From Paracholeplasma manati (lineage in GTDB: Bacteria; Bacillota_I; Bacilli_A; Acholeplasmatales; UBA5453): a stretch of 64,000 nucleotides of DNA. The notes under the pieces were generated by a model that ran no database searches, was not told where the DNA came from, and worked only from the letters and a program-made list of their open reading frames with translations. The stretch spans positions 62,001 to 126,000 of the forward strand of contig NZ_JAOVQM010000002.1 of NCBI RefSeq assembly GCF_025742995.1, given 5' to 3'. Shown one piece after another: positions 1 to 64,000 of the stretch (positions are counted from its first letter, which is position 1; every line of letters begins with the position of its first letter). Made by a program: the position numbers and the translations under genes.

Positions 1-54
1 TTTGAGAAAAAAAAGAAACACACGGTCATGTGTTAATCTAGAAAGGAGAAAAAT

Positions 55-507
55 ATGCCTACAATTGCACAACTCGTTAGAGACGGTAGACAAGACAAGG
101 TAACAAAATCGAAAGCCCCATATCTAGGGATTGGATTAAACACGCTTAAGAAAAAAGAAACTAGTGTTAACTCACCACAAAAACGCGGGGTATGTGTTCG
201 TGTTACTACCATGACACCTAAGAAACCTAACTCGGCGTTACGTAAGTATGCGCGTGTTAGATTATCTAACGGTATTGAAGTCAACGCGTACATTCCAGGT
301 GAAGGACATTCACTACAAGAACACAGCGTCGTCCTTATCCGTGGTGGTCGTGTCAAAGACTTACCAGGGGTTAGATACCATATCGTTCGTGGCACATTAG
401 ATACATCTGGTGTTGCTAACCGCAAACAAGCTCGTTCAAAATACGGTGCTAAGCGTCCTAAAGCTGCTCCAGCAGGAAAAGCTGCTACACCAGCAAAGAA
501 AAAATAA
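55..507 (+). CDS. rpsL: 30S ribosomal protein S12
   Basis: Small-subunit protein of the decoding centre. The loop [10 protein letters not shown] and the segment [16 protein letters not shown], which surround the streptomycin-resistance lysines of the family, are intact. The C-terminal tail (about residues 125-150) is Ala/Pro/Lys rich and slightly longer than in E. coli S12. The SD gaaaggag lies 8 bases before the ATG. First gene of a typical str operon followed by rpsG, fusA and tuf. A short hairpin (17-34) precedes the SD; its role is unknown. Confidence 0.98.
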
Positions 508-553
508 CATCTAATTTACAATTATTCAGTATATCTGAAAGGAGGATATAAAT

Positions 554-1024
554 ATGCCAAGAAAAGGACATATCGCTAAACGTGATGTTTTACCTGACCC
601 AATTTACAATTCTAAACTTGTAACACGTATTATCAATACAATCATGCTAGATGGTAAAAAAGGCACGGCTCAAGGAATTTTATACGGTGCTTTTGATCGT
701 ATTAAAGCTGAAACCGGTCGTGAACCAATCGAAGTTTTCAATGAAGCATTAAAAAATATCATGCCAGTACTTGAAGTACGTTCAAGACGTATTGGCGGAC
801 AAAACTATCAAGTTCCAGTTGAGGTGCGTGCTGAGCGTAAAACAACTTTAGGTTTAAGATGGTTAATCAACTACTCTCGCTTAAGACATGAAAAAACCAT
901 GGAAGAAAAATTAGCGAAAGAAATTATGGACGCTGCAAATGGACAAGGCGCAGCTGTCAAGAAACGTGAAGATACCCACAGAATGGCCGAAGCTAACAGA
1001 GCTTTCGCACATTACCGTTGGTAG
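554..1024 (+). CDS. rpsG: 30S ribosomal protein S7
   Basis: Primary 16S rRNA-binding protein that nucleates assembly of the 30S head. The 156-residue length and the N-terminus [16 protein letters not shown] are typical of bacterial S7. The SD gaaaggagg is 8 bases upstream of the ATG. It sits between rpsL and fusA as in the conserved str operon. S7 represses its own operon in E. coli; I did not identify a matching binding site here. Confidence 0.98.
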
Positions 1025-1042
1025 TCAGAAGGAGTTATTAGT

Positions 1043-3112
1043 ATGCCTCGTGAATTTCCTTTAAATAAGACTCGTAATATCGGTATTATGGCCCATATTG
1101 ACGCGGGTAAAACAACAACAACTGAACGCATTCTGTTCCACACAGGTAAAATCCATAAGATGGGTGAAACACACGATGGTGCATCCCAAATGGACTGGAT
1201 GGAACAAGAACAAGAACGCGGTATTACGATCACATCAGCAGCAACGACTGCTTATTGGAGAGGTCACCGTATTAACGTTATCGATACCCCAGGACACGTC
1301 GACTTCACCGTTGAAGTTCAACGCAGCCTAAGAGTATTGGATGGCGCTGTTACCGTTCTAGATGCACAAGCCGGCGTAGAGCCACAAACAGAAACCGTTT
1401 GGAGACAAGCGACAGAATATAAAGTTCCACGTGTTATTTTCGTCAATAAGATGGATAAAACTGGTGCGGATTTCTTCTATTCTATCAACACCATCCATAA
1501 CCGTTTAGGGGTTAAGGCTTCCCCAATCCAAATTCCAATTGGAGCAGAAACCTTCTTTGAAGGGATCATCGACATCGTCTCAATGAAAGCTTACCATTTC
1601 GATGGTAACGCAGAAGAAATTTCTACCGAAATTCCTATCCCTGAAAAGTTAGTGGACGTTGTAAAACAAAAGAGAATTGAATTGATTGAAGCAGTTGCAG
1701 AATTTGATGAAGATATGATGGTTGCATACCTTGAAGGTGAAGAAATCACCCCTGAGGTATTAAAAGGTGCAATCCGTAAGGGTACCCTTTCAGTTGAATT
1801 CTTCCCAGTCATCTGCGGATCTGCTTTCAAAAACAAAGGCGTTAAATTGATGTTAGATGCAGTCGTAGATTATTTACCTGCACCAACCGACATCGCTGAC
1901 GTCGTTGGTCACGATGAACACGGTCAAGAAATGCACCGTCCAACCGATGACAACCAACCTTTCACAGCGCTTGCTTTTAAAGTTATGACAGACCCATTCG
2001 TTGGCCGTCTCACATTCTTTAGAATCTATGCAGGTACTGTACAACAAGGTTCTTACATCTTGAATACCACCAAAGGTAAGAGAGAACGTCTAGGTCGCTT
2101 ACTACAAATGCATGCGAACCATAGAGAAGAAATCAAAGAGGCTTATGCGGGCGATATCGCTGCAGCTATCGGTCTTAAAGATACAACCACAGGGGATACA
2201 CTTGCTGGCGAAAAGGATACCATTATCCTTGAATCCATGAAGTTCCCTGAACCGGTTATCAACATCGCAATCGAACCAAAAACCAAGAACGACCAAGACA
2301 AGATGACTCACGCATTAACAAAACTTGCTGAAGAAGATCCAACTTTCCGCGTATTTACCGACAAAGAAACAAGTCAAACCATCATCGCTGGTATGGGTGA
2401 ATTACACCTTGACATCATCGTTGACCGTATGAAGAGAGAATTTAAGGTAGAAGCAAACGTTGGTGCACCACAAGTTTCTTACCGTGAAACCATCACAGGT
2501 ACTGCTGACATTGAAGGTAAATTCATCCGTCAATCCGGTGGTAGAGGTCAATATGGTCACGTTTGGATCAAGTTTGAACCAAACCCTGGCAAAGGCTTCG
2601 AATTCGTGGATGCAGTTGTGGGTGGTACCGTTCCTAGAGAATATATTGGCGTTGTCCAAAAAGGTCTTGAAGAAGCACTACCAAACGGTATCTTAGCTGG
2701 TTACCCAGTTATGGACATCAAAGCAACTCTATTCGATGGATCCTACCATGATGTCGACTCCTCTGAAATGGCCTATAAGATTGCTGCTGCCATCGCACTT
2801 AAAGGTGCTAAAGAAAAATGTGGCGCAACCATTCTTGAACCAATCATGAAAGTCGAAATCGTTGTACCAGATGAATATGTTGGTAACGTCATTGGTGACA
2901 TTACATCTCGTAGAGGTCGCCTAGAAGCACAAGAATCTAGAGGTAACGCCATTGGTATTAAAGCGAACGTTCCACTATCTGAAATGTTCGGTTATGCTAC
3001 TGCATTACGTTCTAATTCTCAAGGTCGTGCAACCTTTGTGATGCAATTCGACCATTATGAAAGAGCACCTAAGTCTGTCGCTGAAGAAATCATCAAGAAG
3101 CGTAACGCCTAG
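1043..3112 (+). CDS. fusA: Elongation factor G
   Basis: Translocation GTPase of the ribosome. G1 motif [12 protein letters not shown], switch I with [10 protein letters not shown]3 DTPGHVDF and G4 NKMD are present in the first 150 residues, followed by the usual EF-G domains II-V; 689 residues is the normal length. The SD aaggag is 8-12 bases before the ATG, and the gene starts 18 bases after rpsG. The copy is complete with no unusual residues noted. Confidence 0.98.
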
Positions 3113-3116
3113 GTAC

Positions 3117-3145
3117 TTGCAAAAACATATTATTTGATATAAAAT
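3117..3145 (+). promoter_or_regulatory. Promoter for tuf
   Basis: TTGCAA (3117-3122), a 17-base spacer and TAAAAT (3140-3145), with an overlapping TGATATAAA, lie in the 85-base gap between fusA and tuf. This suggests tuf can be transcribed independently of the upstream str genes. Inferred from sequence only. Confidence 0.5.
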
Positions 3146-3197
3146 AATAGTTGGTACAAATTAAGAAAAACACACACACTATAAGGAGAATAAAAAA

Positions 3198-4382
<1,185 letters not shown>

Positions 4383-4396
4383 TTAAAACCAATTTT

Positions 4397-4430
4397 AAAA
4401 CCACACACACAATTGTGTGGTTTTTTCTTT
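4397..4430 (+). terminator. Rho-independent terminator of tuf
   Basis: An 11-bp perfect stem (4397-4407 with 4414-4424), 6-base loop, and a T-rich tail. Confidence 0.9.
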
Positions 4431-4454
4431 TTGAAGAGAAAGACCTTTATCTTA

Positions 4455-4463
4455 TGATAAAAT
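4455..4463 (+). promoter_or_regulatory. Extended -10 promoter candidate for tatD
   Basis: TGATAAAAT lies 55 bases before the chosen tatD start. No clear -35 is seen. Confidence 0.4.
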
Positions 4464-4517
4464 GGTAATAGTCATCATCATAAGATGATCGATTTTGAAC
4501 TATATGAGGTAACAACG

Positions 4518-5267
4518 ATGATTATTGATACACATGCACATTTAAATATCGATGAATTTAAGGATGAAATGCCTGAAATACTACAAAGAGCATCCGATAG
4601 CGATATCCAAAAGATCATCGTCATCGGGATGAATGCGAAAGCCAACCAACGTGGGATTGAATTAACCCAATATAGTAACCTTTACGCGACCGTTGGGATT
4701 CACCCATCGGATGTCAATGAAGGTCTGGATATCGACATGTTACAAGCTCAATTAAAGCACGAAAAAGTGGTTGCTATTGGGGAAATTGGGATAGATTTAT
4801 ATTGGGTTAAAGACAATCTACCACTCCAAATTGAGGTATTTAGAAAACAATTGGATTTAGCCATGGCATTGAACTATCCTGTTGTGATTCACATGCGAGA
4901 TAGTGCACAAGAGATATATGATGTGGTTAAATCATATCCAGGATTAAAAGGGGTCATGCATTGTTTCAGTGCCGACCTGGACTGGGCGTTGAAGTTTATT
5001 GATCTAGGATTCTATATTGGTATTGGTGGACCGGTTACTTTTAAGAATAACTTGACGGCTAAAGAAGTTGCGAAAAGTATTCCAATCGAGCGTTTATTGG
5101 TAGAGACCGATAGCCCATATCTAGCACCTACACCACATCGCGGGAAACGAAATGAACCCGCTTATACAAAATTAGTTGTGGCAGAAATCGCTCGTTTAAG
5201 AGGCGATTCCATCGAGAATATATCGAATCAAACGTCTCAAAATGCGATGCGTTTGTTTCATATTTAG
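4518..5267 (+). CDS. tatD: TatD-family metal-dependent hydrolase/DNase
   Basis: TIM-barrel metallohydrolase; family members act as 3'-5' exonucleases or deoxyribonucleases on damaged DNA. The metal ligands are visible: DTHAHLN (HxH), GEIGID, VIHMRDS, MHCFS and ETDSPYLAP. I chose the ATG at 4518 because gaggt lies 8 bases upstream and the protein then begins right at the first beta-strand; the reading frame is open from 4485 but that start has no SD. Length is 249 residues, normal for the family. It is followed by a lipoprotein gene whose SD overlaps the tatD stop. Confidence 0.93.
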   Translation: MIIDTHAHLNIDEFKDEMPEILQRASDSDIQKIIVIGMNAKANQRGIELTQYSNLYATVGIHPSDVNEGLDIDMLQAQLKHEKVVAIGEIGIDLYWVKDNLPLQIEVFRKQLDLAMALNYPVVIHMRDSAQEIYDVVKSYPGLKGVMHCFSADLDWALKFIDLGFYIGIGGPVTFKNNLTAKEVAKSIPIERLLVETDSPYLAPTPHRGKRNEPAYTKLVVAEIARLRGDSIENISNQTSQNAMRLFHI

Positions 5268-5275
5268 GAGGTAAA

Positions 5276-6346
5276 ATGATGAAAAAATGGATGATATTCA
5301 GTTTATTAACGTTATTTTTATTTACACTTTCGGGATGTTATGAAAGAGAAACTACCGTTTATACATTAGAGGATGTTCAGTCACAAATCACAGAAATTTA
5401 TGATCAAGTAGCACCGATGACGGTAGCGGTTGTATCCTATGATGAGGCGGATTACGCCATTAAAGTTGGACACGGTTCAGGACTCATTTATGACCGTACA
5501 GAAGCTGCAGGCGTTTATACTTATTACGTCATTACAAATTACCATGTCGTAGAATCGCAAGCTTACTTACGCATTTATAATGGTATCAACTATTATAACG
5601 CTACCCCTTACGCTGTTCATGAACCAGAAGATTTGGCTTTGGTTACCTTCTCTACACCGGATGATCTCCCCTATTATGGTGTTGATCAATTTTCAGGGAA
5701 CAAAGTGGTTGAACCGGTGGTCGGTTCATTTGTGATCGCGATTGGTACACCACTCGACTTGGATTTCTTTAACACAGCTACCATTGGTATTGTAGGTAGA
5801 ACTCGAAATACACGCATTGTTCAACATGACGCCGCAATCAATCCGGGCAACAGTGGTGGACCTTTATTCGATTTGGCTGGTAATCTTCTCGGTTTCAACA
5901 CTTGGAAACGCACCACAACCGTGACATCTGATGGTGAAATCGCAGTAGATGGTATTGGATTTGCGATATCCATGACGGTTGCAAAATCGGTAATCACCAG
6001 CCTAAGAGTGACTCAAACATCGGTTTTTGAATCCGCTAAGATTGGCATCACCGTTATGAATATTAGTGACGCAATCACGGAAAAATTTGAGGGTGTCAGA
6101 CCCGTTTTCATTGAGGAAACTCAAGAAGCAGGCGTTTATGTCGATTCCATCGTTCCGTTAAGACCAGCGGTTGGTAAATTATTCGTTCATGACATCATCA
6201 CCCATGTGAATGGTGAAGAGCTAGTCAACCTCGAATCGTTGTCTTTGTTATTGTCAGGAATGAAGTTTGGTGATACACTAAATTTGACAGTAAGAAGATA
6301 TGTCAATAATCAATTCATTACCGTTTCCGTCAGCATCACCGTTTAG
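5276..6346 (+). CDS. HtrA/DegP-like serine protease, lipoprotein
   Basis: Predicted surface-anchored trypsin-like protease with one C-terminal PDZ domain, probably for quality control of extracytoplasmic proteins. A signal peptide ends in a lipobox LSGC with the lipidated Cys at residue 21. The catalytic triad is H90 (TNYHVVES), D119 (PEDLALV) and S193 (NPGNSGGPL). The PDZ domain covers about residues 265-350. Gram-positive HtrA proteins are usually anchored by a transmembrane helix; lipid anchoring is a notable variant. SD aggaggt overlaps the tatD stop codon, so the two genes are probably co-transcribed. Confidence 0.9.
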   Translation: MMKKWMIFSLLTLFLFTLSGCYERETTVYTLEDVQSQITEIYDQVAPMTVAVVSYDEADYAIKVGHGSGLIYDRTEAAGVYTYYVITNYHVVESQAYLRIYNGINYYNATPYAVHEPEDLALVTFSTPDDLPYYGVDQFSGNKVVEPVVGSFVIAIGTPLDLDFFNTATIGIVGRTRNTRIVQHDAAINPGNSGGPLFDLAGNLLGFNTWKRTTTVTSDGEIAVDGIGFAISMTVAKSVITSLRVTQTSVFESAKIGITVMNISDAITEKFEGVRPVFIEETQEAGVYVDSIVPLRPAVGKLFVHDIITHVNGEELVNLESLSLLLSGMKFGDTLNLTVRRYVNNQFITVSVSITV

Positions 6347-6355
6347 GAGGGCTTT

Positions 6356-7132
6356 ATGACATTTAGTAGTCTATTATTTAAAATCGAAACCGGTCAACCA
6401 TTGAGTGATAAAGCACTCGATAAAATGGCTAAAAAAATGTATTTAGCACCTTCATCAGCGCGCAGCTTTTTGTATACCTTATGGATTTTAGTGGTTCTAT
6501 TTTTGTTAGCACTCGCAGCAGTAGATGGGTTAAAACCGTTATCACCACTTGTGGTGTACGTGCTTTCGATTGTGTTGCTTGTTGGATTGGCCTTGTATGC
6601 TTTTCTTCCTAAATACATTCGAATTCATCAATATTTAAATGCCGTAGATACCTTTTATGAAACCAAGTTTAGTGGATTAGATCATTATGATTTATACTAC
6701 ATTGGACAACACCGTTCACCCCATGTTAGAACACTGAAATCGAACAAAATATATTTATTGACCGACGGTCACCATCTATTATTTATCGATGATTATTTCA
6801 AGGATACTAAGTATGTTCTACCACGTATTTTCGGGGCAGATAAACCGGTGAATCTACGTGTTATTGACGCTGAAAAGAATGATCAATCCCGTGTATTGAT
6901 CGATATTTCTGAAGTTGAACATTACCTATGTTCTAAACGAGAAGTACCGTTGAATAAGAAGCCAATCAATCCCAAATACACCCGTATATTCGAAACATTT
7001 TTAGATCAAGACCCACACATGGATGAACAATACTTCGTCACCTTAAAACTCTATAATGGCGCGGTTTTCCGTTTAGGATATGATGCATATAAAGCGTTGA
7101 AGTTCGCCATTCCACTCAAGGATAAAACATGA
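6356..7132 (+). CDS. Membrane protein of unknown function, two TM helices
   Basis: I do not recognise the family. The 258-residue protein has a short cytosolic N-terminus, two hydrophobic helices at about residues 38-58 and 64-84, and a large hydrophilic C-terminal part of about 170 residues with no Cys-based or nucleotide-binding motif that I can see. SD ggaggg lies 6 bases before the ATG. It follows the HtrA-like gene by 9 bases and overlaps the next gene by ATGA, so it is part of this operon. The stop codon is TGA. Confidence 0.8.
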   Translation: MTFSSLLFKIETGQPLSDKALDKMAKKMYLAPSSARSFLYTLWILVVLFLLALAAVDGLKPLSPLVVYVLSIVLLVGLALYAFLPKYIRIHQYLNAVDTFYETKFSGLDHYDLYYIGQHRSPHVRTLKSNKIYLLTDGHHLLFIDDYFKDTKYVLPRIFGADKPVNLRVIDAEKNDQSRVLIDISEVEHYLCSKREVPLNKKPINPKYTRIFETFLDQDPHMDEQYFVTLKLYNGAVFRLGYDAYKALKFAIPLKDKT

Positions 7133-7602
7133 TGAGCGATGTTCAAAAAGTAGCTCAAATTCTGATGGATTATGAATACAAAATTGCATTCGCTGAATCG
7201 ATGACAGGTGGTGCGTTGGTGTCAGAACTGGTGAAAGTTCCAGGTGTATCTAGTATTTTAGATTATAGTGTGGTTACCTATTCAGAATCGGCCAAAGAAC
7301 AGATGCTCAATATTCCAAAAATGTTGTTTGATGTTCATGGTGTGGTCTCGAAAGTTGTCGCCATTGAAATGGCTAAAAACATCGCTACTATTGCGAAAGC
7401 TGAGGTGGGTGTGGGTATTACAGGCAATGCCGGACCAACCGCACAAACCAACTCTCAAGTAGGTGAGGTATGGTTCGCATTCTTCTACCAAGGAGAGTCT
7501 TATAGTTATCACTTACAACTCAAGAATGAAGGCCGTGATGCCATCATTGAACATGCGAAAAAAGTGGTATTTCAAATGTTATTAAAACTGCTTACAAAAT
7601 AA
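7129..7602 (+). CDS. pncC: CinA C-terminal family nicotinamide-nucleotide amidohydrolase
   Basis: Matches the stand-alone PncC/CinA C-terminal domain, which deamidates nicotinamide mononucleotide to nicotinate mononucleotide in pyridine-nucleotide recycling. Visible signatures are FAESMTGGALVSELVKVPG, VTYSESAK and GVGITGNAGPT. It is 157 residues, the size of the isolated domain; the N-terminal CinA nucleotide-binding half is absent. It overlaps the upstream stop as ATGA, so it is translationally coupled. Confidence 0.88.
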   Translation: MMSDVQKVAQILMDYEYKIAFAESMTGGALVSELVKVPGVSSILDYSVVTYSESAKEQMLNIPKMLFDVHGVVSKVVAIEMAKNIATIAKAEVGVGITGNAGPTAQTNSQVGEVWFAFFYQGESYSYHLQLKNEGRDAIIEHAKKVVFQMLLKLLTK

Positions 7603-7612
7603 CAAAAAACGT

Positions 7613-7641
7613 TTGTCATATAGATTTATCTATGATATAAT
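7613..7641 (+). promoter_or_regulatory. Promoter of rpsF-ssb-rpsR
   Basis: TTGTCA (7613-7618), a 17-base spacer and TATAAT (7636-7641) preceded by TGA, giving an extended -10. One of the best promoters in the window. Confidence 0.85.
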
Positions 7642-7649
7642 ATCAAAGC

Positions 7650-7693
7650 ATGGTTTTTATCGACCATCCTTGCCTGTAGTTCATCTATAGGCC
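7650..7693 (+). promoter_or_regulatory. Structured 5' leader of rpsF, possible S6:S18 autoregulatory site
   Basis: The transcript between the promoter and the rpsF SD can form two hairpins: a small one (ATGGT 7650-7654 with ACCAT 7663-7667) and an 8-bp stem (7672-7679 with 7685-7692, one G-U pair, 5-base loop). S6:S18 complexes are known to bind leaders of rpsF operons in many bacteria. I could not confirm the conserved CCG feature of that motif, so the role is inferred from position. Confidence 0.4.
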
Positions 7694-7718
7694 AATAGAC
7701 CAGAAGGAGGAAATTAGA

Positions 7719-8006
7719 ATGAAGAAATACGAAGTTATGTACATCATTCGTCCTGACCTTGAAAGCGAACAAATCAAGAGCCTAGTTGCTAACTTAAGCA
7801 ACATCTTCACAGAAAGAGGTTCCGAAGTTTTAGAGCTTAAAGAGATCGGATTGAAAGAGCTAGCGTATGAAATCGGACACATGAAAAAAGGTTATTATGT
7901 GTGGAGTCTAGTGAATGCAACCAATGAAGCAATCGCTGAATTCGATCGTGTCATCCGTATTACAGAAACAGTTATTCGCTATATCGTTGTTAAAGACGGC
8001 GAATAA
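7719..8006 (+). CDS. rpsF: 30S ribosomal protein S6
   Basis: Small-subunit protein that binds the 16S platform as a heterodimer with S18. The protein starts MKKYEVMYIIRPDL and contains LKEIGLKELAYEI and KGYYVW, typical of S6; 95 residues is normal. The SD agaaggagg is 9 bases before the ATG. It is first in the conserved rpsF-ssb-rpsR operon. Confidence 0.97.
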   Translation: MKKYEVMYIIRPDLESEQIKSLVANLSNIFTERGSEVLELKEIGLKELAYEIGHMKKGYYVWSLVNATNEAIAEFDRVIRITETVIRYIVVKDGE

Positions 8007-8024
8007 TAAGGGAGGCGCAATTCA

Positions 8025-8444
8025 ATGCTTAACCGAGTTGTTTTAGTTGGGCGTATAACCAAAGACCCAGAACAAAAAAGAACACAAAGTAACACACCTG
8101 TGGTGTCATTTACATTGGCAGTCAATCGTCAGTTTTCCAATGACCAAGGTGAAAAACAAGCAGATTTTATCCAATGCGTTGCATGGTCAAAACAAGCAGA
8201 GTTTATGTCTAATTACGTTAGAAAAGGTGCTCTACTTGGCTTAGAAGGCCGTATTCAAACAAGATCGTATGAAACCAATAATGGTGATACACGATATGTC
8301 ACTGAAGTCGTTTGTGATTCAGTTCAAATCCTTGAAAGTAAGCGCGATGTCGCACCTACACAACCAAGTTACGAACCTGAAGAAGAAGACCCATTCATCA
8401 GCAAAGGTAAGAGTCTAGCTACAGAAGAAGATTTACCATTCTAA
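8025..8444 (+). CDS. ssb: Single-stranded DNA-binding protein
   Basis: Binds ssDNA as a tetramer during replication and repair. The OB-fold occupies residues 1-105 ([35 protein letters not shown]). A short acidic linker leads to the terminal hexapeptide EEDLPF, equivalent to the DDDIPF tip that recruits partner proteins. The SD gggaggc precedes the ATG. It lies between rpsF and rpsR as in most Firmicutes. Confidence 0.97.
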
Positions 8445-8457
8445 TAGGAGGCTTAGT

Positions 8458-8688
8458 ATGCAACAAAGAGGCGGATTCAAAAGACGTCGTAAAGTGTGCT
8501 ATTTTACACAAAATAAAGTTGATCATATCGATTTCAAAGATGTTGAACTATTAAAGCGTTTCACTTCCGACAGAGGCAAAATTTTACCTCGTCGTGTGAC
8601 TGGAACATCAGCTAAATGGCAACGTCCTCTTGCAATCGCGATCAAGCGTGCAAGACATATGGCACTACTTCCATACGTTAAGGAATAA
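8458..8688 (+). CDS. rpsR: 30S ribosomal protein S18
   Basis: Partner of S6 on the 16S platform. The C-terminal half contains [18 protein letters not shown] and [17 protein letters not shown]-like sequence, diagnostic of S18; 76 residues is normal. One Cys (residue 14) remains, so the zinc-ribbon-like Cys set seen in some S18 paralogues is absent. SD taggagg precedes the ATG; a terminator follows immediately. Confidence 0.97.
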
Positions 8689-8697
8689 TAATACTAT

Positions 8698-8727
8698 AAA
8701 GACTTTGTTATCAAAGTCTTTTTTTAT
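8698..8727 (+). terminator. Terminator of rpsF-ssb-rpsR
   Basis: A perfect 10-bp stem (8698-8707 with 8712-8721), a 4-base loop and a run of T. Confidence 0.92.
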
Positions 8728-8755
8728 TGATAAAATCGCGATTTTTCGATATAAT
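8727..8755 (+). promoter_or_regulatory. Promoter of the gdpP-rplI fusion gene
   Basis: TTGATA (8727-8732), a 17-base spacer and TATAAT (8750-8755). It begins at the T-run of the preceding terminator, so the operon is separately expressed. Confidence 0.8.
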
Positions 8756-8775
8756 TAAGGAAAGTAGGTGAGGCC

Positions 8776-11211
8776 ATGAGAAGGATTATTGCACTGCTAT
8801 TATCGATTGCAGGATTGATTACTGCAGGCATCATTGCTTATCAACACGGCGCATTTAACAATATGGATTTCGTGCTCTATTATGCCATCATCATGGCATT
8901 TTTTGGCGCAATCGTCATTTCCATTGAGTTCATTTTAAACCACAATCGAAAGCAAAAAATCAAATCATTGAATGCACGTTTAACCGCGTGGTCCAGTTTG
9001 TCTTACCATGTGAAACAAATCGGTGATGAAGCATTTAACGAATTACCTATTGGTATATTTTTGTATGATAATGACAATCTAACCGTAAAATGGAGCAATC
9101 CATTCGCCAATAAGATTTTCGGATTTGATATTGAAAATGCCTTAGTGGGACAACTCCATGAAGCCTTAGGTACCCTCATTAAAGATCAAGTCGCAGTGAC
9201 GACATTCGCTGTTGGTGATAAACGCTATGACGCCATCAGCAGTAAAAACAATCAAGCGGTTTATTTGTTTGATGTCACTTCACGTGAAGATATCAAGGAC
9301 AAATACTTAAAACGTTCTACAGCCTTAGGTGTCATCTATCTAGATAATGTCGAAGAAGCCTTATCGGGATTTGATATATATGAAAAGTCCAATATTCGTG
9401 GTGAATATTTAGGGATTATCACAGACTGGATTCAAGAGCATAAGGGCTATTTAAAATTGTATTCAGAAGACCGTATGACAATCGCAATGCACTATGAAGA
9501 GTTACAAAAAGTTATGGCGAATAAGTTTGAAATTCTAAACCGTATTCGTGAAGTATCCGCGAAACACCGCATTAGAATCTCGGCTTCGATCGGGATTGCT
9601 AGCTGGGAAGTTTCTTTTGAAGAATTGGGTTCACTCGCTCAAAACGCCATTGAATTGGCTGAAAAGCGCGGTGGTGACCAAGCGGTTGTCAATATTCAAA
9701 ATGAAAAAATCGCCTATTTTGGTGGCAAGTCTAATGCATCTGAAAAGAGTTCTAGGGTCCATGTACGAATTCAATCACAAAACTTTAGAGAACTCATTGA
9801 AGCCTCTTCAAATGTCGTTGTCATGGGACATAAGTTCGCCGACATCGACGCGTTAGGTGCGATGATTGGGATTTATAAGATGGTTACCGCATCCAAGAAA
9901 GATGTGAAGATTGTCTTTGACCTTCCTGAAGTAGACAACACAGTGAAGAAAATTATTCCGTATATCAAAGAGGAAGCACAACACTTATATGCTCAATTGG
10001 ATGAATCAAAAAACATCCTAAGATTCATGAACAATGATACTTTATTGGTTATTGTCGATACCCAATCACCGAATATCGTGGCTAATCAAGAAGTCTATAA
10101 ACAAGCTAAAAAGATTGCATGTATTGACCACCATCGACATGGAGAAAACACATTTGAATCCATCTTTATGTATGTTGAACCATACGCATCCTCTTCTGTA
10201 GAATTGGTTGCGGAAATGATGGAATTCTACCAAAAAGACATCGACTTATTGCCGATTGAAGCAACCATCATGTATGGTGGTATCATCGTCGATACGAACG
10301 AATTTTCTTACCGCACCGGTACTAGAACGTTTGGTGCGGCAGCTTATCTAAAAGAACATGAGGCGTCCTCTGTTAGGGTAAAAGAATGGTTGAGATTAGA
10401 CTTAGACCGTACCTTACTCATCAACGAACTGTTAAACAGTGTTCAAGTCATCACCAAGGAGTTTGCTGTCGTAGTGGATGAATCAAATGTGGTTCGTGAC
10501 CGCGTATTGCTCGCACAAACATCACAAAAAATCCTTGAAATTGAAGGCATCAAAGCCGGATTTACCATTGCGAGAGTCGATGATGAATCGATTGGTATTT
10601 CAGCTCGCAGTTATGATGAAATCAATGTCCAAATCATCATGGAAGAATTGGGCGGTGGTGGCCATTTGAACAGCGCTGCCACACAAATTAAAAATCAAAC
10701 GATTCCAGAAGTATTTGAATCGTTGAAGACGTTACTCTTAAGAGAACACGACGAGGGAGATGAAAGAATGAAAGTCATATTAACTGAAGACGTTAAAGGT
10801 AGAGGTAAGAAAGACGACATTATCGATGTTGCGAATGGGTATGGTACCTTCTTACTATCTTCAAACAAAGCCATCCTTGCTTCTGATGACAACATCAAAG
10901 CGATTGAAAAGGAAAAACAATTACTCAAAGAACGCGAAGCACAACACCTCGCCCTCATGAATAAGTTGAAACAAGAAATCGAATCCAAATCTGTCAATAT
11001 CTTTATCAATATTGGCAACGACGGAAAATTGTTTGGTAGTGTCACTACGAAACAAATTGTGGAGTCGTTTGAAGAACAAACCGGTATCCGCTTAGACAAG
11101 AAAAAAGTGGAATTGACCTCTGAGATTAACTCGGTAGGTATCTATACAGCAACCGTATCTTTACACAAGGATGTTAAAGCACAATTTGAAATCAACGTAT
11201 TAGAGAAATAA
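8776..11211 (+). CDS. GdpP c-di-AMP phosphodiesterase fused to ribosomal protein L9
   Basis: 811-residue two-function protein. Residues 1-664 are GdpP-like: two N-terminal TM helices (about 1-21 and 32-54), a PAS-like region (about 70-165), a degenerate GGDEF-like domain (about 170-310), a DHH phosphoesterase domain (GHKFADIDALGA near 350, IDHHRHGE near 450) and a DHHA1 domain ending near GGGGHLNSAATQ (about 625-640). Residues 665-811 are a complete L9 starting MKVILTEDVKGRGKKDD. The family hydrolyses c-di-AMP at the membrane. There is no stop between the halves; codon 665 is an ATG (10768) with gagggag 8 bases upstream, so free L9 could also be made by internal initiation. In Firmicutes gdpP and rplI are separate neighbours, and a bifunctional signalling protein/L9 arrangement has been catalogued for this lineage. 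Confidence 0.9.
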   Translation: MRRIIALLLSIAGLITAGIIAYQHGAFNNMDFVLYYAIIMAFFGAIVISIEFILNHNRKQKIKSLNARLTAWSSLSYHVKQIGDEAFNELPIGIFLYDNDNLTVKWSNPFANKIFGFDIENALVGQLHEALGTLIKDQVAVTTFAVGDKRYDAISSKNNQAVYLFDVTSREDIKDKYLKRSTALGVIYLDNVEEALSGFDIYEKSNIRGEYLGIITDWIQEHKGYLKLYSEDRMTIAMHYEELQKVMANKFEILNRIREVSAKHRIRISASIGIASWEVSFEELGSLAQNAIELAEKRGGDQAVVNIQNEKIAYFGGKSNASEKSSRVHVRIQSQNFRELIEASSNVVVMGHKFADIDALGAMIGIYKMVTASKKDVKIVFDLPEVDNTVKKIIPYIKEEAQHLYAQLDESKNILRFMNNDTLLVIVDTQSPNIVANQEVYKQAKKIACIDHHRHGENTFESIFMYVEPYASSSVELVAEMMEFYQKDIDLLPIEATIMYGGIIVDTNEFSYRTGTRTFGAAAYLKEHEASSVRVKEWLRLDLDRTLLINELLNSVQVITKEFAVVVDESNVVRDRVLLAQTSQKILEIEGIKAGFTIARVDDESIGISARSYDEINVQIIMEELGGGGHLNSAATQIKNQTIPEVFESLKTLLLREHDEGDERMKVILTEDVKGRGKKDDIIDVANGYGTFLLSSNKAILASDDNIKAIEKEKQLLKEREAQHLALMNKLKQEIESKSVNIFINIGNDGKLFGSVTTKQIVESFEEQTGIRLDKKKVELTSEINSVGIYTATVSLHKDVKAQFEINVLEK
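10753..10770 (+). promoter_or_regulatory. rplI: Internal SD and ATG at the L9 junction
   Basis: gagggag (10753-10759) and an in-frame ATG (10768-10770) at the exact start of the L9 domain. The arrangement looks like the relic, or the working form, of a separate rplI start. Confidence 0.6.
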
Positions 11212-11220
11212 GGTGAATCC

Positions 11221-12576
11221 ATGAGCCGTATCATGCCATTTAGCCTTGAAGCTGAACAATCGGTTTTGGGGTCGGTATTCCTTAATCCAGCCGTGATGGT
11301 TGGTTTAATGGACAAATTGAATGACGAAGATTTTTATGATCGCAGAAATCAAAAAATCTTTTTTGCCTTAAGAAATCTCTATAACCGTGGCGATAAATTG
11401 GACTATACCACCGTATCAACTGAACTCGCTCAAATGGGGGCGATGAAAGAGGTTGGTGTAGGTTACTTATCAGAAATTACCGATTTGGTACCCACCACAG
11501 CAAACTTAGATGCTTATGTCGATATCGTTAAAGATTACGCACTTAAACGCGCTGTCATCGATGCTGCGACCAAAATCATGGACGATGGCTTCAATGACCA
11601 AATTAAGGCTACAGAGTTCATTGATGACGCTGAGAAGAAGATATTCGAACTCGTTAGACGTCGTAAAGCCAGTGAATTCATTCGCATTGATCAAGTGGCA
11701 CATGAAGTTAAGGAAAAAGCTGAAAGCAGACGAAACAAAGGCGCCCTCACAGGGTTATCCACAGGCTTCTCCATTTTCGACCAAATCACCTCAGGGCTTC
11801 AACCCGAAGAATTGATCATCCTCGCGGCTCGCCCATCCATGGGTAAATCTGCGTTCGCGATGAATATCGCATTGAACGTAGCCAAACACAACGCCAATGG
11901 GGGTGCATCAGTCGCGGTATTCTCCCTAGAAATGAGCAATGAACAACTCGTTGGTCGTATGTTAGCCAGTGAATCACGCGTTGAAAATAGAAGAATCAAA
12001 ACCGGTGAATTGACACCAAAAGAGTGGCAATTCGTGGATACTGCGGTGGAATCTTTAGGTAGACTCAATGTCTATTTCGATGATTCATCCGCCATCTCTG
12101 TTCAAGACATCCGTTCAAAATGCCGTAAACTTCGTCAAGAAGGTAAATTGGACTTTGTCGTCATCGACTACTTACAGTTGATCAAGGGTGATGAAGGTAA
12201 AAACGGTTCTTCCAATGTCAATAGACAGGAAGAAGTTGCGAAAATTTCTCGTCAATTAAAAACCATGGCCAGAGAATTACATATCCCAGTCATGGCCTTA
12301 TCTCAGTTATCTCGTGGTGTTGAAAAACGTGACGATAAACGTCCCGTCTTAGCGGACTTAAGAGAATCTGGATCGATTGAACAAGATGCCGATATCGTCT
12401 TATTCTTATACCGTGATGAGTACTATTCGCATGGTCAAGTGGATAACGGCGAAACTGAACTACAGTTTGCGAAAAACCGTCAAGGTTCCGTTGGCAACGT
12501 CTTACTCTACAAATTTGAAAAAGAATATTCAAGGTTCTTACAAATCACACAACGTGATGATGAACCACGAAACTAA
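11221..12576 (+). CDS. dnaB: Replicative DNA helicase DnaB
   Basis: Hexameric 5'-3' helicase of the replication fork (called DnaC in Bacillus). The N-terminal DnaB domain covers residues 1-105 (LEAEQSVLGSVF). The RecA-like domain has Walker A AARPSMGKSAFAMN near residue 200, Walker B FVVIDYLQLI, and the LSQLSRGVEKRDDKRP arginine-finger region. 451 residues with no intein. It starts 9 bases after the L9 fusion with SD aaggtga and is in the same operon, matching the gdpP-rplI-dnaB order of Firmicutes. Confidence 0.97.
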   Translation: MSRIMPFSLEAEQSVLGSVFLNPAVMVGLMDKLNDEDFYDRRNQKIFFALRNLYNRGDKLDYTTVSTELAQMGAMKEVGVGYLSEITDLVPTTANLDAYVDIVKDYALKRAVIDAATKIMDDGFNDQIKATEFIDDAEKKIFELVRRRKASEFIRIDQVAHEVKEKAESRRNKGALTGLSTGFSIFDQITSGLQPEELIILAARPSMGKSAFAMNIALNVAKHNANGGASVAVFSLEMSNEQLVGRMLASESRVENRRIKTGELTPKEWQFVDTAVESLGRLNVYFDDSSAISVQDIRSKCRKLRQEGKLDFVVIDYLQLIKGDEGKNGSSNVNRQEEVAKISRQLKTMARELHIPVMALSQLSRGVEKRDDKRPVLADLRESGSIEQDADIVLFLYRDEYYSHGQVDNGETELQFAKNRQGSVGNVLLYKFEKEYSRFLQITQRDDEPRN

Positions 12577-12582
12577 AAAAAT

Positions 12583-12606
12583 ATCGCATGGCGCGCGCCA
12601 TGCGAT
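12583..12606. terminator. Bidirectional terminator, perfect 24-bp palindrome
   Basis: Arms 12583-12594 and 12595-12606 are perfectly complementary and rich in GC, with A-run on the left and T-run on the right. It can terminate dnaB from the left and the convergent minus-strand gene from the right. Confidence 0.9.
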
Positions 12607-12611
12607 TTTTA

Positions 12612-13109
12612 CTAGTTATCGTCGTCAGATTCTACATCGACCACTTTGCCAAATCTAAACCCTGTGGTCTTAAAAGTCATATAAGCATTCTTTTGTGGGA
12701 AGAATAAGGTATTGATGATTGGTATCAACAAGAACATAATCCAAGTTGGGTGCCAGTTATCATACAATAATCCGATGGTGATATAGGCTGCTGTAACCAA
12801 AATACCGACCATTTTTCTCGCATCGATTTTACGTTCTACAATGATGTTGGTGAGTGGGACTAAGAAGAACACCAACCACCCTGGATGCCAATAACCAAGG
12901 CCAAAACCAAGCCATAAAAATAGCATTAAGGACACGAATGGCATGACTTCCGATAAGCGTTTTAATACATTTCCTGTCAATAATATCCAGGATAATGGTA
13001 TCAATAAGAAGAAGGTTAAACCCAATTCTAACTTTTCAAAGTATAACCATGCGGTTAAGAATAACAACAAACTAATGAGTGGCATCGCTGCCAATAAACG
13101 TCTTTTCAT
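12612..13109 (-). CDS. Membrane protein built from three two-helix repeats, unknown function
   Basis: I do not recognise a named family. The 165-residue protein contains three similar units of about 45-50 residues, each with two hydrophobic segments and a signature FLLIPL / FFLVPLTN / FLLIPIIN; units two and three also share WHPGW / WHPTW. The C-terminus is acidic (VESDDDN). I chose the ATG at 13109 because gggagtg lies upstream; the frame is open to 13130 without an SD. It stands alone between dnaB and dps. Confidence 0.75.
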   Translation of the reverse strand: MKRRLLAAMPLISLLLFLTAWLYFEKLELGLTFFLLIPLSWILLTGNVLKRLSEVMPFVSLMLFLWLGFGLGYWHPGWLVFFLVPLTNIIVERKIDARKMVGILVTAAYITIGLLYDNWHPTWIMFLLIPIINTLFFPQKNAYMTFKTTGFRFGKVVDVESDDDN

Positions 13110-13145
13110 ATGATCACTCCCTACACGCATTATAGCACTTTATGC

Positions 13146-13173
13146 TAAAAATAAAAACCGCTTTTCAGCGGTT
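13146..13173 (-). terminator. Terminator of dps (minus strand)
   Basis: A 7-bp stem (13156-13162 with 13167-13173) that includes the dps stop codon, followed on the minus strand by a T-rich tail. Confidence 0.8.
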
Positions 13174-13606
13174 ATTTAAGTAATTCTGACAACATCCAAA
13201 TGTGTTTTTGAAGTGCACCACGAGTGGTTGTTAATAAATCCACAGTTACGTCATCTTCAGCTTCCTCAGCCAATTTGATGCCTTCTTTAAGCTCAGCATC
13301 CACTTGTCTAAAGTCATTGATGACACTCTTAATCATTTCATCCTTGGTTTCTAATCCAGAAGCTTCTTGTAGGCTTGCTAGTTCTAGGTTGCCTTTAAGG
13401 GTTGCGACAGGTTTACCACCAATCATTAAGATTCTTTCAGCAATTTCATCATAAATTTCGGTCACTTGATCATATAATTCTTCAAATTTCGCGTGCAATT
13501 GGAAGAATAGTGGACCTTTAACGTACCAGTGGAAGTTGTGTAATTTCGTGTATAAAACAGCGAAATTGGCAACTTCTTTGTTTAATAAATGCTCTAGTTT
13601 ATTCAT
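13172..13606 (-). CDS. dps: Dps-family ferritin-like protein
   Basis: Mini-ferritin that oxidises and stores iron in a dodecamer and protects DNA from peroxide. The N-terminal helix has NFHWYVKGPLFFQLH and the second DQVTEIYDEIAERIL, which carry the His/Asp/Glu ligands of the inter-subunit ferroxidase centre. 144 residues is typical. SD aaggaggc precedes the ATG. A lone gene with its own extended -10 promoter. Confidence 0.92.
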   Translation of the reverse strand: MNKLEHLLNKEVANFAVLYTKLHNFHWYVKGPLFFQLHAKFEELYDQVTEIYDEIAERILMIGGKPVATLKGNLELASLQEASGLETKDEMIKSVINDFRQVDAELKEGIKLAEEAEDDVTVDLLTTTRGALQKHIWMLSELLK

Positions 13607-13634
13607 ATGCTTGCCTCCTTAAGTATCTATTAAT

Positions 13635-13643
13635 ATTATACCA
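13635..13643 (-). promoter_or_regulatory. Extended -10 promoter of dps
   Basis: TGGTATAAT on the minus strand, about 30 bases from the dps start. No good -35; no perfect PerR or Fur box was seen around it. Confidence 0.6.
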
Positions 13644-13696
13644 TATTCGAACAAACATTAGAAATAACCTACATTTTTCGGTTTTCATAGAAAAAA

Positions 13697-13713
13697 ATAT
13701 CATAATATGATAT
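13697..13713. promoter_or_regulatory. Inverted repeat between dps and prfA
   Basis: ATATCAT, 3 bases, ATGATAT. It lies about 30 bases upstream of prfA, overlapping the likely -10 region (TATGAT). Could be an operator, or just an AT-rich coincidence. Confidence 0.3.
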
Positions 13714-13741
13714 GATTATTAAGGCTTAGGAGTGAATAACT

Positions 13742-14809
13742 ATGTTTGAAAGATTAGACCTCATACTAAAGAGATATCAAGAAATTACACAATTATTGAT
13801 GGACCCTGAAATCTCAGCGGACATCAAAAAAATGACGACACTTTTGAAGGAACAACGCTCGATTGAAAAGACCGTTGTCACCTATCAAAACTACTTATCG
13901 AAACAAGAACAAATTGAAGGCTTGAAGCTCATGGCAGAAGATAATGACCCAGAAATTTCTGAAATGGCTAACATGGAATTGCTAGACATTGAAAATGCTT
14001 TGGTTGAACTTGAAGAAACCCTCAAAATTTTATTATTACCGAAAGACCCAAACGATGACAAAAACGTTATTGTTGAAATCAAAGGGGCGGCCGGTGGTGA
14101 TGAGGGTAACATTTTTGCGGGAGATTTATACCGCATGTATGCTCGATTTGCTGAAGCCAACCGCTGGAAGATTGAAATGTTGAATGCCGATGAAGGCGCG
14201 ATGGGTGGATTTACCTCCATCGAATTTATGATTTCCGGCGATAACGTGTACTCATCACTCAAATATGAGTCAGGTGTACACCGTGTTCAACGTGTGCCTG
14301 AAACCGAGTCACAAGGCCGTATTCATACCTCTACTGCAACCGTATTGGTCATGCCGGAAGCGGAAGAAGTCGAAATCGATGTCTCATGGAACGATATCCG
14401 TGTCGATACCTATAACTCATCCGGTCCAGGGGGACAATCCGTCAACACCACCAAATCCGCTGTCCGATTAACCCACGTACCTACAGGCACTGTGGTTGCC
14501 TGCCAAGAAGGTAAATCACAACACGAAAATAAAGACAAAGCATTTAGATTATTAAAGACCAGAATCTACGATGCCATCTTACAAGAACAAAATGAAAAAG
14601 AAACCACACAACGCCGTTCATTGGTAGGGCGTGGTGATCGTTCTGAAAAGATTCGCACGTACAACTACCCACAAAATCGTGTTACGGACCACCGTATCAA
14701 TCTAACTTTACAACGTTTGGATGCCATCATGGAAGGCAGACTTGAATTGGTATTAGAACCACTCCTAAATGAATTCCAACGTAGACAATTGGCTGGCGAT
14801 CAAGCATGA
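13742..14809 (+). CDS. prfA: Peptide chain release factor 1
   Basis: Reads UAA/UAG and triggers peptide release. The GGQ motif is present (SSGPGGQSVNTTKSAVRLTH), as is the HRVQRVPETESQGRIHTS segment that carries the RF1-type PxT anticodon motif (PET here). 355 residues is normal. The downstream prmC, which methylates the GGQ glutamine, overlaps by ATGA. The gene itself ends in TGA, which implies RF2 is encoded elsewhere. Confidence 0.97.
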   Translation: MFERLDLILKRYQEITQLLMDPEISADIKKMTTLLKEQRSIEKTVVTYQNYLSKQEQIEGLKLMAEDNDPEISEMANMELLDIENALVELEETLKILLLPKDPNDDKNVIVEIKGAAGGDEGNIFAGDLYRMYARFAEANRWKIEMLNADEGAMGGFTSIEFMISGDNVYSSLKYESGVHRVQRVPETESQGRIHTSTATVLVMPEAEEVEIDVSWNDIRVDTYNSSGPGGQSVNTTKSAVRLTHVPTGTVVACQEGKSQHENKDKAFRLLKTRIYDAILQEQNEKETTQRRSLVGRGDRSEKIRTYNYPQNRVTDHRINLTLQRLDAIMEGRLELVLEPLLNEFQRRQLAGDQA

Positions 14810-15645
14810 CCTACAAGAGCTTATTAAAAAAAGCTGAGAAACGCATCGAAGAAACCGATCTTGAAACCGAAGCAGCGAAATGGTTATTGATGCACGTCTC
14901 GAATCTGACACCATCGGCATTTTATCTCGCCTTTGATCATGAAGTAGACCCAACCGTTGAATCCGAATTTTGGTCAGGCATTGAACGCTATTTATCGTAT
15001 GTCCCGATTCAACACATCATCGGTTATCAAACCTTTTATGGGTATGATTTCATCGTCAATGAAGATGTCTTAATTCCAAGAAGAGAAACCGAAGAATTGG
15101 TTGAACAAGTACTATACTACTATGATGACCATTTTAAAGGTCAAACGATTGATATATGTGATATTGGCACTGGCTCTGGTTGCATCGCCATCACATTGGC
15201 CAAAGAAGAACCCAATTTAAACGTGGTTGCTGCTGATATTTCGTCAAAAGCACTTGAAGTAGCTAGAAAGAATAACGAAAAATTAGGGGCGAATGTGCAG
15301 TTCTTTGAAGGTGATTTATTATCCCCCCTCAAAGGCAGAATCTTTGATATCATCGTATCCAATCCACCCTATATCCCAAATCAAGAGGATGTGGCTAAAA
15401 TTGTGAAAACACATGAACCAAATATCGCTTTATTTGGTGGCGATACGGGGATGATTTTCTATGAACGCATATTGAAAGATGCGAAGAACTACCTTAAGAA
15501 ACCAGGACTCATCGCGTTTGAACATGCCTTTGATAAACGCCAAGCTTTGTTTGATTTAGCGAAACATTATTATCCAACCGCGAACATCATTCAAATGAAG
15601 GATTTATCGGGCAAAGATCGAATGACACTCATTGAGGTGAATTAA
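14806..15645 (+). CDS. prmC: Release factor glutamine methyltransferase PrmC
   Basis: SAM-dependent methyltransferase that modifies the GGQ glutamine of release factors. Residues 1-75 form the N-terminal helical recognition domain; the Rossmann domain has DIGTGSGCIAI (SAM binding) and the catalytic SNPPYIP motif. 279 residues is normal. Translationally coupled to its substrate gene prfA by an ATGA overlap, and followed one base later by tsaC, the common Firmicute order. Confidence 0.95.
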   Translation: MTYKSLLKKAEKRIEETDLETEAAKWLLMHVSNLTPSAFYLAFDHEVDPTVESEFWSGIERYLSYVPIQHIIGYQTFYGYDFIVNEDVLIPRRETEELVEQVLYYYDDHFKGQTIDICDIGTGSGCIAITLAKEEPNLNVVAADISSKALEVARKNNEKLGANVQFFEGDLLSPLKGRIFDIIVSNPPYIPNQEDVAKIVKTHEPNIALFGGDTGMIFYERILKDAKNYLKKPGLIAFEHAFDKRQALFDLAKHYYPTANIIQMKDLSGKDRMTLIEVN

Positions 15646-15646
15646 A

Positions 15647-16252
15647 ATGATGCCGGATGATTATACCTTTGAAGATGGCTTTATGCCAGATGGGTCGATT
15701 GTCATTTTTCCAACCGACACCACCTTTGGGATTGCATGTCGTTTGTATGACAATGAAGCCTTAAGACGTATTACCCAACTCAAAAATAATACCCAATTCA
15801 ATTACGCTGTATTGTGCGACACATTGGTTTCCATCAATGATTTAGCTGTGATAGATCCACGTGCCAAGAAACTCATGATGGCATTTTGGCCGGGACCTTT
15901 AACGATCATTTTAAATAGCACTAGACCCCATTATGAGAAGACTGGCGAGAAAAAAATCGCTGTTCGTATTCCAAACCACTCGAGTGCTTTAAGTTTGATT
16001 AAGAAAAACGGTCCACTCATAACAACCTCGTTATCTACTGAAGACCAAGACATGCTCATGGATTTGGTAAAAATAAAAGCGAATTTCCAAGACAAAGTCG
16101 ACTATATATACGAAGAATACAACAATTTTTATTTAAACCTTGGCTCTACAACCATTGATTTAACTGAAAATGATATTCGATTCGTGCGTGTGGGGTCGAT
16201 CAAAGAGTCCGATATATTAACGGTTGTAAACAATACGAATTACCACATTTAG
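15647..16252 (+). CDS. tsaC: YrdC/Sua5-type threonylcarbamoyl-AMP synthase
   Basis: Makes threonylcarbamoyl-AMP from threonine, bicarbonate and ATP for the t6A37 modification of ANN-decoding tRNAs. Signatures: IVIFPTDTTFGIACR, FWPGPLTIIL and AVRIPNH. 201 residues, so it is the short YrdC form without the C-terminal Sua5 domain. It starts at ATG 15647 or 15650, directly after prmC. The stop codon forms part of the following terminator. Confidence 0.9.
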   Translation: MMPDDYTFEDGFMPDGSIVIFPTDTTFGIACRLYDNEALRRITQLKNNTQFNYAVLCDTLVSINDLAVIDPRAKKLMMAFWPGPLTIILNSTRPHYEKTGEKKIAVRIPNHSSALSLIKKNGPLITTSLSTEDQDMLMDLVKIKANFQDKVDYIYEEYNNFYLNLGSTTIDLTENDIRFVRVGSIKESDILTVVNNTNYHI

Positions 16253-16286
16253 TGAGGTCCTCAAAGGATACTCACTTTTTCTTTTT
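16251..16286 (+). terminator. Terminator of prfA-prmC-tsaC
   Basis: Stem of 6 bp (16251-16256 with 16271-16276) extended by about 4 inner pairs with one bulge, followed by a long T-rich tail. Confidence 0.75.
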
Positions 16287-16290
16287 GTTG

Positions 16291-16299
16291 TGCTATAAT
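16291..16299 (+). promoter_or_regulatory. Extended -10 promoter
   Basis: TGCTATAAT, 28 bases before the acyltransferase start at 16327 and directly after the tsaC terminator. Confidence 0.65.
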
Positions 16300-16326
16300 A
16301 TGCTTAATGATTCAACCGGGGGCACT

Positions 16327-17562
16327 ATGAAAAAACTTGACCGAACACCATTCAACATGGATAAAAAACCCGTCCGAGAACGACGTGTTTTGATGCCACT
16401 AGCATGGGCTTTATCCTTTCCAAGTACATGGAAAAGAAAACTCAAAATCAATAAAGAAAATATGGAAGGTTTGAAACCACCGTATTTATTGCTTTGCACA
16501 CACCACGCATTCATCGATTTCAAAGTTACAACAGTGGCCACATTTCCGACAAGACTCAATTGGGTTGTCGCGATCGATGGGTTTTTGTTTGGTGAGTATT
16601 TACTCAGAAGTGTTGGGGCAATTTGTAAACGCAAGTTCATCAATGATTTAAAACTGGTTAAACATATTAAATACACTTTAGATGACCTCAAAGGGGTTGT
16701 AGCACTGTACCCTGAAGCGAGATACTCGCTGATAGGTACAACAGCAATCCTACCGGATTCCTTAGGAAAACTGTGCAAGATGCTCAATGTACCTGTGGTT
16801 GTTTTAAATATGCACGGCAATTATTTGACACAACCTCAATGGAATTTAGACATGCGTAAAGTCCCTCTAGCGGCGGACATGACTCAAATCATCTTCCAAG
16901 ATGAAATCAAAGACCTATCGATCGATGTCATCAATGAACGCATCCGAAAAGCATTCGAATACGATGAATACAAGTGGCAAAAAGAAAACAAAATCAAAAT
17001 TGATTTCAAAGACCGTATGAAAAATATCCATAAGGTGCTTTATCAATGCCCAAGTTGCTTAACAGAACATCAAATGAATAGTGCTGAAAACCGCATTTGG
17101 TGCGAGGCTTGTGGTAAAACCTATGAACAAGATGAATATGGTGTATTGAAAGCCACCACAGGCGATACTGAATTTCCACACATCCCTGACTGGTATGAAT
17201 TTGAAAGAGAACAAGTCAGACAACAAATTCTAAACGGTACTTATCGTGTTGAAGATGAAGTGCGTATTGAATCCTTACCGAATGCGAAAGGATTTCATGT
17301 TTTAGGGGATGGTAAAATGGTACATGATACCCATGGCTTCTGGGTGACAGGCTATTTTGATCCTAACTTTGATCTCATCCGTGAACCCCTTTCTTTATAT
17401 GGCCTTCACATCGAATATAACTATAAAAATCGTGGGGACGCGATAGATATCTCAACCCCTGATGATTCTTTCTGGATTTTTCCAAAAACCAAGAAAGATA
17501 TTGTCACCAAGCTCCACTTTGGGGTAGAAGAACTCTACAAATTGGCGAAGAAAAAGGGCTAG
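16327..17562 (+). CDS. PlsC-like acyltransferase with zinc ribbon
   Basis: Predicted lysophospholipid/glycerophosphate acyltransferase, 411 residues. The HX4D catalytic box is HHAFID in LLLCTHHAFIDFK, and ALYPEARYS occupies the place of the FPEG substrate motif. After the acyltransferase domain there is a four-Cys zinc ribbon (CPSC and CEAC about 20 residues apart) and a C-terminal beta-rich domain of about 130 residues. A paralogue lies at 24005-25195 without the cysteines. ATG 16327 was chosen because ggggg lies upstream and the frame before it crosses the tsaC terminator and promoter. Confidence 0.8.
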   Translation: MKKLDRTPFNMDKKPVRERRVLMPLAWALSFPSTWKRKLKINKENMEGLKPPYLLLCTHHAFIDFKVTTVATFPTRLNWVVAIDGFLFGEYLLRSVGAICKRKFINDLKLVKHIKYTLDDLKGVVALYPEARYSLIGTTAILPDSLGKLCKMLNVPVVVLNMHGNYLTQPQWNLDMRKVPLAADMTQIIFQDEIKDLSIDVINERIRKAFEYDEYKWQKENKIKIDFKDRMKNIHKVLYQCPSCLTEHQMNSAENRIWCEACGKTYEQDEYGVLKATTGDTEFPHIPDWYEFEREQVRQQILNGTYRVEDEVRIESLPNAKGFHVLGDGKMVHDTHGFWVTGYFDPNFDLIREPLSLYGLHIEYNYKNRGDAIDISTPDDSFWIFPKTKKDIVTKLHFGVEELYKLAKKKG

Positions 17563-17580
17563 ATTTTTAGCCCTTTATTT
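17553..17580. terminator. Bidirectional terminator between convergent genes
   Basis: Stem GGGCTA/TAGCCC (17556-17561 with 17568-17573) flanked by A-run and T-run on both strands; both convergent genes end in it. Confidence 0.8.
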
Positions 17581-18289
17581 TTTTAGACTGAAACGCTGTG
17601 GGTAAGAACAATAATATGATCAATACCAATCCTACCAACGACATCACACCTAGATATGCCACATAGCTCACATCTTCAATCACGAATTGGAATGGACTGC
17701 CATTGCCGTAATGTAATAACATATAATCGGTATCGAGGATGAAATTTAGGACATTCGCGAACGCCGCAGATAACAACAACACGAGTAGAGCTTTGGTAAA
17801 GTCCAAAAATTTAGGCACATAGGATTTTGACATCGCCAAATAGATGGAAAAGAAAATCATGTTGCCGTGATAAATGAAACTATGGAATGGCAATACTTCA
17901 GTGACTGGGAACCATTGATCGGAATTACCTAAGACATTCGATGGGTATAGTAAAACCAACAACCCTGCTAATAAACCGACAGCGTAGGTAAACGGTGTCA
18001 TAAACCTTGCGAATTTACCTTTACCAAAGGCTACAATCGGCATCACATACAATGAAAAACTGCACAAGTTAAATGGATACATATAGGCACCAATGCTCCC
18101 ATCGGTTGCAATGGTATACGTATATTTGAATAATTCTAGTGCGATTAAGAGTAAAGCACTCATTCGAAGAATCACTTTTCGATTGACGGATGGTCTTAAA
18201 GAGAGCCATAAAAACAAAACGATGAATACAATGGTTACCAATGAACCAGACAAATGTTTCATCCCAAATACTTCGGGTGTTAATATCAT
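17567..18289 (-). CDS. YwaF/TIGR02206-type integral membrane protein
   Basis: 240 residues with about seven hydrophobic helices. The segment YMYPFNLCSFSLYVMPIVAF resembles the conserved LHLCS region of the TIGR02206 (YwaF, TMEM164-like) membrane family, whose function in bacteria is not settled. A Phe/His pair in LPFHSFIYHGNMIFFS also fits. SD gaggtaat precedes the ATG. It is a single gene with a promoter that carries an inverted repeat in its spacer. Confidence 0.7.
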   Translation of the reverse strand: MILTPEVFGMKHLSGSLVTIVFIVLFLWLSLRPSVNRKVILRMSALLLIALELFKYTYTIATDGSIGAYMYPFNLCSFSLYVMPIVAFGKGKFARFMTPFTYAVGLLAGLLVLLYPSNVLGNSDQWFPVTEVLPFHSFIYHGNMIFFSIYLAMSKSYVPKFLDFTKALLVLLLSAAFANVLNFILDTDYMLLHYGNGSPFQFVIEDVSYVAYLGVMSLVGLVLIILLFLPTAFQSKKIKG

Positions 18290-18315
18290 AATTTGATTAC
18301 CTCTATCTACGTAAT

Positions 18316-18344
18316 ATGATACAAGGCATTATCAAATAATGCAA
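18316..18344 (-). promoter_or_regulatory. Promoter with inverted repeat in the spacer
   Basis: Minus strand: TTGCAT (18339-18344), 17-base spacer, TATCAT (18316-18321). The spacer and -35 contain GCATTAT-CAA-ATAATGC (18326-18342, 7-3-7), which looks like a repressor site. Confidence 0.55.
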
Positions 18345-18382
18345 CACATATTAAATTATGGGATTATTTTAGTGAATTAAAA

Positions 18383-18775
18383 CTATAATGATTCCAAATA
18401 ATCGATCACTTGAACCGTGCCGAGTATCATCTCAATAAATACTTTATCTTGGTAAACAAACAACGCTGGAACGCCACGCAATGTCACAGGGGGTGTACCC
18501 TGTTTTTCCACATCCATTGAAATCATCAAGTAAACTTCATATCGATTTCCACGCCTATTGATGATTTCTACAAAATCAGTTTCAATCGATTTGCAGTCAG
18601 GGCATCTTGGTGAATAGTAAAAGACCAAAAATAGCCCATCGGTTATCACGGTGTCAACGTCATACCAGCCTTCGAGATGAAGGGACTCAAGCTCAGCATA
18701 TGTTTTCGGTTTTGTTGTACAAGCACTTGTTGTCAATACAAACAATAGTGCAATCATAATCGATATTTTTTTCAT
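18383..18775 (-). CDS. Thioredoxin-fold lipoprotein with CPDC motif
   Basis: 130-residue predicted lipoprotein. The signal peptide ends in a lipobox TSAC. A thioredoxin-like domain follows, with YSPRCPDCKSIE (active CxxC), and a cis-Pro region RGVPALFVY. It probably acts as a thiol reductase/oxidase or redox partner outside the membrane. ATG 18775 is chosen since ttggag lies about 10 bases upstream. It is the last of three consecutive minus-strand lipoprotein genes. Confidence 0.8.
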   Translation of the reverse strand: MKKISIMIALLFVLTTSACTTKPKTYAELESLHLEGWYDVDTVITDGLFLVFYYSPRCPDCKSIETDFVEIINRRGNRYEVYLMISMDVEKQGTPPVTLRGVPALFVYQDKVFIEMILGTVQVIDYLESL

Positions 18776-18787
18776 AGCTTTCTCCAA

Positions 18788-18810
18788 TGAAAAAGGTGCG
18801 CGAGCACCTT
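18788..18810 (-). terminator. Hairpin between lipoprotein genes, partial terminator
   Basis: Perfect 7-bp stem (18793-18799 with 18804-18810) with a short T tail on the minus strand. It may attenuate transcription into the thioredoxin-like gene or protect the 3' end of the upstream message. Confidence 0.6.
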
Positions 18811-19414
18811 ATTTCGTATAATTGTTTTCGTGGTATTGTAATAAAACTTTCATGACGCGAATCATGTTATTTGTAGAAACGCTTGCACCTGTAAATGTGT
18901 CGATTAAATCTGTTTCAGCAATCGGTTTTGTGTTCTTGATGCCACCGGCATAAGTGCCATTGGTAAACACTTCAATGCCATCAAGGTCAGAGGATGTTTT
19001 ACCAATTAACCATGGGATGAATTGTGTTTCAAATGCTTCTAAAGTAGCTTCAGTTTCAGGTACTGGATTGCTATCCCCCCAGAAACCGGCAGTATAATGA
19101 CCTGTGCCATCTTCGCCAAATGAAATCATTTGTAATGAACTGTCAGACTTTTTAATTTCAACATAAGCCACTTTCCAATAGTTTACTTCAGGTGCGCGGC
19201 ATGTACAAGCGACATAAGCGATTTGATACTTCACGTAGTCACGCATTTCATATTCAAATAGAATATATGCTTTGCGTTCTACAACAGTACCATGACCATT
19301 CAAGTGATCAAAAGTTAAAATATTGGAAGCTTCTTCAGGTGCTTTTTCTTGGCAACCCATCAAAGTGAATGATGCCAACAAAAGCGCGAGTAAAACAAAT
19401 AATTTTTTCATCAT
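18809..19414 (-). CDS. Lipoprotein with FMN-binding-like C-terminal motif
   Basis: 201 residues; signal peptide with lipobox LMGC. The C-terminus DTFTGASVSTNNMIRVMKVL resembles the D-x-SGAT-x-T site of FMN_bind domains, where ApbE attaches FMN covalently to Thr/Ser (Ser here). The middle has CTC (VACTCRAPEVNYW) and several conserved-looking Trp/Tyr. Function is inferred: a surface flavoprotein in electron transfer. The ATG at 19414 or 19411 follows aagga. Lies 16 bases after the rhodanese lipoprotein gene. Confidence 0.6.
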   Translation of the reverse strand: MMKKLFVLLALLLASFTLMGCQEKAPEEASNILTFDHLNGHGTVVERKAYILFEYEMRDYVKYQIAYVACTCRAPEVNYWKVAYVEIKKSDSSLQMISFGEDGTGHYTAGFWGDSNPVPETEATLEAFETQFIPWLIGKTSSDLDGIEVFTNGTYAGGIKNTKPIAETDLIDTFTGASVSTNNMIRVMKVLLQYHENNYTK

Positions 19415-19430
19415 CAATATCCTTTTTCAA

Positions 19431-19925
19431 TTAAGCTGCTGGTGGGAAAGTGTAAGAACCATCACCGAAGACTTTTGCTGGGCCAGTATAATCACCGATA
19501 GCACCTGCATTCCACACATGTTCATAACCAAGATATTCTAAAGCTTCTTTAACGAATCCCGCTCTTGTTCCGCCTGCGCAAAATAAAACGATGTTCATAT
19601 CTTCATCAAAAAGATTACGTAAAGCTTCTTCATCTTTAATGGCTTCTGGTGTAAATGTCCAACCATCCACTCTTACAAGAATTTGTTCTTGTTCTAAGTA
19701 TTGGAAGAAAGGAATCATGTGAGAACCTCTAATGTATCCTCCATTCATCTTATCTTGCCAGTTTCTTAAATCCACAAAATCCACATTTGGGTATTCCAAA
19801 TACTCATCAATGTTTGCCATAGTAATTTCTTCTGGCAATTCGTAAGTTTCTTTCTTTTCGCATGCAGAAAGACCTACGACAGCAAAAAATGCAATCATCA
19901 AGACTAATAATTTTTTCATATTCAA
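19431..19925 (-). CDS. Rhodanese-like lipoprotein
   Basis: 164-residue lipoprotein with lipobox LSAC. The rhodanese domain has the entry VDFVDLRNWQD, and an active-site loop LFCAGGTRAGF matching the CxxGxR pattern of active sulfurtransferases, so the catalytic Cys is kept. Expected to handle sulfane sulfur or act in redox outside the membrane. SD aaggag precedes the ATG. First gene of the three-lipoprotein unit. Confidence 0.85.
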   Translation of the reverse strand: MNMKKLLVLMIAFFAVVGLSACEKKETYELPEEITMANIDEYLEYPNVDFVDLRNWQDKMNGGYIRGSHMIPFFQYLEQEQILVRVDGWTFTPEAIKDEEALRNLFDEDMNIVLFCAGGTRAGFVKEALEYLGYEHVWNAGAIGDYTGPAKVFGDGSYTFPPAA

Positions 19926-19954
19926 TTTTCTCCTTTATCGTCTTTTACACCCCC

Positions 19955-19983
19955 ATTATAAAGCGTATTGAAGTATTATACAA
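19955..19983 (-). promoter_or_regulatory. Promoter of the three-lipoprotein unit
   Basis: Minus strand: TTGTAT (19978-19983), 17-base spacer, TATAAT (19955-19960). The TATAAT lies about 30 bases before the rhodanese-gene start. Confidence 0.75.
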
Positions 19984-20153
19984 TAGGGAAAATCATCAAG
20001 TAAGCACTTTCATATGCAATGCATTTGCATTTACATAGGTTTTTCATTTTTCAGCATATTTTCATATGAAACTGTGGTTTTTTCTAGTAAAACGTTGTAT
20101 AAAGCGTTTTTATTCATGTATCATTCAAAAAAATAACGTATGATATATCTTTA

Positions 20154-20162
20154 TGATATAAT
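20154..20162 (+). promoter_or_regulatory. Extended -10 promoter of bipA
   Basis: TGATATAAT, 29 bases before bipA. The remainder of the 266-base divergent gap holds only AT-rich sequence with a small ATGCAA...TTGCAT inverted repeat near 20014-20030. Confidence 0.65.
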
Positions 20163-20191
20163 GATAAAGGCTTTAAGAAAGAAGTGAAATT

Positions 20192-22003
20192 ATGGAAATT
20201 AGAAACGTCGCAATCATCGCTCACGTCGACCACGGTAAGACAACGCTCGTCGATGAATTGTTAAAACAATCTGAGCGTAGAAATACACACGAACTCATCC
20301 AAGAGCGTGCTATGGACTCCAATGACATCGAAAGAGAACGCGGGATTACCATTCTTGCAAAAAATACCGCGATTGAATATAAGGGTTACCGAATCAACAT
20401 TTTAGATACCCCAGGTCATGCTGACTTTGGTGGTGAAGTAGAACGTATCATGAACATGGTCGATGCCGTTGTACTGGTTGTCGATGCATATGAAGGCGCG
20501 ATGCCTCAAACCAGATTCGTATTAAAAAAAGCGTTAGAAGCGAAACTCAAACCCATTGTGGTTATCAATAAAATTGACCGTGCTTTCGCAAGACCACTCG
20601 AAGCAGTCAACGAAGTATTGGATTTATTCATTGAGCTCAATGCCGATGAATCCCAATTAGACTTCCCAATCGTATATGCATCAGGCATTAAAGGCTTGGC
20701 TTCTTTTGACCACGAGTTCAAAGATGCGAAAAACATGGTTCCTTTGCTAGATACGATCATTAAATATGTACCAGCACCTGCACAAGAAAAAGACTTGCCA
20801 TTACAATTTCAACCAGCACTGTTAGACTATAACGATTATGTTGGTAGAATTGGGATTGGTAAAATTTATCAAGGCACCATCAAAGTCAATCAAAATGTCA
20901 GCTGCATGCGTTTAGATGGCACCATCAAACCATTCAGAGTTCAAAAATTATTCTCATTCTTAGGATTAAACCGTATTGAAGTAGAAGAGGCTTATGCTGG
21001 TGACATCGTCGCAATTGCAGGGCTCATTGATATCAACGTTGGTGAAACGGTTTGTGAACAAGGCAAAGAAGTGGCTTTACCGATTTTACACATCGATGAA
21101 CCAACTGTCCAAATGACATTTGGTACCAATACATCTCCGTTTGCAGGTAAAGAAGGCAAATTCGTTACCGCTTCTAAGATTGAAGAAAGACTCTATAAGG
21201 AAACCCAAAAAGACGTTTCATTACGCGTTGAACGTTTAAGTACTAAAGAAGAATGGATCGTCTCTGGTCGTGGTGAATTACATTTAGGTATTTTAATTGA
21301 AAACATGCGTCGTGAAGGCTTTGAATTCCAAGTGTCTAGACCACAAGTCATCATTCAAGAAATCGAAGGCGTCAAACATGAACCTTATGAATTCGTACAA
21401 GTAGACTGTCCAAACGATGTGGTTGGTACGGTCATTGAAATGTTGGGTGCTCGTAAGGGTGTCATGGGTAACATGATTTCTCACCAAAATCAAACCCGTT
21501 TGACTTATACGATGCCAAGCCGTGGATTAATTGGCTTTATGACTGATTTTATGACCGCTACCAAAGGTTACGGGATACTAAACCATTCCTACCTTGAATA
21601 CCGTCCTGTGGAACACATCGATGTCGGTAATCGCTCTACTGGTGCGTTGGTGTCCTTATTAGAAGGCATGACTACCGCTTACGCCATTGGTCGTCTTGAA
21701 GATCGCGGTACGATGTTCATCGAACCTCGCGCATCCGTTTATGAAGGGATGATTGTTGGGGTTGCGAACAAAGAATTCGATTTGGCTGTCAACGTCACTC
21801 AAGAAAAACAATTAACGAACATGAGAAGCTCCTCCAAAGACACCACCGTTGTCTTAAAAAGACCACGAGAAATGTCATTAGAAGCTTGTTTGGAATTCAT
21901 CAATGATGACGAGTTGGTTGAAATCACACCTAAGAATATTCGTTTGAGAAAACGTATTTTAAGAACCAACGAACGTAAAAAGTTTGATAACTATAAATAT
22001 TAA
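20192..22003 (+). CDS. typA: Translational GTPase BipA/TypA
   Basis: Ribosome-binding EF-G-like GTPase involved in 50S assembly and stress or cold adaptation. G1 [38 protein letters not shown] and NKIDR are intact. Domains II, III and V and the unique C-terminal domain are present; 603 residues is normal. Weak SD (agaaag) precedes the ATG. Monocistronic between its promoter and a strong terminator. Confidence 0.96.
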   Translation: MEIRNVAIIAHVDHGKTTLVDELLKQSERRNTHELIQERAMDSNDIERERGITILAKNTAIEYKGYRINILDTPGHADFGGEVERIMNMVDAVVLVVDAYEGAMPQTRFVLKKALEAKLKPIVVINKIDRAFARPLEAVNEVLDLFIELNADESQLDFPIVYASGIKGLASFDHEFKDAKNMVPLLDTIIKYVPAPAQEKDLPLQFQPALLDYNDYVGRIGIGKIYQGTIKVNQNVSCMRLDGTIKPFRVQKLFSFLGLNRIEVEEAYAGDIVAIAGLIDINVGETVCEQGKEVALPILHIDEPTVQMTFGTNTSPFAGKEGKFVTASKIEERLYKETQKDVSLRVERLSTKEEWIVSGRGELHLGILIENMRREGFEFQVSRPQVIIQEIEGVKHEPYEFVQVDCPNDVVGTVIEMLGARKGVMGNMISHQNQTRLTYTMPSRGLIGFMTDFMTATKGYGILNHSYLEYRPVEHIDVGNRSTGALVSLLEGMTTAYAIGRLEDRGTMFIEPRASVYEGMIVGVANKEFDLAVNVTQEKQLTNMRSSSKDTTVVLKRPREMSLEACLEFINDDELVEITPKNIRLRKRILRTNERKKFDNYKY

Positions 22004-22007
22004 TGCG

Positions 22008-22041
22008 ATATCAAGGCCTTTTTGGTCTTGATATTTTTTTT
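22008..22041 (+). terminator. Terminator of typA
   Basis: 11-bp stem (22008-22018 with 22024-22034, one G-U), 5-base loop, T8 tail. Confidence 0.92.
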
Positions 22042-22054
22042 GAATTAAGACTTT

Positions 22055-22072
22055 TGTATCTTTAAAGATACA
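22055..22072. promoter_or_regulatory. 18-bp perfect palindrome upstream of rpiB
   Basis: TGTATCTTTAAAGATACA covers the -35 position of the rpiB promoter (TGTTATACT at 22082-22090). A likely repressor operator. There is no T-run after it on the plus strand, so it is not a second terminator. Confidence 0.55.
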
Positions 22073-22081
22073 GGAAAAAAA

Positions 22082-22090
22082 TGTTATACT
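22082..22090 (+). promoter_or_regulatory. Extended -10 promoter of rpiB-upp
   Basis: TGTTATACT, 27 bases before the rpiB ATG. Confidence 0.6.
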
Positions 22091-22117
22091 AATCATAATG
22101 AATAGGAGAATGTGACT

Positions 22118-22561
22118 ATGATTGCAATCGGCAGTGACCACGCTGGGTATGAACTAAAACAACAACTCATTGCGTATTTTAAAGAAAAGGGAATCCCTTA
22201 TCAAGATTTTGGGACCGACGGATTGGCTTCAGTAGATTATCCTGATTATGGGATTAAAGTAGGCGAAGCAGTAGTCTCAGGCAATTACGCATTCGGTATT
22301 GTCATTTGCGGGACAGGTATTGGCATTTCGATATCCGCTAATAAAGTAAAAGGGGTTAGAGCAGCCCTCATCTATGATGAAAACACCGCTCGTTTAGCAA
22401 AACAACACAACAATGCCAATGTGATTGCACTTGGCGGTAGAACCCACCCATTTGAACTAGCAGTGAAATTGGTAGAAACCTTTAGAAATGAAACCTATGA
22501 ACCTAGACACCAAAAACGTTTAGATAAATTATCCATATATGAAAAGGAGCACTGCAAATGA
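22118..22561 (+). CDS. rpiB: Ribose-5-phosphate isomerase B
   Basis: RpiB/LacAB-family sugar-phosphate isomerase, interconverting ribose 5-phosphate and ribulose 5-phosphate. [14 protein letters not shown] and the catalytic Cys region [15 protein letters not shown] are intact. 147 residues. I prefer ATG 22118 (SD aggag 9 bases upstream) over the GTG at 22112, which is only 3 bases from the SD. Overlaps upp by ATGA; supplying ribose phosphate beside uracil salvage makes sense since PRPP is needed. Confidence 0.92.
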
Positions 22562-23184
22562 GCAAAGTCGTTGTTTTAAAACACCCACTGATTGACCATA
22601 AAATGGCCAAAATCAGGGATAAGGCTACAGAGACCAAACAATTTAGAGAAACCGTATCCGAAATTGGTATGCTGGTTACTTATGAAATTACCCGTGATTT
22701 TGAAACCGTGCCTAAAATGGTTGAAACCCCTATCACCACTACCACAGCATATGTACTTAAAAAACCAGTGGTTATTGTCCCTATTTTAAGGGCTGGTTTA
22801 GGGATGGTCGAAGGGATTCACAACATCATTCCTAGTGCACGTATTGGACACGTCGGTGTTTATCGTGACGAAGAAACCTTAGAACCACATGAATATTTCG
22901 CGAAGTTTCCACTCGATATCGCAGATTCTGCCGTATTGGTGGTTGACCCTATGTTGGCCACCGGTGGTAGTGCCTCAGCAGCCATCACCATGGTTAAAAG
23001 ACGTGGTGCAACCGATATTCGATTTGTCGGATTGGTCGGTTGTCCAGAAGGGGTTAAACGACTTCAAAAAGACCATCCAGATGTCGACATTTATCTCGCA
23101 GCGATGGATGAACGTCTCAATGAAAAAGGCTATATTGTCCCTGGATTAGGAGACTGTGGTGACCGTTTATTTGGTACTAAATAA
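22558..23184 (+). CDS. upp: Uracil phosphoribosyltransferase
   Basis: Converts uracil and PRPP to UMP. The PRPP-binding loop [15 protein letters not shown] and the C-terminal uracil site [16 protein letters not shown] are present; 208 residues is standard. Overlaps rpiB by 4 bases and the DUF1146 gene by 1. Confidence 0.97.
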
Positions 23185-23381
23185 TGCTATCCAACGCGGT
23201 TTATTTTATCACCTTCATAGTATCCTCTGTTTGGATCATTGAAGTGTTAAAAAAAAGCCAATTTGAAAAGGCATTTAAGCCGAATTCAATTTGGCATATC
23301 CGATCTTTTTATATCATACTCGCGTTGATTGGTGCACACCTGCTCGCATCCATGGTCGAACGCGTATTTAATCTATTTTAG
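23184..23381 (+). CDS. DUF1146 (YwzB-like) small membrane protein
   Basis: 65 residues with two hydrophobic helices (about 4-22 and 43-62) and a basic/hydrophilic middle, matching the small DUF1146 family of Firmicutes by shape and by the IRSFYIILALIGAHLLASMV segment. Function unknown. In Bacillus, ywzB lies downstream of upp and the atp operon; here it follows upp directly with the atp genes absent. Its 3' end overlaps the convergent gene by 14 bases. Confidence 0.75.
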   Translation: MLSNAVYFITFIVSSVWIIEVLKKSQFEKAFKPNSIWHIRSFYIILALIGAHLLASMVERVFNLF

Positions 23382-23973
23382 GTACTTGTACATCGACTAC
23401 CCCAAGGTCAATGACTTTGGTTTGGTGGTAGGTAGACCTCAATGTATCTACGGTGAGTTCATTGAGGATTAAATCGAGCTCGATGTCCTCACCAAACGTT
23501 TTATCAACAATGGTGACAGTATCTTTGGTTTGGTATACAAATGTGTCAAATAATCCATACGGTAAATGCATCTTAACCATGGGTTTTTTGACCAAACTGT
23601 ATTGGTTGGTTAATTTAACGGCTTCTGCAGCAGCGTTCGTGTAAGCACGAATTAAGCCACCAGCACCCAATTTAATACCACCAAAATAGCGCGTAACTAC
23701 ACACAATACATCGGTTAGTTGATGGTGTTTCAGTACTTCTAGGATAGGGACACCTGCGGTTTTCGCAGGCTCTTTATCATCACTGGATTTAACCTCTTTA
23801 CCATCACGAATGATGTATGCATAACAATTATGGTTGGCTTCACGTTGGATCAAACGCACGCGCTCTAACGTGGCTTGAGCTTCTTCAACAGAATGCACAA
23901 TATAAAGCTGACCGATGAATCTAGACTTATCGATCACCAATTCTGTTTTAACTTCGGATTGAATATAATACAT
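23368..23973 (-). CDS. YigZ/IMPACT-family protein
   Basis: 201 residues. The N-terminal UPF0029 domain has KSRFIGQL, NHNCYAYII and DDKEPAKTAGVPILEVL, GGIKLGAGGLIRAY, signatures of the YigZ/IMPACT family (regulator of translation in eukaryotes, unclear role in bacteria). A C-terminal DUF1949-type domain follows. SD gaggtga precedes the ATG. Only 31 bases separate it from the divergent acyltransferase gene. Confidence 0.88.
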   Translation of the reverse strand: MYYIQSEVKTELVIDKSRFIGQLYIVHSVEEAQATLERVRLIQREANHNCYAYIIRDGKEVKSSDDKEPAKTAGVPILEVLKHHQLTDVLCVVTRYFGGIKLGAGGLIRAYTNAAAEAVKLTNQYSLVKKPMVKMHLPYGLFDTFVYQTKDTVTIVDKTFGEDIELDLILNELTVDTLRSTYHQTKVIDLGVVDVQVPKID

Positions 23974-24004
23974 TGACTCACCTCATATCTAGGTAGGTAA
24001 TCCC

Positions 24005-25195
24005 ATGAAAAAGAGATTTCGACATGTTTTATTATACACGCTTTTAAGACCAGTGTTTAGAATTATTGTTTGGTTTAGGTATCGATTTATCGGCAGAAAA
24101 TACAAAGGGTCAGCAAAGGGACCTTATTTAATCTTGGGGAACCATACGGTTAACTGGGACCCAATATTGTTGGCTATGAGTTTTAGAGAACCCATCTACT
24201 TTGTCGCATCCGACATGTTATTTTCGATTCCGGTGATATCCAAGGTTCTATCGTATTTGGTCCAACCCATTCCTAAGGCTAAATATAAAGCCGATACTGA
24301 AACCGTAAAAAACATGATTAAAGTGGCTCGTTCAGGAGGGTCTATCGGGATATTCCCTGAAGGCAATCGAACCTTTTCCGGTCGAATCATGTACATGCCT
24401 TATTCGATATCAAAATTGATCAAACTATTAAAACTACCGGTATTGTTTTATCGTTTAGAAGGTGGGTACCTCACCAGTCCAAGATGGGCAGTTCACAACC
24501 GACGTGGGAAAATGCGTGGTTATGTTAAAACCACATGGACCTATGACGAATATAAGGATTTAACCAACGATGAAATCTATCAATTCGTGGTTGAACAATT
24601 GTCCGTAAATGACTTGGATATGCAAGCAGCTAACCCGCGAAGATTCCGCGGTAAACACTACGCAGAATACATCGAAAGGGCGTTTTTCGTATCCCCAGTT
24701 ACAGACAAGATTGGAACCATTTATTCCGATAAAGACGATATTTTCGAAAAAGGTTCGGACTTACATTACCGAATGAATCACTATGGATTGATTGAGAATA
24801 TTGGACCGACAAAGCATTATCCAAATACCATTTTATGGTATGACCATCAGGTCAAAGTCGTCGAAACTTTAATTGATCAGCGGGTTGAGACACCGCTCTT
24901 CGAAGAAGATGCGAAAGCCTATGAATTATTGAAAAGAAAACAAATCCCCTTGTCTGATACACACATGGTATTGTATACCGACCGTTTCACGTTCACCATC
25001 AACGGTGAAGTTCAGACTTGGTTATATCAAGATATTATGCCGGCAGTACAATACTCACACACACTCATCGTTTACCACAAAGAACTGGTTAAAACCTATT
25101 TCTTTGTCGGTGATGAACGATTCAACGCATTAAAATACGTGATGTTTGCGAAAACATATCAAAGGAGGGTTCTAAATTATGATTCAGAACTATGA
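24005..25195 (+). CDS. PlsC-like acyltransferase, paralogue without zinc ribbon
   Basis: 396-residue predicted phospholipid acyltransferase. Catalytic box ILGNHTVNWDP (HX4D) and the motif IFPEGNRTFSG are canonical. The protein aligns by eye along its whole length with the gene at 16327-17562, including the C-terminal domain, but the four zinc-binding cysteines are replaced (FFVSPVTDKIGTI for LYQCPSCLTEHQM). SD aggtaggt precedes the ATG. It overlaps the transporter gene by 17 bases, so both are probably one operon. Confidence 0.83.
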   Translation: MKKRFRHVLLYTLLRPVFRIIVWFRYRFIGRKYKGSAKGPYLILGNHTVNWDPILLAMSFREPIYFVASDMLFSIPVISKVLSYLVQPIPKAKYKADTETVKNMIKVARSGGSIGIFPEGNRTFSGRIMYMPYSISKLIKLLKLPVLFYRLEGGYLTSPRWAVHNRRGKMRGYVKTTWTYDEYKDLTNDEIYQFVVEQLSVNDLDMQAANPRRFRGKHYAEYIERAFFVSPVTDKIGTIYSDKDDIFEKGSDLHYRMNHYGLIENIGPTKHYPNTILWYDHQVKVVETLIDQRVETPLFEEDAKAYELLKRKQIPLSDTHMVLYTDRFTFTINGEVQTWLYQDIMPAVQYSHTLIVYHKELVKTYFFVGDERFNALKYVMFAKTYQRRVLNYDSEL

Positions 25196-26615
25196 GTCTT
25201 TCGCTACTTGGGGGGCCATCATTTATTTCCTCATTCTCTCGGTGTTATTGCTGATTGGCAATGTCATCAGACGTAAAATACCGCTATTCAAAAAATCATT
25301 ATTACCAACCGCAGTAATTGCAGGTTTATTGGGTTTAGTTTTAAAAGAAGTCGTCTTTAGACCACTGTCAAACGGTGGGACTTTACCCGTCGATTTTGTC
25401 GATAAATTCAATCAATTCTTAAACTTAGTAACATACCATACTTTGGCCCTTGGCTTCATCGCGATGGGTTTAAAGGTCAATGAAAAATTAGAGATTAAAA
25501 CCAACCGTTCCCATGCGTATTATAATGGGATGGTCATCGTCTCCACCTACCTTTTACAAGGGGTGATTGGGATTGGTATGACTTTGTTGTTCGCCTATAC
25601 ATTCATGCCAGCATTTAAGTCCGGACCAGGACTTGCTACGGGTATTCTATTACCATTTGGGTTTGGACAAGGCCCAGGACAAGCAAATAACTTTGGTATC
25701 ATCTATGAAGCCTTTGATCCAAACGGCTTTGTGGGTGGACAATCTTACGGCTTAGCCATGGCATCGATGGGCTTTATTTGGGCTGCGATTGGTGGGGTAT
25801 TCTATCTGAACCGTGTTCAAAAGAAACGTGTCACTGGTGAAGAACGTGCACCACAAATGACATCGATTCAAGAAATCAGTGCACCCGATGAAATTCCGGT
25901 GGCAGAATCGATTGATAAATTAACCGTCCAAATCGCTTTAATTGTGACAGTATACGGATTAACCTTATTAACGATGTTTGGATTATCAAGATTGGTTGCG
26001 CTCAATGAGACCACCTATCGCATGTTAAACTCCTTAATTTGGGGCTTTAACTTCATCTTTGGTATGGTTATCGCTTTATTAGCTAAAAAGTTTTTTGTCT
26101 ACTTGAGAAAAGTAGGTTGGATGACCAGACAATATCCGAACAACTTTATGTTGAACCGCATCGCAGGTGTTGTATTTGACCTCATGGTAGTCGCATCCAT
26201 CACCGCGATCAATATGGAAGATTTATCTCAAAATAATATTTGGATTGCGTTCCTATTAATTTCAAGTGTGGGTGGTGCGATCACGATGTTCTACTTACAC
26301 CATTTGACCAAACGCGTTTACAAACAATACCCACTCGAAGGGTTCTCAGCGATGTATGGTACATTGACGGGTACAGCTTCAACAGGGATTGCTTTACTAA
26401 GAGAAGTTGACCCTTATTATAGAACCCCAGCAGCAACCGATTTGGTTACAGGTACCACCACAGCCATCTTATTTGGCTTACCAATATTGTTACTTGCGTC
26501 CTATGCCCCACAGGGTATTACACAAGCCATCATCTCATTGGTAATCTTAACAATCCTGTTCGCAGGTTTCGCTGGATTCCTATTTAAAAAGCACTCATTA
26601 AAGAAGAAGGCATAG
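25179..26615 (+). CDS. GltS-like sodium/glutamate symporter family protein
   Basis: 478 residues, about 10-12 TM helices. The order and hairpin motifs resemble GltS: LLPTAVIAGLLGLVL near residue 45, GFGQGPGQANNFG near 165 in place of GGHGT, and a second related unit MYGTLTGTASTGIALLREVDP near 400. The substrate cannot be fixed from sequence; sodium-coupled amino or organic acid transport is likely. SD aaaggagg lies inside the end of the upstream gene. Confidence 0.7.
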   Translation: MIQNYESFATWGAIIYFLILSVLLLIGNVIRRKIPLFKKSLLPTAVIAGLLGLVLKEVVFRPLSNGGTLPVDFVDKFNQFLNLVTYHTLALGFIAMGLKVNEKLEIKTNRSHAYYNGMVIVSTYLLQGVIGIGMTLLFAYTFMPAFKSGPGLATGILLPFGFGQGPGQANNFGIIYEAFDPNGFVGGQSYGLAMASMGFIWAAIGGVFYLNRVQKKRVTGEERAPQMTSIQEISAPDEIPVAESIDKLTVQIALIVTVYGLTLLTMFGLSRLVALNETTYRMLNSLIWGFNFIFGMVIALLAKKFFVYLRKVGWMTRQYPNNFMLNRIAGVVFDLMVVASITAINMEDLSQNNIWIAFLLISSVGGAITMFYLHHLTKRVYKQYPLEGFSAMYGTLTGTASTGIALLREVDPYYRTPAATDLVTGTTTAILFGLPILLLASYAPQGITQAIISLVILTILFAGFAGFLFKKHSLKKKA

Positions 26616-26630
26616 TTTTGCCTTCTTTTT
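26604..26630 (+). terminator. Terminator after the GltS-like gene
   Basis: 9-bp stem (26604-26612 with 26619-26627), 6-base loop, T-run. Confidence 0.9.
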
Positions 26631-26662
26631 GCACATAAATAAATCATAATTGTTGGATTTTT

Positions 26663-26691
26663 TTGACTTAGTACGATAAAAATGCTATAAT
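26663..26691 (+). promoter_or_regulatory. Promoter of the CNNM/CorC gene
   Basis: TTGACT (26663-26668), 17-base spacer, TATAAT (26686-26691) with TGC before it. Near-consensus and extended. Confidence 0.85.
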
Positions 26692-26720
26692 CTCTATCAA
26701 GATTGGAGATTTAACACACT

Positions 26721-28097
26721 ATGGAACTACCGCTGATAATTTTATTATTGGTTGTATTATTGATGCTGAGCTCAATGCTCTCCCTTTTTGAGATTGCCAT
26801 TGAATCGGTAAATAAAACTAAATTAAAATCACTCGCTGATGACGGCTCTTCAAAAGCAAAACGTGTCATCAAACTCTCAGACGACGACGAATCTTTATCG
26901 ATTTTACACATCGGTTATCAAGTATTCGCTATTTTTGGTACGATTATTTTGGGTTTTTATTGGATTGATAATTTGATTTCAGGGTTATCCAATTGGATGA
27001 ATTTAGAAGGACGATTCCCTGAAAATATTCAATTTCTTGCTACCCCAACCTATCATCTGCTCGCTATTGTATTGTTGACCTTTGTTTGGATTGTGGTCGT
27101 ACTCATTTTTGGCTATATCGTACCAAGAAAAGTTGGTATCAAATATAACGAACATTTAAGCATCCGTTTTATTGGCTTTATTGAGTTCAATGTCGCTTTG
27201 TTTAGACCCCTATTCGGGTTAGTGGTGTTGTTTTCTAAGGGTATCTTGAAACTGTTCAAAATTCACTATCATGAAGATCTTGATAAAGTATCCGAAGAAG
27301 AAATCATATCGTTGATTGAATCGGGTACCGAACATGGCACCATCAATGAAGACGAACAAGAAATGATCTCTTCCGTACTCGAATTTAATGACATCACAGC
27401 CGTTGAAATCATGACACCAAGAACCGAAGTTTATATGATAGATATCAATGAATTCAATGAACACACCATCGATGAAATGATTCAGGAAAACTACTCTCGT
27501 ATCCCTGTTTATGATGACTCACCAGACGACATCATCGGTGTGATATACATCAAAGACGTATTTAGAGAAGCACGTCGCGTCGGTTTTGAAAACGTCGATT
27601 TGAAAAAAATCCTCAATAAACCCTATTTTGTCCCAGCTAGAAAGAAAATTGATGCCTTATTTAAGGAACTTCAAGCGGCTAAATCTTATATGGGTATTCT
27701 TGTCGATGAATACGGCGGATTCCAAGGGATTGTTACCATTGAAGACCTCATCGAAGAAGTTATGGGGGACATTTATGATGAGTATGATGAAGATATATCC
27801 GACATCAAAGAAATCGAACCTAATCGTTATTTAGTAAACGGCCTACTATCGGTTGAAGAGGTGAATGAAGCCTTAAATACGCAAATTCCTGAGGATGATT
27901 CGTATGAAACCATTGCTGGATTTATCCTTTCACACATTGGGTATATCCCAGATGTGAAGGACAATATTACCGTTGAAATCGACCATGTGACTCTAAAAGT
28001 CGACAAGATGGATGATAAACGAATCGATCAAGTGATCATCACGATCATACCGAAAACTGAAGATAATGAAGAAAACATCGAAGAACAGTCTAATTAA
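26721..28097 (+). CDS. CNNM/CorC (HlyC) family protein with CBS domains
   Basis: 458 residues: an N-terminal DUF21/CNNM membrane domain with about four hydrophobic helices (residues 1-150), a CBS pair at about 205-335 (MTPRTEVYMID, YSRIPVYDDSPDDIIGVIYIKD, MGILVDEYGGFQGIVTIEDLIEEVMGDI), and a C-terminal CorC_HlyC domain. Family members transport or control Mg2+/Co2+ or act in membrane homeostasis; hemolysin is a historical name. The SD (tggag) is weak and rather far from the ATG. Confidence 0.88.
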   Translation: MELPLIILLLVVLLMLSSMLSLFEIAIESVNKTKLKSLADDGSSKAKRVIKLSDDDESLSILHIGYQVFAIFGTIILGFYWIDNLISGLSNWMNLEGRFPENIQFLATPTYHLLAIVLLTFVWIVVVLIFGYIVPRKVGIKYNEHLSIRFIGFIEFNVALFRPLFGLVVLFSKGILKLFKIHYHEDLDKVSEEEIISLIESGTEHGTINEDEQEMISSVLEFNDITAVEIMTPRTEVYMIDINEFNEHTIDEMIQENYSRIPVYDDSPDDIIGVIYIKDVFREARRVGFENVDLKKILNKPYFVPARKKIDALFKELQAAKSYMGILVDEYGGFQGIVTIEDLIEEVMGDIYDEYDEDISDIKEIEPNRYLVNGLLSVEEVNEALNTQIPEDDSYETIAGFILSHIGYIPDVKDNITVEIDHVTLKVDKMDDKRIDQVIITIIPKTEDNEENIEEQSN

Positions 28098-28109
28098 GAC
28101 TGTTTTTTT
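28084..28109 (+). terminator. Terminator after the CNNM/CorC gene
   Basis: 8-bp stem (28084-28091 with 28097-28104) overlapping the stop codon, T7 tail. Confidence 0.88.
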
Positions 28110-28129
28110 CTCGTTTATCAGGGTTATTA

Positions 28130-28138
28130 TGATATAAT
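28130..28138 (+). promoter_or_regulatory. Extended -10 promoter of cca operon
   Basis: TGATATAAT, 16 bases before the cca start codon; a short leader is implied. Confidence 0.6.
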
Positions 28139-28154
28139 AAAACAGGTGATAATA

Positions 28155-29315
28155 ATGGACGCTATCAAGCAATCCCTCTATGTAATACGAGCCTTAAAAA
28201 AACAAAATTTCGAAGCCTTTTTTGTCGGCGGCTGTGTTCGTGATTTCTTATTAAAACGTGAAACCAATGATGTTGATATCGCAACCGCTGCGAATCCATA
28301 CAAAGTAATGGACATCACAAAAGCGAAGCCAACTGGCTTGCCATATGGTACCGTAAGCATTCAGAAAGACAAATTAAAAATTGAAATAACCACCTATCGT
28401 CGTGATGGTAATTATTTAGACAATCGCCATCCAGATGAAGTGATACCTGTACAAACCATCGAAGAAGACGTGAAAAGACGTGACTTTACGATCAATGGTT
28501 TGGCAATGAATGACGCCTATCAAATCTTCGATTATGTGGGTGGAAAAGAAGACCTAAGATTGAAAATTATACGTGCCATCGGCAACCCCGATGAACGTTT
28601 TCAAGAAGATAGTTTACGCATATTAAGAGCAGCTTATTTCCAATCAAAACTAGGGTTCCAAATTGAAAAGGAAACCCGTTTAAGCATGGCTAAAAACAAG
28701 GATTTAATCTTGAATTTACCAAATGAACGCGTATTTACCGAGCTGATTAAACTCTTAAAAGAGCCACATCAGTTGAACGCACTGAAGACCTTGGATACCT
28801 CTGGGATTTCAACCGTCTTACCAGGACTCGATAAAGGCATTCGATTTGTCGTTGAAAACATGAAAGAACCTTTATTCATTGACGCATTCTTTGGGTTATG
28901 TTTTAGCTTGAATGGCTCCGTTCCATCGGCTTGGAAATTTTCCAATATCGCGAGATTAAAATATGAAAAAGTGGTTGAATTGGTGAATCGAAACCAGCCA
29001 TTATCGAATGTAGATTTATTCACCCAAGGGTTAGAAATCGCCTTACTTACGAATAAAGTGTCTTTCCTATTGGGCAAATCATCCAATCAAAAACGAGCGC
29101 TTGAAGAACGTTTCCAACAACTGCCCATCAAGAGTGCGTTAGATTTAAAACTGAGAGGTTCAGACCTCATCAGTATCACCAATAAAAAACAAGGGGCTTG
29201 GGTATCCAAAGCCATTGATGACATGGTCATCGCAGTCCTTGAAAACCGTGTTCAAAATGACTACGAAGCGCTAAAGGCGTATGTCTTACAGAAAGAGGTA
29301 AAGCATGAAAAGTGA
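28155..29315 (+). CDS. cca: CCA tRNA nucleotidyltransferase
   Basis: Adds or repairs the 3' CCA of tRNAs. Class II signatures are present: FFVGGCVRDFLL, NDVDIAT (catalytic DxD), RRDFTINGLAMN and RFQEDSLRILRAAYFQ. 386 residues from ATG 28155, chosen because aggtgat ends 4 bases upstream; the frame opens at a GTG (28146) that lies inside the SD. Whether it adds CCA or only CC/A cannot be decided by eye. Overlaps the pullulanase gene by 11 bases. Confidence 0.93.
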   Translation: MDAIKQSLYVIRALKKQNFEAFFVGGCVRDFLLKRETNDVDIATAANPYKVMDITKAKPTGLPYGTVSIQKDKLKIEITTYRRDGNYLDNRHPDEVIPVQTIEEDVKRRDFTINGLAMNDAYQIFDYVGGKEDLRLKIIRAIGNPDERFQEDSLRILRAAYFQSKLGFQIEKETRLSMAKNKDLILNLPNERVFTELIKLLKEPHQLNALKTLDTSGISTVLPGLDKGIRFVVENMKEPLFIDAFFGLCFSLNGSVPSAWKFSNIARLKYEKVVELVNRNQPLSNVDLFTQGLEIALLTNKVSFLLGKSSNQKRALEERFQQLPIKSALDLKLRGSDLISITNKKQGAWVSKAIDDMVIAVLENRVQNDYEALKAYVLQKEVKHEK

Positions 29316-31386
29316 TTTCTTTTCTTACCTAGACGGGTTTAACTTAGTCACCATCATGGTGCCAAAACCCATCGATAATGATCACAAAAAATTTATCCTC
29401 GAGAGCGGCGTTCAAAAGATTGCTTTAACGATTGTTAAAATGCAAAACATCGGCGCTGAAACCAAATATTCTTGTGCCATCAACGATACGATTTTCCTCA
29501 ATCAAAACTATATGGTTTTCGATGAATCGAGAAACCAATCATTCTTAAGAACAGGACAAATCGTACGTACCGAATTATTTGACATGATGTATGATTATGA
29601 TGGTGATGATTTAGGGGTAACCTATAGCGAAAGTCAAACTACTTTTAAACTATGGACACCTGTTGCAAAAGAAGTGGAACTCGAACTCATTGAACTCAAA
29701 GGTATCAAACAATTCATCGATTTGAGATATCAAGAACTGGGTATTTGGTCAGTGACTATTTTCGGTAATCTCGAAGGCTATAAATATAGATACAAAGTTA
29801 GAGTCAATGAAATATTTAAAACGACCACAGACCCATATGCAATCGCCTCTTCAGCGAATGGCACGTATAACTACGTGGTCAATCCGGATAAATTCTATGC
29901 ATTTAAACATGCAAAACCAGAGTTTTCTGGCCGAAAAGTGGATGCGGTTCTATATGAAACATCGATTCGTGATTTCACCATAGGTAGTTCTTCTAAGGCT
30001 ACCCAAAAGGGTTTATACCGAGGATTTATTGAAGACCTACCAAATGAAGGTGTTCAACATATGGTCGACTTGGGTATAACCCACGTCCAATTGATGCCTG
30101 TATACGATTTCGAAGGCACGGACGAAATTAAGAAGAATGAACTTTATAACTGGGGCTATAACCCTTCTCAATACAATGTACCAGAAGGTTGGTTCTCAGC
30201 CAATCCCGATGATCCATATGAACGTATCAATGAACTTCGTGAAGTTGTGGATACCCTTCATGGTAAAGGTCTACGTGTGAACATGGATGTGGTGTATAAC
30301 CACGTATTTAACATGGGGACTTTCCCATTTGAAAAATTGGTTCCAGGCTATTTTTTCCGTTTTGATGACAAAGGCATTCGCACCGAAGTTTCCGGTTGTG
30401 GAAATGACATCGCATCGGAACGCCCTATGATGCAAAAATTCATTTTAAATTCCATCAAATGGTGGATGAATACCTACCATATCGATGGCTTTAGATTTGA
30501 CTTAATGGGACTACTTGACATCGAAACGATGAATAAGGTCGATAGTCTGGTACGCTCGATTGACCCAGCGGCATTCGTCTACGGCGAAGGTTGGAACATG
30601 GCCAATACGTTACCACCTGAAAAACGTGCACACATGGGCAATCAACAATTCATGCCATTCATTGCACATTTCAATGACGCATTTAGAGAAGCCATTAAGG
30701 GTGGTACATTCTCATCCACACTCGGGTTCGCGATGGGTGGAAAGGTATCCAATGCTGACTTATTCTATCTGTTTACAGGTAGCGCGGTCGATCAATACCG
30801 TTTCTTCAATCCAAATCAATCCATCAATTATATTGAATGTCATGATAACCATACGTTCTATGATCGTGCTAAAGTATTGAATCCGAACTTTACCGACGCA
30901 GAAATCAAAGATTATGCCCGTTTAGGACTCAGCTTTATCTTGTTATCACAAGGGGTGCCATTCATCCATGCAGGACAAGAATTCTTGAGAACCAAACAAG
31001 GGGTAGAGAACTCATATAAATCACCAGACGCTATCAATCAAGTCGATTGGACATTGCGTGAAAAGCATTTAGATTTGGTTCAAACGGTTAAGGATCTGAT
31101 CGAGATTCGCAAGACTTATAAAGTCTTCCGATTGAGACAAGTCGCAGACATCAAGCAATCGATTCGAATTGCTGAACAAAGCGTTCAAACCTCCACAGTT
31201 TCATTCACTTTGAACGGTCTTAATCAGACCATCCGCGTGTTTTTCAAAAATAACTATATCGATGAGCTATTACCGGTAGGTGAAGGCTATAAAGTCATTT
31301 TTAACGGTCATAACAAGGTGGATGAAGTCGTGACTTCCTATGTTGTAAAACAACCAGGCGCGTATATTTTCGTAAAGGAGAACTAA
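29305..31386 (+). CDS. pulA: Type I pullulanase (GH13 debranching enzyme)
   Basis: Hydrolyses alpha-1,6 branches of pullulan, glycogen or dextrins. The type I hallmark YNWGYNP is present, with GH13 catalytic residues in DGFRFDLMG (nucleophile Asp), VYGEGWN (acid/base Glu) and IECHDNHTF. An N-terminal CBM48-like domain occupies about residues 110-200. 693 residues. No signal peptide, so it is intracellular and acts on imported or stored glucan. It stands between cca and yhaM without other glycogen genes nearby. Confidence 0.9.
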   Translation: MKSDFFSYLDGFNLVTIMVPKPIDNDHKKFILESGVQKIALTIVKMQNIGAETKYSCAINDTIFLNQNYMVFDESRNQSFLRTGQIVRTELFDMMYDYDGDDLGVTYSESQTTFKLWTPVAKEVELELIELKGIKQFIDLRYQELGIWSVTIFGNLEGYKYRYKVRVNEIFKTTTDPYAIASSANGTYNYVVNPDKFYAFKHAKPEFSGRKVDAVLYETSIRDFTIGSSSKATQKGLYRGFIEDLPNEGVQHMVDLGITHVQLMPVYDFEGTDEIKKNELYNWGYNPSQYNVPEGWFSANPDDPYERINELREVVDTLHGKGLRVNMDVVYNHVFNMGTFPFEKLVPGYFFRFDDKGIRTEVSGCGNDIASERPMMQKFILNSIKWWMNTYHIDGFRFDLMGLLDIETMNKVDSLVRSIDPAAFVYGEGWNMANTLPPEKRAHMGNQQFMPFIAHFNDAFREAIKGGTFSSTLGFAMGGKVSNADLFYLFTGSAVDQYRFFNPNQSINYIECHDNHTFYDRAKVLNPNFTDAEIKDYARLGLSFILLSQGVPFIHAGQEFLRTKQGVENSYKSPDAINQVDWTLREKHLDLVQTVKDLIEIRKTYKVFRLRQVADIKQSIRIAEQSVQTSTVSFTLNGLNQTIRVFFKNNYIDELLPVGEGYKVIFNGHNKVDEVVTSYVVKQPGAYIFVKEN

Positions 31387-31387
31387 C

Positions 31388-32287
31388 ATGGAATTTAATG
31401 CAAAAGTAGACAATATGAATGTCGGTTCGGACTTTCAAAATATCAATGTCACCTTGGTGAATGGCGATAAAAAAAATTTAAAGTTAACCGATGAACAAGC
31501 AAGAAAAATTGAGTTGGGTAAAACCTATCATTTTGAAGTGGAATCTTACTTAAAAGATGAGAAAGAACAATTCAAAGTGTTATCCTTTGTGGGTATTTTT
31601 GAATACATCCAAGACCCTGTTCAACTCAAAGAAGAACTTCGTAACTTTTATGAATACGCACCTGTGGACATGAAAGTATTACGCGATAGTATCCATAGCT
31701 ATATGAACGCGATTGAAAACAAAGTTTTGAGCGATATCACAAAAGCGATTTTCAAACAATACGAACATAGTTTTTTCATGTTCCCAGCGGCGGTACGTTT
31801 CCATCACGCCTATATCGGTGGGTTAGCGTATCATACCAAAGTGATGTTGGATACAGCGAAACAATTCGCAGACATCTATCCGTATTTAAACAAAGACCTA
31901 TTATATAGCGGAATCCTCTTACATGACATTTGTAAGGTGGATGAATTGAATGGGTTTGAAGGCGGCGAATACACCTTAGAAGGTCAATTGATTGGCCATT
32001 TGGTGATGGCCTCTATCAAAGTCGCAGAAACCGCTAAAACATTGGGTTATGAGAAGGAAGAAGCTGTATTGGTTTTAAATCATATCTTGTTATCTCATCA
32101 TGGTTTACCTAATTTCGGCGCTGCACGCAAACCAGCTACCGCAGAAGCCATGCTCATCTGGTACATCGATACCATTGATTCTAAATTCACAGTACTTGGC
32201 GAAGAACTTGAAAAAACCCAACCAGGGGATTTCACCCAAGGCATCGCCGTACTGGATAAGACTCGATTTTATAAAACCAAACTATAG
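31388..32287 (+). CDS. yhaM: YhaM-type 3'-5' exoribonuclease, HD domain
   Basis: Mn2+-dependent 3'-5' exonuclease family. An N-terminal OB-fold-like part (1-90) is followed by an HD domain with RFHHAYIGGLAYHT, LLHDICKVDE (HD pair), GQLIGHLVMA and LLSHHGLPNFGAARKPATAEA, which agree well with YhaM. 299 residues. SD aaaggag starts inside pulA, one base between the genes, so co-transcribed. Confidence 0.9.
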   Translation: MEFNAKVDNMNVGSDFQNINVTLVNGDKKNLKLTDEQARKIELGKTYHFEVESYLKDEKEQFKVLSFVGIFEYIQDPVQLKEELRNFYEYAPVDMKVLRDSIHSYMNAIENKVLSDITKAIFKQYEHSFFMFPAAVRFHHAYIGGLAYHTKVMLDTAKQFADIYPYLNKDLLYSGILLHDICKVDELNGFEGGEYTLEGQLIGHLVMASIKVAETAKTLGYEKEEAVLVLNHILLSHHGLPNFGAARKPATAEAMLIWYIDTIDSKFTVLGEELEKTQPGDFTQGIAVLDKTRFYKTKL

Positions 32288-32289
32288 TA

Positions 32290-32330
32290 AAAACAGTTAG
32301 TGAATCAATATCACTAGCTGTTTTTTCATT
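32290..32330 (+). terminator. Terminator of cca-pulA-yhaM
   Basis: About 14-bp stem (32290-32303 with 32311-32324, one G-U), 7-base loop, T-rich tail. Confidence 0.9.
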
Positions 32331-32361
32331 TTTTATAGTAATAAATAGTATCTAAATATCG

Positions 32362-32391
32362 AAAAAAAGAGGACTGTTGAGGTCCTCTTTT
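32362..32391 (-). terminator. Terminator of the PrsA-like gene
   Basis: 10-bp stem (32365-32374 with 32382-32391), 7-base loop, T-run on the minus strand. Confidence 0.88.
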
Positions 32392-32401
32392 ACATCAGTA
32401 A

Positions 32402-35218
32402 TTAGTTTTGATGTGGGAAACTTGTCCACCAGTCACCATAAACTTCATTGAATTCGACATTGTCAAATACATAAGAGAAGAATTGGTCTTGGTTGATTTC
32501 AACTAATCTTTCAGCTTTTACATTGTTTTCTGCAGAAGCAAAGTTATAGTTGGTTGAATCTAACAATCTATAAAGAAGGTTTAATTGGTTTTGTGACCCA
32601 GTATACTTCGCATAGACTGGTGCGAAATAGGCAGTGATTGCTGAAGAAACATTGGATGGTAAGTTTTCAACACCATATTCAGAATCCACTTCATTTAGAT
32701 AAATTTGAACTTGATTTGCAGAGATTGCATCAGAATCACTGTATGCATTTAGGTAATATTTTTCACCAGCTGCATCGGTATATTCGATGTGTTCGTAAAT
32801 CATGTATTCATCACTATCGTTCGCTTTGGAGTCATCATCAGCTGTGAATTGTGCACTGCTGGATACTGAACCACCGGTTGCTAAGATTAAATGCCATCCG
32901 AATGCAGTTTCTAAGACTTGTGTGTAGTCTGCAGGGGAGGATTGTAACCATTGGCTAGGGAAACTGTTGTTTGCGTCATATTCAGCTTTAACTTGTGCAT
33001 AAATTTCTTTAGCACCTGCATAGAATGCATCGTCAAGCTTCGATGTTGAACCAATTGTATTTGTTGAGTTTGTGATTGCTGATAAGTTTTCAAACTTGAG
33101 GTTTAGACCTGCAGATTTGTATTCTGACCATTTGCATTCAGGGGTAACATCTAGTGGTGGAACTGTACAAGATTGTGGTGCAATTCTACCAGCAGTATTG
33201 TATTCTTCAACGATGGCATTTAAACCAGTAGAGATTGAAGAGTATGTCAATGCTTTGTCATGAATGGTAACCATGAATTCTACCAATAGAGCTTGGAAGT
33301 CAGCCAATTCTTGTGCATCTAATGTGTCGAAGTATTCAGCTGGATCATCCGGGCTGTCATTTTCATCCATATCAACATAAACTAGTAAGTGTGAAGAAGA
33401 TAATGAGAAATATTGTTCTCTTAAACGGTTCGCATAATCTGCTAATGTTTGATAAATAGAGTCACCATATTGTGCTTCAAGGTCTTTGAGGTAAGCATCT
33501 TCTAATGCAGCTGCAACATATACGTTTTGAATGGCTTCATCGATAGAAGTTGCGCGGAATGCTAACATTAAGAAGTTCTTTCTACCCATCGATGCTGGAT
33601 AACCAGAGGATGCGTAGTAGTCTTGACCAAATTGCTTGATGATGGTTTCAATATTCTTACGATATTCATCCATCTTTTCATCGGTAATAGTATCTACATA
33701 ATCAGAAGCCTTAAGTGTTTGACGAATAGCCATATCGATTGCTACAGAAACACCAAGTCTCTTTTCAAGTTGTGCATAGAATGCATCAACAGTAATTTCA
33801 GTATCATTCACTTTAGCGATTAAAGTCTTACTGGACTTAGAAGCTAATTTAACTTCACTGAAGCTTTGTGCTAAGTATAATTGAACCAATTCGTCATAAA
33901 TGACAACATCAGCTTCATTTAATCTTTCAGTAGCTTTTGTAGAAATATAAGAAGTGGTTAATTTTGCATCGAACACTTCATCATAAATTTCTTCTGCTTT
34001 AGCAGTTAATTGACCAGCTTCGTTATAAACGATGAATTCTTCATCTTCATCCATCCATTCAAGAACGGCTTCGTTATGGTCTTTAAGCTTATAAACTAAG
34101 AAATAGTTAGAACCGCTTAAACGTGGGCTTGCTGTAAATCTGGTTTCACCTTCAGCAGTTCCAAGTGTGTTGTAAATATAAGTACGTAGGCTTGTGTTTG
34201 TGAAGTCTTCGTATGCTTTTGTAAATGGAACATTGTCCAAATCAGCTAGAATGCTATCAACAGTGTAGTTTGTATTTACTGGATCACGGAAACTGTAAAT
34301 GTAGTTGTAAATTTCTAAGAATTTTACAAGGGTTTCATCTTGAGTTAATGCTACATCGGAATCAGAACCTGCATCTGGATTGATGGAGTATTTGTCGTAG
34401 AACTTACGATAATCTGCTTCGCTAATCGAACCTGTATTTGCGATACCTAGGTCAGATAATGCAGTTGCTGCACGTCCAGTTACCACACTTACTCTTGGGT
34501 CTTGGAGTACATATAATTGGCTTCTGTAAGCCTTTAAGTTAAATCTACGTAATGTCGCGTTTGCTTCATTAAGGTTTACGAAACGAATGGTGATTGCACT
34601 CACATCGTAATTGTTTTTAACGCTGTTATCGAAGTATGTAGCTAAATCTTCGTCGATGTCGATGTAGCTTGAAGAATCTTTATCTTCAACTTCTTCTAAT
34701 AAGATTTCTCTTGCATAAATCTTTTTAGCAACGTTAAGTTTATAGTAATCTAGAATAGCTGCGCTGTGGTTTTCGAAATCAACAACATCGATATCGCCTT
34801 CAGTTACAGTCGCGTTAGCTAGATAGAATGAATCCACGAATGATTTCACTTTTGTGCTAATTGTTTTCGAATCTAAATCCTTCAATTCTTCCATATCAGA
34901 AGTACCGAAAATTGCTTCATTAGCAAAATTTAATAAATCTTCAGCATAAGTTGCAGGGTTTGCTTCGATCATTGCTAATTCGTCAGCATATAAGGTTTTT
35001 TCAATCATTTCGACTAAGACTGAAGAACTACTTAAACGCATTTCTTGATACAATTGTTTTTCAGTGATGCTATACCCGTCTCCACTTAGATAGACCGTGC
35101 TTCCAAGGCTACCGTAAGGGGTGGATAATGAGTCGCTACCGCATGCGGCAAGCGTAACTGCAAAAGTCGTAAGTAGGACTAAAGCAGCTAATTTCTTAAT
35201 GAGATTAGTTTTATTCAC
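32402..35218 (-). CDS. Very large PrsA/SurA-like foldase lipoprotein with duplicated units
   Basis: 938 residues with signal peptide and lipobox LAAC (lipidated surface protein). Two related units can be seen: GYSITEKQLYQEMR near residue 45 and TEITVDAFYAQLEKRLG near 475 both resemble the start of SurA/PrsA chaperone domains. The second unit continues into a parvulin-like region from SSSHLLVYVD (about 605) to FGWHLILATGG (about 773); the first has only a degenerate counterpart. Predicted folding factor for secreted proteins; catalytic PPIase activity is uncertain. The GTG at 35218 is chosen because aaggagtg lies 8 bases upstream and the signal peptide then has normal length. PrsA is normally about 300 residues. 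Confidence 0.72.
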   Translation of the reverse strand: MNKTNLIKKLAALVLLTTFAVTLAACGSDSLSTPYGSLGSTVYLSGDGYSITEKQLYQEMRLSSSSVLVEMIEKTLYADELAMIEANPATYAEDLLNFANEAIFGTSDMEELKDLDSKTISTKVKSFVDSFYLANATVTEGDIDVVDFENHSAAILDYYKLNVAKKIYAREILLEEVEDKDSSSYIDIDEDLATYFDNSVKNNYDVSAITIRFVNLNEANATLRRFNLKAYRSQLYVLQDPRVSVVTGRAATALSDLGIANTGSISEADYRKFYDKYSINPDAGSDSDVALTQDETLVKFLEIYNYIYSFRDPVNTNYTVDSILADLDNVPFTKAYEDFTNTSLRTYIYNTLGTAEGETRFTASPRLSGSNYFLVYKLKDHNEAVLEWMDEDEEFIVYNEAGQLTAKAEEIYDEVFDAKLTTSYISTKATERLNEADVVIYDELVQLYLAQSFSEVKLASKSSKTLIAKVNDTEITVDAFYAQLEKRLGVSVAIDMAIRQTLKASDYVDTITDEKMDEYRKNIETIIKQFGQDYYASSGYPASMGRKNFLMLAFRATSIDEAIQNVYVAAALEDAYLKDLEAQYGDSIYQTLADYANRLREQYFSLSSSHLLVYVDMDENDSPDDPAEYFDTLDAQELADFQALLVEFMVTIHDKALTYSSISTGLNAIVEEYNTAGRIAPQSCTVPPLDVTPECKWSEYKSAGLNLKFENLSAITNSTNTIGSTSKLDDAFYAGAKEIYAQVKAEYDANNSFPSQWLQSSPADYTQVLETAFGWHLILATGGSVSSSAQFTADDDSKANDSDEYMIYEHIEYTDAAGEKYYLNAYSDSDAISANQVQIYLNEVDSEYGVENLPSNVSSAITAYFAPVYAKYTGSQNQLNLLYRLLDSTNYNFASAENNVKAERLVEINQDQFFSYVFDNVEFNEVYGDWWTSFPHQN

Positions 35219-35255
35219 AATGTTCACTCCTTGAATTTTAATCACAAGCACTATT

Positions 35256-35284
35256 AATATAACACACATATATGGGGTTTGCAA
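35256..35284 (-). promoter_or_regulatory. Promoter of the PrsA-like gene
   Basis: Minus strand: TTGCAA (35279-35284), 17-base spacer, TATATT (35256-35261). Confidence 0.7.
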
Positions 35285-35357
35285 TCGTTTTTATGTGTTT
35301 TCACAATCTCACACAAAACCTTTAATATGAAATATTAGGTAATTAGGTAAGCCTTCA

Positions 35358-35366
35358 TGTTATAAT
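35358..35366 (+). promoter_or_regulatory. Extended -10 promoter of walJ-rlmH
   Basis: TGTTATAAT, 15 bases before the TTG start codon, implying a very short leader. Confidence 0.6.
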
Positions 35367-35381
35367 GATTTTGGTGATATT

Positions 35382-36164
35382 TTGAGACTCTATTCTATCG
35401 CAAGTGGTTCCAGTGGAAATGCCACTTATATTGAACATGAAAATTTAAGAATATTGGTCGATGCAGGCATTAGCTTTAAGAAATTAAGCAACGCCTTGTT
35501 AAGTGAGAATTTAAGTGCCCTACATTTAACCCATGTACTGGTCACGCATGAGCATATCGATCATATCAGAGGAATGGAAACCCTATTTAATAATATAAAT
35601 GTACCGATATACACTTCATTTGGTACAGCAAAGTCGATGAAATACCTCGAAAATGACAAGTTTGCAGATAAGGTACGTATTATTGAGGCATTTTCTCCAT
35701 TCAGTATTGGCAGTTTAACCATTACACCCATTCCGTTATCACACGATGCGGCTGAACCTTTGGGGTTTATTTTCGAAACTAAAAACATCAAATTAGGATA
35801 TGTTACCGACACAGGCTACATCAGGGAAGGTTTAATTGAACCATTAACCAATTGTGACTTTTATTATTTTGAAGCCAACCATGACCCAGTGATGTTGAAA
35901 AACTCTAATCGTCCGTATCCAACCATCCATAGAATTTTAACCGAACGTGGTCATTTATCAAATGAAGACTCTGCCTACTATTTGTCAAAAATGATTGGAC
36001 CAAGAACTAAAGGTGTCATCATGGCACACATTTCAGATGAATGTAATACCATTGACAAAATTAGATCAACCTATCAAACTGTATTTAAAGCAAACCAAAA
36101 GTCTTTCGATACTTTAAAGGTATATTATGCATCTCAAACACCGCTTGAGGTGATTGAATTATGA
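35382..36164 (+). CDS. walJ: WalJ/YycJ-type metallo-beta-lactamase-fold nuclease
   Basis: MBL-fold hydrolase of the YycJ/WalJ family, shown in other species to be a DNA exonuclease linked to replication and repair. The metal motif is VTHEHIDHIRGM (HxHxDH), with SHDAAEPLG, TDTGYI and MAHIS downstream. 260 residues. Starts with TTG, supported by ggtgat directly upstream and the promoter. In Firmicutes it follows the walRK genes and precedes rlmH; here walRK is absent but the pairing with rlmH is kept. Confidence 0.9.
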   Translation: MRLYSIASGSSGNATYIEHENLRILVDAGISFKKLSNALLSENLSALHLTHVLVTHEHIDHIRGMETLFNNINVPIYTSFGTAKSMKYLENDKFADKVRIIEAFSPFSIGSLTITPIPLSHDAAEPLGFIFETKNIKLGYVTDTGYIREGLIEPLTNCDFYYFEANHDPVMLKNSNRPYPTIHRILTERGHLSNEDSAYYLSKMIGPRTKGVIMAHISDECNTIDKIRSTYQTVFKANQKSFDTLKVYYASQTPLEVIEL

Positions 36165-36607
36165 AATTAACGTTGATTTGTGTCGGAAAAATGAAACAAA
36201 CCTATCTAAAAGACGCTATTCAAGACTATGTCAAACAAATGCCCTATCCTTTTGAAATAGTTGAAGTTCAGGATGAAAAAGAATCGAGTGGAATGGTAAT
36301 TGAGGAGAAGCGAATTCTTTCTAAAGTGAATCCAAATGATTTCGTTATTGGTCTGGCAATCAAAGGTGACATGTTGTCCTCCGAGCAATTCGCAGATAAG
36401 CTCGATCGATGGATGACCTACGATAAAAAGGATTTGACTTTCATCATTGGTGGTTCATATGGATTTAGCGAAGCCGTTTATCAACGATGCAATTACTTAT
36501 TATCGTTCTCAAAGATGACATTTCCTCACCAATTGATGCGTCTCATTCTTGTTGAACAAATCTATCGTGGGTTTCAAATTTTGAAGAATCATCCTTATCA
36601 CAAATAG
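36161..36607 (+). CDS. rlmH: 23S rRNA (pseudouridine1915-N3)-methyltransferase
   Basis: SPOUT-class methyltransferase acting on pseudouridine 1915 in helix 69 of assembled ribosomes. FIIGGSYGFSEAVYQR forms part of the knot SAM site, and SFSKMTFPHQLMRLILVEQIYRGFQI is the diagnostic C-terminus. 148 residues. Overlaps the upstream gene by ATGA. Confidence 0.95.
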   Translation: MKLTLICVGKMKQTYLKDAIQDYVKQMPYPFEIVEVQDEKESSGMVIEEKRILSKVNPNDFVIGLAIKGDMLSSEQFADKLDRWMTYDKKDLTFIIGGSYGFSEAVYQRCNYLLSFSKMTFPHQLMRLILVEQIYRGFQILKNHPYHK

Positions 36608-36633
36608 AAACCACAGTACAGTGGTTTTATTTA
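36608..36633 (+). terminator. Terminator of walJ-rlmH
   Basis: 7-bp stem (36608-36614 with 36621-36627), 6-base loop, short T-rich tail. Weaker than others here. Confidence 0.6.
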
Positions 36634-36750
36634 TAGAAAACTGTCTTTACTATGTAAAAAGGTAAAAATCATTATATATTATGCATATAAAAATACGGAT
36701 AAAAATAATAAAAAAGCATATTATATAATTTTAATGAAAGGTGAGAAAAA

Positions 36751-37389
36751 ATGTATAAATATCTAATCTGGGATTTTAATGGTACCATCTTAGATGACTT
36801 AGAACTATGCCTAGATTTATTAAATGTGATGTTAGAAAAACAAAACAAACCCAAACTTGATGTGCCTGCCTATAAGCATGTATTTGGTTTTCCAATCAAA
36901 GATTACTATATTCAAGCGGGATTAACTTTTGATTCTTGGTCTTTCGATCAAATGAGTCAGTTTTTCATTGAAAGATATCAACCGGCCAGTTTTGAATGTC
37001 AAATTCATAAAGGTGTCATCGAAACCTTACAAGCCAGCATCCAAATGGGGTTAAAAAACATTATTTTATCGGCTTCACAAACAGATAACTTGATTGAACA
37101 AACTAAGATTTTAAATATCTTCCAGTATTTTGATTATATTATTGGTACCGATAATATCAAAGGTCAAGGCAAAATTGAACGTGGCATTCAACTGATGAAA
37201 GAAACGGGGATTGACCCTAACTCCTGTCTTTATGTAGGTGATACCATTCATGATGCCGAAGTAGCGAAGGCATTGGGTGTAAAAGTATTATTGTATACTG
37301 GTGGACATCAATCTGAAGCACGCTTAAGAACTGTAAATGAAAGAATTATTTATGAAATTAGTGATATAATTAATGTTATAAAGGGGTGA
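36751..37389 (+). CDS. HAD-superfamily hydrolase, phosphoglycolate phosphatase-like
   Basis: 212 residues with HAD motifs: WDFNGTILDD (motif I, the second Asp is Asn), ILSASQTD (motif II Ser), and YVGDTIHDAEVAKALGVK (motif IV). The cap insertion lies between motif I and II, subclass IA. The Asp-to-Asn change after the nucleophile is a known natural variant in this subgroup, though it can lower phosphatase activity. Substrate unknown. Preceded by AT-rich DNA with TATAAT at 36724-36729. Confidence 0.82.
   Translation: MYKYLIWDFNGTILDDLELCLDLLNVMLEKQNKPKLDVPAYKHVFGFPIKDYYIQAGLTFDSWSFDQMSQFFIERYQPASFECQIHKGVIETLQASIQMGLKNIILSASQTDNLIEQTKILNIFQYFDYIIGTDNIKGQGKIERGIQLMKETGIDPNSCLYVGDTIHDAEVAKALGVKVLLYTGGHQSEARLRTVNERIIYEISDIINVIKG
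37362..37370 (+). promoter_or_regulatory. Extended -10 promoter of mscL inside the HAD gene
   Basis: TGATATAAT lies in the last codons of the HAD gene, 28 bases before the mscL ATG. Confidence 0.5.
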
Positions 37390-37397
37390 GTTTTCCT

Positions 37398-37865
37398 ATG
37401 AAATTCATTAAGGGTTTTAAAACGTTTATCAGTAGAGGTAATGTATTGGATTTGGCTGTTGGGGTCATCATGGCAACCGCGTTTGGTAAGATTGTCACAT
37501 CTGTCATCAATGACATTTTATTCCCGTTGATTGCTGCATTATTAGGCGAAGCTGATTTTAAAGACTTGGTTTGGCGTGTTAGACAAATCGGAACCGACGC
37601 GATTACAGGTGATCCAATTTATGCGACAGTTAAATATGGTAACTTTATTCAAGTGACATTTGAATTCTTGTTGATTGCCTTATTCATTTATATTGTTGTC
37701 GTTCAAATCGTAAAAGGTCAAGCTAGAAAAGAACGTCTTGCTGAAGAAGAACGTATTCGAAAAGAAAAAGAAGCAAAAGATAATCCTCAACCGGTTGTAA
37801 GACCTGAGGATATCCTATTATTAGAAGAAATCAGAGACTTATTAAAGAAAAATAGCACGAAGTAA
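37398..37865 (+). CDS. mscL: Large-conductance mechanosensitive channel MscL
   Basis: Pentameric stretch-activated channel that releases solutes in hypo-osmotic shock. TM1 contains NVLDLAVGVIMATAFGKIVTS, the conserved pore-lining sequence; a periplasmic-type loop and TM2 (FEFLLIALFIYIVVV) follow, then a charged C-terminal helix bundle. 155 residues from ATG 37398 (SD aaggggtgag upstream); the open frame from GTG 37386 would start inside the SD. Confidence 0.95.
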   Translation: MKFIKGFKTFISRGNVLDLAVGVIMATAFGKIVTSVINDILFPLIAALLGEADFKDLVWRVRQIGTDAITGDPIYATVKYGNFIQVTFEFLLIALFIYIVVVQIVKGQARKERLAEEERIRKEKEAKDNPQPVVRPEDILLLEEIRDLLKKNSTK

Positions 37866-37876
37866 GTGCTTTTTTC
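37854..37876 (+). terminator. Weak terminator of mscL
   Basis: 5-bp stem (37854-37858 with 37866-37870) spanning the stop codon, T6 tail. Short stem, so readthrough into the next gene is likely. Confidence 0.5.
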
Positions 37877-37891
37877 ATAGAGGGAGTTTAT

Positions 37892-38785
37892 ATGGATAAA
37901 AATCTTTTTAAACAAAAAGTATATGACCAAGGTAGAGACCTTGAAGTAGCTATTTTCAACACTTTGTTTGAAGGTGATGAAAGAGAAATGGTTGCATATG
38001 CGTTATCAATTTTCCAAAACAAGGATGGTGGTTTTGGGCACGGACTAGAACCGGATTCAACCAATCCCAATTCTTCACCATTTCAAACATCGGTTGCTCT
38101 TGAAATTTTATGTGATGTTGGCTTTCGAGATGATAACCTAGATGAGTACACCAAGGATCTCATTAATCGTGCTTTTAAATACTTGTTAAAAACACTTGAA
38201 AATGATTATTGGCCATCCACGGTACCATCCAACAATGATTTCCCATGTGCGATATGGTGGATGCATGACCCAAACAAAAAACAGACCATTAATCCGACTG
38301 GCAGTATTTTAGGATCCACATTATTACTTGCAAATAAATCCACCAATGGATATAAAACTGCTCTGACACAAGCCATTCAACATTTAAAACGATATTTGAA
38401 TGAACCATGTCATGAGAAACATGATTTGGCTGTTCTTGCTAGACTATACCATGCACTCAAAGAAGTAGAACCTCAGTGTGAGCTCTTAGGTGCATTCAAA
38501 GAGAAATTATTTAAAGAAATACAAGAATCTATAGATCCTGTTGACCAATGGAAAGGGTATGCGACCATGCCTTTTGATTTCCCTCTAGACGATGACAACT
38601 ATGGTATTGATCCGACTATCCTATCAGCATCGGTGGATTATTTAAAGAGAACACTAAAGAACAACTATTGGGAACCTTCATGGCAATGGTACAAAGATGA
38701 AGATACCTTCGAAATCCAATCCATCAAATGGCATGGTATATTAATTAATAAATTCTTATCGTACATCTCACATATTCAAAAATAG
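37892..38785 (+). CDS. Alpha/alpha-toroid protein resembling prenyltransferase/terpene cyclase repeats
   Basis: 297 residues. The segment IFQNKDGGFGHGLEPD has the QxxDGGFG pattern of the QW/prenyltransferase repeat, and weaker copies appear later (DDDNYGIDP, NNYWEPSWQWY). No signal peptide and no DXDD cyclase motif that I can see. Function unknown; a soluble toroid-fold enzyme or binding protein. SD agggag precedes the ATG. Located just upstream of the aromatic operon but with its own reading direction and no evident functional link. Confidence 0.55.
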   Translation: MDKNLFKQKVYDQGRDLEVAIFNTLFEGDEREMVAYALSIFQNKDGGFGHGLEPDSTNPNSSPFQTSVALEILCDVGFRDDNLDEYTKDLINRAFKYLLKTLENDYWPSTVPSNNDFPCAIWWMHDPNKKQTINPTGSILGSTLLLANKSTNGYKTALTQAIQHLKRYLNEPCHEKHDLAVLARLYHALKEVEPQCELLGAFKEKLFKEIQESIDPVDQWKGYATMPFDFPLDDDNYGIDPTILSASVDYLKRTLKNNYWEPSWQWYKDEDTFEIQSIKWHGILINKFLSYISHIQK

Positions 38786-38786
38786 A

Positions 38787-38815
38787 TTGTATTTGAAGCA
38801 TTTCTGTGATAATAT
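38787..38815 (+). promoter_or_regulatory. Promoter of the aromatic amino acid operon
   Basis: TTGTAT (38787-38792), 17-base spacer, TAATAT (38810-38815), inside the string TGTGATAATAT. Transcription would start near 38822, just ahead of the leader-peptide SD. Confidence 0.6.
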
Positions 38816-38841
38816 ATTTTCAAAAAGAAGGCTTGATTTAT

Positions 38842-38889
38842 ATGCAAACGACTCAAATTAGATTTTCCTATTACTATTATTATATTTAA
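38842..38889 (+). CDS. Tyrosine-rich leader peptide (attenuator peptide)
   Basis: A 15-codon frame encoding MQTTQIRFSYYYYYI, then TAA. Codons 10-14 (38869-38883) are five consecutive Tyr codons (TAT TAC TAT TAT TAT); one Phe codon precedes. An SD-like agaagg (38826-38831) lies 10 bases upstream. It is too short for automatic gene calling. Its position, 118 bases before the DAHP synthase gene and immediately before alternative hairpins, is that of a regulatory leader peptide sensing charged tRNA-Tyr. Confidence 0.85.
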   Translation: MQTTQIRFSYYYYYI

Positions 38890-38979
38890 AGGAATGCAAA
38901 CACATTCCTTTTTATTGGTGAACATAATAGGAAATGTGCTAATTGATGAACTTCTTATCCTTAGGACATTCCTAAGGAT
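38888..38979 (+). promoter_or_regulatory. Tyrosine attenuator with competing RNA hairpins
   Basis: Segment 1 is AAAGGAATG (38888-38896). Segment 2 is CATTCCTTT (38903-38911), pairing 9 bp with segment 1. Segment 3 is AGGAAATGTG (38929-38938). It can pair with CACATTCCT (38901-38909) in segment 2, or with ACATTCCT (38966-38973) in the loop and right arm of the terminator, each with one bulged A. Model: a ribosome stalled at Tyr codons leaves segment 1 free, 1:2 forms, segment 3 is free and opens the terminator; with ample Tyr the ribosome covers segment 1, 2:3 forms and the terminator folds. Confidence 0.8.
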
Positions 38980-38992
38980 TTTTTATTTTTTA
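38957..38992 (+). terminator. Attenuator terminator upstream of DAHP synthase
   Basis: Perfect 9-bp stem (38957-38965 with 38971-38979), 5-base loop, followed by T6-A-T6. It precedes the SD of the first structural gene, so it must be bypassed for operon expression. Confidence 0.9.
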
Positions 38993-39007
38993 AAGGAGAG
39001 AACAACC

Positions 39008-40030
39008 ATGATTGTACAAATGAAACCCCAAGCAACAAAAGAGCAGTTTAAACGTATTTCTGATTTTTTAGTATCCAAAGGCTTTGGTATTAAGGATGCG
39101 TCTTCAGACACGAATATAGTGTTTGGGATCATTGGGGATACCAAGAGTTTAAATCCAACTGACTTAGAAGCATTCGAAGGTGTCTTCCAAGTCACACGAG
39201 TTTCGACCCCTTATAAATTGGCTAGCCGATCATTTAAGAGAGAAGACACCATCATCAAAGTTAGAGAAAACATATTTATTGGTGGTGATCAATTTGTCGT
39301 TATGGCAGGACCATGTTCAATAGAGTCTTTTGAAAACACCGATGAAATTGCAAAAGCGGTCAAAGCATCCGGTGCCACCATTTTGCGTGGTGGAGCATTC
39401 AAGCCTAGAACCAGTCCATATGCTTTCCAAGGGATGGGACTAGAAGGTTTAAAAATCATGCGTGAAGTAGCCGACAAATATGACTTAGCGGTTGTCTCTG
39501 AAATCATGAGTGAAGATATGATTGAAGCATTTGAACCATATGTCGATATTTACCAACTTGGTGCACGCAACATGCAAAACTTCCACCTGCTAAAACAACT
39601 AGGTGCGAGAACCAAAAAACCAATTCTATTGAAACGTGGTCTATCAGCAACCATCGAAGAATGGTTAATGAGTGCGGAATACATCATGGCTTCAGGCAAT
39701 GAGAATGTCATCTTGTGTGAACGTGGGATACGCACATTTGAAAAATATACCCGTAATACTTTAGATATCAGTGCCGTACTCGCAATTAAAGAATTATCAC
39801 ATTTACCAGTCATCATTGACCCTTCACACGCAGCTGGTAAATACTCCATGATTGAAAAATTATCGATGGCGAGTTACGCAGTAGGTGCGGATGGACTCAT
39901 TGTAGAAGTACACCCAGATCCTGAACACGCCATGAGCGATGGGGCACAATCACTTAAGCTTGAAAAGTTTGACCACATGATGAAAGAACTTAATAAGCTC
40001 TCTGATGTCCTCGACAAAAAAATAAAATGA
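39008..40030 (+). CDS. aroF: 3-deoxy-7-phosphoheptulonate (DAHP) synthase
   Basis: First step of the shikimate pathway: PEP plus erythrose 4-phosphate to DAHP. It belongs to the type I-beta class, with an N-terminal ferredoxin-like domain of about 70 residues as in Thermotoga, then a TIM barrel with AGPCSIES, LRGGAFKPRTSPYAFQG, LGARNMQNF, LLKRGL, and the metal/substrate region DPSHAAGK and VEVHPDPEHAMSDGAQSL. The N-terminal domain is the usual site of Tyr feedback inhibition. Start ATG 39008 has SD aaaggagag. 340 residues. Overlaps tyrA by ATGA. Confidence 0.95.
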   Translation: MIVQMKPQATKEQFKRISDFLVSKGFGIKDASSDTNIVFGIIGDTKSLNPTDLEAFEGVFQVTRVSTPYKLASRSFKREDTIIKVRENIFIGGDQFVVMAGPCSIESFENTDEIAKAVKASGATILRGGAFKPRTSPYAFQGMGLEGLKIMREVADKYDLAVVSEIMSEDMIEAFEPYVDIYQLGARNMQNFHLLKQLGARTKKPILLKRGLSATIEEWLMSAEYIMASGNENVILCERGIRTFEKYTRNTLDISAVLAIKELSHLPVIIDPSHAAGKYSMIEKLSMASYAVGADGLIVEVHPDPEHAMSDGAQSLKLEKFDHMMKELNKLSDVLDKKIK

Positions 40031-40845
40031 AAATCTTCATTGCGGGATTAGGCCTCATTGGGGGAAGTTACGCTGAAGGGTTAACCCAAAAAGGGTATGA
40101 AGTATATGGGTACAACAGAACCAAAGAATCCGAATTGATTGCTATTGAAAGAGGCTATATTAAAGATGCAGGACTAAAATACCTACCACTTTGTGAAGTG
40201 GTTATTTTAGGTTTCTATCCACAACTCAATGTAACGTTTTTAAATGAACACAAACATTTATTGAAACCTGGTCATATCATTACGGACGTTGCAGGTACCA
40301 AAGTAGAAATGATTCCTCAGATAGAGGCTATATTACCAAAGGGTGTGTCCTATGTATCTCACCACCCAATGGCTGGTAGAGAAACCAGAGGGATAGAACG
40401 AGCGGACTGCAATATGTTCAAAGGTGCAAACTTCTTGATTACACCTTCTGCACATTCAACTTTAGAGAGTATTGAAGTTATAAAACAACTCGGTAGAGAT
40501 TTGGCATTTAAGAAAATAACCATCATTGATCCTAAACGTCACGATCAACTCATCGGATTCACTTCTCAGTTACCACATGCCATGGCGGTAGCTTTGGTGA
40601 ATAGTGATGCATATGAAGAGACTTCAAGCTTCACTGGGGATTCATTTCGTGATTTAACCAGAATCGCTATGATCAATGAAGTTTTATGGACAGAGCTCTT
40701 TTTTGAGAATAAGACCATATTGATTGATGAAATAGAGAAGTTTGAACGTGAGCTAGACAAAATCAAACAAGCGCTTAACGATAATGACAAAGTATCTCTA
40801 GCAAACTTGTTCATTCAATCTACCAAAAAAAGGAGTGGTTTCTAA
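40027..40845 (+). CDS. tyrA: Prephenate dehydrogenase
   Basis: NAD(P)-dependent oxidation of prephenate to 4-hydroxyphenylpyruvate, the committed step to tyrosine. Rossmann motif IAGLGLIGGSYAEGL, the second strand YGYNR, DVAGTKVEMI, and HHPMAGRETRGIERAD containing the conserved active-site residues. 272 residues, monofunctional and without an ACT domain. Placed second in the operon behind the Tyr-codon attenuator, consistent with tyrosine as the sensed end product. Confidence 0.92.
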   Translation: MKIFIAGLGLIGGSYAEGLTQKGYEVYGYNRTKESELIAIERGYIKDAGLKYLPLCEVVILGFYPQLNVTFLNEHKHLLKPGHIITDVAGTKVEMIPQIEAILPKGVSYVSHHPMAGRETRGIERADCNMFKGANFLITPSAHSTLESIEVIKQLGRDLAFKKITIIDPKRHDQLIGFTSQLPHAMAVALVNSDAYEETSSFTGDSFRDLTRIAMINEVLWTELFFENKTILIDEIEKFERELDKIKQALNDNDKVSLANLFIQSTKKRSGF

Positions 40846-41888
40846 TGAGAATACAAATGAGTTTAGAAAAACAATCATATGACATATTATTAGACCACAA
40901 AGCGATTTTACAGTTGCCATATGAAATTAAAAATATCTATAAAGGACAAAAAGTTTTTATCGTAACAGATGAAAATGTATACAAGTTCTACGCTAATACA
41001 CTCAAGTCGTTATTGGCAGAGTTTAACGTCTCATTTGTCGTGGTTGCTCCAGGAGAACAGGCAAAATCATTGGCCATTTATGAATCTGTTATCGATACTT
41101 TGATGGAACAAGATATGAAGCGTTCAGACTTGTTGATTGCATTTGGTGGTGGTGTCATTGGTGATTTGGTGGGTTTCGTAGCCTCTACTATGTATAGAGG
41201 TGTACCATACATACAAATTCCTACCACATTATTAGCACAAGTAGACTCATCGGTTGGCGGGAAAACCGCTATAAATAGCCATAAAGGAAAAAATATGATT
41301 GGTACATTTTATCAACCAAAGCTTGTCATTATCGATCCAGATTTTTTAAGAACATTACCAAATTTTGAATACAAAAATGGGATGGCTGAAGTGATAAAAT
41401 CAGCTTATATCGGGGATGTCGTTTTACAAGAGAAATTATTCAAAGGCCAAATAAAAACGCTAGAAATGATTGAAAGAGCGATTTTAGTGAAAAGAAACGT
41501 AGTACTCAAAGATGAGTTCGACTTAAACGAGCGAATGTTTCTAAATTTCGGACATACGTTTGGTCATGCCCTAGAGAAACAAAGTAATTATGAAATCGCA
41601 CATGGGTTCGCAGTTGCAGAAGGCATGTTAATGGCAGTCCATATTGGCGAAAAACTAGGTATCACACCTAAACATATTCAAAAAGATTTAAGGATGATTC
41701 TTGAAAAATATGACTTAGGTCTATTGAAATCGGATCCAGTAACATTGATAGACGATGTATTCTATGATAAAAAGAACACACATGGTGAGTTAAAAATGAT
41801 CTTCATCACTGACATAGGAAAACCAGTCATTCAACCAGTATCAAAGGAGGCTCTATATGAATGTTATCATTCACAAGCCTCTAAGTGA
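40845..41888 (+). CDS. aroB: 3-dehydroquinate synthase
   Basis: Converts DAHP to 3-dehydroquinate using NAD+ and a divalent metal. GGGVIGDLVGFVAS (NAD loop), PTTLLAQVDSSVGGKTAIN, and the metal ligands in GHTFGHALE and HGFAVAEGM are present. 347 residues, normal. Starts as TAATG on the tyrA stop with SD aggagtgg, and overlaps aroA by 32 bases. Confidence 0.95.
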   Translation: MRIQMSLEKQSYDILLDHKAILQLPYEIKNIYKGQKVFIVTDENVYKFYANTLKSLLAEFNVSFVVVAPGEQAKSLAIYESVIDTLMEQDMKRSDLLIAFGGGVIGDLVGFVASTMYRGVPYIQIPTTLLAQVDSSVGGKTAINSHKGKNMIGTFYQPKLVIIDPDFLRTLPNFEYKNGMAEVIKSAYIGDVVLQEKLFKGQIKTLEMIERAILVKRNVVLKDEFDLNERMFLNFGHTFGHALEKQSNYEIAHGFAVAEGMLMAVHIGEKLGITPKHIQKDLRMILEKYDLGLLKSDPVTLIDDVFYDKKNTHGELKMIFITDIGKPVIQPVSKEALYECYHSQASK

Positions 41889-43119
41889 AGGCACGCTTGA
41901 AGTCGTTCCTAGCAAATCCATTACACATCGCGCATTGATTGCAGCCGCGCTTGCAGAAGGAAGAAGTCTCATCAAGAGACCACTTGAATCCGAAGACACA
42001 GAAGCAACAATCAATATGCTTAGAGCGTTGGGTGTTAAGATTGAAAAGACACCTGAAGGAATTGTTGTTGAATCCAATGGTATTCAAAAACCAACAGAAA
42101 TTTTATTCGCAAATGAGTCTGGTTCTAGTTTAAGATTCTTAGTACCAGTTGCACTTTTGTCGGAAGCTGAAGTTACCTTTGATGGCAAGTCTGGGCTACG
42201 AAAAAGACCCATTTCTGAGTATTTAAAGGTATTTGATCAAATGGGCATCGAATATACCCAATTTGGTGAAAATTTACCCATTAAAATAAAGGGCAAAATG
42301 GTACCTGGTGAGTACACAATTTCAGGTAACATTTCTAGTCAATTTGTGACTGGTTTACTATACGCTTTACCCCTACTAAAAAGTGACTCAAAACTGATCT
42401 TATCGACACCTCTTGAATCAAAGGATTATGTCGATATGACGATATCAATCCAAAGTCAGTTCGGCGTTAAAATTGAAGAAATTGAAAACGGATATTTTAT
42501 CAAGGGAAATCAAAAATATTGCGAAAAAACGTTTGAAGTATCAGGTGATTTTTCACAAGCTGCATTCCACATTGTCGCAGGAATTTTAGGTGCAAATATC
42601 ACACTATCCAAAATTGAGCAAAACACCCAGCAAGCGGACGAAAAAATTCTAAATATTGCAAAAATGATGGGCGCTGACATATTTTATGAAAATGGCACCA
42701 TTAAGCCAATAACAGGTATAACCTACGGTAGAGTGATTGACTTATCACAATGTCCAGATATAGGACCGATAATGGCCGTGCTATGCGCTTTATCGGAAGG
42801 CACATCACATATAATTAATGCTTCAAGACTCAGAATTAAGGAATCTGACCGTATTACAGCCATCACAACTGAGCTAAATAAACTTGGTGCGAAGATTAGT
42901 GAGACTAAGGATGGCATGATTATCGAGGGTGTTAAAAACTTCAAATCAAATATGAACTTATATTCATGGAATGATCATCGTATCGTGATGGCTTTATCCA
43001 TAGCCGCCATCAAAACAGATGGACCTATACGTATCACTGGGGCGGAAGCCATTAATAAATCCTATCCCACTTTTTTCGAAGATTATGTTAAACTGAAAGG
43101 GGTAATCTCTTATGAATAA
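41857..43119 (+). CDS. aroA: 3-phosphoshikimate 1-carboxyvinyltransferase (EPSP synthase)
   Basis: Joins PEP and shikimate 3-phosphate. SKSITHRALIAAALAEG, NESGSSLRFLVPVAL, GDFSQAAFHIVA, CPDIGPIMAVL and LRIKESDRI match the family. 420 residues. Start ATG 41857 has SD aaaggagg 5-7 bases upstream, within the end of aroB. Overlaps the chorismate mutase gene by 8 bases. Confidence 0.95.
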   Translation: MNVIIHKPLSEGTLEVVPSKSITHRALIAAALAEGRSLIKRPLESEDTEATINMLRALGVKIEKTPEGIVVESNGIQKPTEILFANESGSSLRFLVPVALLSEAEVTFDGKSGLRKRPISEYLKVFDQMGIEYTQFGENLPIKIKGKMVPGEYTISGNISSQFVTGLLYALPLLKSDSKLILSTPLESKDYVDMTISIQSQFGVKIEEIENGYFIKGNQKYCEKTFEVSGDFSQAAFHIVAGILGANITLSKIEQNTQQADEKILNIAKMMGADIFYENGTIKPITGITYGRVIDLSQCPDIGPIMAVLCALSEGTSHIINASRLRIKESDRITAITTELNKLGAKISETKDGMIIEGVKNFKSNMNLYSWNDHRIVMALSIAAIKTDGPIRITGAEAINKSYPTFFEDYVKLKGVISYE

Positions 43120-43381
43120 ACTAGAACAAGCACGTATTAAAATAGATGACATTGATCGACAATTGGCAGAACTGTTTAAGCTGAGAATGCAAGCTGTTCA
43201 AGATGTATTGTCTTATAAGAAGGATAATCATCTACCCGTTCTAGACACAATACGCGAATCATCCATGATTGAGAGAAATGTCAGTCGTTTTGATTCCAAG
43301 GCACTTGAACTGTACTATGTTCAGTTTTTAAATTCTATTCTAGAGATATCACGAAAGTTTCAGGAGGATCATTATGAATAG
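43112..43381 (+). CDS. Chorismate mutase, AroQ type
   Basis: 89-residue all-helical AroQ-class enzyme converting chorismate to prephenate, the substrate of TyrA. IDDIDRQLAELFKLRMQAV and YKKDNHLPVLDTIRES carry the N-terminal Arg/Lys active-site residues; Glu and Gln are expected in the third helix. It is monofunctional, not fused to DAHP synthase or prephenate dehydratase. SD aaggggt lies in aroA; overlaps aroE by 8 bases. Confidence 0.88.
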   Translation: MNKLEQARIKIDDIDRQLAELFKLRMQAVQDVLSYKKDNHLPVLDTIRESSMIERNVSRFDSKALELYYVQFLNSILEISRKFQEDHYE

Positions 43382-44165
43382 ATTTGGACTCATTGGTAGA
43401 AACATCAGTTATTCGTTATCAAAGAAAATTCATGAAGGTATCGCTCGCATGAATGGTTATCGTTTAGTATATGACATTTATGATTGTGAAACAGAACTCG
43501 ATGTGGTTGCTAGACTGAATCAATTGCGTCAAGGCTCCATCAAAGGACTCAATGTTACCATACCCTATAAAGAATCCGTCATGAGGTATTGTGATCGTCT
43601 TACAGATACAGCAAAAGAAATTGGTGCTGTGAATACCTTGTATATGATCGATAATGAGTTAGTCGGTGATAATACGGATTACTATGGTTTCATCAAACTG
43701 TTGAATTTATATCATGTTAACCCCAAAGGCAAAGTGTCATATATCTTAGGATCTGGTGGCGCTGCTAAAGCCGTGAATTATGCCCTTAAAAGTTTAGGTG
43801 CAAAACCAGTGGTGGTCTCTAGAGATAAAGAACGCATCAAAGACCAATTTCAATTGGTAGCGAATTATGAAGTGTTGGATATTGTACCCCAAATAGACAT
43901 CATGGTGAACACCACACCCATTGGCACGTCACCTAGAGGGGATCAAATGCCAGTATCCAAGTCGATTGCACAAAAGACAGTTGTTGCTATCGACCTAATC
44001 TATAATCCCAAAGAAACCGCACTTATGAAAACCGCTAGTTTCGGTATCGGTGGTGCAACCATGTTGGTTGGACAAGCCATGAAAGCCCAAGCTATTTGGC
44101 TTGACCGTGTCATTGATGAATCCAAAGAAGCGTTTGACGCGTTGGTAGAGGAGATGCATTCATGA
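43374..44165 (+). CDS. aroE: Shikimate dehydrogenase
   Basis: Reduces 3-dehydroshikimate to shikimate with NADPH. Substrate site NVTIPYKESVM (catalytic Lys) and DNTDYYGF (Asp), nucleotide loop LGSGGAAKAVNYAL, and VNTTPIG, GGATMLVGQAMKAQAIW near the end. 263 residues. SD aggagg precedes the ATG. Overlaps aroC by ATGA. Confidence 0.95.
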   Translation: MNRFGLIGRNISYSLSKKIHEGIARMNGYRLVYDIYDCETELDVVARLNQLRQGSIKGLNVTIPYKESVMRYCDRLTDTAKEIGAVNTLYMIDNELVGDNTDYYGFIKLLNLYHVNPKGKVSYILGSGGAAKAVNYALKSLGAKPVVVSRDKERIKDQFQLVANYEVLDIVPQIDIMVNTTPIGTSPRGDQMPVSKSIAQKTVVAIDLIYNPKETALMKTASFGIGGATMLVGQAMKAQAIWLDRVIDESKEAFDALVEEMHS

Positions 44166-45148
44166 ACCATTTCGGTACACTATTTTCAGTAAATATATAT
44201 GGAGAATCTCATGGTAAGGCCGTTGGCATTGTCATCGATGGCATGACACCTGGTATTCTTGTGGATGAAGCATTGTTACTATCGGACTTGAATAGAAGAA
44301 AAGCAGGTGCGGTTGGAACGACCAAACGTATCGAGGCGGATGAACCGAACATTTTATCGGGTGTTTATCGTGGTTACACGACAGGGGCACCCATTCATAT
44401 TCAATTTCAAAATAAGAATACAAGAAGTGAAGACTATCAAAACCTGTTAAAACAACCGCGTCCAGGTCACGCCGATTTTACCAGTTTTATTAAGTATAAA
44501 GGCTATGCTGATCAACGTGGTGGTGGACATTTCTCCGGCAGACTAACGACAGGCATTGTCGCTGCAGGGTCTTTTGCGAAAATGTTGTTAAAAGCGAACT
44601 TTGAATCTAAATTGGTTCAAGTCGGTGACTTAACAGATATGAACGGTTTGGATGAGTATCTAAAAGAAATCTCCGAAAGTTTTGATTCCGTTGGTGGTAT
44701 CGTTGAAGTAAATGTGAATGGTCTTGAAGTTGGTATTGGCGAACCTTTCTTTGATTCGGTCGAGTCGAAAATTGCTCATATGGTATTTTCAGTACCGGCC
44801 ATTAAAGGGATTGAATTTGGTGTAGGCTTTAAAGGTATTGAACTTAAGGGGTCACAATTCAATGATCAAATCATCGATGAATCTGGAACAACCAAAACCA
44901 ATCACAATGGTGGACTCAATGGTGGTATCACCAATGGGAACACATTGGTTGTTAGGGTATTCGTTAAACCAGCATCCAGCATTTTCCTAAAACAAGATAC
45001 ATTTGACTTTGAATCTAAAACTATCCAAACACTTCAAATCGAAGGTCGTCACGATGCTTGTATTGCTAGACGGGCTGTGGTCGTCATTGAAAATGCGATT
45101 GCGATTGCTTTAGCTGATTTATATCTTCAAAAAAAATCAAGGGAGTAA
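44162..45148 (+). CDS. aroC: Chorismate synthase
   Basis: FMN-dependent removal of phosphate from EPSP to give chorismate. Family signatures: YGESHGKAVGIVIDG, RPGHADFTS, GGGHFSGRLTTG and EGRHDACIARRAVVVIENA. 328 residues, shorter than the usual 350-390 but with both ends intact. Last gene of the operon; its stop codon is inside the terminator hairpin. Confidence 0.95.
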   Translation: MNHFGTLFSVNIYGESHGKAVGIVIDGMTPGILVDEALLLSDLNRRKAGAVGTTKRIEADEPNILSGVYRGYTTGAPIHIQFQNKNTRSEDYQNLLKQPRPGHADFTSFIKYKGYADQRGGGHFSGRLTTGIVAAGSFAKMLLKANFESKLVQVGDLTDMNGLDEYLKEISESFDSVGGIVEVNVNGLEVGIGEPFFDSVESKIAHMVFSVPAIKGIEFGVGFKGIELKGSQFNDQIIDESGTTKTNHNGGLNGGITNGNTLVVRVFVKPASSIFLKQDTFDFESKTIQTLQIEGRHDACIARRAVVVIENAIAIALADLYLQKKSRE

Positions 45149-45159
45149 TCCCTTTTTTG
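45139..45159 (+). terminator. Terminator of the aromatic operon
   Basis: 6-bp stem (45139-45144 with 45149-45154), GTAA tetraloop, T-run. Confidence 0.75.
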
Positions 45160-45166
45160 TTATAAT
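45158..45166 (+). promoter_or_regulatory. Extended -10 promoter of recG
   Basis: TGTTATAAT begins in the T-run of the aroC terminator, 47 bases before the recG start. Confidence 0.55.
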
Positions 45167-45213
45167 TATATTGGTATCATTATTAAGAATCACATGAATT
45201 TAGGTGAATCCAA

Positions 45214-47160
45214 TTGACGAGAATCATCGATATCAAAGGTGTCGGTAAGGCACTTGAACTACAATTTCATGCACATGGGATTTATTCCGCTTATGATCTT
45301 TTGATGAAATTCCCTGCTAAGTATCAATCCTTTGAAGAGGATTCTTTGTTGTTGGCTGTAGACAAAACCGAAGTTACTGTGACAGGTTTAGTCATCGATT
45401 TACCCAAACTTGTGAATCATAGGGGTAATCTTAAATCTATTCATTTTCACTTATTGGTCGATAACGAAAAGATTAAAGTGGTTGCTTTTAGAAGAGAATA
45501 TTTAAAAGAAGCATTGACGGAAAATCTATCCATCACGGTCAAAGGTCGCTTCGAGAAAAAGAAAAAACTGATTACCGCAAGTGCAGTTTTATTAAAACCG
45601 TTAACCAGTTCATTTAAGCCTATCTATAATCTAGACCCTATCTATGATTCTGTAGTTTCAAAAATCATTAAAACCATATTAGATCAAGGCTTGGTCGATA
45701 TATATGAAACTTTGCCAAACAAACTCATTCAAGATGAAGGATTAATTTCACGACAATCGCTTGTCCAAAAAATACATTTTCCAAATTCGGATGAAGACAT
45801 CCAACAAGCTTATTATCGATTGAAGTATGAAGAGGCGTTACTCTTCCAATACAAGATGATGTCTCAAAGATTATTATTAGAAAATGATTCTAAACCCATC
45901 AAGCAATATCAATTAGATAAAGTCAAAGCATTCATCGAAACAATTCCATACGCGTTAACCCAAGATCAAAAAGATGCGGTGAACGATATATTTAGAGACT
46001 TTAAAAAACCATATCCAACCAAACGTTTGATACAAGGGGATGTTGGTTCTGGTAAGACCATTGTGGTCGCGATAGGGATTATGGGTGCGAAAACAGCAGG
46101 CTATCAAAGTGCACTCATGGCGCCAACTGAAATACTAGCAGAACAACACTATCAATATTTTAAGTCCATGTTCAAAGATTTGAACGTCGCTTTACTCACA
46201 GGATCAACGAAGAATAAGGCTTTATTAAAAGCACAAATTCTCCGTGGTGATATTGATTTAGTCATTGGTACACACGCTTTAGTGACAGATGATGTATTAT
46301 TTCATGACTTGGGTTTTGTCATCATTGACGAACAACATCGCTTTGGTGTTGAGACCAGAGAATCTTTGAAAAACAAAGGTATTGCAGATGCGGTTTATTT
46401 GACTGCAACGCCAATTCCTAGAACTTTAGCAATCGTCTTATTTGGTGATATGGATGTATCCATCATCAAAGAAAAACCACAAGGACGTAAAGAAATTCAA
46501 ACCAGATATTTCCAAAAATCACAAGAACACGCGGTGTTTGAACATGTGAAAAAAGAACTTGATTTAGGACATCAAGCATTCTTCATTGCACCATCAATTG
46601 ACTCTTTAGAACGTGGTGAAAATGTCATCGGTTTGTATGAACGTGTTCAAGCTACTTTTGCAAATTATGATGTGTTTATGTTACACGGCAAATTATCTAC
46701 TCAAGAAAAAAACGATGTTATTCAGAAATTCTATGAATCCAAAGGAGCTATTCTAGTTTCTACAACTGTGGTAGAAGTCGGTATCGATATGCCTCTCGCA
46801 ACCATGATGGTGATTTTTGATGGAGAGTATTTTGGATTAAGCCAACTTCACCAATTAAGGGGGCGTGTTGGTAGAAACGACCTTCAAAGCCATTGTTATG
46901 TCATATCCGATGAATCTGATATTGAAAGATTATCCTTCTTTTCGAAAACAAACGACGGTTTTCTTTTATCTGAATATGATTTATCGAAACGTGGACCAGG
47001 TGAATTTCTTGGTGTAAGACAAAGTGGATTGATTCGATTTGAATATGCAGATATTGGGACAGATTTTGATTTATTCCTAAAAGTTAAAGAAGCTGCGTTA
47101 TGGATATTAAAAAATGAACGTATCAATCAAACCTTTAGAAAAGTATACAAACTAGATTAA
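45214..47160 (+). CDS. recG: ATP-dependent DNA helicase RecG
   Basis: Branch-migration helicase for stalled forks and recombination. N-terminal wedge/OB domain (TVTGLVIDLPK), Walker A QGDVGSGKT, DEQH box IIDEQHRFGVETR, TATPIPRTLA, and LRGRVGRNDLQSHCYV in the second RecA fold. 648 residues, slightly short of the usual 680 because the N-terminal region is trimmed. Starts with TTG, preceded by aggtga. Confidence 0.93.
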   Translation: MTRIIDIKGVGKALELQFHAHGIYSAYDLLMKFPAKYQSFEEDSLLLAVDKTEVTVTGLVIDLPKLVNHRGNLKSIHFHLLVDNEKIKVVAFRREYLKEALTENLSITVKGRFEKKKKLITASAVLLKPLTSSFKPIYNLDPIYDSVVSKIIKTILDQGLVDIYETLPNKLIQDEGLISRQSLVQKIHFPNSDEDIQQAYYRLKYEEALLFQYKMMSQRLLLENDSKPIKQYQLDKVKAFIETIPYALTQDQKDAVNDIFRDFKKPYPTKRLIQGDVGSGKTIVVAIGIMGAKTAGYQSALMAPTEILAEQHYQYFKSMFKDLNVALLTGSTKNKALLKAQILRGDIDLVIGTHALVTDDVLFHDLGFVIIDEQHRFGVETRESLKNKGIADAVYLTATPIPRTLAIVLFGDMDVSIIKEKPQGRKEIQTRYFQKSQEHAVFEHVKKELDLGHQAFFIAPSIDSLERGENVIGLYERVQATFANYDVFMLHGKLSTQEKNDVIQKFYESKGAILVSTTVVEVGIDMPLATMMVIFDGEYFGLSQLHQLRGRVGRNDLQSHCYVISDESDIERLSFFSKTNDGFLLSEYDLSKRGPGEFLGVRQSGLIRFEYADIGTDFDLFLKVKEAALWILKNERINQTFRKVYKLD

Positions 47161-47183
47161 ATTGATTTGAACTTAAAAACATT

Positions 47184-47215
47184 CTCTTTTATAAAAAGAG
47201 GGTAAATGCTATAAT
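47184..47215 (+). promoter_or_regulatory. plsX promoter with inverted repeat
   Basis: TGCTATAAT (47207-47215) is an extended -10. A 7-3-7 inverted repeat CTCTTTT-ATA-AAAAGAG (47184-47200) covers the -35 position. It does not match the FapR consensus that regulates plsX in Bacillus. Confidence 0.5.
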
Positions 47216-47238
47216 GAGATAAAATGGGAGGAAAACTC

Positions 47239-48258
47239 ATGATTAAAATTGCGATAGACGCGATGGGCGGCGACAATGCTCCAATTGAAATTGTTAAAGG
47301 ATGCGATCTTGCATTAGAAGCATATCCAGATATTGAACTTGTATTATTTGGGGATGAACCATCCATCAAATCTCTTTTAAAACACCAAGAAAGAGTTACG
47401 GTTGTCCATACCACTGAAATCATCTCCATGGGTGAAAAAGATCCGGTTAAAGCGATTCGTAATAACCGCGATTCATCTATGGTAAAAGCGCTCTATTCAG
47501 CGAAGAATGGGGAAACCAGTGCAGTCGTTTCTGCTGGTCCAACACAAGCACTCATTGTGGGTGCACACTTAGTCATTAAACGTATGGAAAAGATGCATCG
47601 CGTGGCTTTAGCCCCGATCATCCCGTCGGTTGACCAAAAAGGTAGAATCCTTTTAGACGTCGGGGCGAACATTGAGTTGCGTCCAGAACACATGTTAGAA
47701 TTGGCGTTATATGCTACCGTCGTTTCCAGAGAATACCTTGGTGTAGATAAACCAACGGTTGCTCTAATGAACATTGGTACTGAAGAAGGTAAAGGCCGAG
47801 ACCTTGAAAAAGAAACTTTTAAATTATTGAAAGAAAATCCACAGATTAACTTCTTAGGCAATATTGAAGGTAAAGAAATTTTAACGACAGAAGCGAATAT
47901 CGTGCTTACCGATGGCTATACCGGTAACGTCTTAATGAAGACCATGGAAGGTACTGCTAAAGGCATGGGCAACATGTTGAAAGAAGAAATCAAATCTTCC
48001 TTCATGGGAAAAATTGGTTACCTATTCATGAAGAAAAATCTCAAACGTTTCCAAAAACGTATGGATGCTTCAGAAATTGGTGGTGCTATGATTTTTGGAA
48101 TTAAAGCACCAGTCATCAAAGCACACGGTTCAAGTAACGCACACGCATTTATGAACGCCATTAGACAAGCACGTCAATTTGTATCCAATCAAGTCGTAGA
48201 AAAAGTCGAAGTAGCTCTGAAAGACATTATTATAGAAGAAAGCAGTGATTCCAATTAG
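47239..48258 (+). CDS. plsX: Phosphate acyltransferase PlsX
   Basis: Makes acyl-phosphate from acyl-ACP for phospholipid synthesis. MIKIAIDAMGGDNAPIEIV and LDVGANIE, NIGTEEGKG, TDGYTGNVLMKTMEG are family signatures. 339 residues. ATG 47239 follows ggagg by 7 bases; the ATG at 47224 lies before the SD. In Firmicutes plsX is followed by fabD-fabG-acpP-rnc; here rnc comes next, overlapping by 14 bases, so the acp gene must lie elsewhere. Confidence 0.95.
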   Translation: MIKIAIDAMGGDNAPIEIVKGCDLALEAYPDIELVLFGDEPSIKSLLKHQERVTVVHTTEIISMGEKDPVKAIRNNRDSSMVKALYSAKNGETSAVVSAGPTQALIVGAHLVIKRMEKMHRVALAPIIPSVDQKGRILLDVGANIELRPEHMLELALYATVVSREYLGVDKPTVALMNIGTEEGKGRDLEKETFKLLKENPQINFLGNIEGKEILTTEANIVLTDGYTGNVLMKTMEGTAKGMGNMLKEEIKSSFMGKIGYLFMKKNLKRFQKRMDASEIGGAMIFGIKAPVIKAHGSSNAHAFMNAIRQARQFVSNQVVEKVEVALKDIIIEESSDSN

Positions 48259-48910
48259 TACGCTAGAACATAAGCTCGGTATTGAGCTGACGAACAAACA
48301 ATTATTAACGCAAGCACTCACGCATGCGTCTTATGCAAACGAGCACAATAGTCCAGATAACGAACGCCTAGAGTTTTTAGGCGATGCCGTTATCGGTCTT
48401 TTAATGGGTGATTACCTTTTCCACAAAGGTATCCCATCAGAAGGCGAAATGTCTAAAAAACGTGCCCAACTGGTCTGTGAAGAAGCCCTTAATCATTATG
48501 CAAAAAAGATCAACCTTGCCCAAGAATTACATTTGGGTAAAGGCGGAGAATTATCCAATGGACGTTTGAATCCATCGATTATAGCAGATGCTTTTGAGGC
48601 TATTTTTGGTGCGGTATTTTTGGATCAAGGTTTTGAAGTAGTTAAAGATTTATTTTATCGCGTGGTCATTCCATACCTGGATGAAGTTTATATTAAAGAC
48701 TATAAATCTACACTACAAGAGTTGGTTCAAACCGATAGAAGAAATATTGCATACCATATGGAAAACCAAAGTGGTCCATCCCATGACCGTGTTTTTACTG
48801 TCTCTGTCAGAATGGATGACATCATCCTAGGGGTTGGTGTTGGACGAACCAAAAAAGAAGCAGAACAAAATGCAGCGAGAGAAGCGCTCAACATTCTCGC
48901 AAAGGAGTAA
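48245..48910 (+). CDS. rnc: Ribonuclease III
   Basis: dsRNA endonuclease for rRNA and mRNA processing. Catalytic motif ERLEFLGDAVIGLL in the N-terminal domain, IADAFEAIFGAVFLD for the second Mg site, and a C-terminal dsRNA-binding domain (about 153-220, YKSTLQELVQ, GVGRTKKEAEQNAAREAL). 221 residues. The GTG start at 48245 with a weak agaag SD is the only reasonable one; coupling to plsX would compensate. Confidence 0.93.
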   Translation: MIPISTLEHKLGIELTNKQLLTQALTHASYANEHNSPDNERLEFLGDAVIGLLMGDYLFHKGIPSEGEMSKKRAQLVCEEALNHYAKKINLAQELHLGKGGELSNGRLNPSIIADAFEAIFGAVFLDQGFEVVKDLFYRVVIPYLDEVYIKDYKSTLQELVQTDRRNIAYHMENQSGPSHDRVFTVSVRMDDIILGVGVGRTKKEAEQNAAREALNILAKE

Positions 48911-48913
48911 ACT

Positions 48914-49534
48914 ATGTTTCGTCGATTAATCGAAGATGGTTATCTCAACATCCACAAACTATTATTAAAAGAACAACAACGTCTTGGACTTAAATCTGAA
49001 GAGGTTATTTTGTTATCAGCATTATCCTCATTGATTGAAAAAAAGAAAAACACAGTATCCATTACTGCTTTATCCAAAACCATCAATGATAGTGTTTCAA
49101 ATACAGGTGACTTGTTTACTGACCTCATTAAACGCGGATTCATCACGACTGAACTTGAATTGAAGGCGGATGGCAAAGAAAAAGAAGTATTTACGCTAGA
49201 ACCACTATTTGATAAGATTAAATCTATTTTTGAAGCTGAAATGAACCAACAAAAAGAGTCAAAAAACGAAAGTGATATCGTTTATATTATTCAAGCGATT
49301 GAGAAGGCTTTTGGTCGAGCATTGTCCGCTTTCGATTTAGAGATGGTAAAGGAATGGTTCACTGAAAGTTTTACCAAGCCTCAAATCGAGAATGCCATTC
49401 AAGTTACGTTAAACCATCATAAGAAAACTGTCTCATATATAGACCGTGTACTTCGTAGTGATGATCTAAAACCGAGCGAATTAGATGATAAGAAAAAAGC
49501 GGCCATCGACAAATTAATTCGAGGTATCAAGTGA
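48914..49534 (+). CDS. dnaD: DnaD-like replication initiation protein
   Basis: 206 residues. An N-terminal winged-helix region (residues 10-90) and a C-terminal DnaD_2/DnaB2 domain with AFGRALSAFDLEMVKEWF and a YIDRVLRS tail close to the YxxxI...W signature. In Firmicutes DnaD helps load the helicase at oriC. The gene order dnaD-nth is the same as in Bacillus, which supports the call. SD aaggagt is in rnc. Confidence 0.85.
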   Translation: MFRRLIEDGYLNIHKLLLKEQQRLGLKSEEVILLSALSSLIEKKKNTVSITALSKTINDSVSNTGDLFTDLIKRGFITTELELKADGKEKEVFTLEPLFDKIKSIFEAEMNQQKESKNESDIVYIIQAIEKAFGRALSAFDLEMVKEWFTESFTKPQIENAIQVTLNHHKKTVSYIDRVLRSDDLKPSELDDKKKAAIDKLIRGIK

Positions 49535-50157
49535 ATATAACCCATTTTCTCGATACGCTCAATCAAATGTTTCCAGATGCGAAAGCTGAACTCAATTATT
49601 CTAATCCGTTTGAACTATTGATTGCGGTTGTGTTGTCAGCGCAGACGACAGACAAAGCCGTAAACAAAGTGACCGAGCAACTGTTTGCAAATTACCCCAA
49701 TCCAATTGCATTGTCGGAAGCACAATTATCTGATGTCGAAAATATCATTAAGACGATAGGACTCTATCATAACAAAGCTAAAAATATCATCGCGCTCAGT
49801 AAAGAACTTGTTGACAAGTATCAAGGTGAAGTACCACATGAACGTGAACAATTAGAATCCCTTCCAGGTGTTGGTCGAAAAACGACCAATGTGGTCATAT
49901 CGAATGCATTTGGTATTCCTGCACTGGCAGTAGATACCCATGTTGCGAGAATTTCTGTTCGACTAGGTTTAGCGAAAGCTACAGATAATGTATTGGAAAT
50001 TGAGAAAAAACTCAATCGGAAAATCCCTAAAGAACATTGGTTAAAAGTACATCACCAAATGATATTTTTTGGCAGATATCATTGTTTAGCAAAGAACCCA
50101 AAATGTCAATCGTGTCCATTGATAGACGATTGTAAATACAAAGATAAGCAAAAGTGA
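49531..50157 (+). CDS. nth: Endonuclease III
   Basis: DNA glycosylase/AP lyase for oxidised pyrimidines. Helix-hairpin-helix ESLPGVGRKTTNVV includes the catalytic Lys, and AVDTHVARIS the catalytic Asp. The 4Fe-4S cluster Cys set (C-x6-C-x2-C-x5-C) is intact in the last 25 residues (CLAKNPKCQSCPLIDDC). 208 residues. GTG start overlaps the dnaD stop as GTGA. Confidence 0.95.
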   Translation: MNITHFLDTLNQMFPDAKAELNYSNPFELLIAVVLSAQTTDKAVNKVTEQLFANYPNPIALSEAQLSDVENIIKTIGLYHNKAKNIIALSKELVDKYQGEVPHEREQLESLPGVGRKTTNVVISNAFGIPALAVDTHVARISVRLGLAKATDNVLEIEKKLNRKIPKEHWLKVHHQMIFFGRYHCLAKNPKCQSCPLIDDCKYKDKQK

Positions 50158-50183
50158 TTTCATTCTAGAAATTACTTTTTTTT
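50151..50183 (+). terminator. Terminator of nth
   Basis: 11-bp stem (50151-50161 with 50168-50178, one G-U), 6-base loop, T8 tail; includes the nth stop codon. Confidence 0.88.
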
Positions 50184-50256
50184 GTCAAAAAAATATTTCT
50201 TATTTCTTTCAACATGTGATAATATTATTTCTGGAAATTTTATAAAAAGGAAAGGA

Positions 50257-51496
50257 ATGAATTTGTATTAATCACTTAAAACTGGTCGATAAGGCCAACA
50301 AGAAGCTTTTTAAAGACGAAGAACCCAATATTAAAATTGGGGCGACCATTAAATTAAAACGAAAGGAACAAAACAAGACACTTAGTGAAGTATCAGAAAA
50401 GGCAGGGGTATCCCTCTCATTCATTAGTAAAATTGAAAACGATCAAATCAGGGCGAATCTTAATCACATTAAAGGGATACTTGATGATTTAGACATTAAC
50501 GAAACCATTTTTCAAACGTCTCAAGATATGAATAAGTGGTATGAAGATTTATTAGATTATCTTTTGGATTTGGGAGATCCAAATATATCTTTTAAACCAA
50601 TCACCGAAACAAGGGATGATTTCCAAAGTAAAATCATAGATTTGGCAGTAAACATTAAGCTTGGATACTATGGTAAATCAGAACAACATATTACTGCATT
50701 GATCACAGCTATCGATACCATGAAGCCCATAGAGGTTGCGATATTTCTACTAATTGTGTCGGAATATTACTATCAGACCGATGACTATTTCAAAGCAGCG
50801 GATTTACTTAAAATCATCATTAGAAAAGAGTTCGTACATGTAAAAATCAATCTATGGCTACATGAACAACTGTTTAAGTTATCTCTTTGTTCTAAAAATG
50901 AACATTATGTGAGTAAAATATTTCATAACCTACAAAAGATGTACTTAACATACAATTTATATGGTAAATCAACTGAAAAAAGAATGGAATACATAAAATA
51001 TTGTGCATATATTATGGATGAAAGATTTTTTAAAGATTTACTTAGTTTTGATCATCACATCGAACATCAACATGCACAATTACTTCAGTTATTCCTTTGT
51101 CAAAAACTGAGTTTACTCAAGCAATCTTTAGAACCATTTACAGGTATTGATAGGTTTGATTTATTGTTCGCGCTGTATCACCATGAAATGAAACAGGAGA
51201 ACCTAGCAAAAGCCTATGTTGAAAAACTTGTAGATCATGCGTATGATTCACCGATTGAGGCATTCTATAAGGGGTATTTGAAGGCTTATTATGTGACTAA
51301 ACAATCTGACATTTATTTAAAAGGGATTATCGGCAATCAGTCTAAATTGTTTTTTCACAGCAGTGTGATTGAGATTGCTTCAAAATATTATATTGATTTC
51401 TTAACCGATGCGCACAGATACAAGGATTGTACCGTCGCGATGAAGTTGGCAAATGCACACCTTAACAATATTCAAAAAAACCTAGAAATCTTTTAG
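50257..51496 (+). CDS. XRE-type HTH regulator with helical C-terminal domain; start disrupted
   Basis: The frame holding the protein is open from 50261 to the stop at 51496. It encodes an HTH_3 domain (IGATIKLKRKEQNKTLSE, GVSLSFISKIENDQI, about 50330-50490) followed by about 320 residues of helical, TPR-like sequence rich in Tyr, His and Leu. No ATG, GTG or TTG occurs in that frame before 50528, which is after the HTH. An ATG with good SD (aaagga, 50251-50256) exists at 50257 but runs into TAA after four codons (MNLY) one frame away; one missing base near 50269 would join both. So: indel, unusual ATT start, or +1 frameshift. Rgg/PlcR-like regulators share this architecture. Confidence 0.7.
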
Positions 51497-51532
51497 TTTA
51501 GCCATTATTATACAAAAAAATGCCCGGAGGCG

Positions 51533-51570
51533 TTGACATCGTTCAATTCATTAAGTATACTTAATAATTG
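51533..51570 (+). promoter_or_regulatory. Near-consensus promoter with palindromic operator before the ABC exporter
   Basis: TTGACA (51533-51538), 17-base spacer, TATACT (51556-51561). A perfect 16-bp palindrome ATTAAGTATACTTAAT (51550-51565) covers the -10; arms extend as CAATT (51544-51548) and AATTG (51566-51570) with one unpaired base. A strong promoter under a repressor is the obvious reading. Confidence 0.75.
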
Positions 51571-51589
51571 GACGGAAGGAGGGCATTAT

Positions 51590-53401
51590 ATGCGATTAAT
51601 CAAATTATTAAAAACCGCTAAAGGATTATACATCTTTTTAGTCATCATCATTCTTGTTGTTATGTTTAATCGTTTTACCTATTCCTACGTACCGTTGTTC
51701 ACTCAATATATCATTGATATGTTAGATGTTGGCACCTCTACTGCAAACTTTCCAACATTCGTCACCGATATTTTTGAACAAGGCAGTGACGTCATTCAAA
51801 TCATTTTGATTGTCGCGACTACCATGGTGTTTTATCAAGCGATGAGATTTTCCATGTTATTCGTTGAGGAATATGCCCAAGGGCGTTTTTCCGAAGGGGT
51901 TTCGAAAAAATTAAGAGACCGCCTTTACAATCATATCCAATCTTTAGATTACAGTTTTCACAACAATGCAGATACAGGTGATCTCGTACAAAGAGTCACT
52001 TCAGATATTGAAGCCATGAGTAACTTCTTAGCTAACCGCTTACCGGAGTTCTTTAGACTGATGGCGACCATCACATTTGGAGCGATCCAAATCTACGCCA
52101 TCAGCCCAACCATGGTCTTGATTGCTTTAGGTATGGTTCCAATATCTGCTGCAACCTCGATTTGGTACTTTAAAAAAGTCGATAAATCGTTCAAAGTGAT
52201 TGAAGAATCTGAAGCTAAAATGATGACCGTGATTCAAGAAAACCTAAGCGGTGCGCGTATCGTTAGAGCTTTTGCAAACGAGAAATTCGAGATTGATAAA
52301 CTCGAAAAGGAAAACAAAAATTATAGTGATCATTTCTTACATCTCCAAACCATTTCGTCCAGGTACTGGGGATTTTCAGATATGATCGCAGTTACACAAT
52401 ACTTGGTGACCATTTTAATTGGGGTCATCTTTGTTAGAGAAAACATCGTCATTACCGGTGGGCAAATCATTGCAGTTCTGATGCTTTTAGGGATGCTCAT
52501 TTGGCCGATTAGAGGTCTTGGTAGAATGATTGGTGACTTTGGGCGTGCTTTGGTTGCGACCCAAAGAATTTATGAGCTTCTAGAAAAACCGAGCGAATTC
52601 AACATCAATGGTACATTAACCCCTGAAATTAAGGGTGAAATTGAATTTAGAGATGTTCATTTTAAATTCGCAGATGGCAAAAACAATTTATTGAATGGGG
52701 TCAGTTTCCACGTTCGTCCAGGTCAAACTGTAGCGATCATTGGTAGAACTGGTTCAGGTAAGACCACCGTCATCAATCTATTATCAAGAATGTTAGAAAC
52801 CACTGATGGGGATATCTACATCGATGGGGTTTCTATTAAAGACATCGAAAAACACCATTTGAGAAAACACATGGGTATTGTTTTACAAGATCCATTCTTA
52901 TTTTCTAAAACAGTCTATGAAAATATTGCGATATCCAACCCTAGAACCGAAAAAGGCAATGTCTATAAAGCAGCCCAAATCGCGGCGATTGAAAAAGACA
53001 TTCATACCTTTGAAAAAGGTTACGATACCGTCGTGGGTGAACGTGGAACCACGTTATCAGGCGGTCAAAAACAACGTGTCGCGATTGCGAGAATCTTGGT
53101 TGCGGATAAACCAATCTTGGTCTTTGATGACTCATTATCTGCGGTAGATACAGAAACCGATATGATGATTAGAAGTGCGTTAAAAGACAAAGGTTCGTCT
53201 TCAACGACCATCATCATTACGCACAGAATCACCACTGCGAAAGAAGCGGATTTGATTGTTGTGCTGGAAAATGGTACTGTCTCTGATATTGGAACACACG
53301 CATCCTTGAAAGATAAACCAGGTTTATATCAAAAACTATGGAAAATCCAAGGTGAACTAGAAGCCGAATTTATGAAATTAATAGAGGAGGCGAAATCATG
53401 A
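51590..53401 (+). CDS. ABC exporter half-transporter, degenerate-site subunit
   Basis: 603 residues: a six-helix ABC transmembrane domain (1-320) and a nucleotide-binding domain with Walker A GRTGSGKTTV (near 385), signature LSGGQKQR (near 490) and Walker B ILVFDDSLSAVD. The residue after the Walker B Asp is D514, not the catalytic Glu, as in the degenerate-site subunit of heterodimeric exporters such as BmrC/LmrC. ATG 51590 has SD aaggaggg; the TTG at 51533 is part of the -35. Overlaps the second subunit by ATGA. Confidence 0.92.
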   Translation: MRLIKLLKTAKGLYIFLVIIILVVMFNRFTYSYVPLFTQYIIDMLDVGTSTANFPTFVTDIFEQGSDVIQIILIVATTMVFYQAMRFSMLFVEEYAQGRFSEGVSKKLRDRLYNHIQSLDYSFHNNADTGDLVQRVTSDIEAMSNFLANRLPEFFRLMATITFGAIQIYAISPTMVLIALGMVPISAATSIWYFKKVDKSFKVIEESEAKMMTVIQENLSGARIVRAFANEKFEIDKLEKENKNYSDHFLHLQTISSRYWGFSDMIAVTQYLVTILIGVIFVRENIVITGGQIIAVLMLLGMLIWPIRGLGRMIGDFGRALVATQRIYELLEKPSEFNINGTLTPEIKGEIEFRDVHFKFADGKNNLLNGVSFHVRPGQTVAIIGRTGSGKTTVINLLSRMLETTDGDIYIDGVSIKDIEKHHLRKHMGIVLQDPFLFSKTVYENIAISNPRTEKGNVYKAAQIAAIEKDIHTFEKGYDTVVGERGTTLSGGQKQRVAIARILVADKPILVFDDSLSAVDTETDMMIRSALKDKGSSSTTIIITHRITTAKEADLIVVLENGTVSDIGTHASLKDKPGLYQKLWKIQGELEAEFMKLIEEAKS

Positions 53402-55227
53402 ACTACGAAGAACAAGATTTCCAGACCGAAAAGGTCAATTTAAAAACTTGGAAAAAAATCATTGAAACGGTTTTTAAATCCAAAAAGAATGTCTTCTTAA
53501 TGGTGATGTTCGTTGTGATCTTGTCATTATTAGATGCGGTAACGCCATTGTTAAACCGTTATGCCATCGACGTATTCTTTAGAGAAAAAGAATTTAGTAC
53601 ATTAGTACCATTTGTTATCTTAAACTTTTTGGTTGCTTTAGGTTTTGGTCTTTCGGTTTGGGGATTCATCTATCAAGCCGGTAAAATCGAAGTTGCGGTA
53701 AACTATGAACTTAGAAAACAATCGTTTGAAACCTTACAACGCTTGCCATTTGCGTATTTTGATAAAACCCCTCAGGGTTGGATCATGGCGCGTATGACAT
53801 CAGACTCACGCAAACTAGCCAACGTCATCTCTTGGGGTGTGGTGGACTTATTGTGGAGTTTTGTGGTCATGGTGACCATTTTAATCGTCATGTTCGTTTT
53901 AGAGTGGCGCTTAGCCTTAATTGTCACCACAGCGATTCCTGTGATGGCGCTGGTTGCGTGGTATTTTAGAAAGAGAATACTCGTTCATTACCGTGAAGCG
54001 AGAAAGATTAACTCACAAGTGACTGCGTCTTATAACGAATCTTTTATGGGGGCGAAAACCACCAAGAGTTTGGCCATTGAAGCTGAAAACTACGATGAAT
54101 TCAATGCGAAAACAGGCTTATTGAGACGTGCGAACGTTAAAGCTGTGTTTTTCCAATCGATATTTAGTCCAATCATGTTGTTGATTTCATACATCGTGAT
54201 TGCGTTCGTGTCTGTACAAGGTGGTAATGAAGTACTTAAATTGGCCATCTCTGTCGGTACACTGTATGCATTTATCGAATATTCGGTTCGATTCTTCGAA
54301 CCCATCATGCAAATCTCGCGTATTTTGGCTCAGTTCCAACAAGCCCAAGCGAGTGCTGAACGTGTCATTCAATTGATTGAAACAAAACCTGAAATTACGG
54401 ATAGTCCAGAAGTGGTTGAAAAATATGGGGATTTGTTAAACCCGAAATACGATCAATGGGAACCGATTGAAGGGGATGTCGAGTTTAAAGATGTAACCTT
54501 CCATTATTTGGAAAATGAAATCATCCTTCAAAACTTTAATTTAAAGGTTAAAAAGGGCACATCAGTAGCGTTGGTAGGTCATACCGGTTCCGGTAAAACC
54601 ACCATCATTAACTTGTTATCGCGTTTCTATGAACCGAAACAAGGGGAAATCCTCATCGATGGTGTCAACTATAAAGAACGCAGTATGCATTGGCTCCATA
54701 AGCGCTTGGGTTATGTATTACAAACCCCTCACTTATTCTCTGGTACCATCATGGAAAACATCCGTTATGGCCGTTTAGATGCGACAGATGAACAAGTGAT
54801 TGAAGCTGCCAAAGCGATTGGTGCGGATGAATTCATCTCACAATTGGATAAAGGCTATCTCAGTGAAGTTGGTGAAGGTGGTAACAAGCTATCCACTGGT
54901 CAAAAACAACTGATCAGTTTTGCAAGAGCCATTCTCGCAGACCCACGATTGCTCATCCTCGATGAAGCAACCTCATCGATTGACTCGGAATCCGAACAAA
55001 TCATTCAACAAGCCACCGATCAACTATTGAAGGGAAGAACCTCATTCATCGTTGCACACCGTTTGTCCACGATTGTGAAGAGTGACCTCATCGTTTATCT
55101 ATCGGGTGGAAAAATCATTGAACAAGGGGATCACCGTACCCTACTTGAAAAACGCGGTGCCTATTTTGAATTGTATAAACGTCAATTTTTAACAGAACAA
55201 CAAGAAAAGATGGAAAAAGCATTATAA
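53398..55227 (+). CDS. ABC exporter half-transporter, catalytic-site subunit
   Basis: 609 residues, TM domain (about 30-330) and NBD with Walker A GHTGSGKTTI, signature LSTGQKQL (second Gly replaced by Thr) and Walker B LLILDEATSSID with the catalytic Glu at 523. This complements the partner: consensus Walker B here with LSGGQ there gives one active and one degenerate ATP site. Predicted multidrug, lipid or peptide export; no leader peptidase domain. Followed by a strong terminator. Confidence 0.92.
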   Translation: MNYEEQDFQTEKVNLKTWKKIIETVFKSKKNVFLMVMFVVILSLLDAVTPLLNRYAIDVFFREKEFSTLVPFVILNFLVALGFGLSVWGFIYQAGKIEVAVNYELRKQSFETLQRLPFAYFDKTPQGWIMARMTSDSRKLANVISWGVVDLLWSFVVMVTILIVMFVLEWRLALIVTTAIPVMALVAWYFRKRILVHYREARKINSQVTASYNESFMGAKTTKSLAIEAENYDEFNAKTGLLRRANVKAVFFQSIFSPIMLLISYIVIAFVSVQGGNEVLKLAISVGTLYAFIEYSVRFFEPIMQISRILAQFQQAQASAERVIQLIETKPEITDSPEVVEKYGDLLNPKYDQWEPIEGDVEFKDVTFHYLENEIILQNFNLKVKKGTSVALVGHTGSGKTTIINLLSRFYEPKQGEILIDGVNYKERSMHWLHKRLGYVLQTPHLFSGTIMENIRYGRLDATDEQVIEAAKAIGADEFISQLDKGYLSEVGEGGNKLSTGQKQLISFARAILADPRLLILDEATSSIDSESEQIIQQATDQLLKGRTSFIVAHRLSTIVKSDLIVYLSGGKIIEQGDHRTLLEKRGAYFELYKRQFLTEQQEKMEKAL

Positions 55228-55232
55228 CGATC

Positions 55233-55268
55233 AAGCCGAGTCATTTAGACTTGGCTTTTTCTTTTTTT
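55233..55268 (+). terminator. Terminator of the ABC exporter operon
   Basis: 10-bp stem (55233-55242 with 55248-55257, one G-U), 5-base loop, T-rich tail. Confidence 0.9.
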
Positions 55269-55307
55269 AGCTTAGATGTTGGTATGTATTGAATGGTGAT
55301 CAATTGA

Positions 55308-56666
55308 ATGAAAAAATGTTGGATTTTATTAAGTGTTTGGATGATTTTTCAAATCAAATTACAGGCCAATACGGCCTTTTTTACCTGGTATAACACGGAA
55401 ATCAACATCCCACTAGGGGACCCATTAGAACCCTATGTACAGATGCCTTACGCAACCCTCAATCCCCCAAACGAAGACCCCAATATTTACTATGAACGGA
55501 ATGGGGTTAATTATACCTATCAATCGGTGATTCAAACACATGTGGTAAAAACCTATCGAATCGACTTCAAAGTTTACTCCCCCAAATACCGAATCACCTC
55601 GATTCAAACCATCACTTTTAAGGTAATCGATCAAATCGCACCTACATTCAGCGCATTACCTATGTTTGAAATACCGGTATACGCGACTTCGGTGAATTAT
55701 ACCTTGGGTGTTCGTTATGAAGATAACTACACCCCAGTCAATCAACTCATTTTATCCATCGATAGTAATGCAGTCAACCTTAATCAAGTGGGTTTATATC
55801 CTGTCATGTTTACGTTATCAGATACCTCTGGGAATACAACACAAGCCATGACTTATGTCAGAGTACGGGACTATTACGCACCGATGATTACACAAATAAA
55901 ACCCCTCATTTTAGACCCCAATAGCGTATTTGAGTTATCCGATTATTTCTTGATGAAAGATAACTATGACGCGTTTGTTTCTATATGGATTCACGATGAA
56001 TATGTGGATTATACACGATTAGGTAATTATCCAATCACCATCGAGGTTTATGATTCAAGTGGAAATATGAACCAAATTGAAACAACCCTTACCATCGAAG
56101 ACCGAACCCCACCAGATTTGGTGTTGTTATCGAATCAGGTTACCTTGTCATGGAATGAACCCTATGAATTAAAGGACTTGATATTAAAAGTCAAAGATAA
56201 TTACAGTCATTTAACCGTCGATGATGTTCAAATAACTACCGATTTAGATCTTACAACCGTGGGTTTTTATGAAGCGCTGTTTGAAATCACAGATGAAGCA
56301 GGATTAAAAACCAGTCACTTAGTGACACTGTATGTGACATATAAAAAACAACCGGAACTCATCTTTGAGCCCCTAGTTATCGAATTGAATGAAGCGTATG
56401 ATTTGATGACAGGTATCCAAATTAATCATCCATTTGATGTCAACATCATGGTTTATGATTCTAATGTACAGATGAAATCAGGCATCTATGAGGTGGTATA
56501 CCTCTGTTCAGATATCTATGGGAATCACGCCATCTTTACCCGTACTGTAACCGTCCAAGGTGAAACCAATCAACAAACACTATGGACTACGATTGTGATT
56601 GGTTTACTGTTTTTGGGTATAACGGGTGGTGGATTCATTTGGTTTTGGAAAAAAAGAACAACTTAG
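55308..56666 (+). CDS. Surface protein with Ig-like repeats and C-terminal membrane anchor
   Basis: 452 residues. N-terminal signal peptide (1-20, without lipobox), then four beta-rich units of about 75-80 residues starting near DQIAPTFSAL (108), RDYYAPMITQI (187), EDRTPPDLVL (264) and KKQPELIFEP (345); the linker P-x-[FIL] after D/E-x-x-[AP]P and the phrase SDTSGN/YDSSGN are typical of bacterial Ig-like (HYR/DUF5011-like) domains. A TM helix (about 425-445) and KKRTT end anchor it with repeats outside. Probably adhesion or structural; no enzyme motif seen. Confidence 0.75.
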   Translation: MKKCWILLSVWMIFQIKLQANTAFFTWYNTEINIPLGDPLEPYVQMPYATLNPPNEDPNIYYERNGVNYTYQSVIQTHVVKTYRIDFKVYSPKYRITSIQTITFKVIDQIAPTFSALPMFEIPVYATSVNYTLGVRYEDNYTPVNQLILSIDSNAVNLNQVGLYPVMFTLSDTSGNTTQAMTYVRVRDYYAPMITQIKPLILDPNSVFELSDYFLMKDNYDAFVSIWIHDEYVDYTRLGNYPITIEVYDSSGNMNQIETTLTIEDRTPPDLVLLSNQVTLSWNEPYELKDLILKVKDNYSHLTVDDVQITTDLDLTTVGFYEALFEITDEAGLKTSHLVTLYVTYKKQPELIFEPLVIELNEAYDLMTGIQINHPFDVNIMVYDSNVQMKSGIYEVVYLCSDIYGNHAIFTRTVTVQGETNQQTLWTTIVIGLLFLGITGGGFIWFWKKRTT

Positions 56667-56668
56667 TA

Positions 56669-56677
56669 TGTTATACT
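56669..56677 (+). promoter_or_regulatory. Extended -10 promoter of dnaE
   Basis: TGTTATACT, 20 bases before the dnaE start and just after the stop of the surface protein gene. Confidence 0.5.
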
Positions 56678-56697
56678 AGGTAATAGGATGTGATGGT

Positions 56698-59661
56698 ATG
56701 AAGGGTTGTATTGGCCTTCAAAGTGAATACAGTTTATTGAATAGTACCATTCGGTTAGAAACCTTGTTTGAAGACCTCAAACATCGTGGCTACGACACGG
56801 TATTTTTATCCGATGATAATAACTTATACGCGAGCTATAAGTTTTTTTCCGTACCCACAGACCTTAAACGCATCTTAGGTATGCGTCTTAGTATTATTCA
56901 TTTAGAACAAGCCACCACCATTTACGCTTACGCTACCACCCAAAAAGGACATCAAAACCTCATCATTTTATCGAGTTTATTACAACTCTCAAAACAAAAA
57001 GCAGTCGATATGAATGACCTCATCAAATACCAAGAAGACCTTATTTTCATCAGTGCTGGATACGCATCTGACATCGATCAAGCCATTTTAAAGAAGGATT
57101 TGAACGATGCGAGAAGAAGAATTGAATCGTACCGTTATTTACTCAAACAGTTTTACTTGGGTTTAATGGTTCAAACCCTCAAAATGGAAATTGAGGTTGC
57201 ACCTACGATTAAGGCGTTATCTAATGAATACAAAATCGATATGTTACCGCTACATCAAGCCAACTATTTAGATGAAGTAGAAGCGTATGATGCATTGATT
57301 AAAATTGAACACAGTGAACGCGTTCGTTACGACGAAGGCGATTTTAGTCTACCAAGTTTTGAACAACTCAAACAAAGTTTTAGCGAATATACCAGTGTGT
57401 TTAATACCGTCGAATCGGTATTTTCGAAGATAGATTTCGTCCCAGAAAAGGTGACATTTAAACTACCAAACCCACTCGAACCGGGAATATCTTCGAAAGC
57501 CTATCTCCAAGACCTTTGTGAAGTCGGCTTATCGATTAGACATAAGAAACAACCGTTAAAACACCCAGAAGTCTATAAAGAACGCCTTCAATATGAATTA
57601 TCTGTGATCGATAAAATGGGATATAACAACTACTTTTTGGTCGTTTGGGATTTTGTCAAATATGCCAAAAAAGAAGGTATCATGGTTGGTCCAGGGAGAG
57701 GTTCAGCTGCGGGGTCTTTGGTATCTTTTGCCTTGGGTATCACCGATGTGGACCCGATCAAATATGATTTGTTATTTGAACGCTTTTTAAACCCAGAACG
57801 CATCAGCATGCCAGATATCGATTTAGACTTTCCAGACAACAAACGAGACGATGTCATCCGATATGTTCAAGCCAAATATGGCAAACACCATGTGGTTTCT
57901 ATTACAACCTTTGGTACTTTTCAAGTTAAAAGTTCCATTAGAGACATCTGTCGAACCCAAGGTCTTTCAGTAGCCGATACCAATCGTACTGTGAAACTCG
58001 CGACAGAAGCTTATGAAATTACCGACCCTAAAACACTACATATCCTTAAACTTGCACAAGCCATTGAAGGTCTCCCAAGACATACAGGCACTCACGCCGC
58101 AGGCATCATTTTATCTTCAGTCGATTTATCACGCATCATCCCACTACAAAGCGGTTCTTCTGAGTTGTATCAATCTCAGCTTGAAGCAGAAGATTTGGAA
58201 AAAATGGGTTTATTAAAAATCGATTTTTTAGGCATTCGAAACCTTCAAATCATCAAAGAAACCCTCGGTTTGATTGAACAAAAAAACATCAAACTCGATT
58301 TGTATAATCTCCCACTCAATGACACCAAGACTTTCGAACTATTGTCACGCGCCGATACAGTAGGTGTGTTTCAACTCGAATCGATAGGTATGAAACGTGT
58401 CTTAACAAAACTCAAACCCAATCAATTTGAAGACTTGGTTGCGATATTGGCATTGTTTAGACCAGGTCCGATGGACAACATCGATGTGTACATTGAACGT
58501 CGTGCGGGTCAAAAATTTGACTACATCGATGAAGAACTCAAAGACATCTTAGCCCCAACCTATGGGATCATCATTTACCAAGAACAAATCATGAAAATCG
58601 CGTCTAAATTCGCGAATTATACGCTCGCAGAAGCGGATCTACTCAGACGTGGGGTCTCCAAAAAAGATAAAGACATCCTCGAAAATGAACGTGTCAAATT
58701 CATTCAAAAAGCTGTTAACAATCACAAATCAGAGGCTTTAGCTATCAAGATTTATGATTATATTTTGAAGTTTGCTCTCTATGGTTTTAATCGCAGTCAC
58801 TCAGTCGCTTACGCGATGGTAGCCTATCAAATGGCTTATCTCAAGGCACACCATTTTGACGCATTTATGACGGTTTTACTGACTTCAATCGCGAGCAATA
58901 CAGACCAAGTGGTTGACTATATTGGAAAGCTCAAAGAAAAGGGCATAAAAGTATTGAAACCCAATATCCAAGTCTCAGCTTTTGAGTTTATCTTGACCGA
59001 CCAAGGGATCATTTATCCCCTGATCGCGATAAAAAATATTGGCACTCAAACCGTCACTAAAATTGTTGAAGAAAGACAACAAGGCCCATTTAAGGATTTT
59101 GATGACTTTAAAAAACGATTATCAAATGACCTTAACGATAAAATCATCGAAGCTTTGATTTTCTCCGGTGCACTCGATGTCTTCGGATTAAACAAACATA
59201 CATTGTATGAAAATCGTCAAATGATTCATAAAGATTATGAGCTGTTTGTCTCTGATATCGTGATGAAAACCTTTGATGAATACCCAAATGATGTCTTAAT
59301 CGAAAAGGAAAAAGCCGCATTGGGCTTCAATTTATCCATCACACCGGTCTCGATCTATGAAGATTTGATGAAACAACATCAACTCAAACCGCTCTCTGAT
59401 ATTGACCATACAGTTCGCACCATTGGTTTGGTAAAACGTATAAAAGTCATTCAAACCAAACAAGGTAAAGACATGGCATTCATCGAGGTATCTGATGGAC
59501 AAACCACTTTAGATGTCACCGTATTTCCTGAAGTGTATGCGAAGTATGGATCGATGCTAAGCCAAAAAGACCCACTCATTTTAACCATCGAACCCAATCA
59601 GTACGATGGTAAAAAATACATTCTCATTCGAACGGAGAACATCCCTGATGCAAAACCTTAA
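56698..59661 (+). CDS. dnaE: DNA polymerase III alpha subunit, DnaE type
   Basis: 987 residues. The polymerase core has GPGRGSAAGSLVSFALGI and the catalytic Asp pair in MPDIDLDFPD (D373/D375), KIDFLGIRNL for the third Asp, then an HhH and C-terminal OB domain. The N-terminal PHP domain is degenerate: the HxHxH of active PHP domains aligns with C-I-G-L-Q before SEYSLL, so no zinc site. Low-GC Gram-positives use PolC plus DnaE, so this is likely the lagging-strand/primer-extending enzyme. Length is below the usual 1100. Confidence 0.93.
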   Translation: MKGCIGLQSEYSLLNSTIRLETLFEDLKHRGYDTVFLSDDNNLYASYKFFSVPTDLKRILGMRLSIIHLEQATTIYAYATTQKGHQNLIILSSLLQLSKQKAVDMNDLIKYQEDLIFISAGYASDIDQAILKKDLNDARRRIESYRYLLKQFYLGLMVQTLKMEIEVAPTIKALSNEYKIDMLPLHQANYLDEVEAYDALIKIEHSERVRYDEGDFSLPSFEQLKQSFSEYTSVFNTVESVFSKIDFVPEKVTFKLPNPLEPGISSKAYLQDLCEVGLSIRHKKQPLKHPEVYKERLQYELSVIDKMGYNNYFLVVWDFVKYAKKEGIMVGPGRGSAAGSLVSFALGITDVDPIKYDLLFERFLNPERISMPDIDLDFPDNKRDDVIRYVQAKYGKHHVVSITTFGTFQVKSSIRDICRTQGLSVADTNRTVKLATEAYEITDPKTLHILKLAQAIEGLPRHTGTHAAGIILSSVDLSRIIPLQSGSSELYQSQLEAEDLEKMGLLKIDFLGIRNLQIIKETLGLIEQKNIKLDLYNLPLNDTKTFELLSRADTVGVFQLESIGMKRVLTKLKPNQFEDLVAILALFRPGPMDNIDVYIERRAGQKFDYIDEELKDILAPTYGIIIYQEQIMKIASKFANYTLAEADLLRRGVSKKDKDILENERVKFIQKAVNNHKSEALAIKIYDYILKFALYGFNRSHSVAYAMVAYQMAYLKAHHFDAFMTVLLTSIASNTDQVVDYIGKLKEKGIKVLKPNIQVSAFEFILTDQGIIYPLIAIKNIGTQTVTKIVEERQQGPFKDFDDFKKRLSNDLNDKIIEALIFSGALDVFGLNKHTLYENRQMIHKDYELFVSDIVMKTFDEYPNDVLIEKEKAALGFNLSITPVSIYEDLMKQHQLKPLSDIDHTVRTIGLVKRIKVIQTKQGKDMAFIEVSDGQTTLDVTVFPEVYAKYGSMLSQKDPLILTIEPNQYDGKKYILIRTENIPDAKP

Positions 59662-60421
59662 GCTGAACACCGATAATTACATCTCGTTTCATTTCATCGA
59701 TGATCAAAAAAGACCCTTTGTTTTAATCGCCCCAGGTGGCGGTTATCAAAGGACATCTCCAAGAGAAGCAGAACCGATTGCGAAAGCATTTAATGAAAAA
59801 GGCTATCACGCAGGGATCATTTATTATCGAGAAACGCTTTTACAATACCCAGATACGGTCGATGAATTGGCTTCATTCGTTCAAGTGATTACATCCGATT
59901 CAACCTATCCGATTGATTTAAATGCATTCATTCTTTGTGGGTTCTCCAGTGGGGGACACTACATGGCAAGCCTAGGCGTATTTCACCATCAATACCCTGG
60001 ACTCATTCAACCTAAAGCCATGATTTTAGCATATCCAGTAATTACAGGAAAAGTTGGATTTGCCCATGAGGATTCGATTGAACGTCTTTATGGTGAGATT
60101 ACTGAGGATAACAGACAACGCTTCTCACTGGAAAATCACGTCACCAATTTAACACCTGAAACGTTCTTATTTCACACGATGGATGACCAATCTGTTAAAG
60201 TCGAAAACAGCTTGTTTTTCATGCAAGCCTTGAGAAATCATGGGGTAATGGTGGACTGTCATTTGTACCACAGTGGGGTTCATGGATTATCCTTGGGTAC
60301 CCAAACTGTGGTTACTGATGCATATCGTTCTAACCCAGCTGCTTACGAAGCCATCCATAAACACAACCAAACTTGGTTTAACTTAGCCATTTCCTTCTTG
60401 GATTTCAGACTAAAAAAATAG
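59648..60421 (+). CDS. Alpha/beta-hydrolase, acetyl esterase/lipase-like
   Basis: 257 residues. Oxyanion segment IAPGGGYQRTS, nucleophile elbow LCGFSSGGHYMA (GxSxG), Asp in MDDQSV and His in SGVHGLSLG give a full triad. Resembles acetylxylan/acetyl esterases of the BD-FAE/Axe2-like group; substrate unknown. ATG 59648 has cggag 10 bases upstream; the longer frame from 59606 is inside dnaE without an SD. Overlaps the end of dnaE by 14 bases. Confidence 0.83.
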   Translation: MQNLKLNTDNYISFHFIDDQKRPFVLIAPGGGYQRTSPREAEPIAKAFNEKGYHAGIIYYRETLLQYPDTVDELASFVQVITSDSTYPIDLNAFILCGFSSGGHYMASLGVFHHQYPGLIQPKAMILAYPVITGKVGFAHEDSIERLYGEITEDNRQRFSLENHVTNLTPETFLFHTMDDQSVKVENSLFFMQALRNHGVMVDCHLYHSGVHGLSLGTQTVVTDAYRSNPAAYEAIHKHNQTWFNLAISFLDFRLKK

Positions 60422-60448
60422 CGTAGCCGTCGAGCTACGCTTTATTTT
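60412..60448. terminator. Bidirectional terminator between esterase and antiporter genes
   Basis: Perfect 8-bp stem (60420-60427 with 60434-60441) with an A-run to the left and T-run to the right, serving both convergent genes. Confidence 0.88.
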
Positions 60449-61440
60449 TATGCTTGTGGACTGTCTCTAAGGATAATGTAAGTCAAATAACTGATATAAG
60501 ACATGACTAAGAAGAAACCTTCTAAGCGACTAATCTTTCGATTGGATAATGAGAATAGGAAGACTGCAGCGGTTAAACCGATGAGGATGTAGATATCAAT
60601 GATCGCTGTTTGGTTCAGTGCAATCGGGTTAATGAATGCACTCGCACCTAAAATAAATGCGATATTAAAGATATTTGAACCGATGATGTTCCCCATGGAA
60701 ATTTCGGATTCTTTCTTCGCTGCCGCAACCACGGATGTGACCAATTCAGGTAAAGAAGTACCCACGGAAACGATGGTTAAACCAACCAACCATTCGGACA
60801 TGCCGAGTTCTAACGCAATCGTTCTCGCGCCATTGGTGACCATAATCCCTCCACCAACGATGCCTGCCATCCCAATCAATGTGATTGGAATTGCCATTTT
60901 AATGCTATACTTAGCGACTTTTTCAACTTCATCCGCATGTGTAACCACTTGTGTGTTGAGTTCATTCATCGCTTTCGCGTCTTTCAATATAAAGAACATG
61001 AACGAAGCTAGGATGAATAATAGAATGGCCGCTTCAAATCGTAAAATGAAATAAGGGGATGTGCCTGCGAAGAAATAGTACATCGGAACCAATAAAACCA
61101 CCGCGATGAGGGCGAATGGGAAATCTCTACGAATTAAGTCATCGTGAACCACTTGAGGCAGTACCAAGGATGCTAGTCCTAGGATGAGCGCTAAATTGAA
61201 AATATTCGATCCGATGATGTTTCCAAATGATACGTCATCCGCACCAGATAATGCAGATGTGATACTCACAGCCGCTTCAGGCAACGATGTCCCAAACGCG
61301 ACGACCGTTAAACCGATGATGAGTGAAGATATTTTAAAAAACTTTGCAATGGAAGATGCCCCATCGACGAAGAAATCTGCGCCTTTGACCAAAATAACAA
61401 AGCCGGCCAACAAAAGCATGAACGCCCAAAATAGTGTCAT
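60448..61440 (-). CDS. Calcium/sodium antiporter, CaCA family (YrbG-like)
   Basis: 330 residues, about 10 TM helices. Both alpha repeats are obvious: GTSLPEAAVSITSA with GNIIGSNIFNLALILG, and GTSLPELVTSVVAA with GNIIGSNIFNIAFILG; their Glu residues coordinate the ions. Exports Ca2+ in exchange for Na+ (or H+). ATG 61440 is preceded by aaaggag; the frame extends to 61473 but that ATG overlaps the -10 (TATAAT on the minus strand, 61472-61477). Confidence 0.92.
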   Translation of the reverse strand: MTLFWAFMLLLAGFVILVKGADFFVDGASSIAKFFKISSLIIGLTVVAFGTSLPEAAVSITSALSGADDVSFGNIIGSNIFNLALILGLASLVLPQVVHDDLIRRDFPFALIAVVLLVPMYYFFAGTSPYFILRFEAAILLFILASFMFFILKDAKAMNELNTQVVTHADEVEKVAKYSIKMAIPITLIGMAGIVGGGIMVTNGARTIALELGMSEWLVGLTIVSVGTSLPELVTSVVAAAKKESEISMGNIIGSNIFNIAFILGASAFINPIALNQTAIIDIYILIGLTAAVFLFSLSNRKISRLEGFFLVMSYISYLTYIILRDSPQA

Positions 61441-61509
61441 AAGTGTGAACTCCTTTTTTCTTACTTTAACCATTATACAACAGATTGATATTTTTAGGCA
61501 TTCAAAAAC

Positions 61510-61543
61510 AAAAAAAGGTTACCCAAATTTTTGGATAACCTTT
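61510..61543 (-). terminator. Terminator of the PPi-type PFK gene
   Basis: About 11-bp stem (61514-61524 with 61533-61543, one G-U), T7 tail on the minus strand. Confidence 0.85.
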
Positions 61544-61549
61544 AACGGA

Positions 61550-62794
61550 TTACTTCTTATTAACAAATACTTTTTTAAGGTTCGCGAATCTTGGTAGTCC
61601 ATCGACAAGCGGTGCTTTGTCATCGCCTTGGATGAGTGGTAATGCATAATCCACGAAATCTTGAGTTAAGCCTTTACCGTTTGGTAAAATCCATTCAGCA
61701 GGGACTTTCTTTTCTGTGTTCGCTGCTTTTGCAAGAGGCACTAATTTGTATTTAATCTTGTAAGGGTTTGAAGAGACTCTTTCGAATCCAACCATCTTGT
61801 CGGTTGTGCCCTTAACAGCGGCTCTAACGGCTTTAACACCAGCCATGTAAGCTTCTCTCACGTCTACTTTAGATGCTAAGTGAGCAGCACTTCTTTGTAG
61901 TAATGAGAATTCGATAGAACGTACTTTAACGTTGAGTTTTTCTTTGATTTGTTCAGCAAGAATGGACGCTGTACCACCCAATTGTGCATGTCCAAAGGAG
62001 TCTGTAGACAAGCTTGAGAAGTGTTCAGGGACATATTTACCATCTTTGTCTTTGATACCTTCGGAAACAACGATGATCGCTTTGGTCTTACGTTTAACAA
62101 CGTCTTCAACATCTTTGAAGAATTGGTCATAATCAAAGACCACTTCTGGTAGATAAATCAAATCTGGACCTTGGCCTTTAGATACAGCGAGTTGAGCTGC
62201 AGCGGTTAACCAACCGGCATTTCTACCCATCACTTCAACCACAGTCACCATTGGGGTGTTGTATACGGTTGCGTCATGATAAAGTTCCATTAATGTGGTT
62301 GCGACATATTTTGCAGCAGAACCATACCCTGGGCAGTGGTCAGTACCAAATAAGTCGTTATCGATGGTTTTAGGTACACCAACGACGTTGCAATCCCAAC
62401 CAGACTTCTTGAAATATTTAGAAATCTTGTTGCAGGTATCCATGGAGTCGTTACCGCCATTATAGAAGAAGTAACGGATGTTGTACTTCTTGAAGACTTC
62501 TAGTAATCTTTCATAATCACTTGGGTCTTTCTTCAATGGTTTGAGTTTGTAACGAACTGACCCAATCGCTGAGGATGGGGTGTTTTTAAGTAATTCAAGT
62601 TCGTATAAGTCTTCTTTGGAGATATCATAGAAGTTTTCATCTAGAATTCCTTTGATGCCATGTGCAGCGCCGTACACTGCAGTAATGTTTTCTTGTTTTA
62701 ATGCTTCGATAAATACACCAGCAGCACTTGCGTTAATTACGCTTGTAGGACCACCGGATTGACCAAGAATGGCCGCGCCTTTTAAATTTTTCAT
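61550..62794 (-). CDS. pfp: PPi-dependent 6-phosphofructokinase type
   Basis: Phosphorylates fructose 6-phosphate, here predicted with pyrophosphate as donor. The donor-site residues that discriminate ATP from PPi read GGNDSMD (Asp where ATP enzymes have the second Gly of GGDG) and PKTIDND (Lys where ATP enzymes have Gly in PGTIDND). VEVMGRNAGWLTA is the sugar-phosphate site. 414 residues, longer than bacterial ATP-PFK. PPi-PFK activity is known in Acholeplasma laidlawii. SD aaagga precedes the ATG. Divergent from pfkA. Confidence 0.92.
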   Translation of the reverse strand: MKNLKGAAILGQSGGPTSVINASAAGVFIEALKQENITAVYGAAHGIKGILDENFYDISKEDLYELELLKNTPSSAIGSVRYKLKPLKKDPSDYERLLEVFKKYNIRYFFYNGGNDSMDTCNKISKYFKKSGWDCNVVGVPKTIDNDLFGTDHCPGYGSAAKYVATTLMELYHDATVYNTPMVTVVEVMGRNAGWLTAAAQLAVSKGQGPDLIYLPEVVFDYDQFFKDVEDVVKRKTKAIIVVSEGIKDKDGKYVPEHFSSLSTDSFGHAQLGGTASILAEQIKEKLNVKVRSIEFSLLQRSAAHLASKVDVREAYMAGVKAVRAAVKGTTDKMVGFERVSSNPYKIKYKLVPLAKAANTEKKVPAEWILPNGKGLTQDFVDYALPLIQGDDKAPLVDGLPRFANLKKVFVNKK

Positions 62795-62829
62795 ATCTTT
62801 TGGTTCCTTTCGTTCAACTTTTCGATACT

Positions 62830-62838
62830 ATTCTATCA
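62830..62838 (-). promoter_or_regulatory. Extended -10 promoter candidate of the PPi-type PFK gene
   Basis: Minus strand TGATAGAAT, about 36 bases before the gene start; no clear -35. Confidence 0.4.
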
Positions 62839-62916
62839 CATATGATTTAAAAAAACTTGAAGAAAGCGATTTCGATGTTACTTTTGTAAAAAACACATAA
62901 ATTGAGGTAAAATTAG

Positions 62917-62925
62917 TGATATAAT
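62917..62925 (+). promoter_or_regulatory. Extended -10 promoter of pfkA
   Basis: TGATATAAT, 24 bases before the pfkA ATG, in the 155-base divergent gap. Confidence 0.65.
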
Positions 62926-62949
62926 AATGACGGTTTGAGGTGATGATAC

Positions 62950-63903
62950 ATGAAAATAGCAGTACTCACATCGGGTGGAGACGCCCCTGGGATGAACCCC
63001 GCCATTCGTGCGGTTGTCCGTGCAGGCATCAATAGTGGACATGAAGTTTATGCTGTCATGGATGGTTATGCCGGTTTGGTTAGCGGTTCGTTTGAAAAAA
63101 TGAGTCGAAAAAGCGTTTCAGAAATTCTCGCAAAAGGTGGGACCATCATTGGTACTGCCAGATTAAAAGAGTTTAATAAACTTGAAGTTCGTCAAAGAGC
63201 AATTAATAATATGAAAGAAGCTGGCATCGATGCTTTGGTCGCGATTGGTGGCGATGGAACTTACCGTGGGGCGAAAGCTTTAACGGAAATGGGGTTTCCT
63301 GTAGTCGGACTACCTGGCACCATCGACAACGATTTGGCTTGTACCGATTATACCATCGGTTTTCATACCGCATTAGAAACCATTGTCGATGCAATAGACA
63401 AAATTCGTGACACGTCTTCTTCACATCAACGATGCTCCATCGTTGAAGTCATGGGCAGATATTGTGGCGATTTGGCTGTATCCGCTGGTCTAAGTTGTGG
63501 TGCTGAATTCATTATCACACCAGAACATCCGATGAACAAAGATGAAATCATTGAACGTTTAAAAGTACATAAGAGTGAAGGACGTCGTAACGCGATTATT
63601 GTCATCACTGAAAATGTCTGCAACGTTCATGAATTTGCAGAAGAAATTACACAACAAAGTGGATTTGCATGCCGCGCTACTGTCTTAGGTTATGTCCAAA
63701 GAGGTGGTTCGCCATGTGCAGAAGATAGAATTTTGGCAGGACGCATGGGCGCTTACGCGGTAGATTTATTATCGCAAGGCATTTCAGGGGTAGCTGTCGG
63801 TATTCAAAACTCCAAAATGGTGCATTATACATTCGATGAAGTATTATCCACACCGAATGAATCGATGCAAGACATTTACGAACTTGCTGCGAAAATTCGC
63901 TAA
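62950..63903 (+). CDS. pfkA: ATP-dependent 6-phosphofructokinase
   Basis: Classic ATP-type PfkA. LTSGGDAPGMNPAIRA, GTYRGAKALTEMG after GGDG, LPGTIDNDLACTDYTIGFHTA (catalytic Asp and ATP-type Gly), VEVMGRYCGDLA and QRGGSP are intact. 317 residues, normal. SD ttgaggtgat precedes the ATG. Faces the PPi-type enzyme across the intergenic region; in many Firmicutes pyk follows pfkA, but the next frame here does not start like pyruvate kinase. Confidence 0.96.
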   Translation: MKIAVLTSGGDAPGMNPAIRAVVRAGINSGHEVYAVMDGYAGLVSGSFEKMSRKSVSEILAKGGTIIGTARLKEFNKLEVRQRAINNMKEAGIDALVAIGGDGTYRGAKALTEMGFPVVGLPGTIDNDLACTDYTIGFHTALETIVDAIDKIRDTSSSHQRCSIVEVMGRYCGDLAVSAGLSCGAEFIITPEHPMNKDEIIERLKVHKSEGRRNAIIVITENVCNVHEFAEEITQQSGFACRATVLGYVQRGGSPCAEDRILAGRMGAYAVDLLSQGISGVAVGIQNSKMVHYTFDEVLSTPNESMQDIYELAAKIR

Positions 63904-63920
63904 TCCTCTAGAGGTGATTT

Positions 63921-64000
63921 ATGACTATACATCAAACCTGCTTACCAATGGTCCACATGATAGCCTATAACGATACTAGACACTCAAAAAAGGTGCTTTT
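63921..64000 (+). CDS. Start of an unidentified gene, cut by the window edge
   Basis: ATG 63921 with SD gaggtgat just upstream, 17 bases after pfkA; the frame stays open to the end of the window (about 26 codons, beginning MTIHQTCLPMVHMIAY). Too short to identify. Confidence 0.5.
   Translation, partial: MTIHQTCLPMVHMIAYNDTRHSKKVL

Follow-up and report, generated by a model that had tools for sequence, protein, structure and literature searches.

Three neighbouring lipoprotein genes on the minus strand, at positions 18383 to 19925 of the window (the whole 64,000-nucleotide stretch analysed here), encode a rhodanese (RHO), a protein of an undescribed family (MID) and a thioredoxin-like protein (TRX). 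Taken as a whole, the evidence somewhat favours an explanation in which the trio acts as an extracytoplasmic flavin/thiol redox relay, with reduction of rhodanese-bound sulfur as its most plausible output. Comparison of gene neighbourhoods suggests that MID and its rhodanese constitute a widely conserved redox kit, not described before, of predicted flavin protein and rhodanese, whose partner is almost always either ApbE or a Trx/DsbD pair. The features of the locus are collected in Table 1.

Table 1. Features of the RHO-MID-TRX locus, in window coordinates.
Feature	Position	Strand	Basis or remark
Probable promoter TTGTAT-17-TATAAT	19955..19983	(-)	sequence; L007 counterpart
RHO, rhodanese-domain lipoprotein	19431..19925	(-)	PF00581, E 1.5e-7, above cut-off
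RHO, probable start	ATG 19919	(-)	
RHO, active-site loop CAGGTR	19580-19563	(-)	
MID, probable FMN_bind-fold lipoprotein, undescribed family	18809..19417	(-)	AF2 model, family alignments
MID, probable start	ATG 19411 or 19414	(-)	
MID, CTC of CTCR (C71-T72-C73, 202-aa numbering)	19199..19207	(-)	candidate redox thiol pair
MID, D173-TFTGAS, predicted ApbE flavinylation site	18881..18901	(-)	motif [S/T]GA[S/T]
MID, candidate acceptor Ser179	18883-18881	(-)	
Intrinsic-terminator-like hairpin	18793..18810	(-)	just past MID stop codon, before TRX; folding z -3.0
TRX, thioredoxin-like lipoprotein	18383..18787	(-)	PF00085, E 1.2e-5, above cut-off
TRX, probable start	ATG 18775	(-)	
TRX, CPDC motif	18604-18593	(-)	

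The initial annotation had described three lipobox-bearing genes, among them a rhodanese with an intact Cys loop and a thioredoxin-like protein with CPDC, and all of this is borne out by gene position, profile matches and motifs, the lipoboxes being LSAC (RHO), LMGC (MID) and TSAC (TRX). Its placement of the trio on the "outer membrane face" needs correction: given Acholeplasmatales kin, the proteins would be expected at the outer face of a sole membrane. The nearest relative, an Acholeplasmataceae MAG (locus L007), carries orthologues that are 75% (RHO), 73% (MID) and 54% (TRX) identical, with dN/dS ratios of about 0.15, 0.13 and 0.20, respectively. Because these ratios are low for all three, RHO, MID and TRX are, by this measure of sequence divergence, genes under purifying selection. 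Directly downstream of TRX lies a TMEM164-family membrane acyltransferase-like gene (17567-18289, minus strand; PF14808, 2.3e-22), which was not found adjoining the trio in L007. An Rfam search at the trio locus returned nothing above threshold.

The proposal of a single promoter ahead of the trio holds in part. The probable promoter has a perfect -10 element (TATAAT), but its -35 element matches at only three of six positions and the site is absent from the list of our consensus scan, which returned 12 sites against 10.1 +/- 2.9 in shuffled sequence. The region upstream of RHO in L007 reads TTGCAA-17-TATAAT, and the retention there of TATAAT and the subsequent leader supports the assignment. 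We rejected one uninterrupted three-gene transcript, since the hairpin separates MID from TRX and the trio is therefore not one simple transcript. A hairpin directly 3' of the MID stop codon is predicted in all type A and type B loci (described below), with folding z-scores of -1.6 to -10.6 and differing sequences. There is none after the RHO stop codon (z about 0) and little folding after the Trx stop codon (z -1.9 to 0.9), and the hairpin after MID is missing where a small FMN_bind gene or a rhodanese comes next. As it precedes ApbE as well as Trx genes, its simplest reading is partial termination, which would make RHO and MID more abundant than the downstream ApbE or Trx, as if both of these were needed in lower amounts.

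The middle protein had been called FMN-binding-like, and we found this in its predicted structure, although its profile score falls short. Against the Pfam FMN_bind model (PF04205), MID reaches 14.4 bits where the cut-off is 22, and only residues 161-193 are aligned. Searches of NCBIfam and PHROGs gave signal-peptide-type noise only, a PDB sequence search with the MID profile gave only signal-peptide or chance matches, and when the MID core was compared with small FMN_bind lipoproteins by local hhalign, the alignment covered no more than the final 30 residues, at low probability. The AF2 model of MID (pLDDT 86, pTM 0.79) was run through VIA-align on its 1000 best Foldseek chains, and ranks 1-15 were all FMN_bind-fold chains. 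The best match was A. vinelandii RnfG (Z 9.2, rmsd 2.6, 118 residues), followed among the top 15 by A. woodii RnfG, NqrC and Borrelia BB0365, which we take to be FMN_bind-like; the first unrelated row had Z 4.6. Foldseek proper gave no match with this model at E<=1e-3, and the fold evidence thus comes from VIA-align as the second aligner. An AF2 model of the most divergent family member, the MID of L070 (pLDDT 73), likewise returned RnfG/NqrC at ranks 1-13, the best being C. tetanomorphum RnfG at Z 9.5 and the first unrelated row standing at Z 5.5, though this model is not fully independent of the first, most of the alignment being common to both.

Bridges to FMN_bind that are independent of the modelling come from the sequences of two relatives. 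The L070 MID aligns to positions 10-71 of the 77 in the FMN_bind model (3.9e-4; 21.4 bits, cut-off 22) and carries the classical motif VDAVSQATVTS, and the L066 MID is fused to an N-terminal canonical FMN_bind domain that lies above the cut-off (9.3e-20). Across the family, PF04205 is matched by 13 of 30 members at E<=0.5. Judged by the models and these sequences, MID is very probably an FMN_bind-fold flavoprotein.

The TGAS site reported in the initial annotation is present, at MID residues 176-179, and fits the motif modified by ApbE, [S/T]GA[S/T] (PMC8238504). In an alignment of 30 MID sequences D173 is invariant and the acceptor S179 nearly so. Among relatives the site mostly reads AGSS, TGSS or SGSS, the Ala before the acceptor being Ser in most, and the acceptor is Thr in the MID of L065, L067 and L070; Ser is likewise the acceptor in this genome's own RnfG proteins (AGSS, ISGAS, GGAS, VSGAS). 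The initial annotation overlooked a second candidate redox centre, the CxC of MID: the CTCR motif (C71-T72-C73-R74) is conserved in at least 90% of the 30 sequences and lost only in an orphan paralogue (L062; 325 aa, in genome G059), which also lacks a rhodanese neighbour. ApbE is absent from the window, as had been stated, within what was inspected, and a search of the genome located it at C1:442893 (E 8.6e-53), beside the RNF operon. With this ApbE available, the flavin attachment machinery exists in the genome, and MID quite likely carries ApbE-attached FMN.

The RNF operon itself encodes two tandem RnfG-like proteins (L005 8786-9763 and 9741-10730; G000:C1 ~438.8-440.7 kb). Both contain two FMN_bind-type motifs in which the acceptor is Ser, and the complex may thus hold four flavins; the usual RNF has one such flavin. 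An NQR-like operon in NqrB to NqrF order is located on another contig (L006 7236-11057), which to our knowledge is unusual in Acholeplasma-like bacteria. RNF and NQR are membrane complexes able to feed extracytoplasmic flavins.

Relatives of MID were drawn from genome contigs and from 395 genomes sampled across the class, and they span Acholeplasmataceae, Izemoplasma-like and Erysipelotrichaceae-like bacteria. Among 392 genomes sampled across the phylum, no MID match lay outside the class, solid matches occurring only in Bacilli. The genes are conserved together: a rhodanese lipoprotein gene directly adjoins MID in 28 of the 29 untruncated loci of relatives, the CTC-less paralogue L062 being the sole exception, and Trx lies directly downstream of MID in six relatives. 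In type A loci (Izemoplasma-like, 12 loci), ApbE is next after MID or one gene further on, in most followed by a PF07456 membrane protein, and most are flanked on the opposite side by a divergent [FeFe]-hydrogenase operon. ApbE is close by in four loci besides these. Type B loci (L007, L011, L014, L015, L016, L055 and L056) have a DsbD-like membrane protein beside the cluster, recognised by PF02683 in L007 (1.7e-7) and by similarity in the others, and a Trx-like lipoprotein after MID in L007, L011, L014, L015, L016 and L055, L056 being cut there. They often include a small canonical FMN_bind lipoprotein, as in L011 and L014-L016, whereas none is found beside the window trio. Erysipelotrichaceae-type loci (type C) have either a single rhodanese or two, and several of them have ApbE nearby. 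In the three type F loci a small FMN_bind gene follows MID, and the cluster lacks both Trx and DsbD-like genes. In its gene content the window trio is of type B, and the MID tree agrees, placing it in a clade (support 91/75) together with types B and F and with L070, which has a long branch. Two loci show local disruptions: at L068 7913-8578 (G027) a stop or frameshift apparently interrupts MID, next to a double-rhodanese gene that is intact, and at L010 5884-7257 a transposon-type ORF (TnpB-like by eye) lies between MID and ApbE.

The DsbD-like gene of the window's own genome is on the same contig as the trio, 229 kb away, and its product is 65% identical to that of L007. This protein is below the Pfam cut-off, and the conclusion from PF02683 that the genome has no DsbD was a false negative of that model, which a protein query corrected. 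Its operon includes a cysteine desulfurase-like gene: at L071 10299-11740 the DsbD-like gene is followed by one for a 101-aa protein and then by the cysteine desulfurase-like gene (PF00266), an arrangement that in L007 lies next to RHO-MID-Trx. DsbD-like matches occur in 97 of the 395 class genomes, including congeners without MID, and we rejected DsbD as a MID-specific marker.

Both outcomes that the initial annotation would have counted against itself, a middle protein without an FMN_bind fold and a trio that is not conserved, failed to appear in the models and the gene neighbourhoods, and its idea of a redox cassette is supported in outline. It also likened the trio to Gram-positive extracellular electron transfer (EET), a comparison that is only partly apt. 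ApbE and PF07456 genes beside MID in relatives agree with this, but the DsbD-like and Trx partners do not. Since MID is accompanied in relatives by ApbE and the PF07456 protein, but also by DsbD-like protein and Trx, we read the system as a thiol/flavin hybrid, and a thiol/flavin relay is in our judgement likely. The three lipoproteins would sit as such a relay at the outer face of the cell membrane, where the genome's secreted ApbE would attach FMN to Ser179 of MID, to which MID would add the thiol pair Cys71/Cys73. Electrons would probably flow to MID via the CPDC of the Trx-like lipoprotein, which the DsbD-like membrane protein would re-reduce, as the gene neighbourhoods of relatives suggest; RNF-side flavoproteins may be a further electron source. 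The substrate that MID then reduces would be offered to it by the rhodanese lipoprotein, its constant partner. Sulfane sulfur on the CAGGTR Cys (thiosulfate, polysulfide or protein persulfide) is the most plausible candidate, with sulfide as the product. Against the relay stand the sub-threshold Pfam score of MID, the position of the genome's own DsbD-like gene outside the cluster, the presence of DsbD in congeners that lack MID, and the missing small FMN_bind lipoprotein beside the window trio.

The assignment of sulfane sulfur as substrate is tentative, if the best single guess for type B, in which the CxxGxR loop is intact as it is in the window. In type A rhodaneses A/S/D-DGC[IM]R replaces the canonical CxxGxR Cys in 10 of 10 loci compared, the loop Cys being shifted consistently (CxxGxR to xDGC[IM]R; L008-L010, L051-L054, L057, L061 and L065), and in type C loci one rhodanese copy is Cys-less. 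Since the canonical Cys is moved or lost in type A and in one type C copy, sulfane sulfur would not be the general rule; on these sequences, sulfur transfer cannot be general in its canonical form. Genome G059, which we take as that of the cultured Izemoplasma X. coldseepsis zrk13, carries the ApbE-type version, RHO-MID-ApbE, at L061. Thiosulfate (100 mM) promotes growth of X. coldseepsis zrk13, for a reason that is not settled (PMC8397711). Together, this gene carriage and the thiosulfate-promoted growth give independent but indirect support for sulfane sulfur. A rather doubtful extension would make RHO-MID a sulfane-sulfur reductase that acts outside the cytoplasm of wall-less and related Bacilli and has so far gone unrecognised. 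In it, the rhodanese would present persulfide sulfur to a lipoprotein with covalent flavin and CxC in one domain, fed from the DsbD/Trx or the RNF/hydrogenase side.

Other explanations draw on parts of the same evidence. In the manner of Gram-positive EET, flavinylated MID could take up electrons from RNF or a membrane dehydrogenase and hand them to Fe(III), humics or quinones outside the cell, the rhodanese being structural. ApbE, the PF07456 membrane protein and NusG_II-type proteins (L067, L069) do cluster with MID, the L069 locus begins where an RNF operon ends, and Izemoplasma-like loci abut a [FeFe]-hydrogenase operon with an RnfC_N/Nuo51 subunit. We nevertheless regard this as unlikely: a PplA-like two-domain lipoprotein was not noted in the clusters, the Trx/DsbD partners and the CxC indicate thiols, and the constant rhodanese partner is left unaccounted for. 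The Trx/DsbD side could instead point to thiol repair or quality control, with DsbD-like protein and Trx lipoprotein keeping cysteines of surface proteins, persulfidated ones included, reduced and MID linking them to the flavin pool. This would fit the DsbD-like and Trx gene order in L007, L011, L014, L015, L016 and L055 and an msrAB-like gene that adjoins L066, but type A and C clusters have neither Trx nor a DsbD-like gene, which makes it quite unlikely.

It is also conceivable, though very unlikely, that the FMN_bind domain of MID has degenerated and, with no covalent flavin attached, serves a thiol or scaffold role. Its acceptor is Ser rather than the commoner Thr, the preceding Ala is Ser in most relatives, and its Pfam score is sub-threshold. 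The RnfG domains of the same genome vary likewise (AGSS/SGAS), however, and the conservation of D173 and S179 extends across distant families. The neighbouring ApbE in the 12 Izemoplasma-like loci would be hard to explain without flavinylation there.

We propose to place the MID/RHO system among the known flavinylation systems as a variant whose nearest counterpart is the DsbD-DUF3570-DUF4266 type, though it is made of other parts. The DsbD-type system comprises ApbE, DUF3570, a Trx-like protein and a DUF4266 CxC protein (Meheust et al. 2021, PMC8238504); its published clusters place the CxC in this separate DUF4266 protein, and a thiol/flavin hybrid was proposed for it (PMC8238504). With it the MID/RHO system would share a DsbD-like protein, which adjoins the cluster in type B relatives and is encoded elsewhere on the contig here, along with a Trx-like protein, a predicted ApbE substrate and a secreted CxC. 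In MID, in contrast, the predicted flavin site and the CxC share one FMN_bind-fold protein, which has a constant rhodanese partner and solid matches only in Bacilli within the phylum sample; neither DUF3570 (PF12094) nor DUF4266 (PF14086) was found in this genome. The FMN_bind domains of RnfG/NqrC (PF04205) share with MID the predicted fold, the D...GA[S/T] pattern and a last helix with the acceptor in its N-terminal part, whereas MID is a lipoprotein, is no RNF/NQR subunit, has CTCR and stays below the Pfam cut-off. As in Listeria flavin-based EET (FmnB/PplA), an extracytoplasmic lipoprotein of a Gram-positive-related lineage is predicted to undergo ApbE-type flavinylation, but the trio has thiol and rhodanese partners, and neither a PplA-like protein nor Ndh2, EetA or EetB was noted in the cluster. 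Sud of Wolinella is a periplasmic rhodanese that delivers polysulfide sulfur to a reductase, and thus also an extracytoplasmic rhodanese paired with a reductase-like partner. There the partner is a molybdopterin enzyme, here it would be a flavoprotein/thiol protein, and the rhodaneses of several MID relatives lack the canonical Cys. In the literature searched, we found no paper on the combination of ApbE, flavinylation and rhodanese.

MID is thus a candidate ApbE substrate family missed by the current Pfam and NCBIfam models, one in which flavinylation would be tied to a constant rhodanese partner. The presence of the ApbE-type version in cultured X. coldseepsis zrk13 makes the role of the module directly testable, and a sulfane-sulfur reductase, if true, would explain the thiosulfate-promoted growth of this strain. 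Wall-less fermenters are usually regarded as metabolically poor; the module suggests a possible route by which they may pass electrons to extracellular acceptors.
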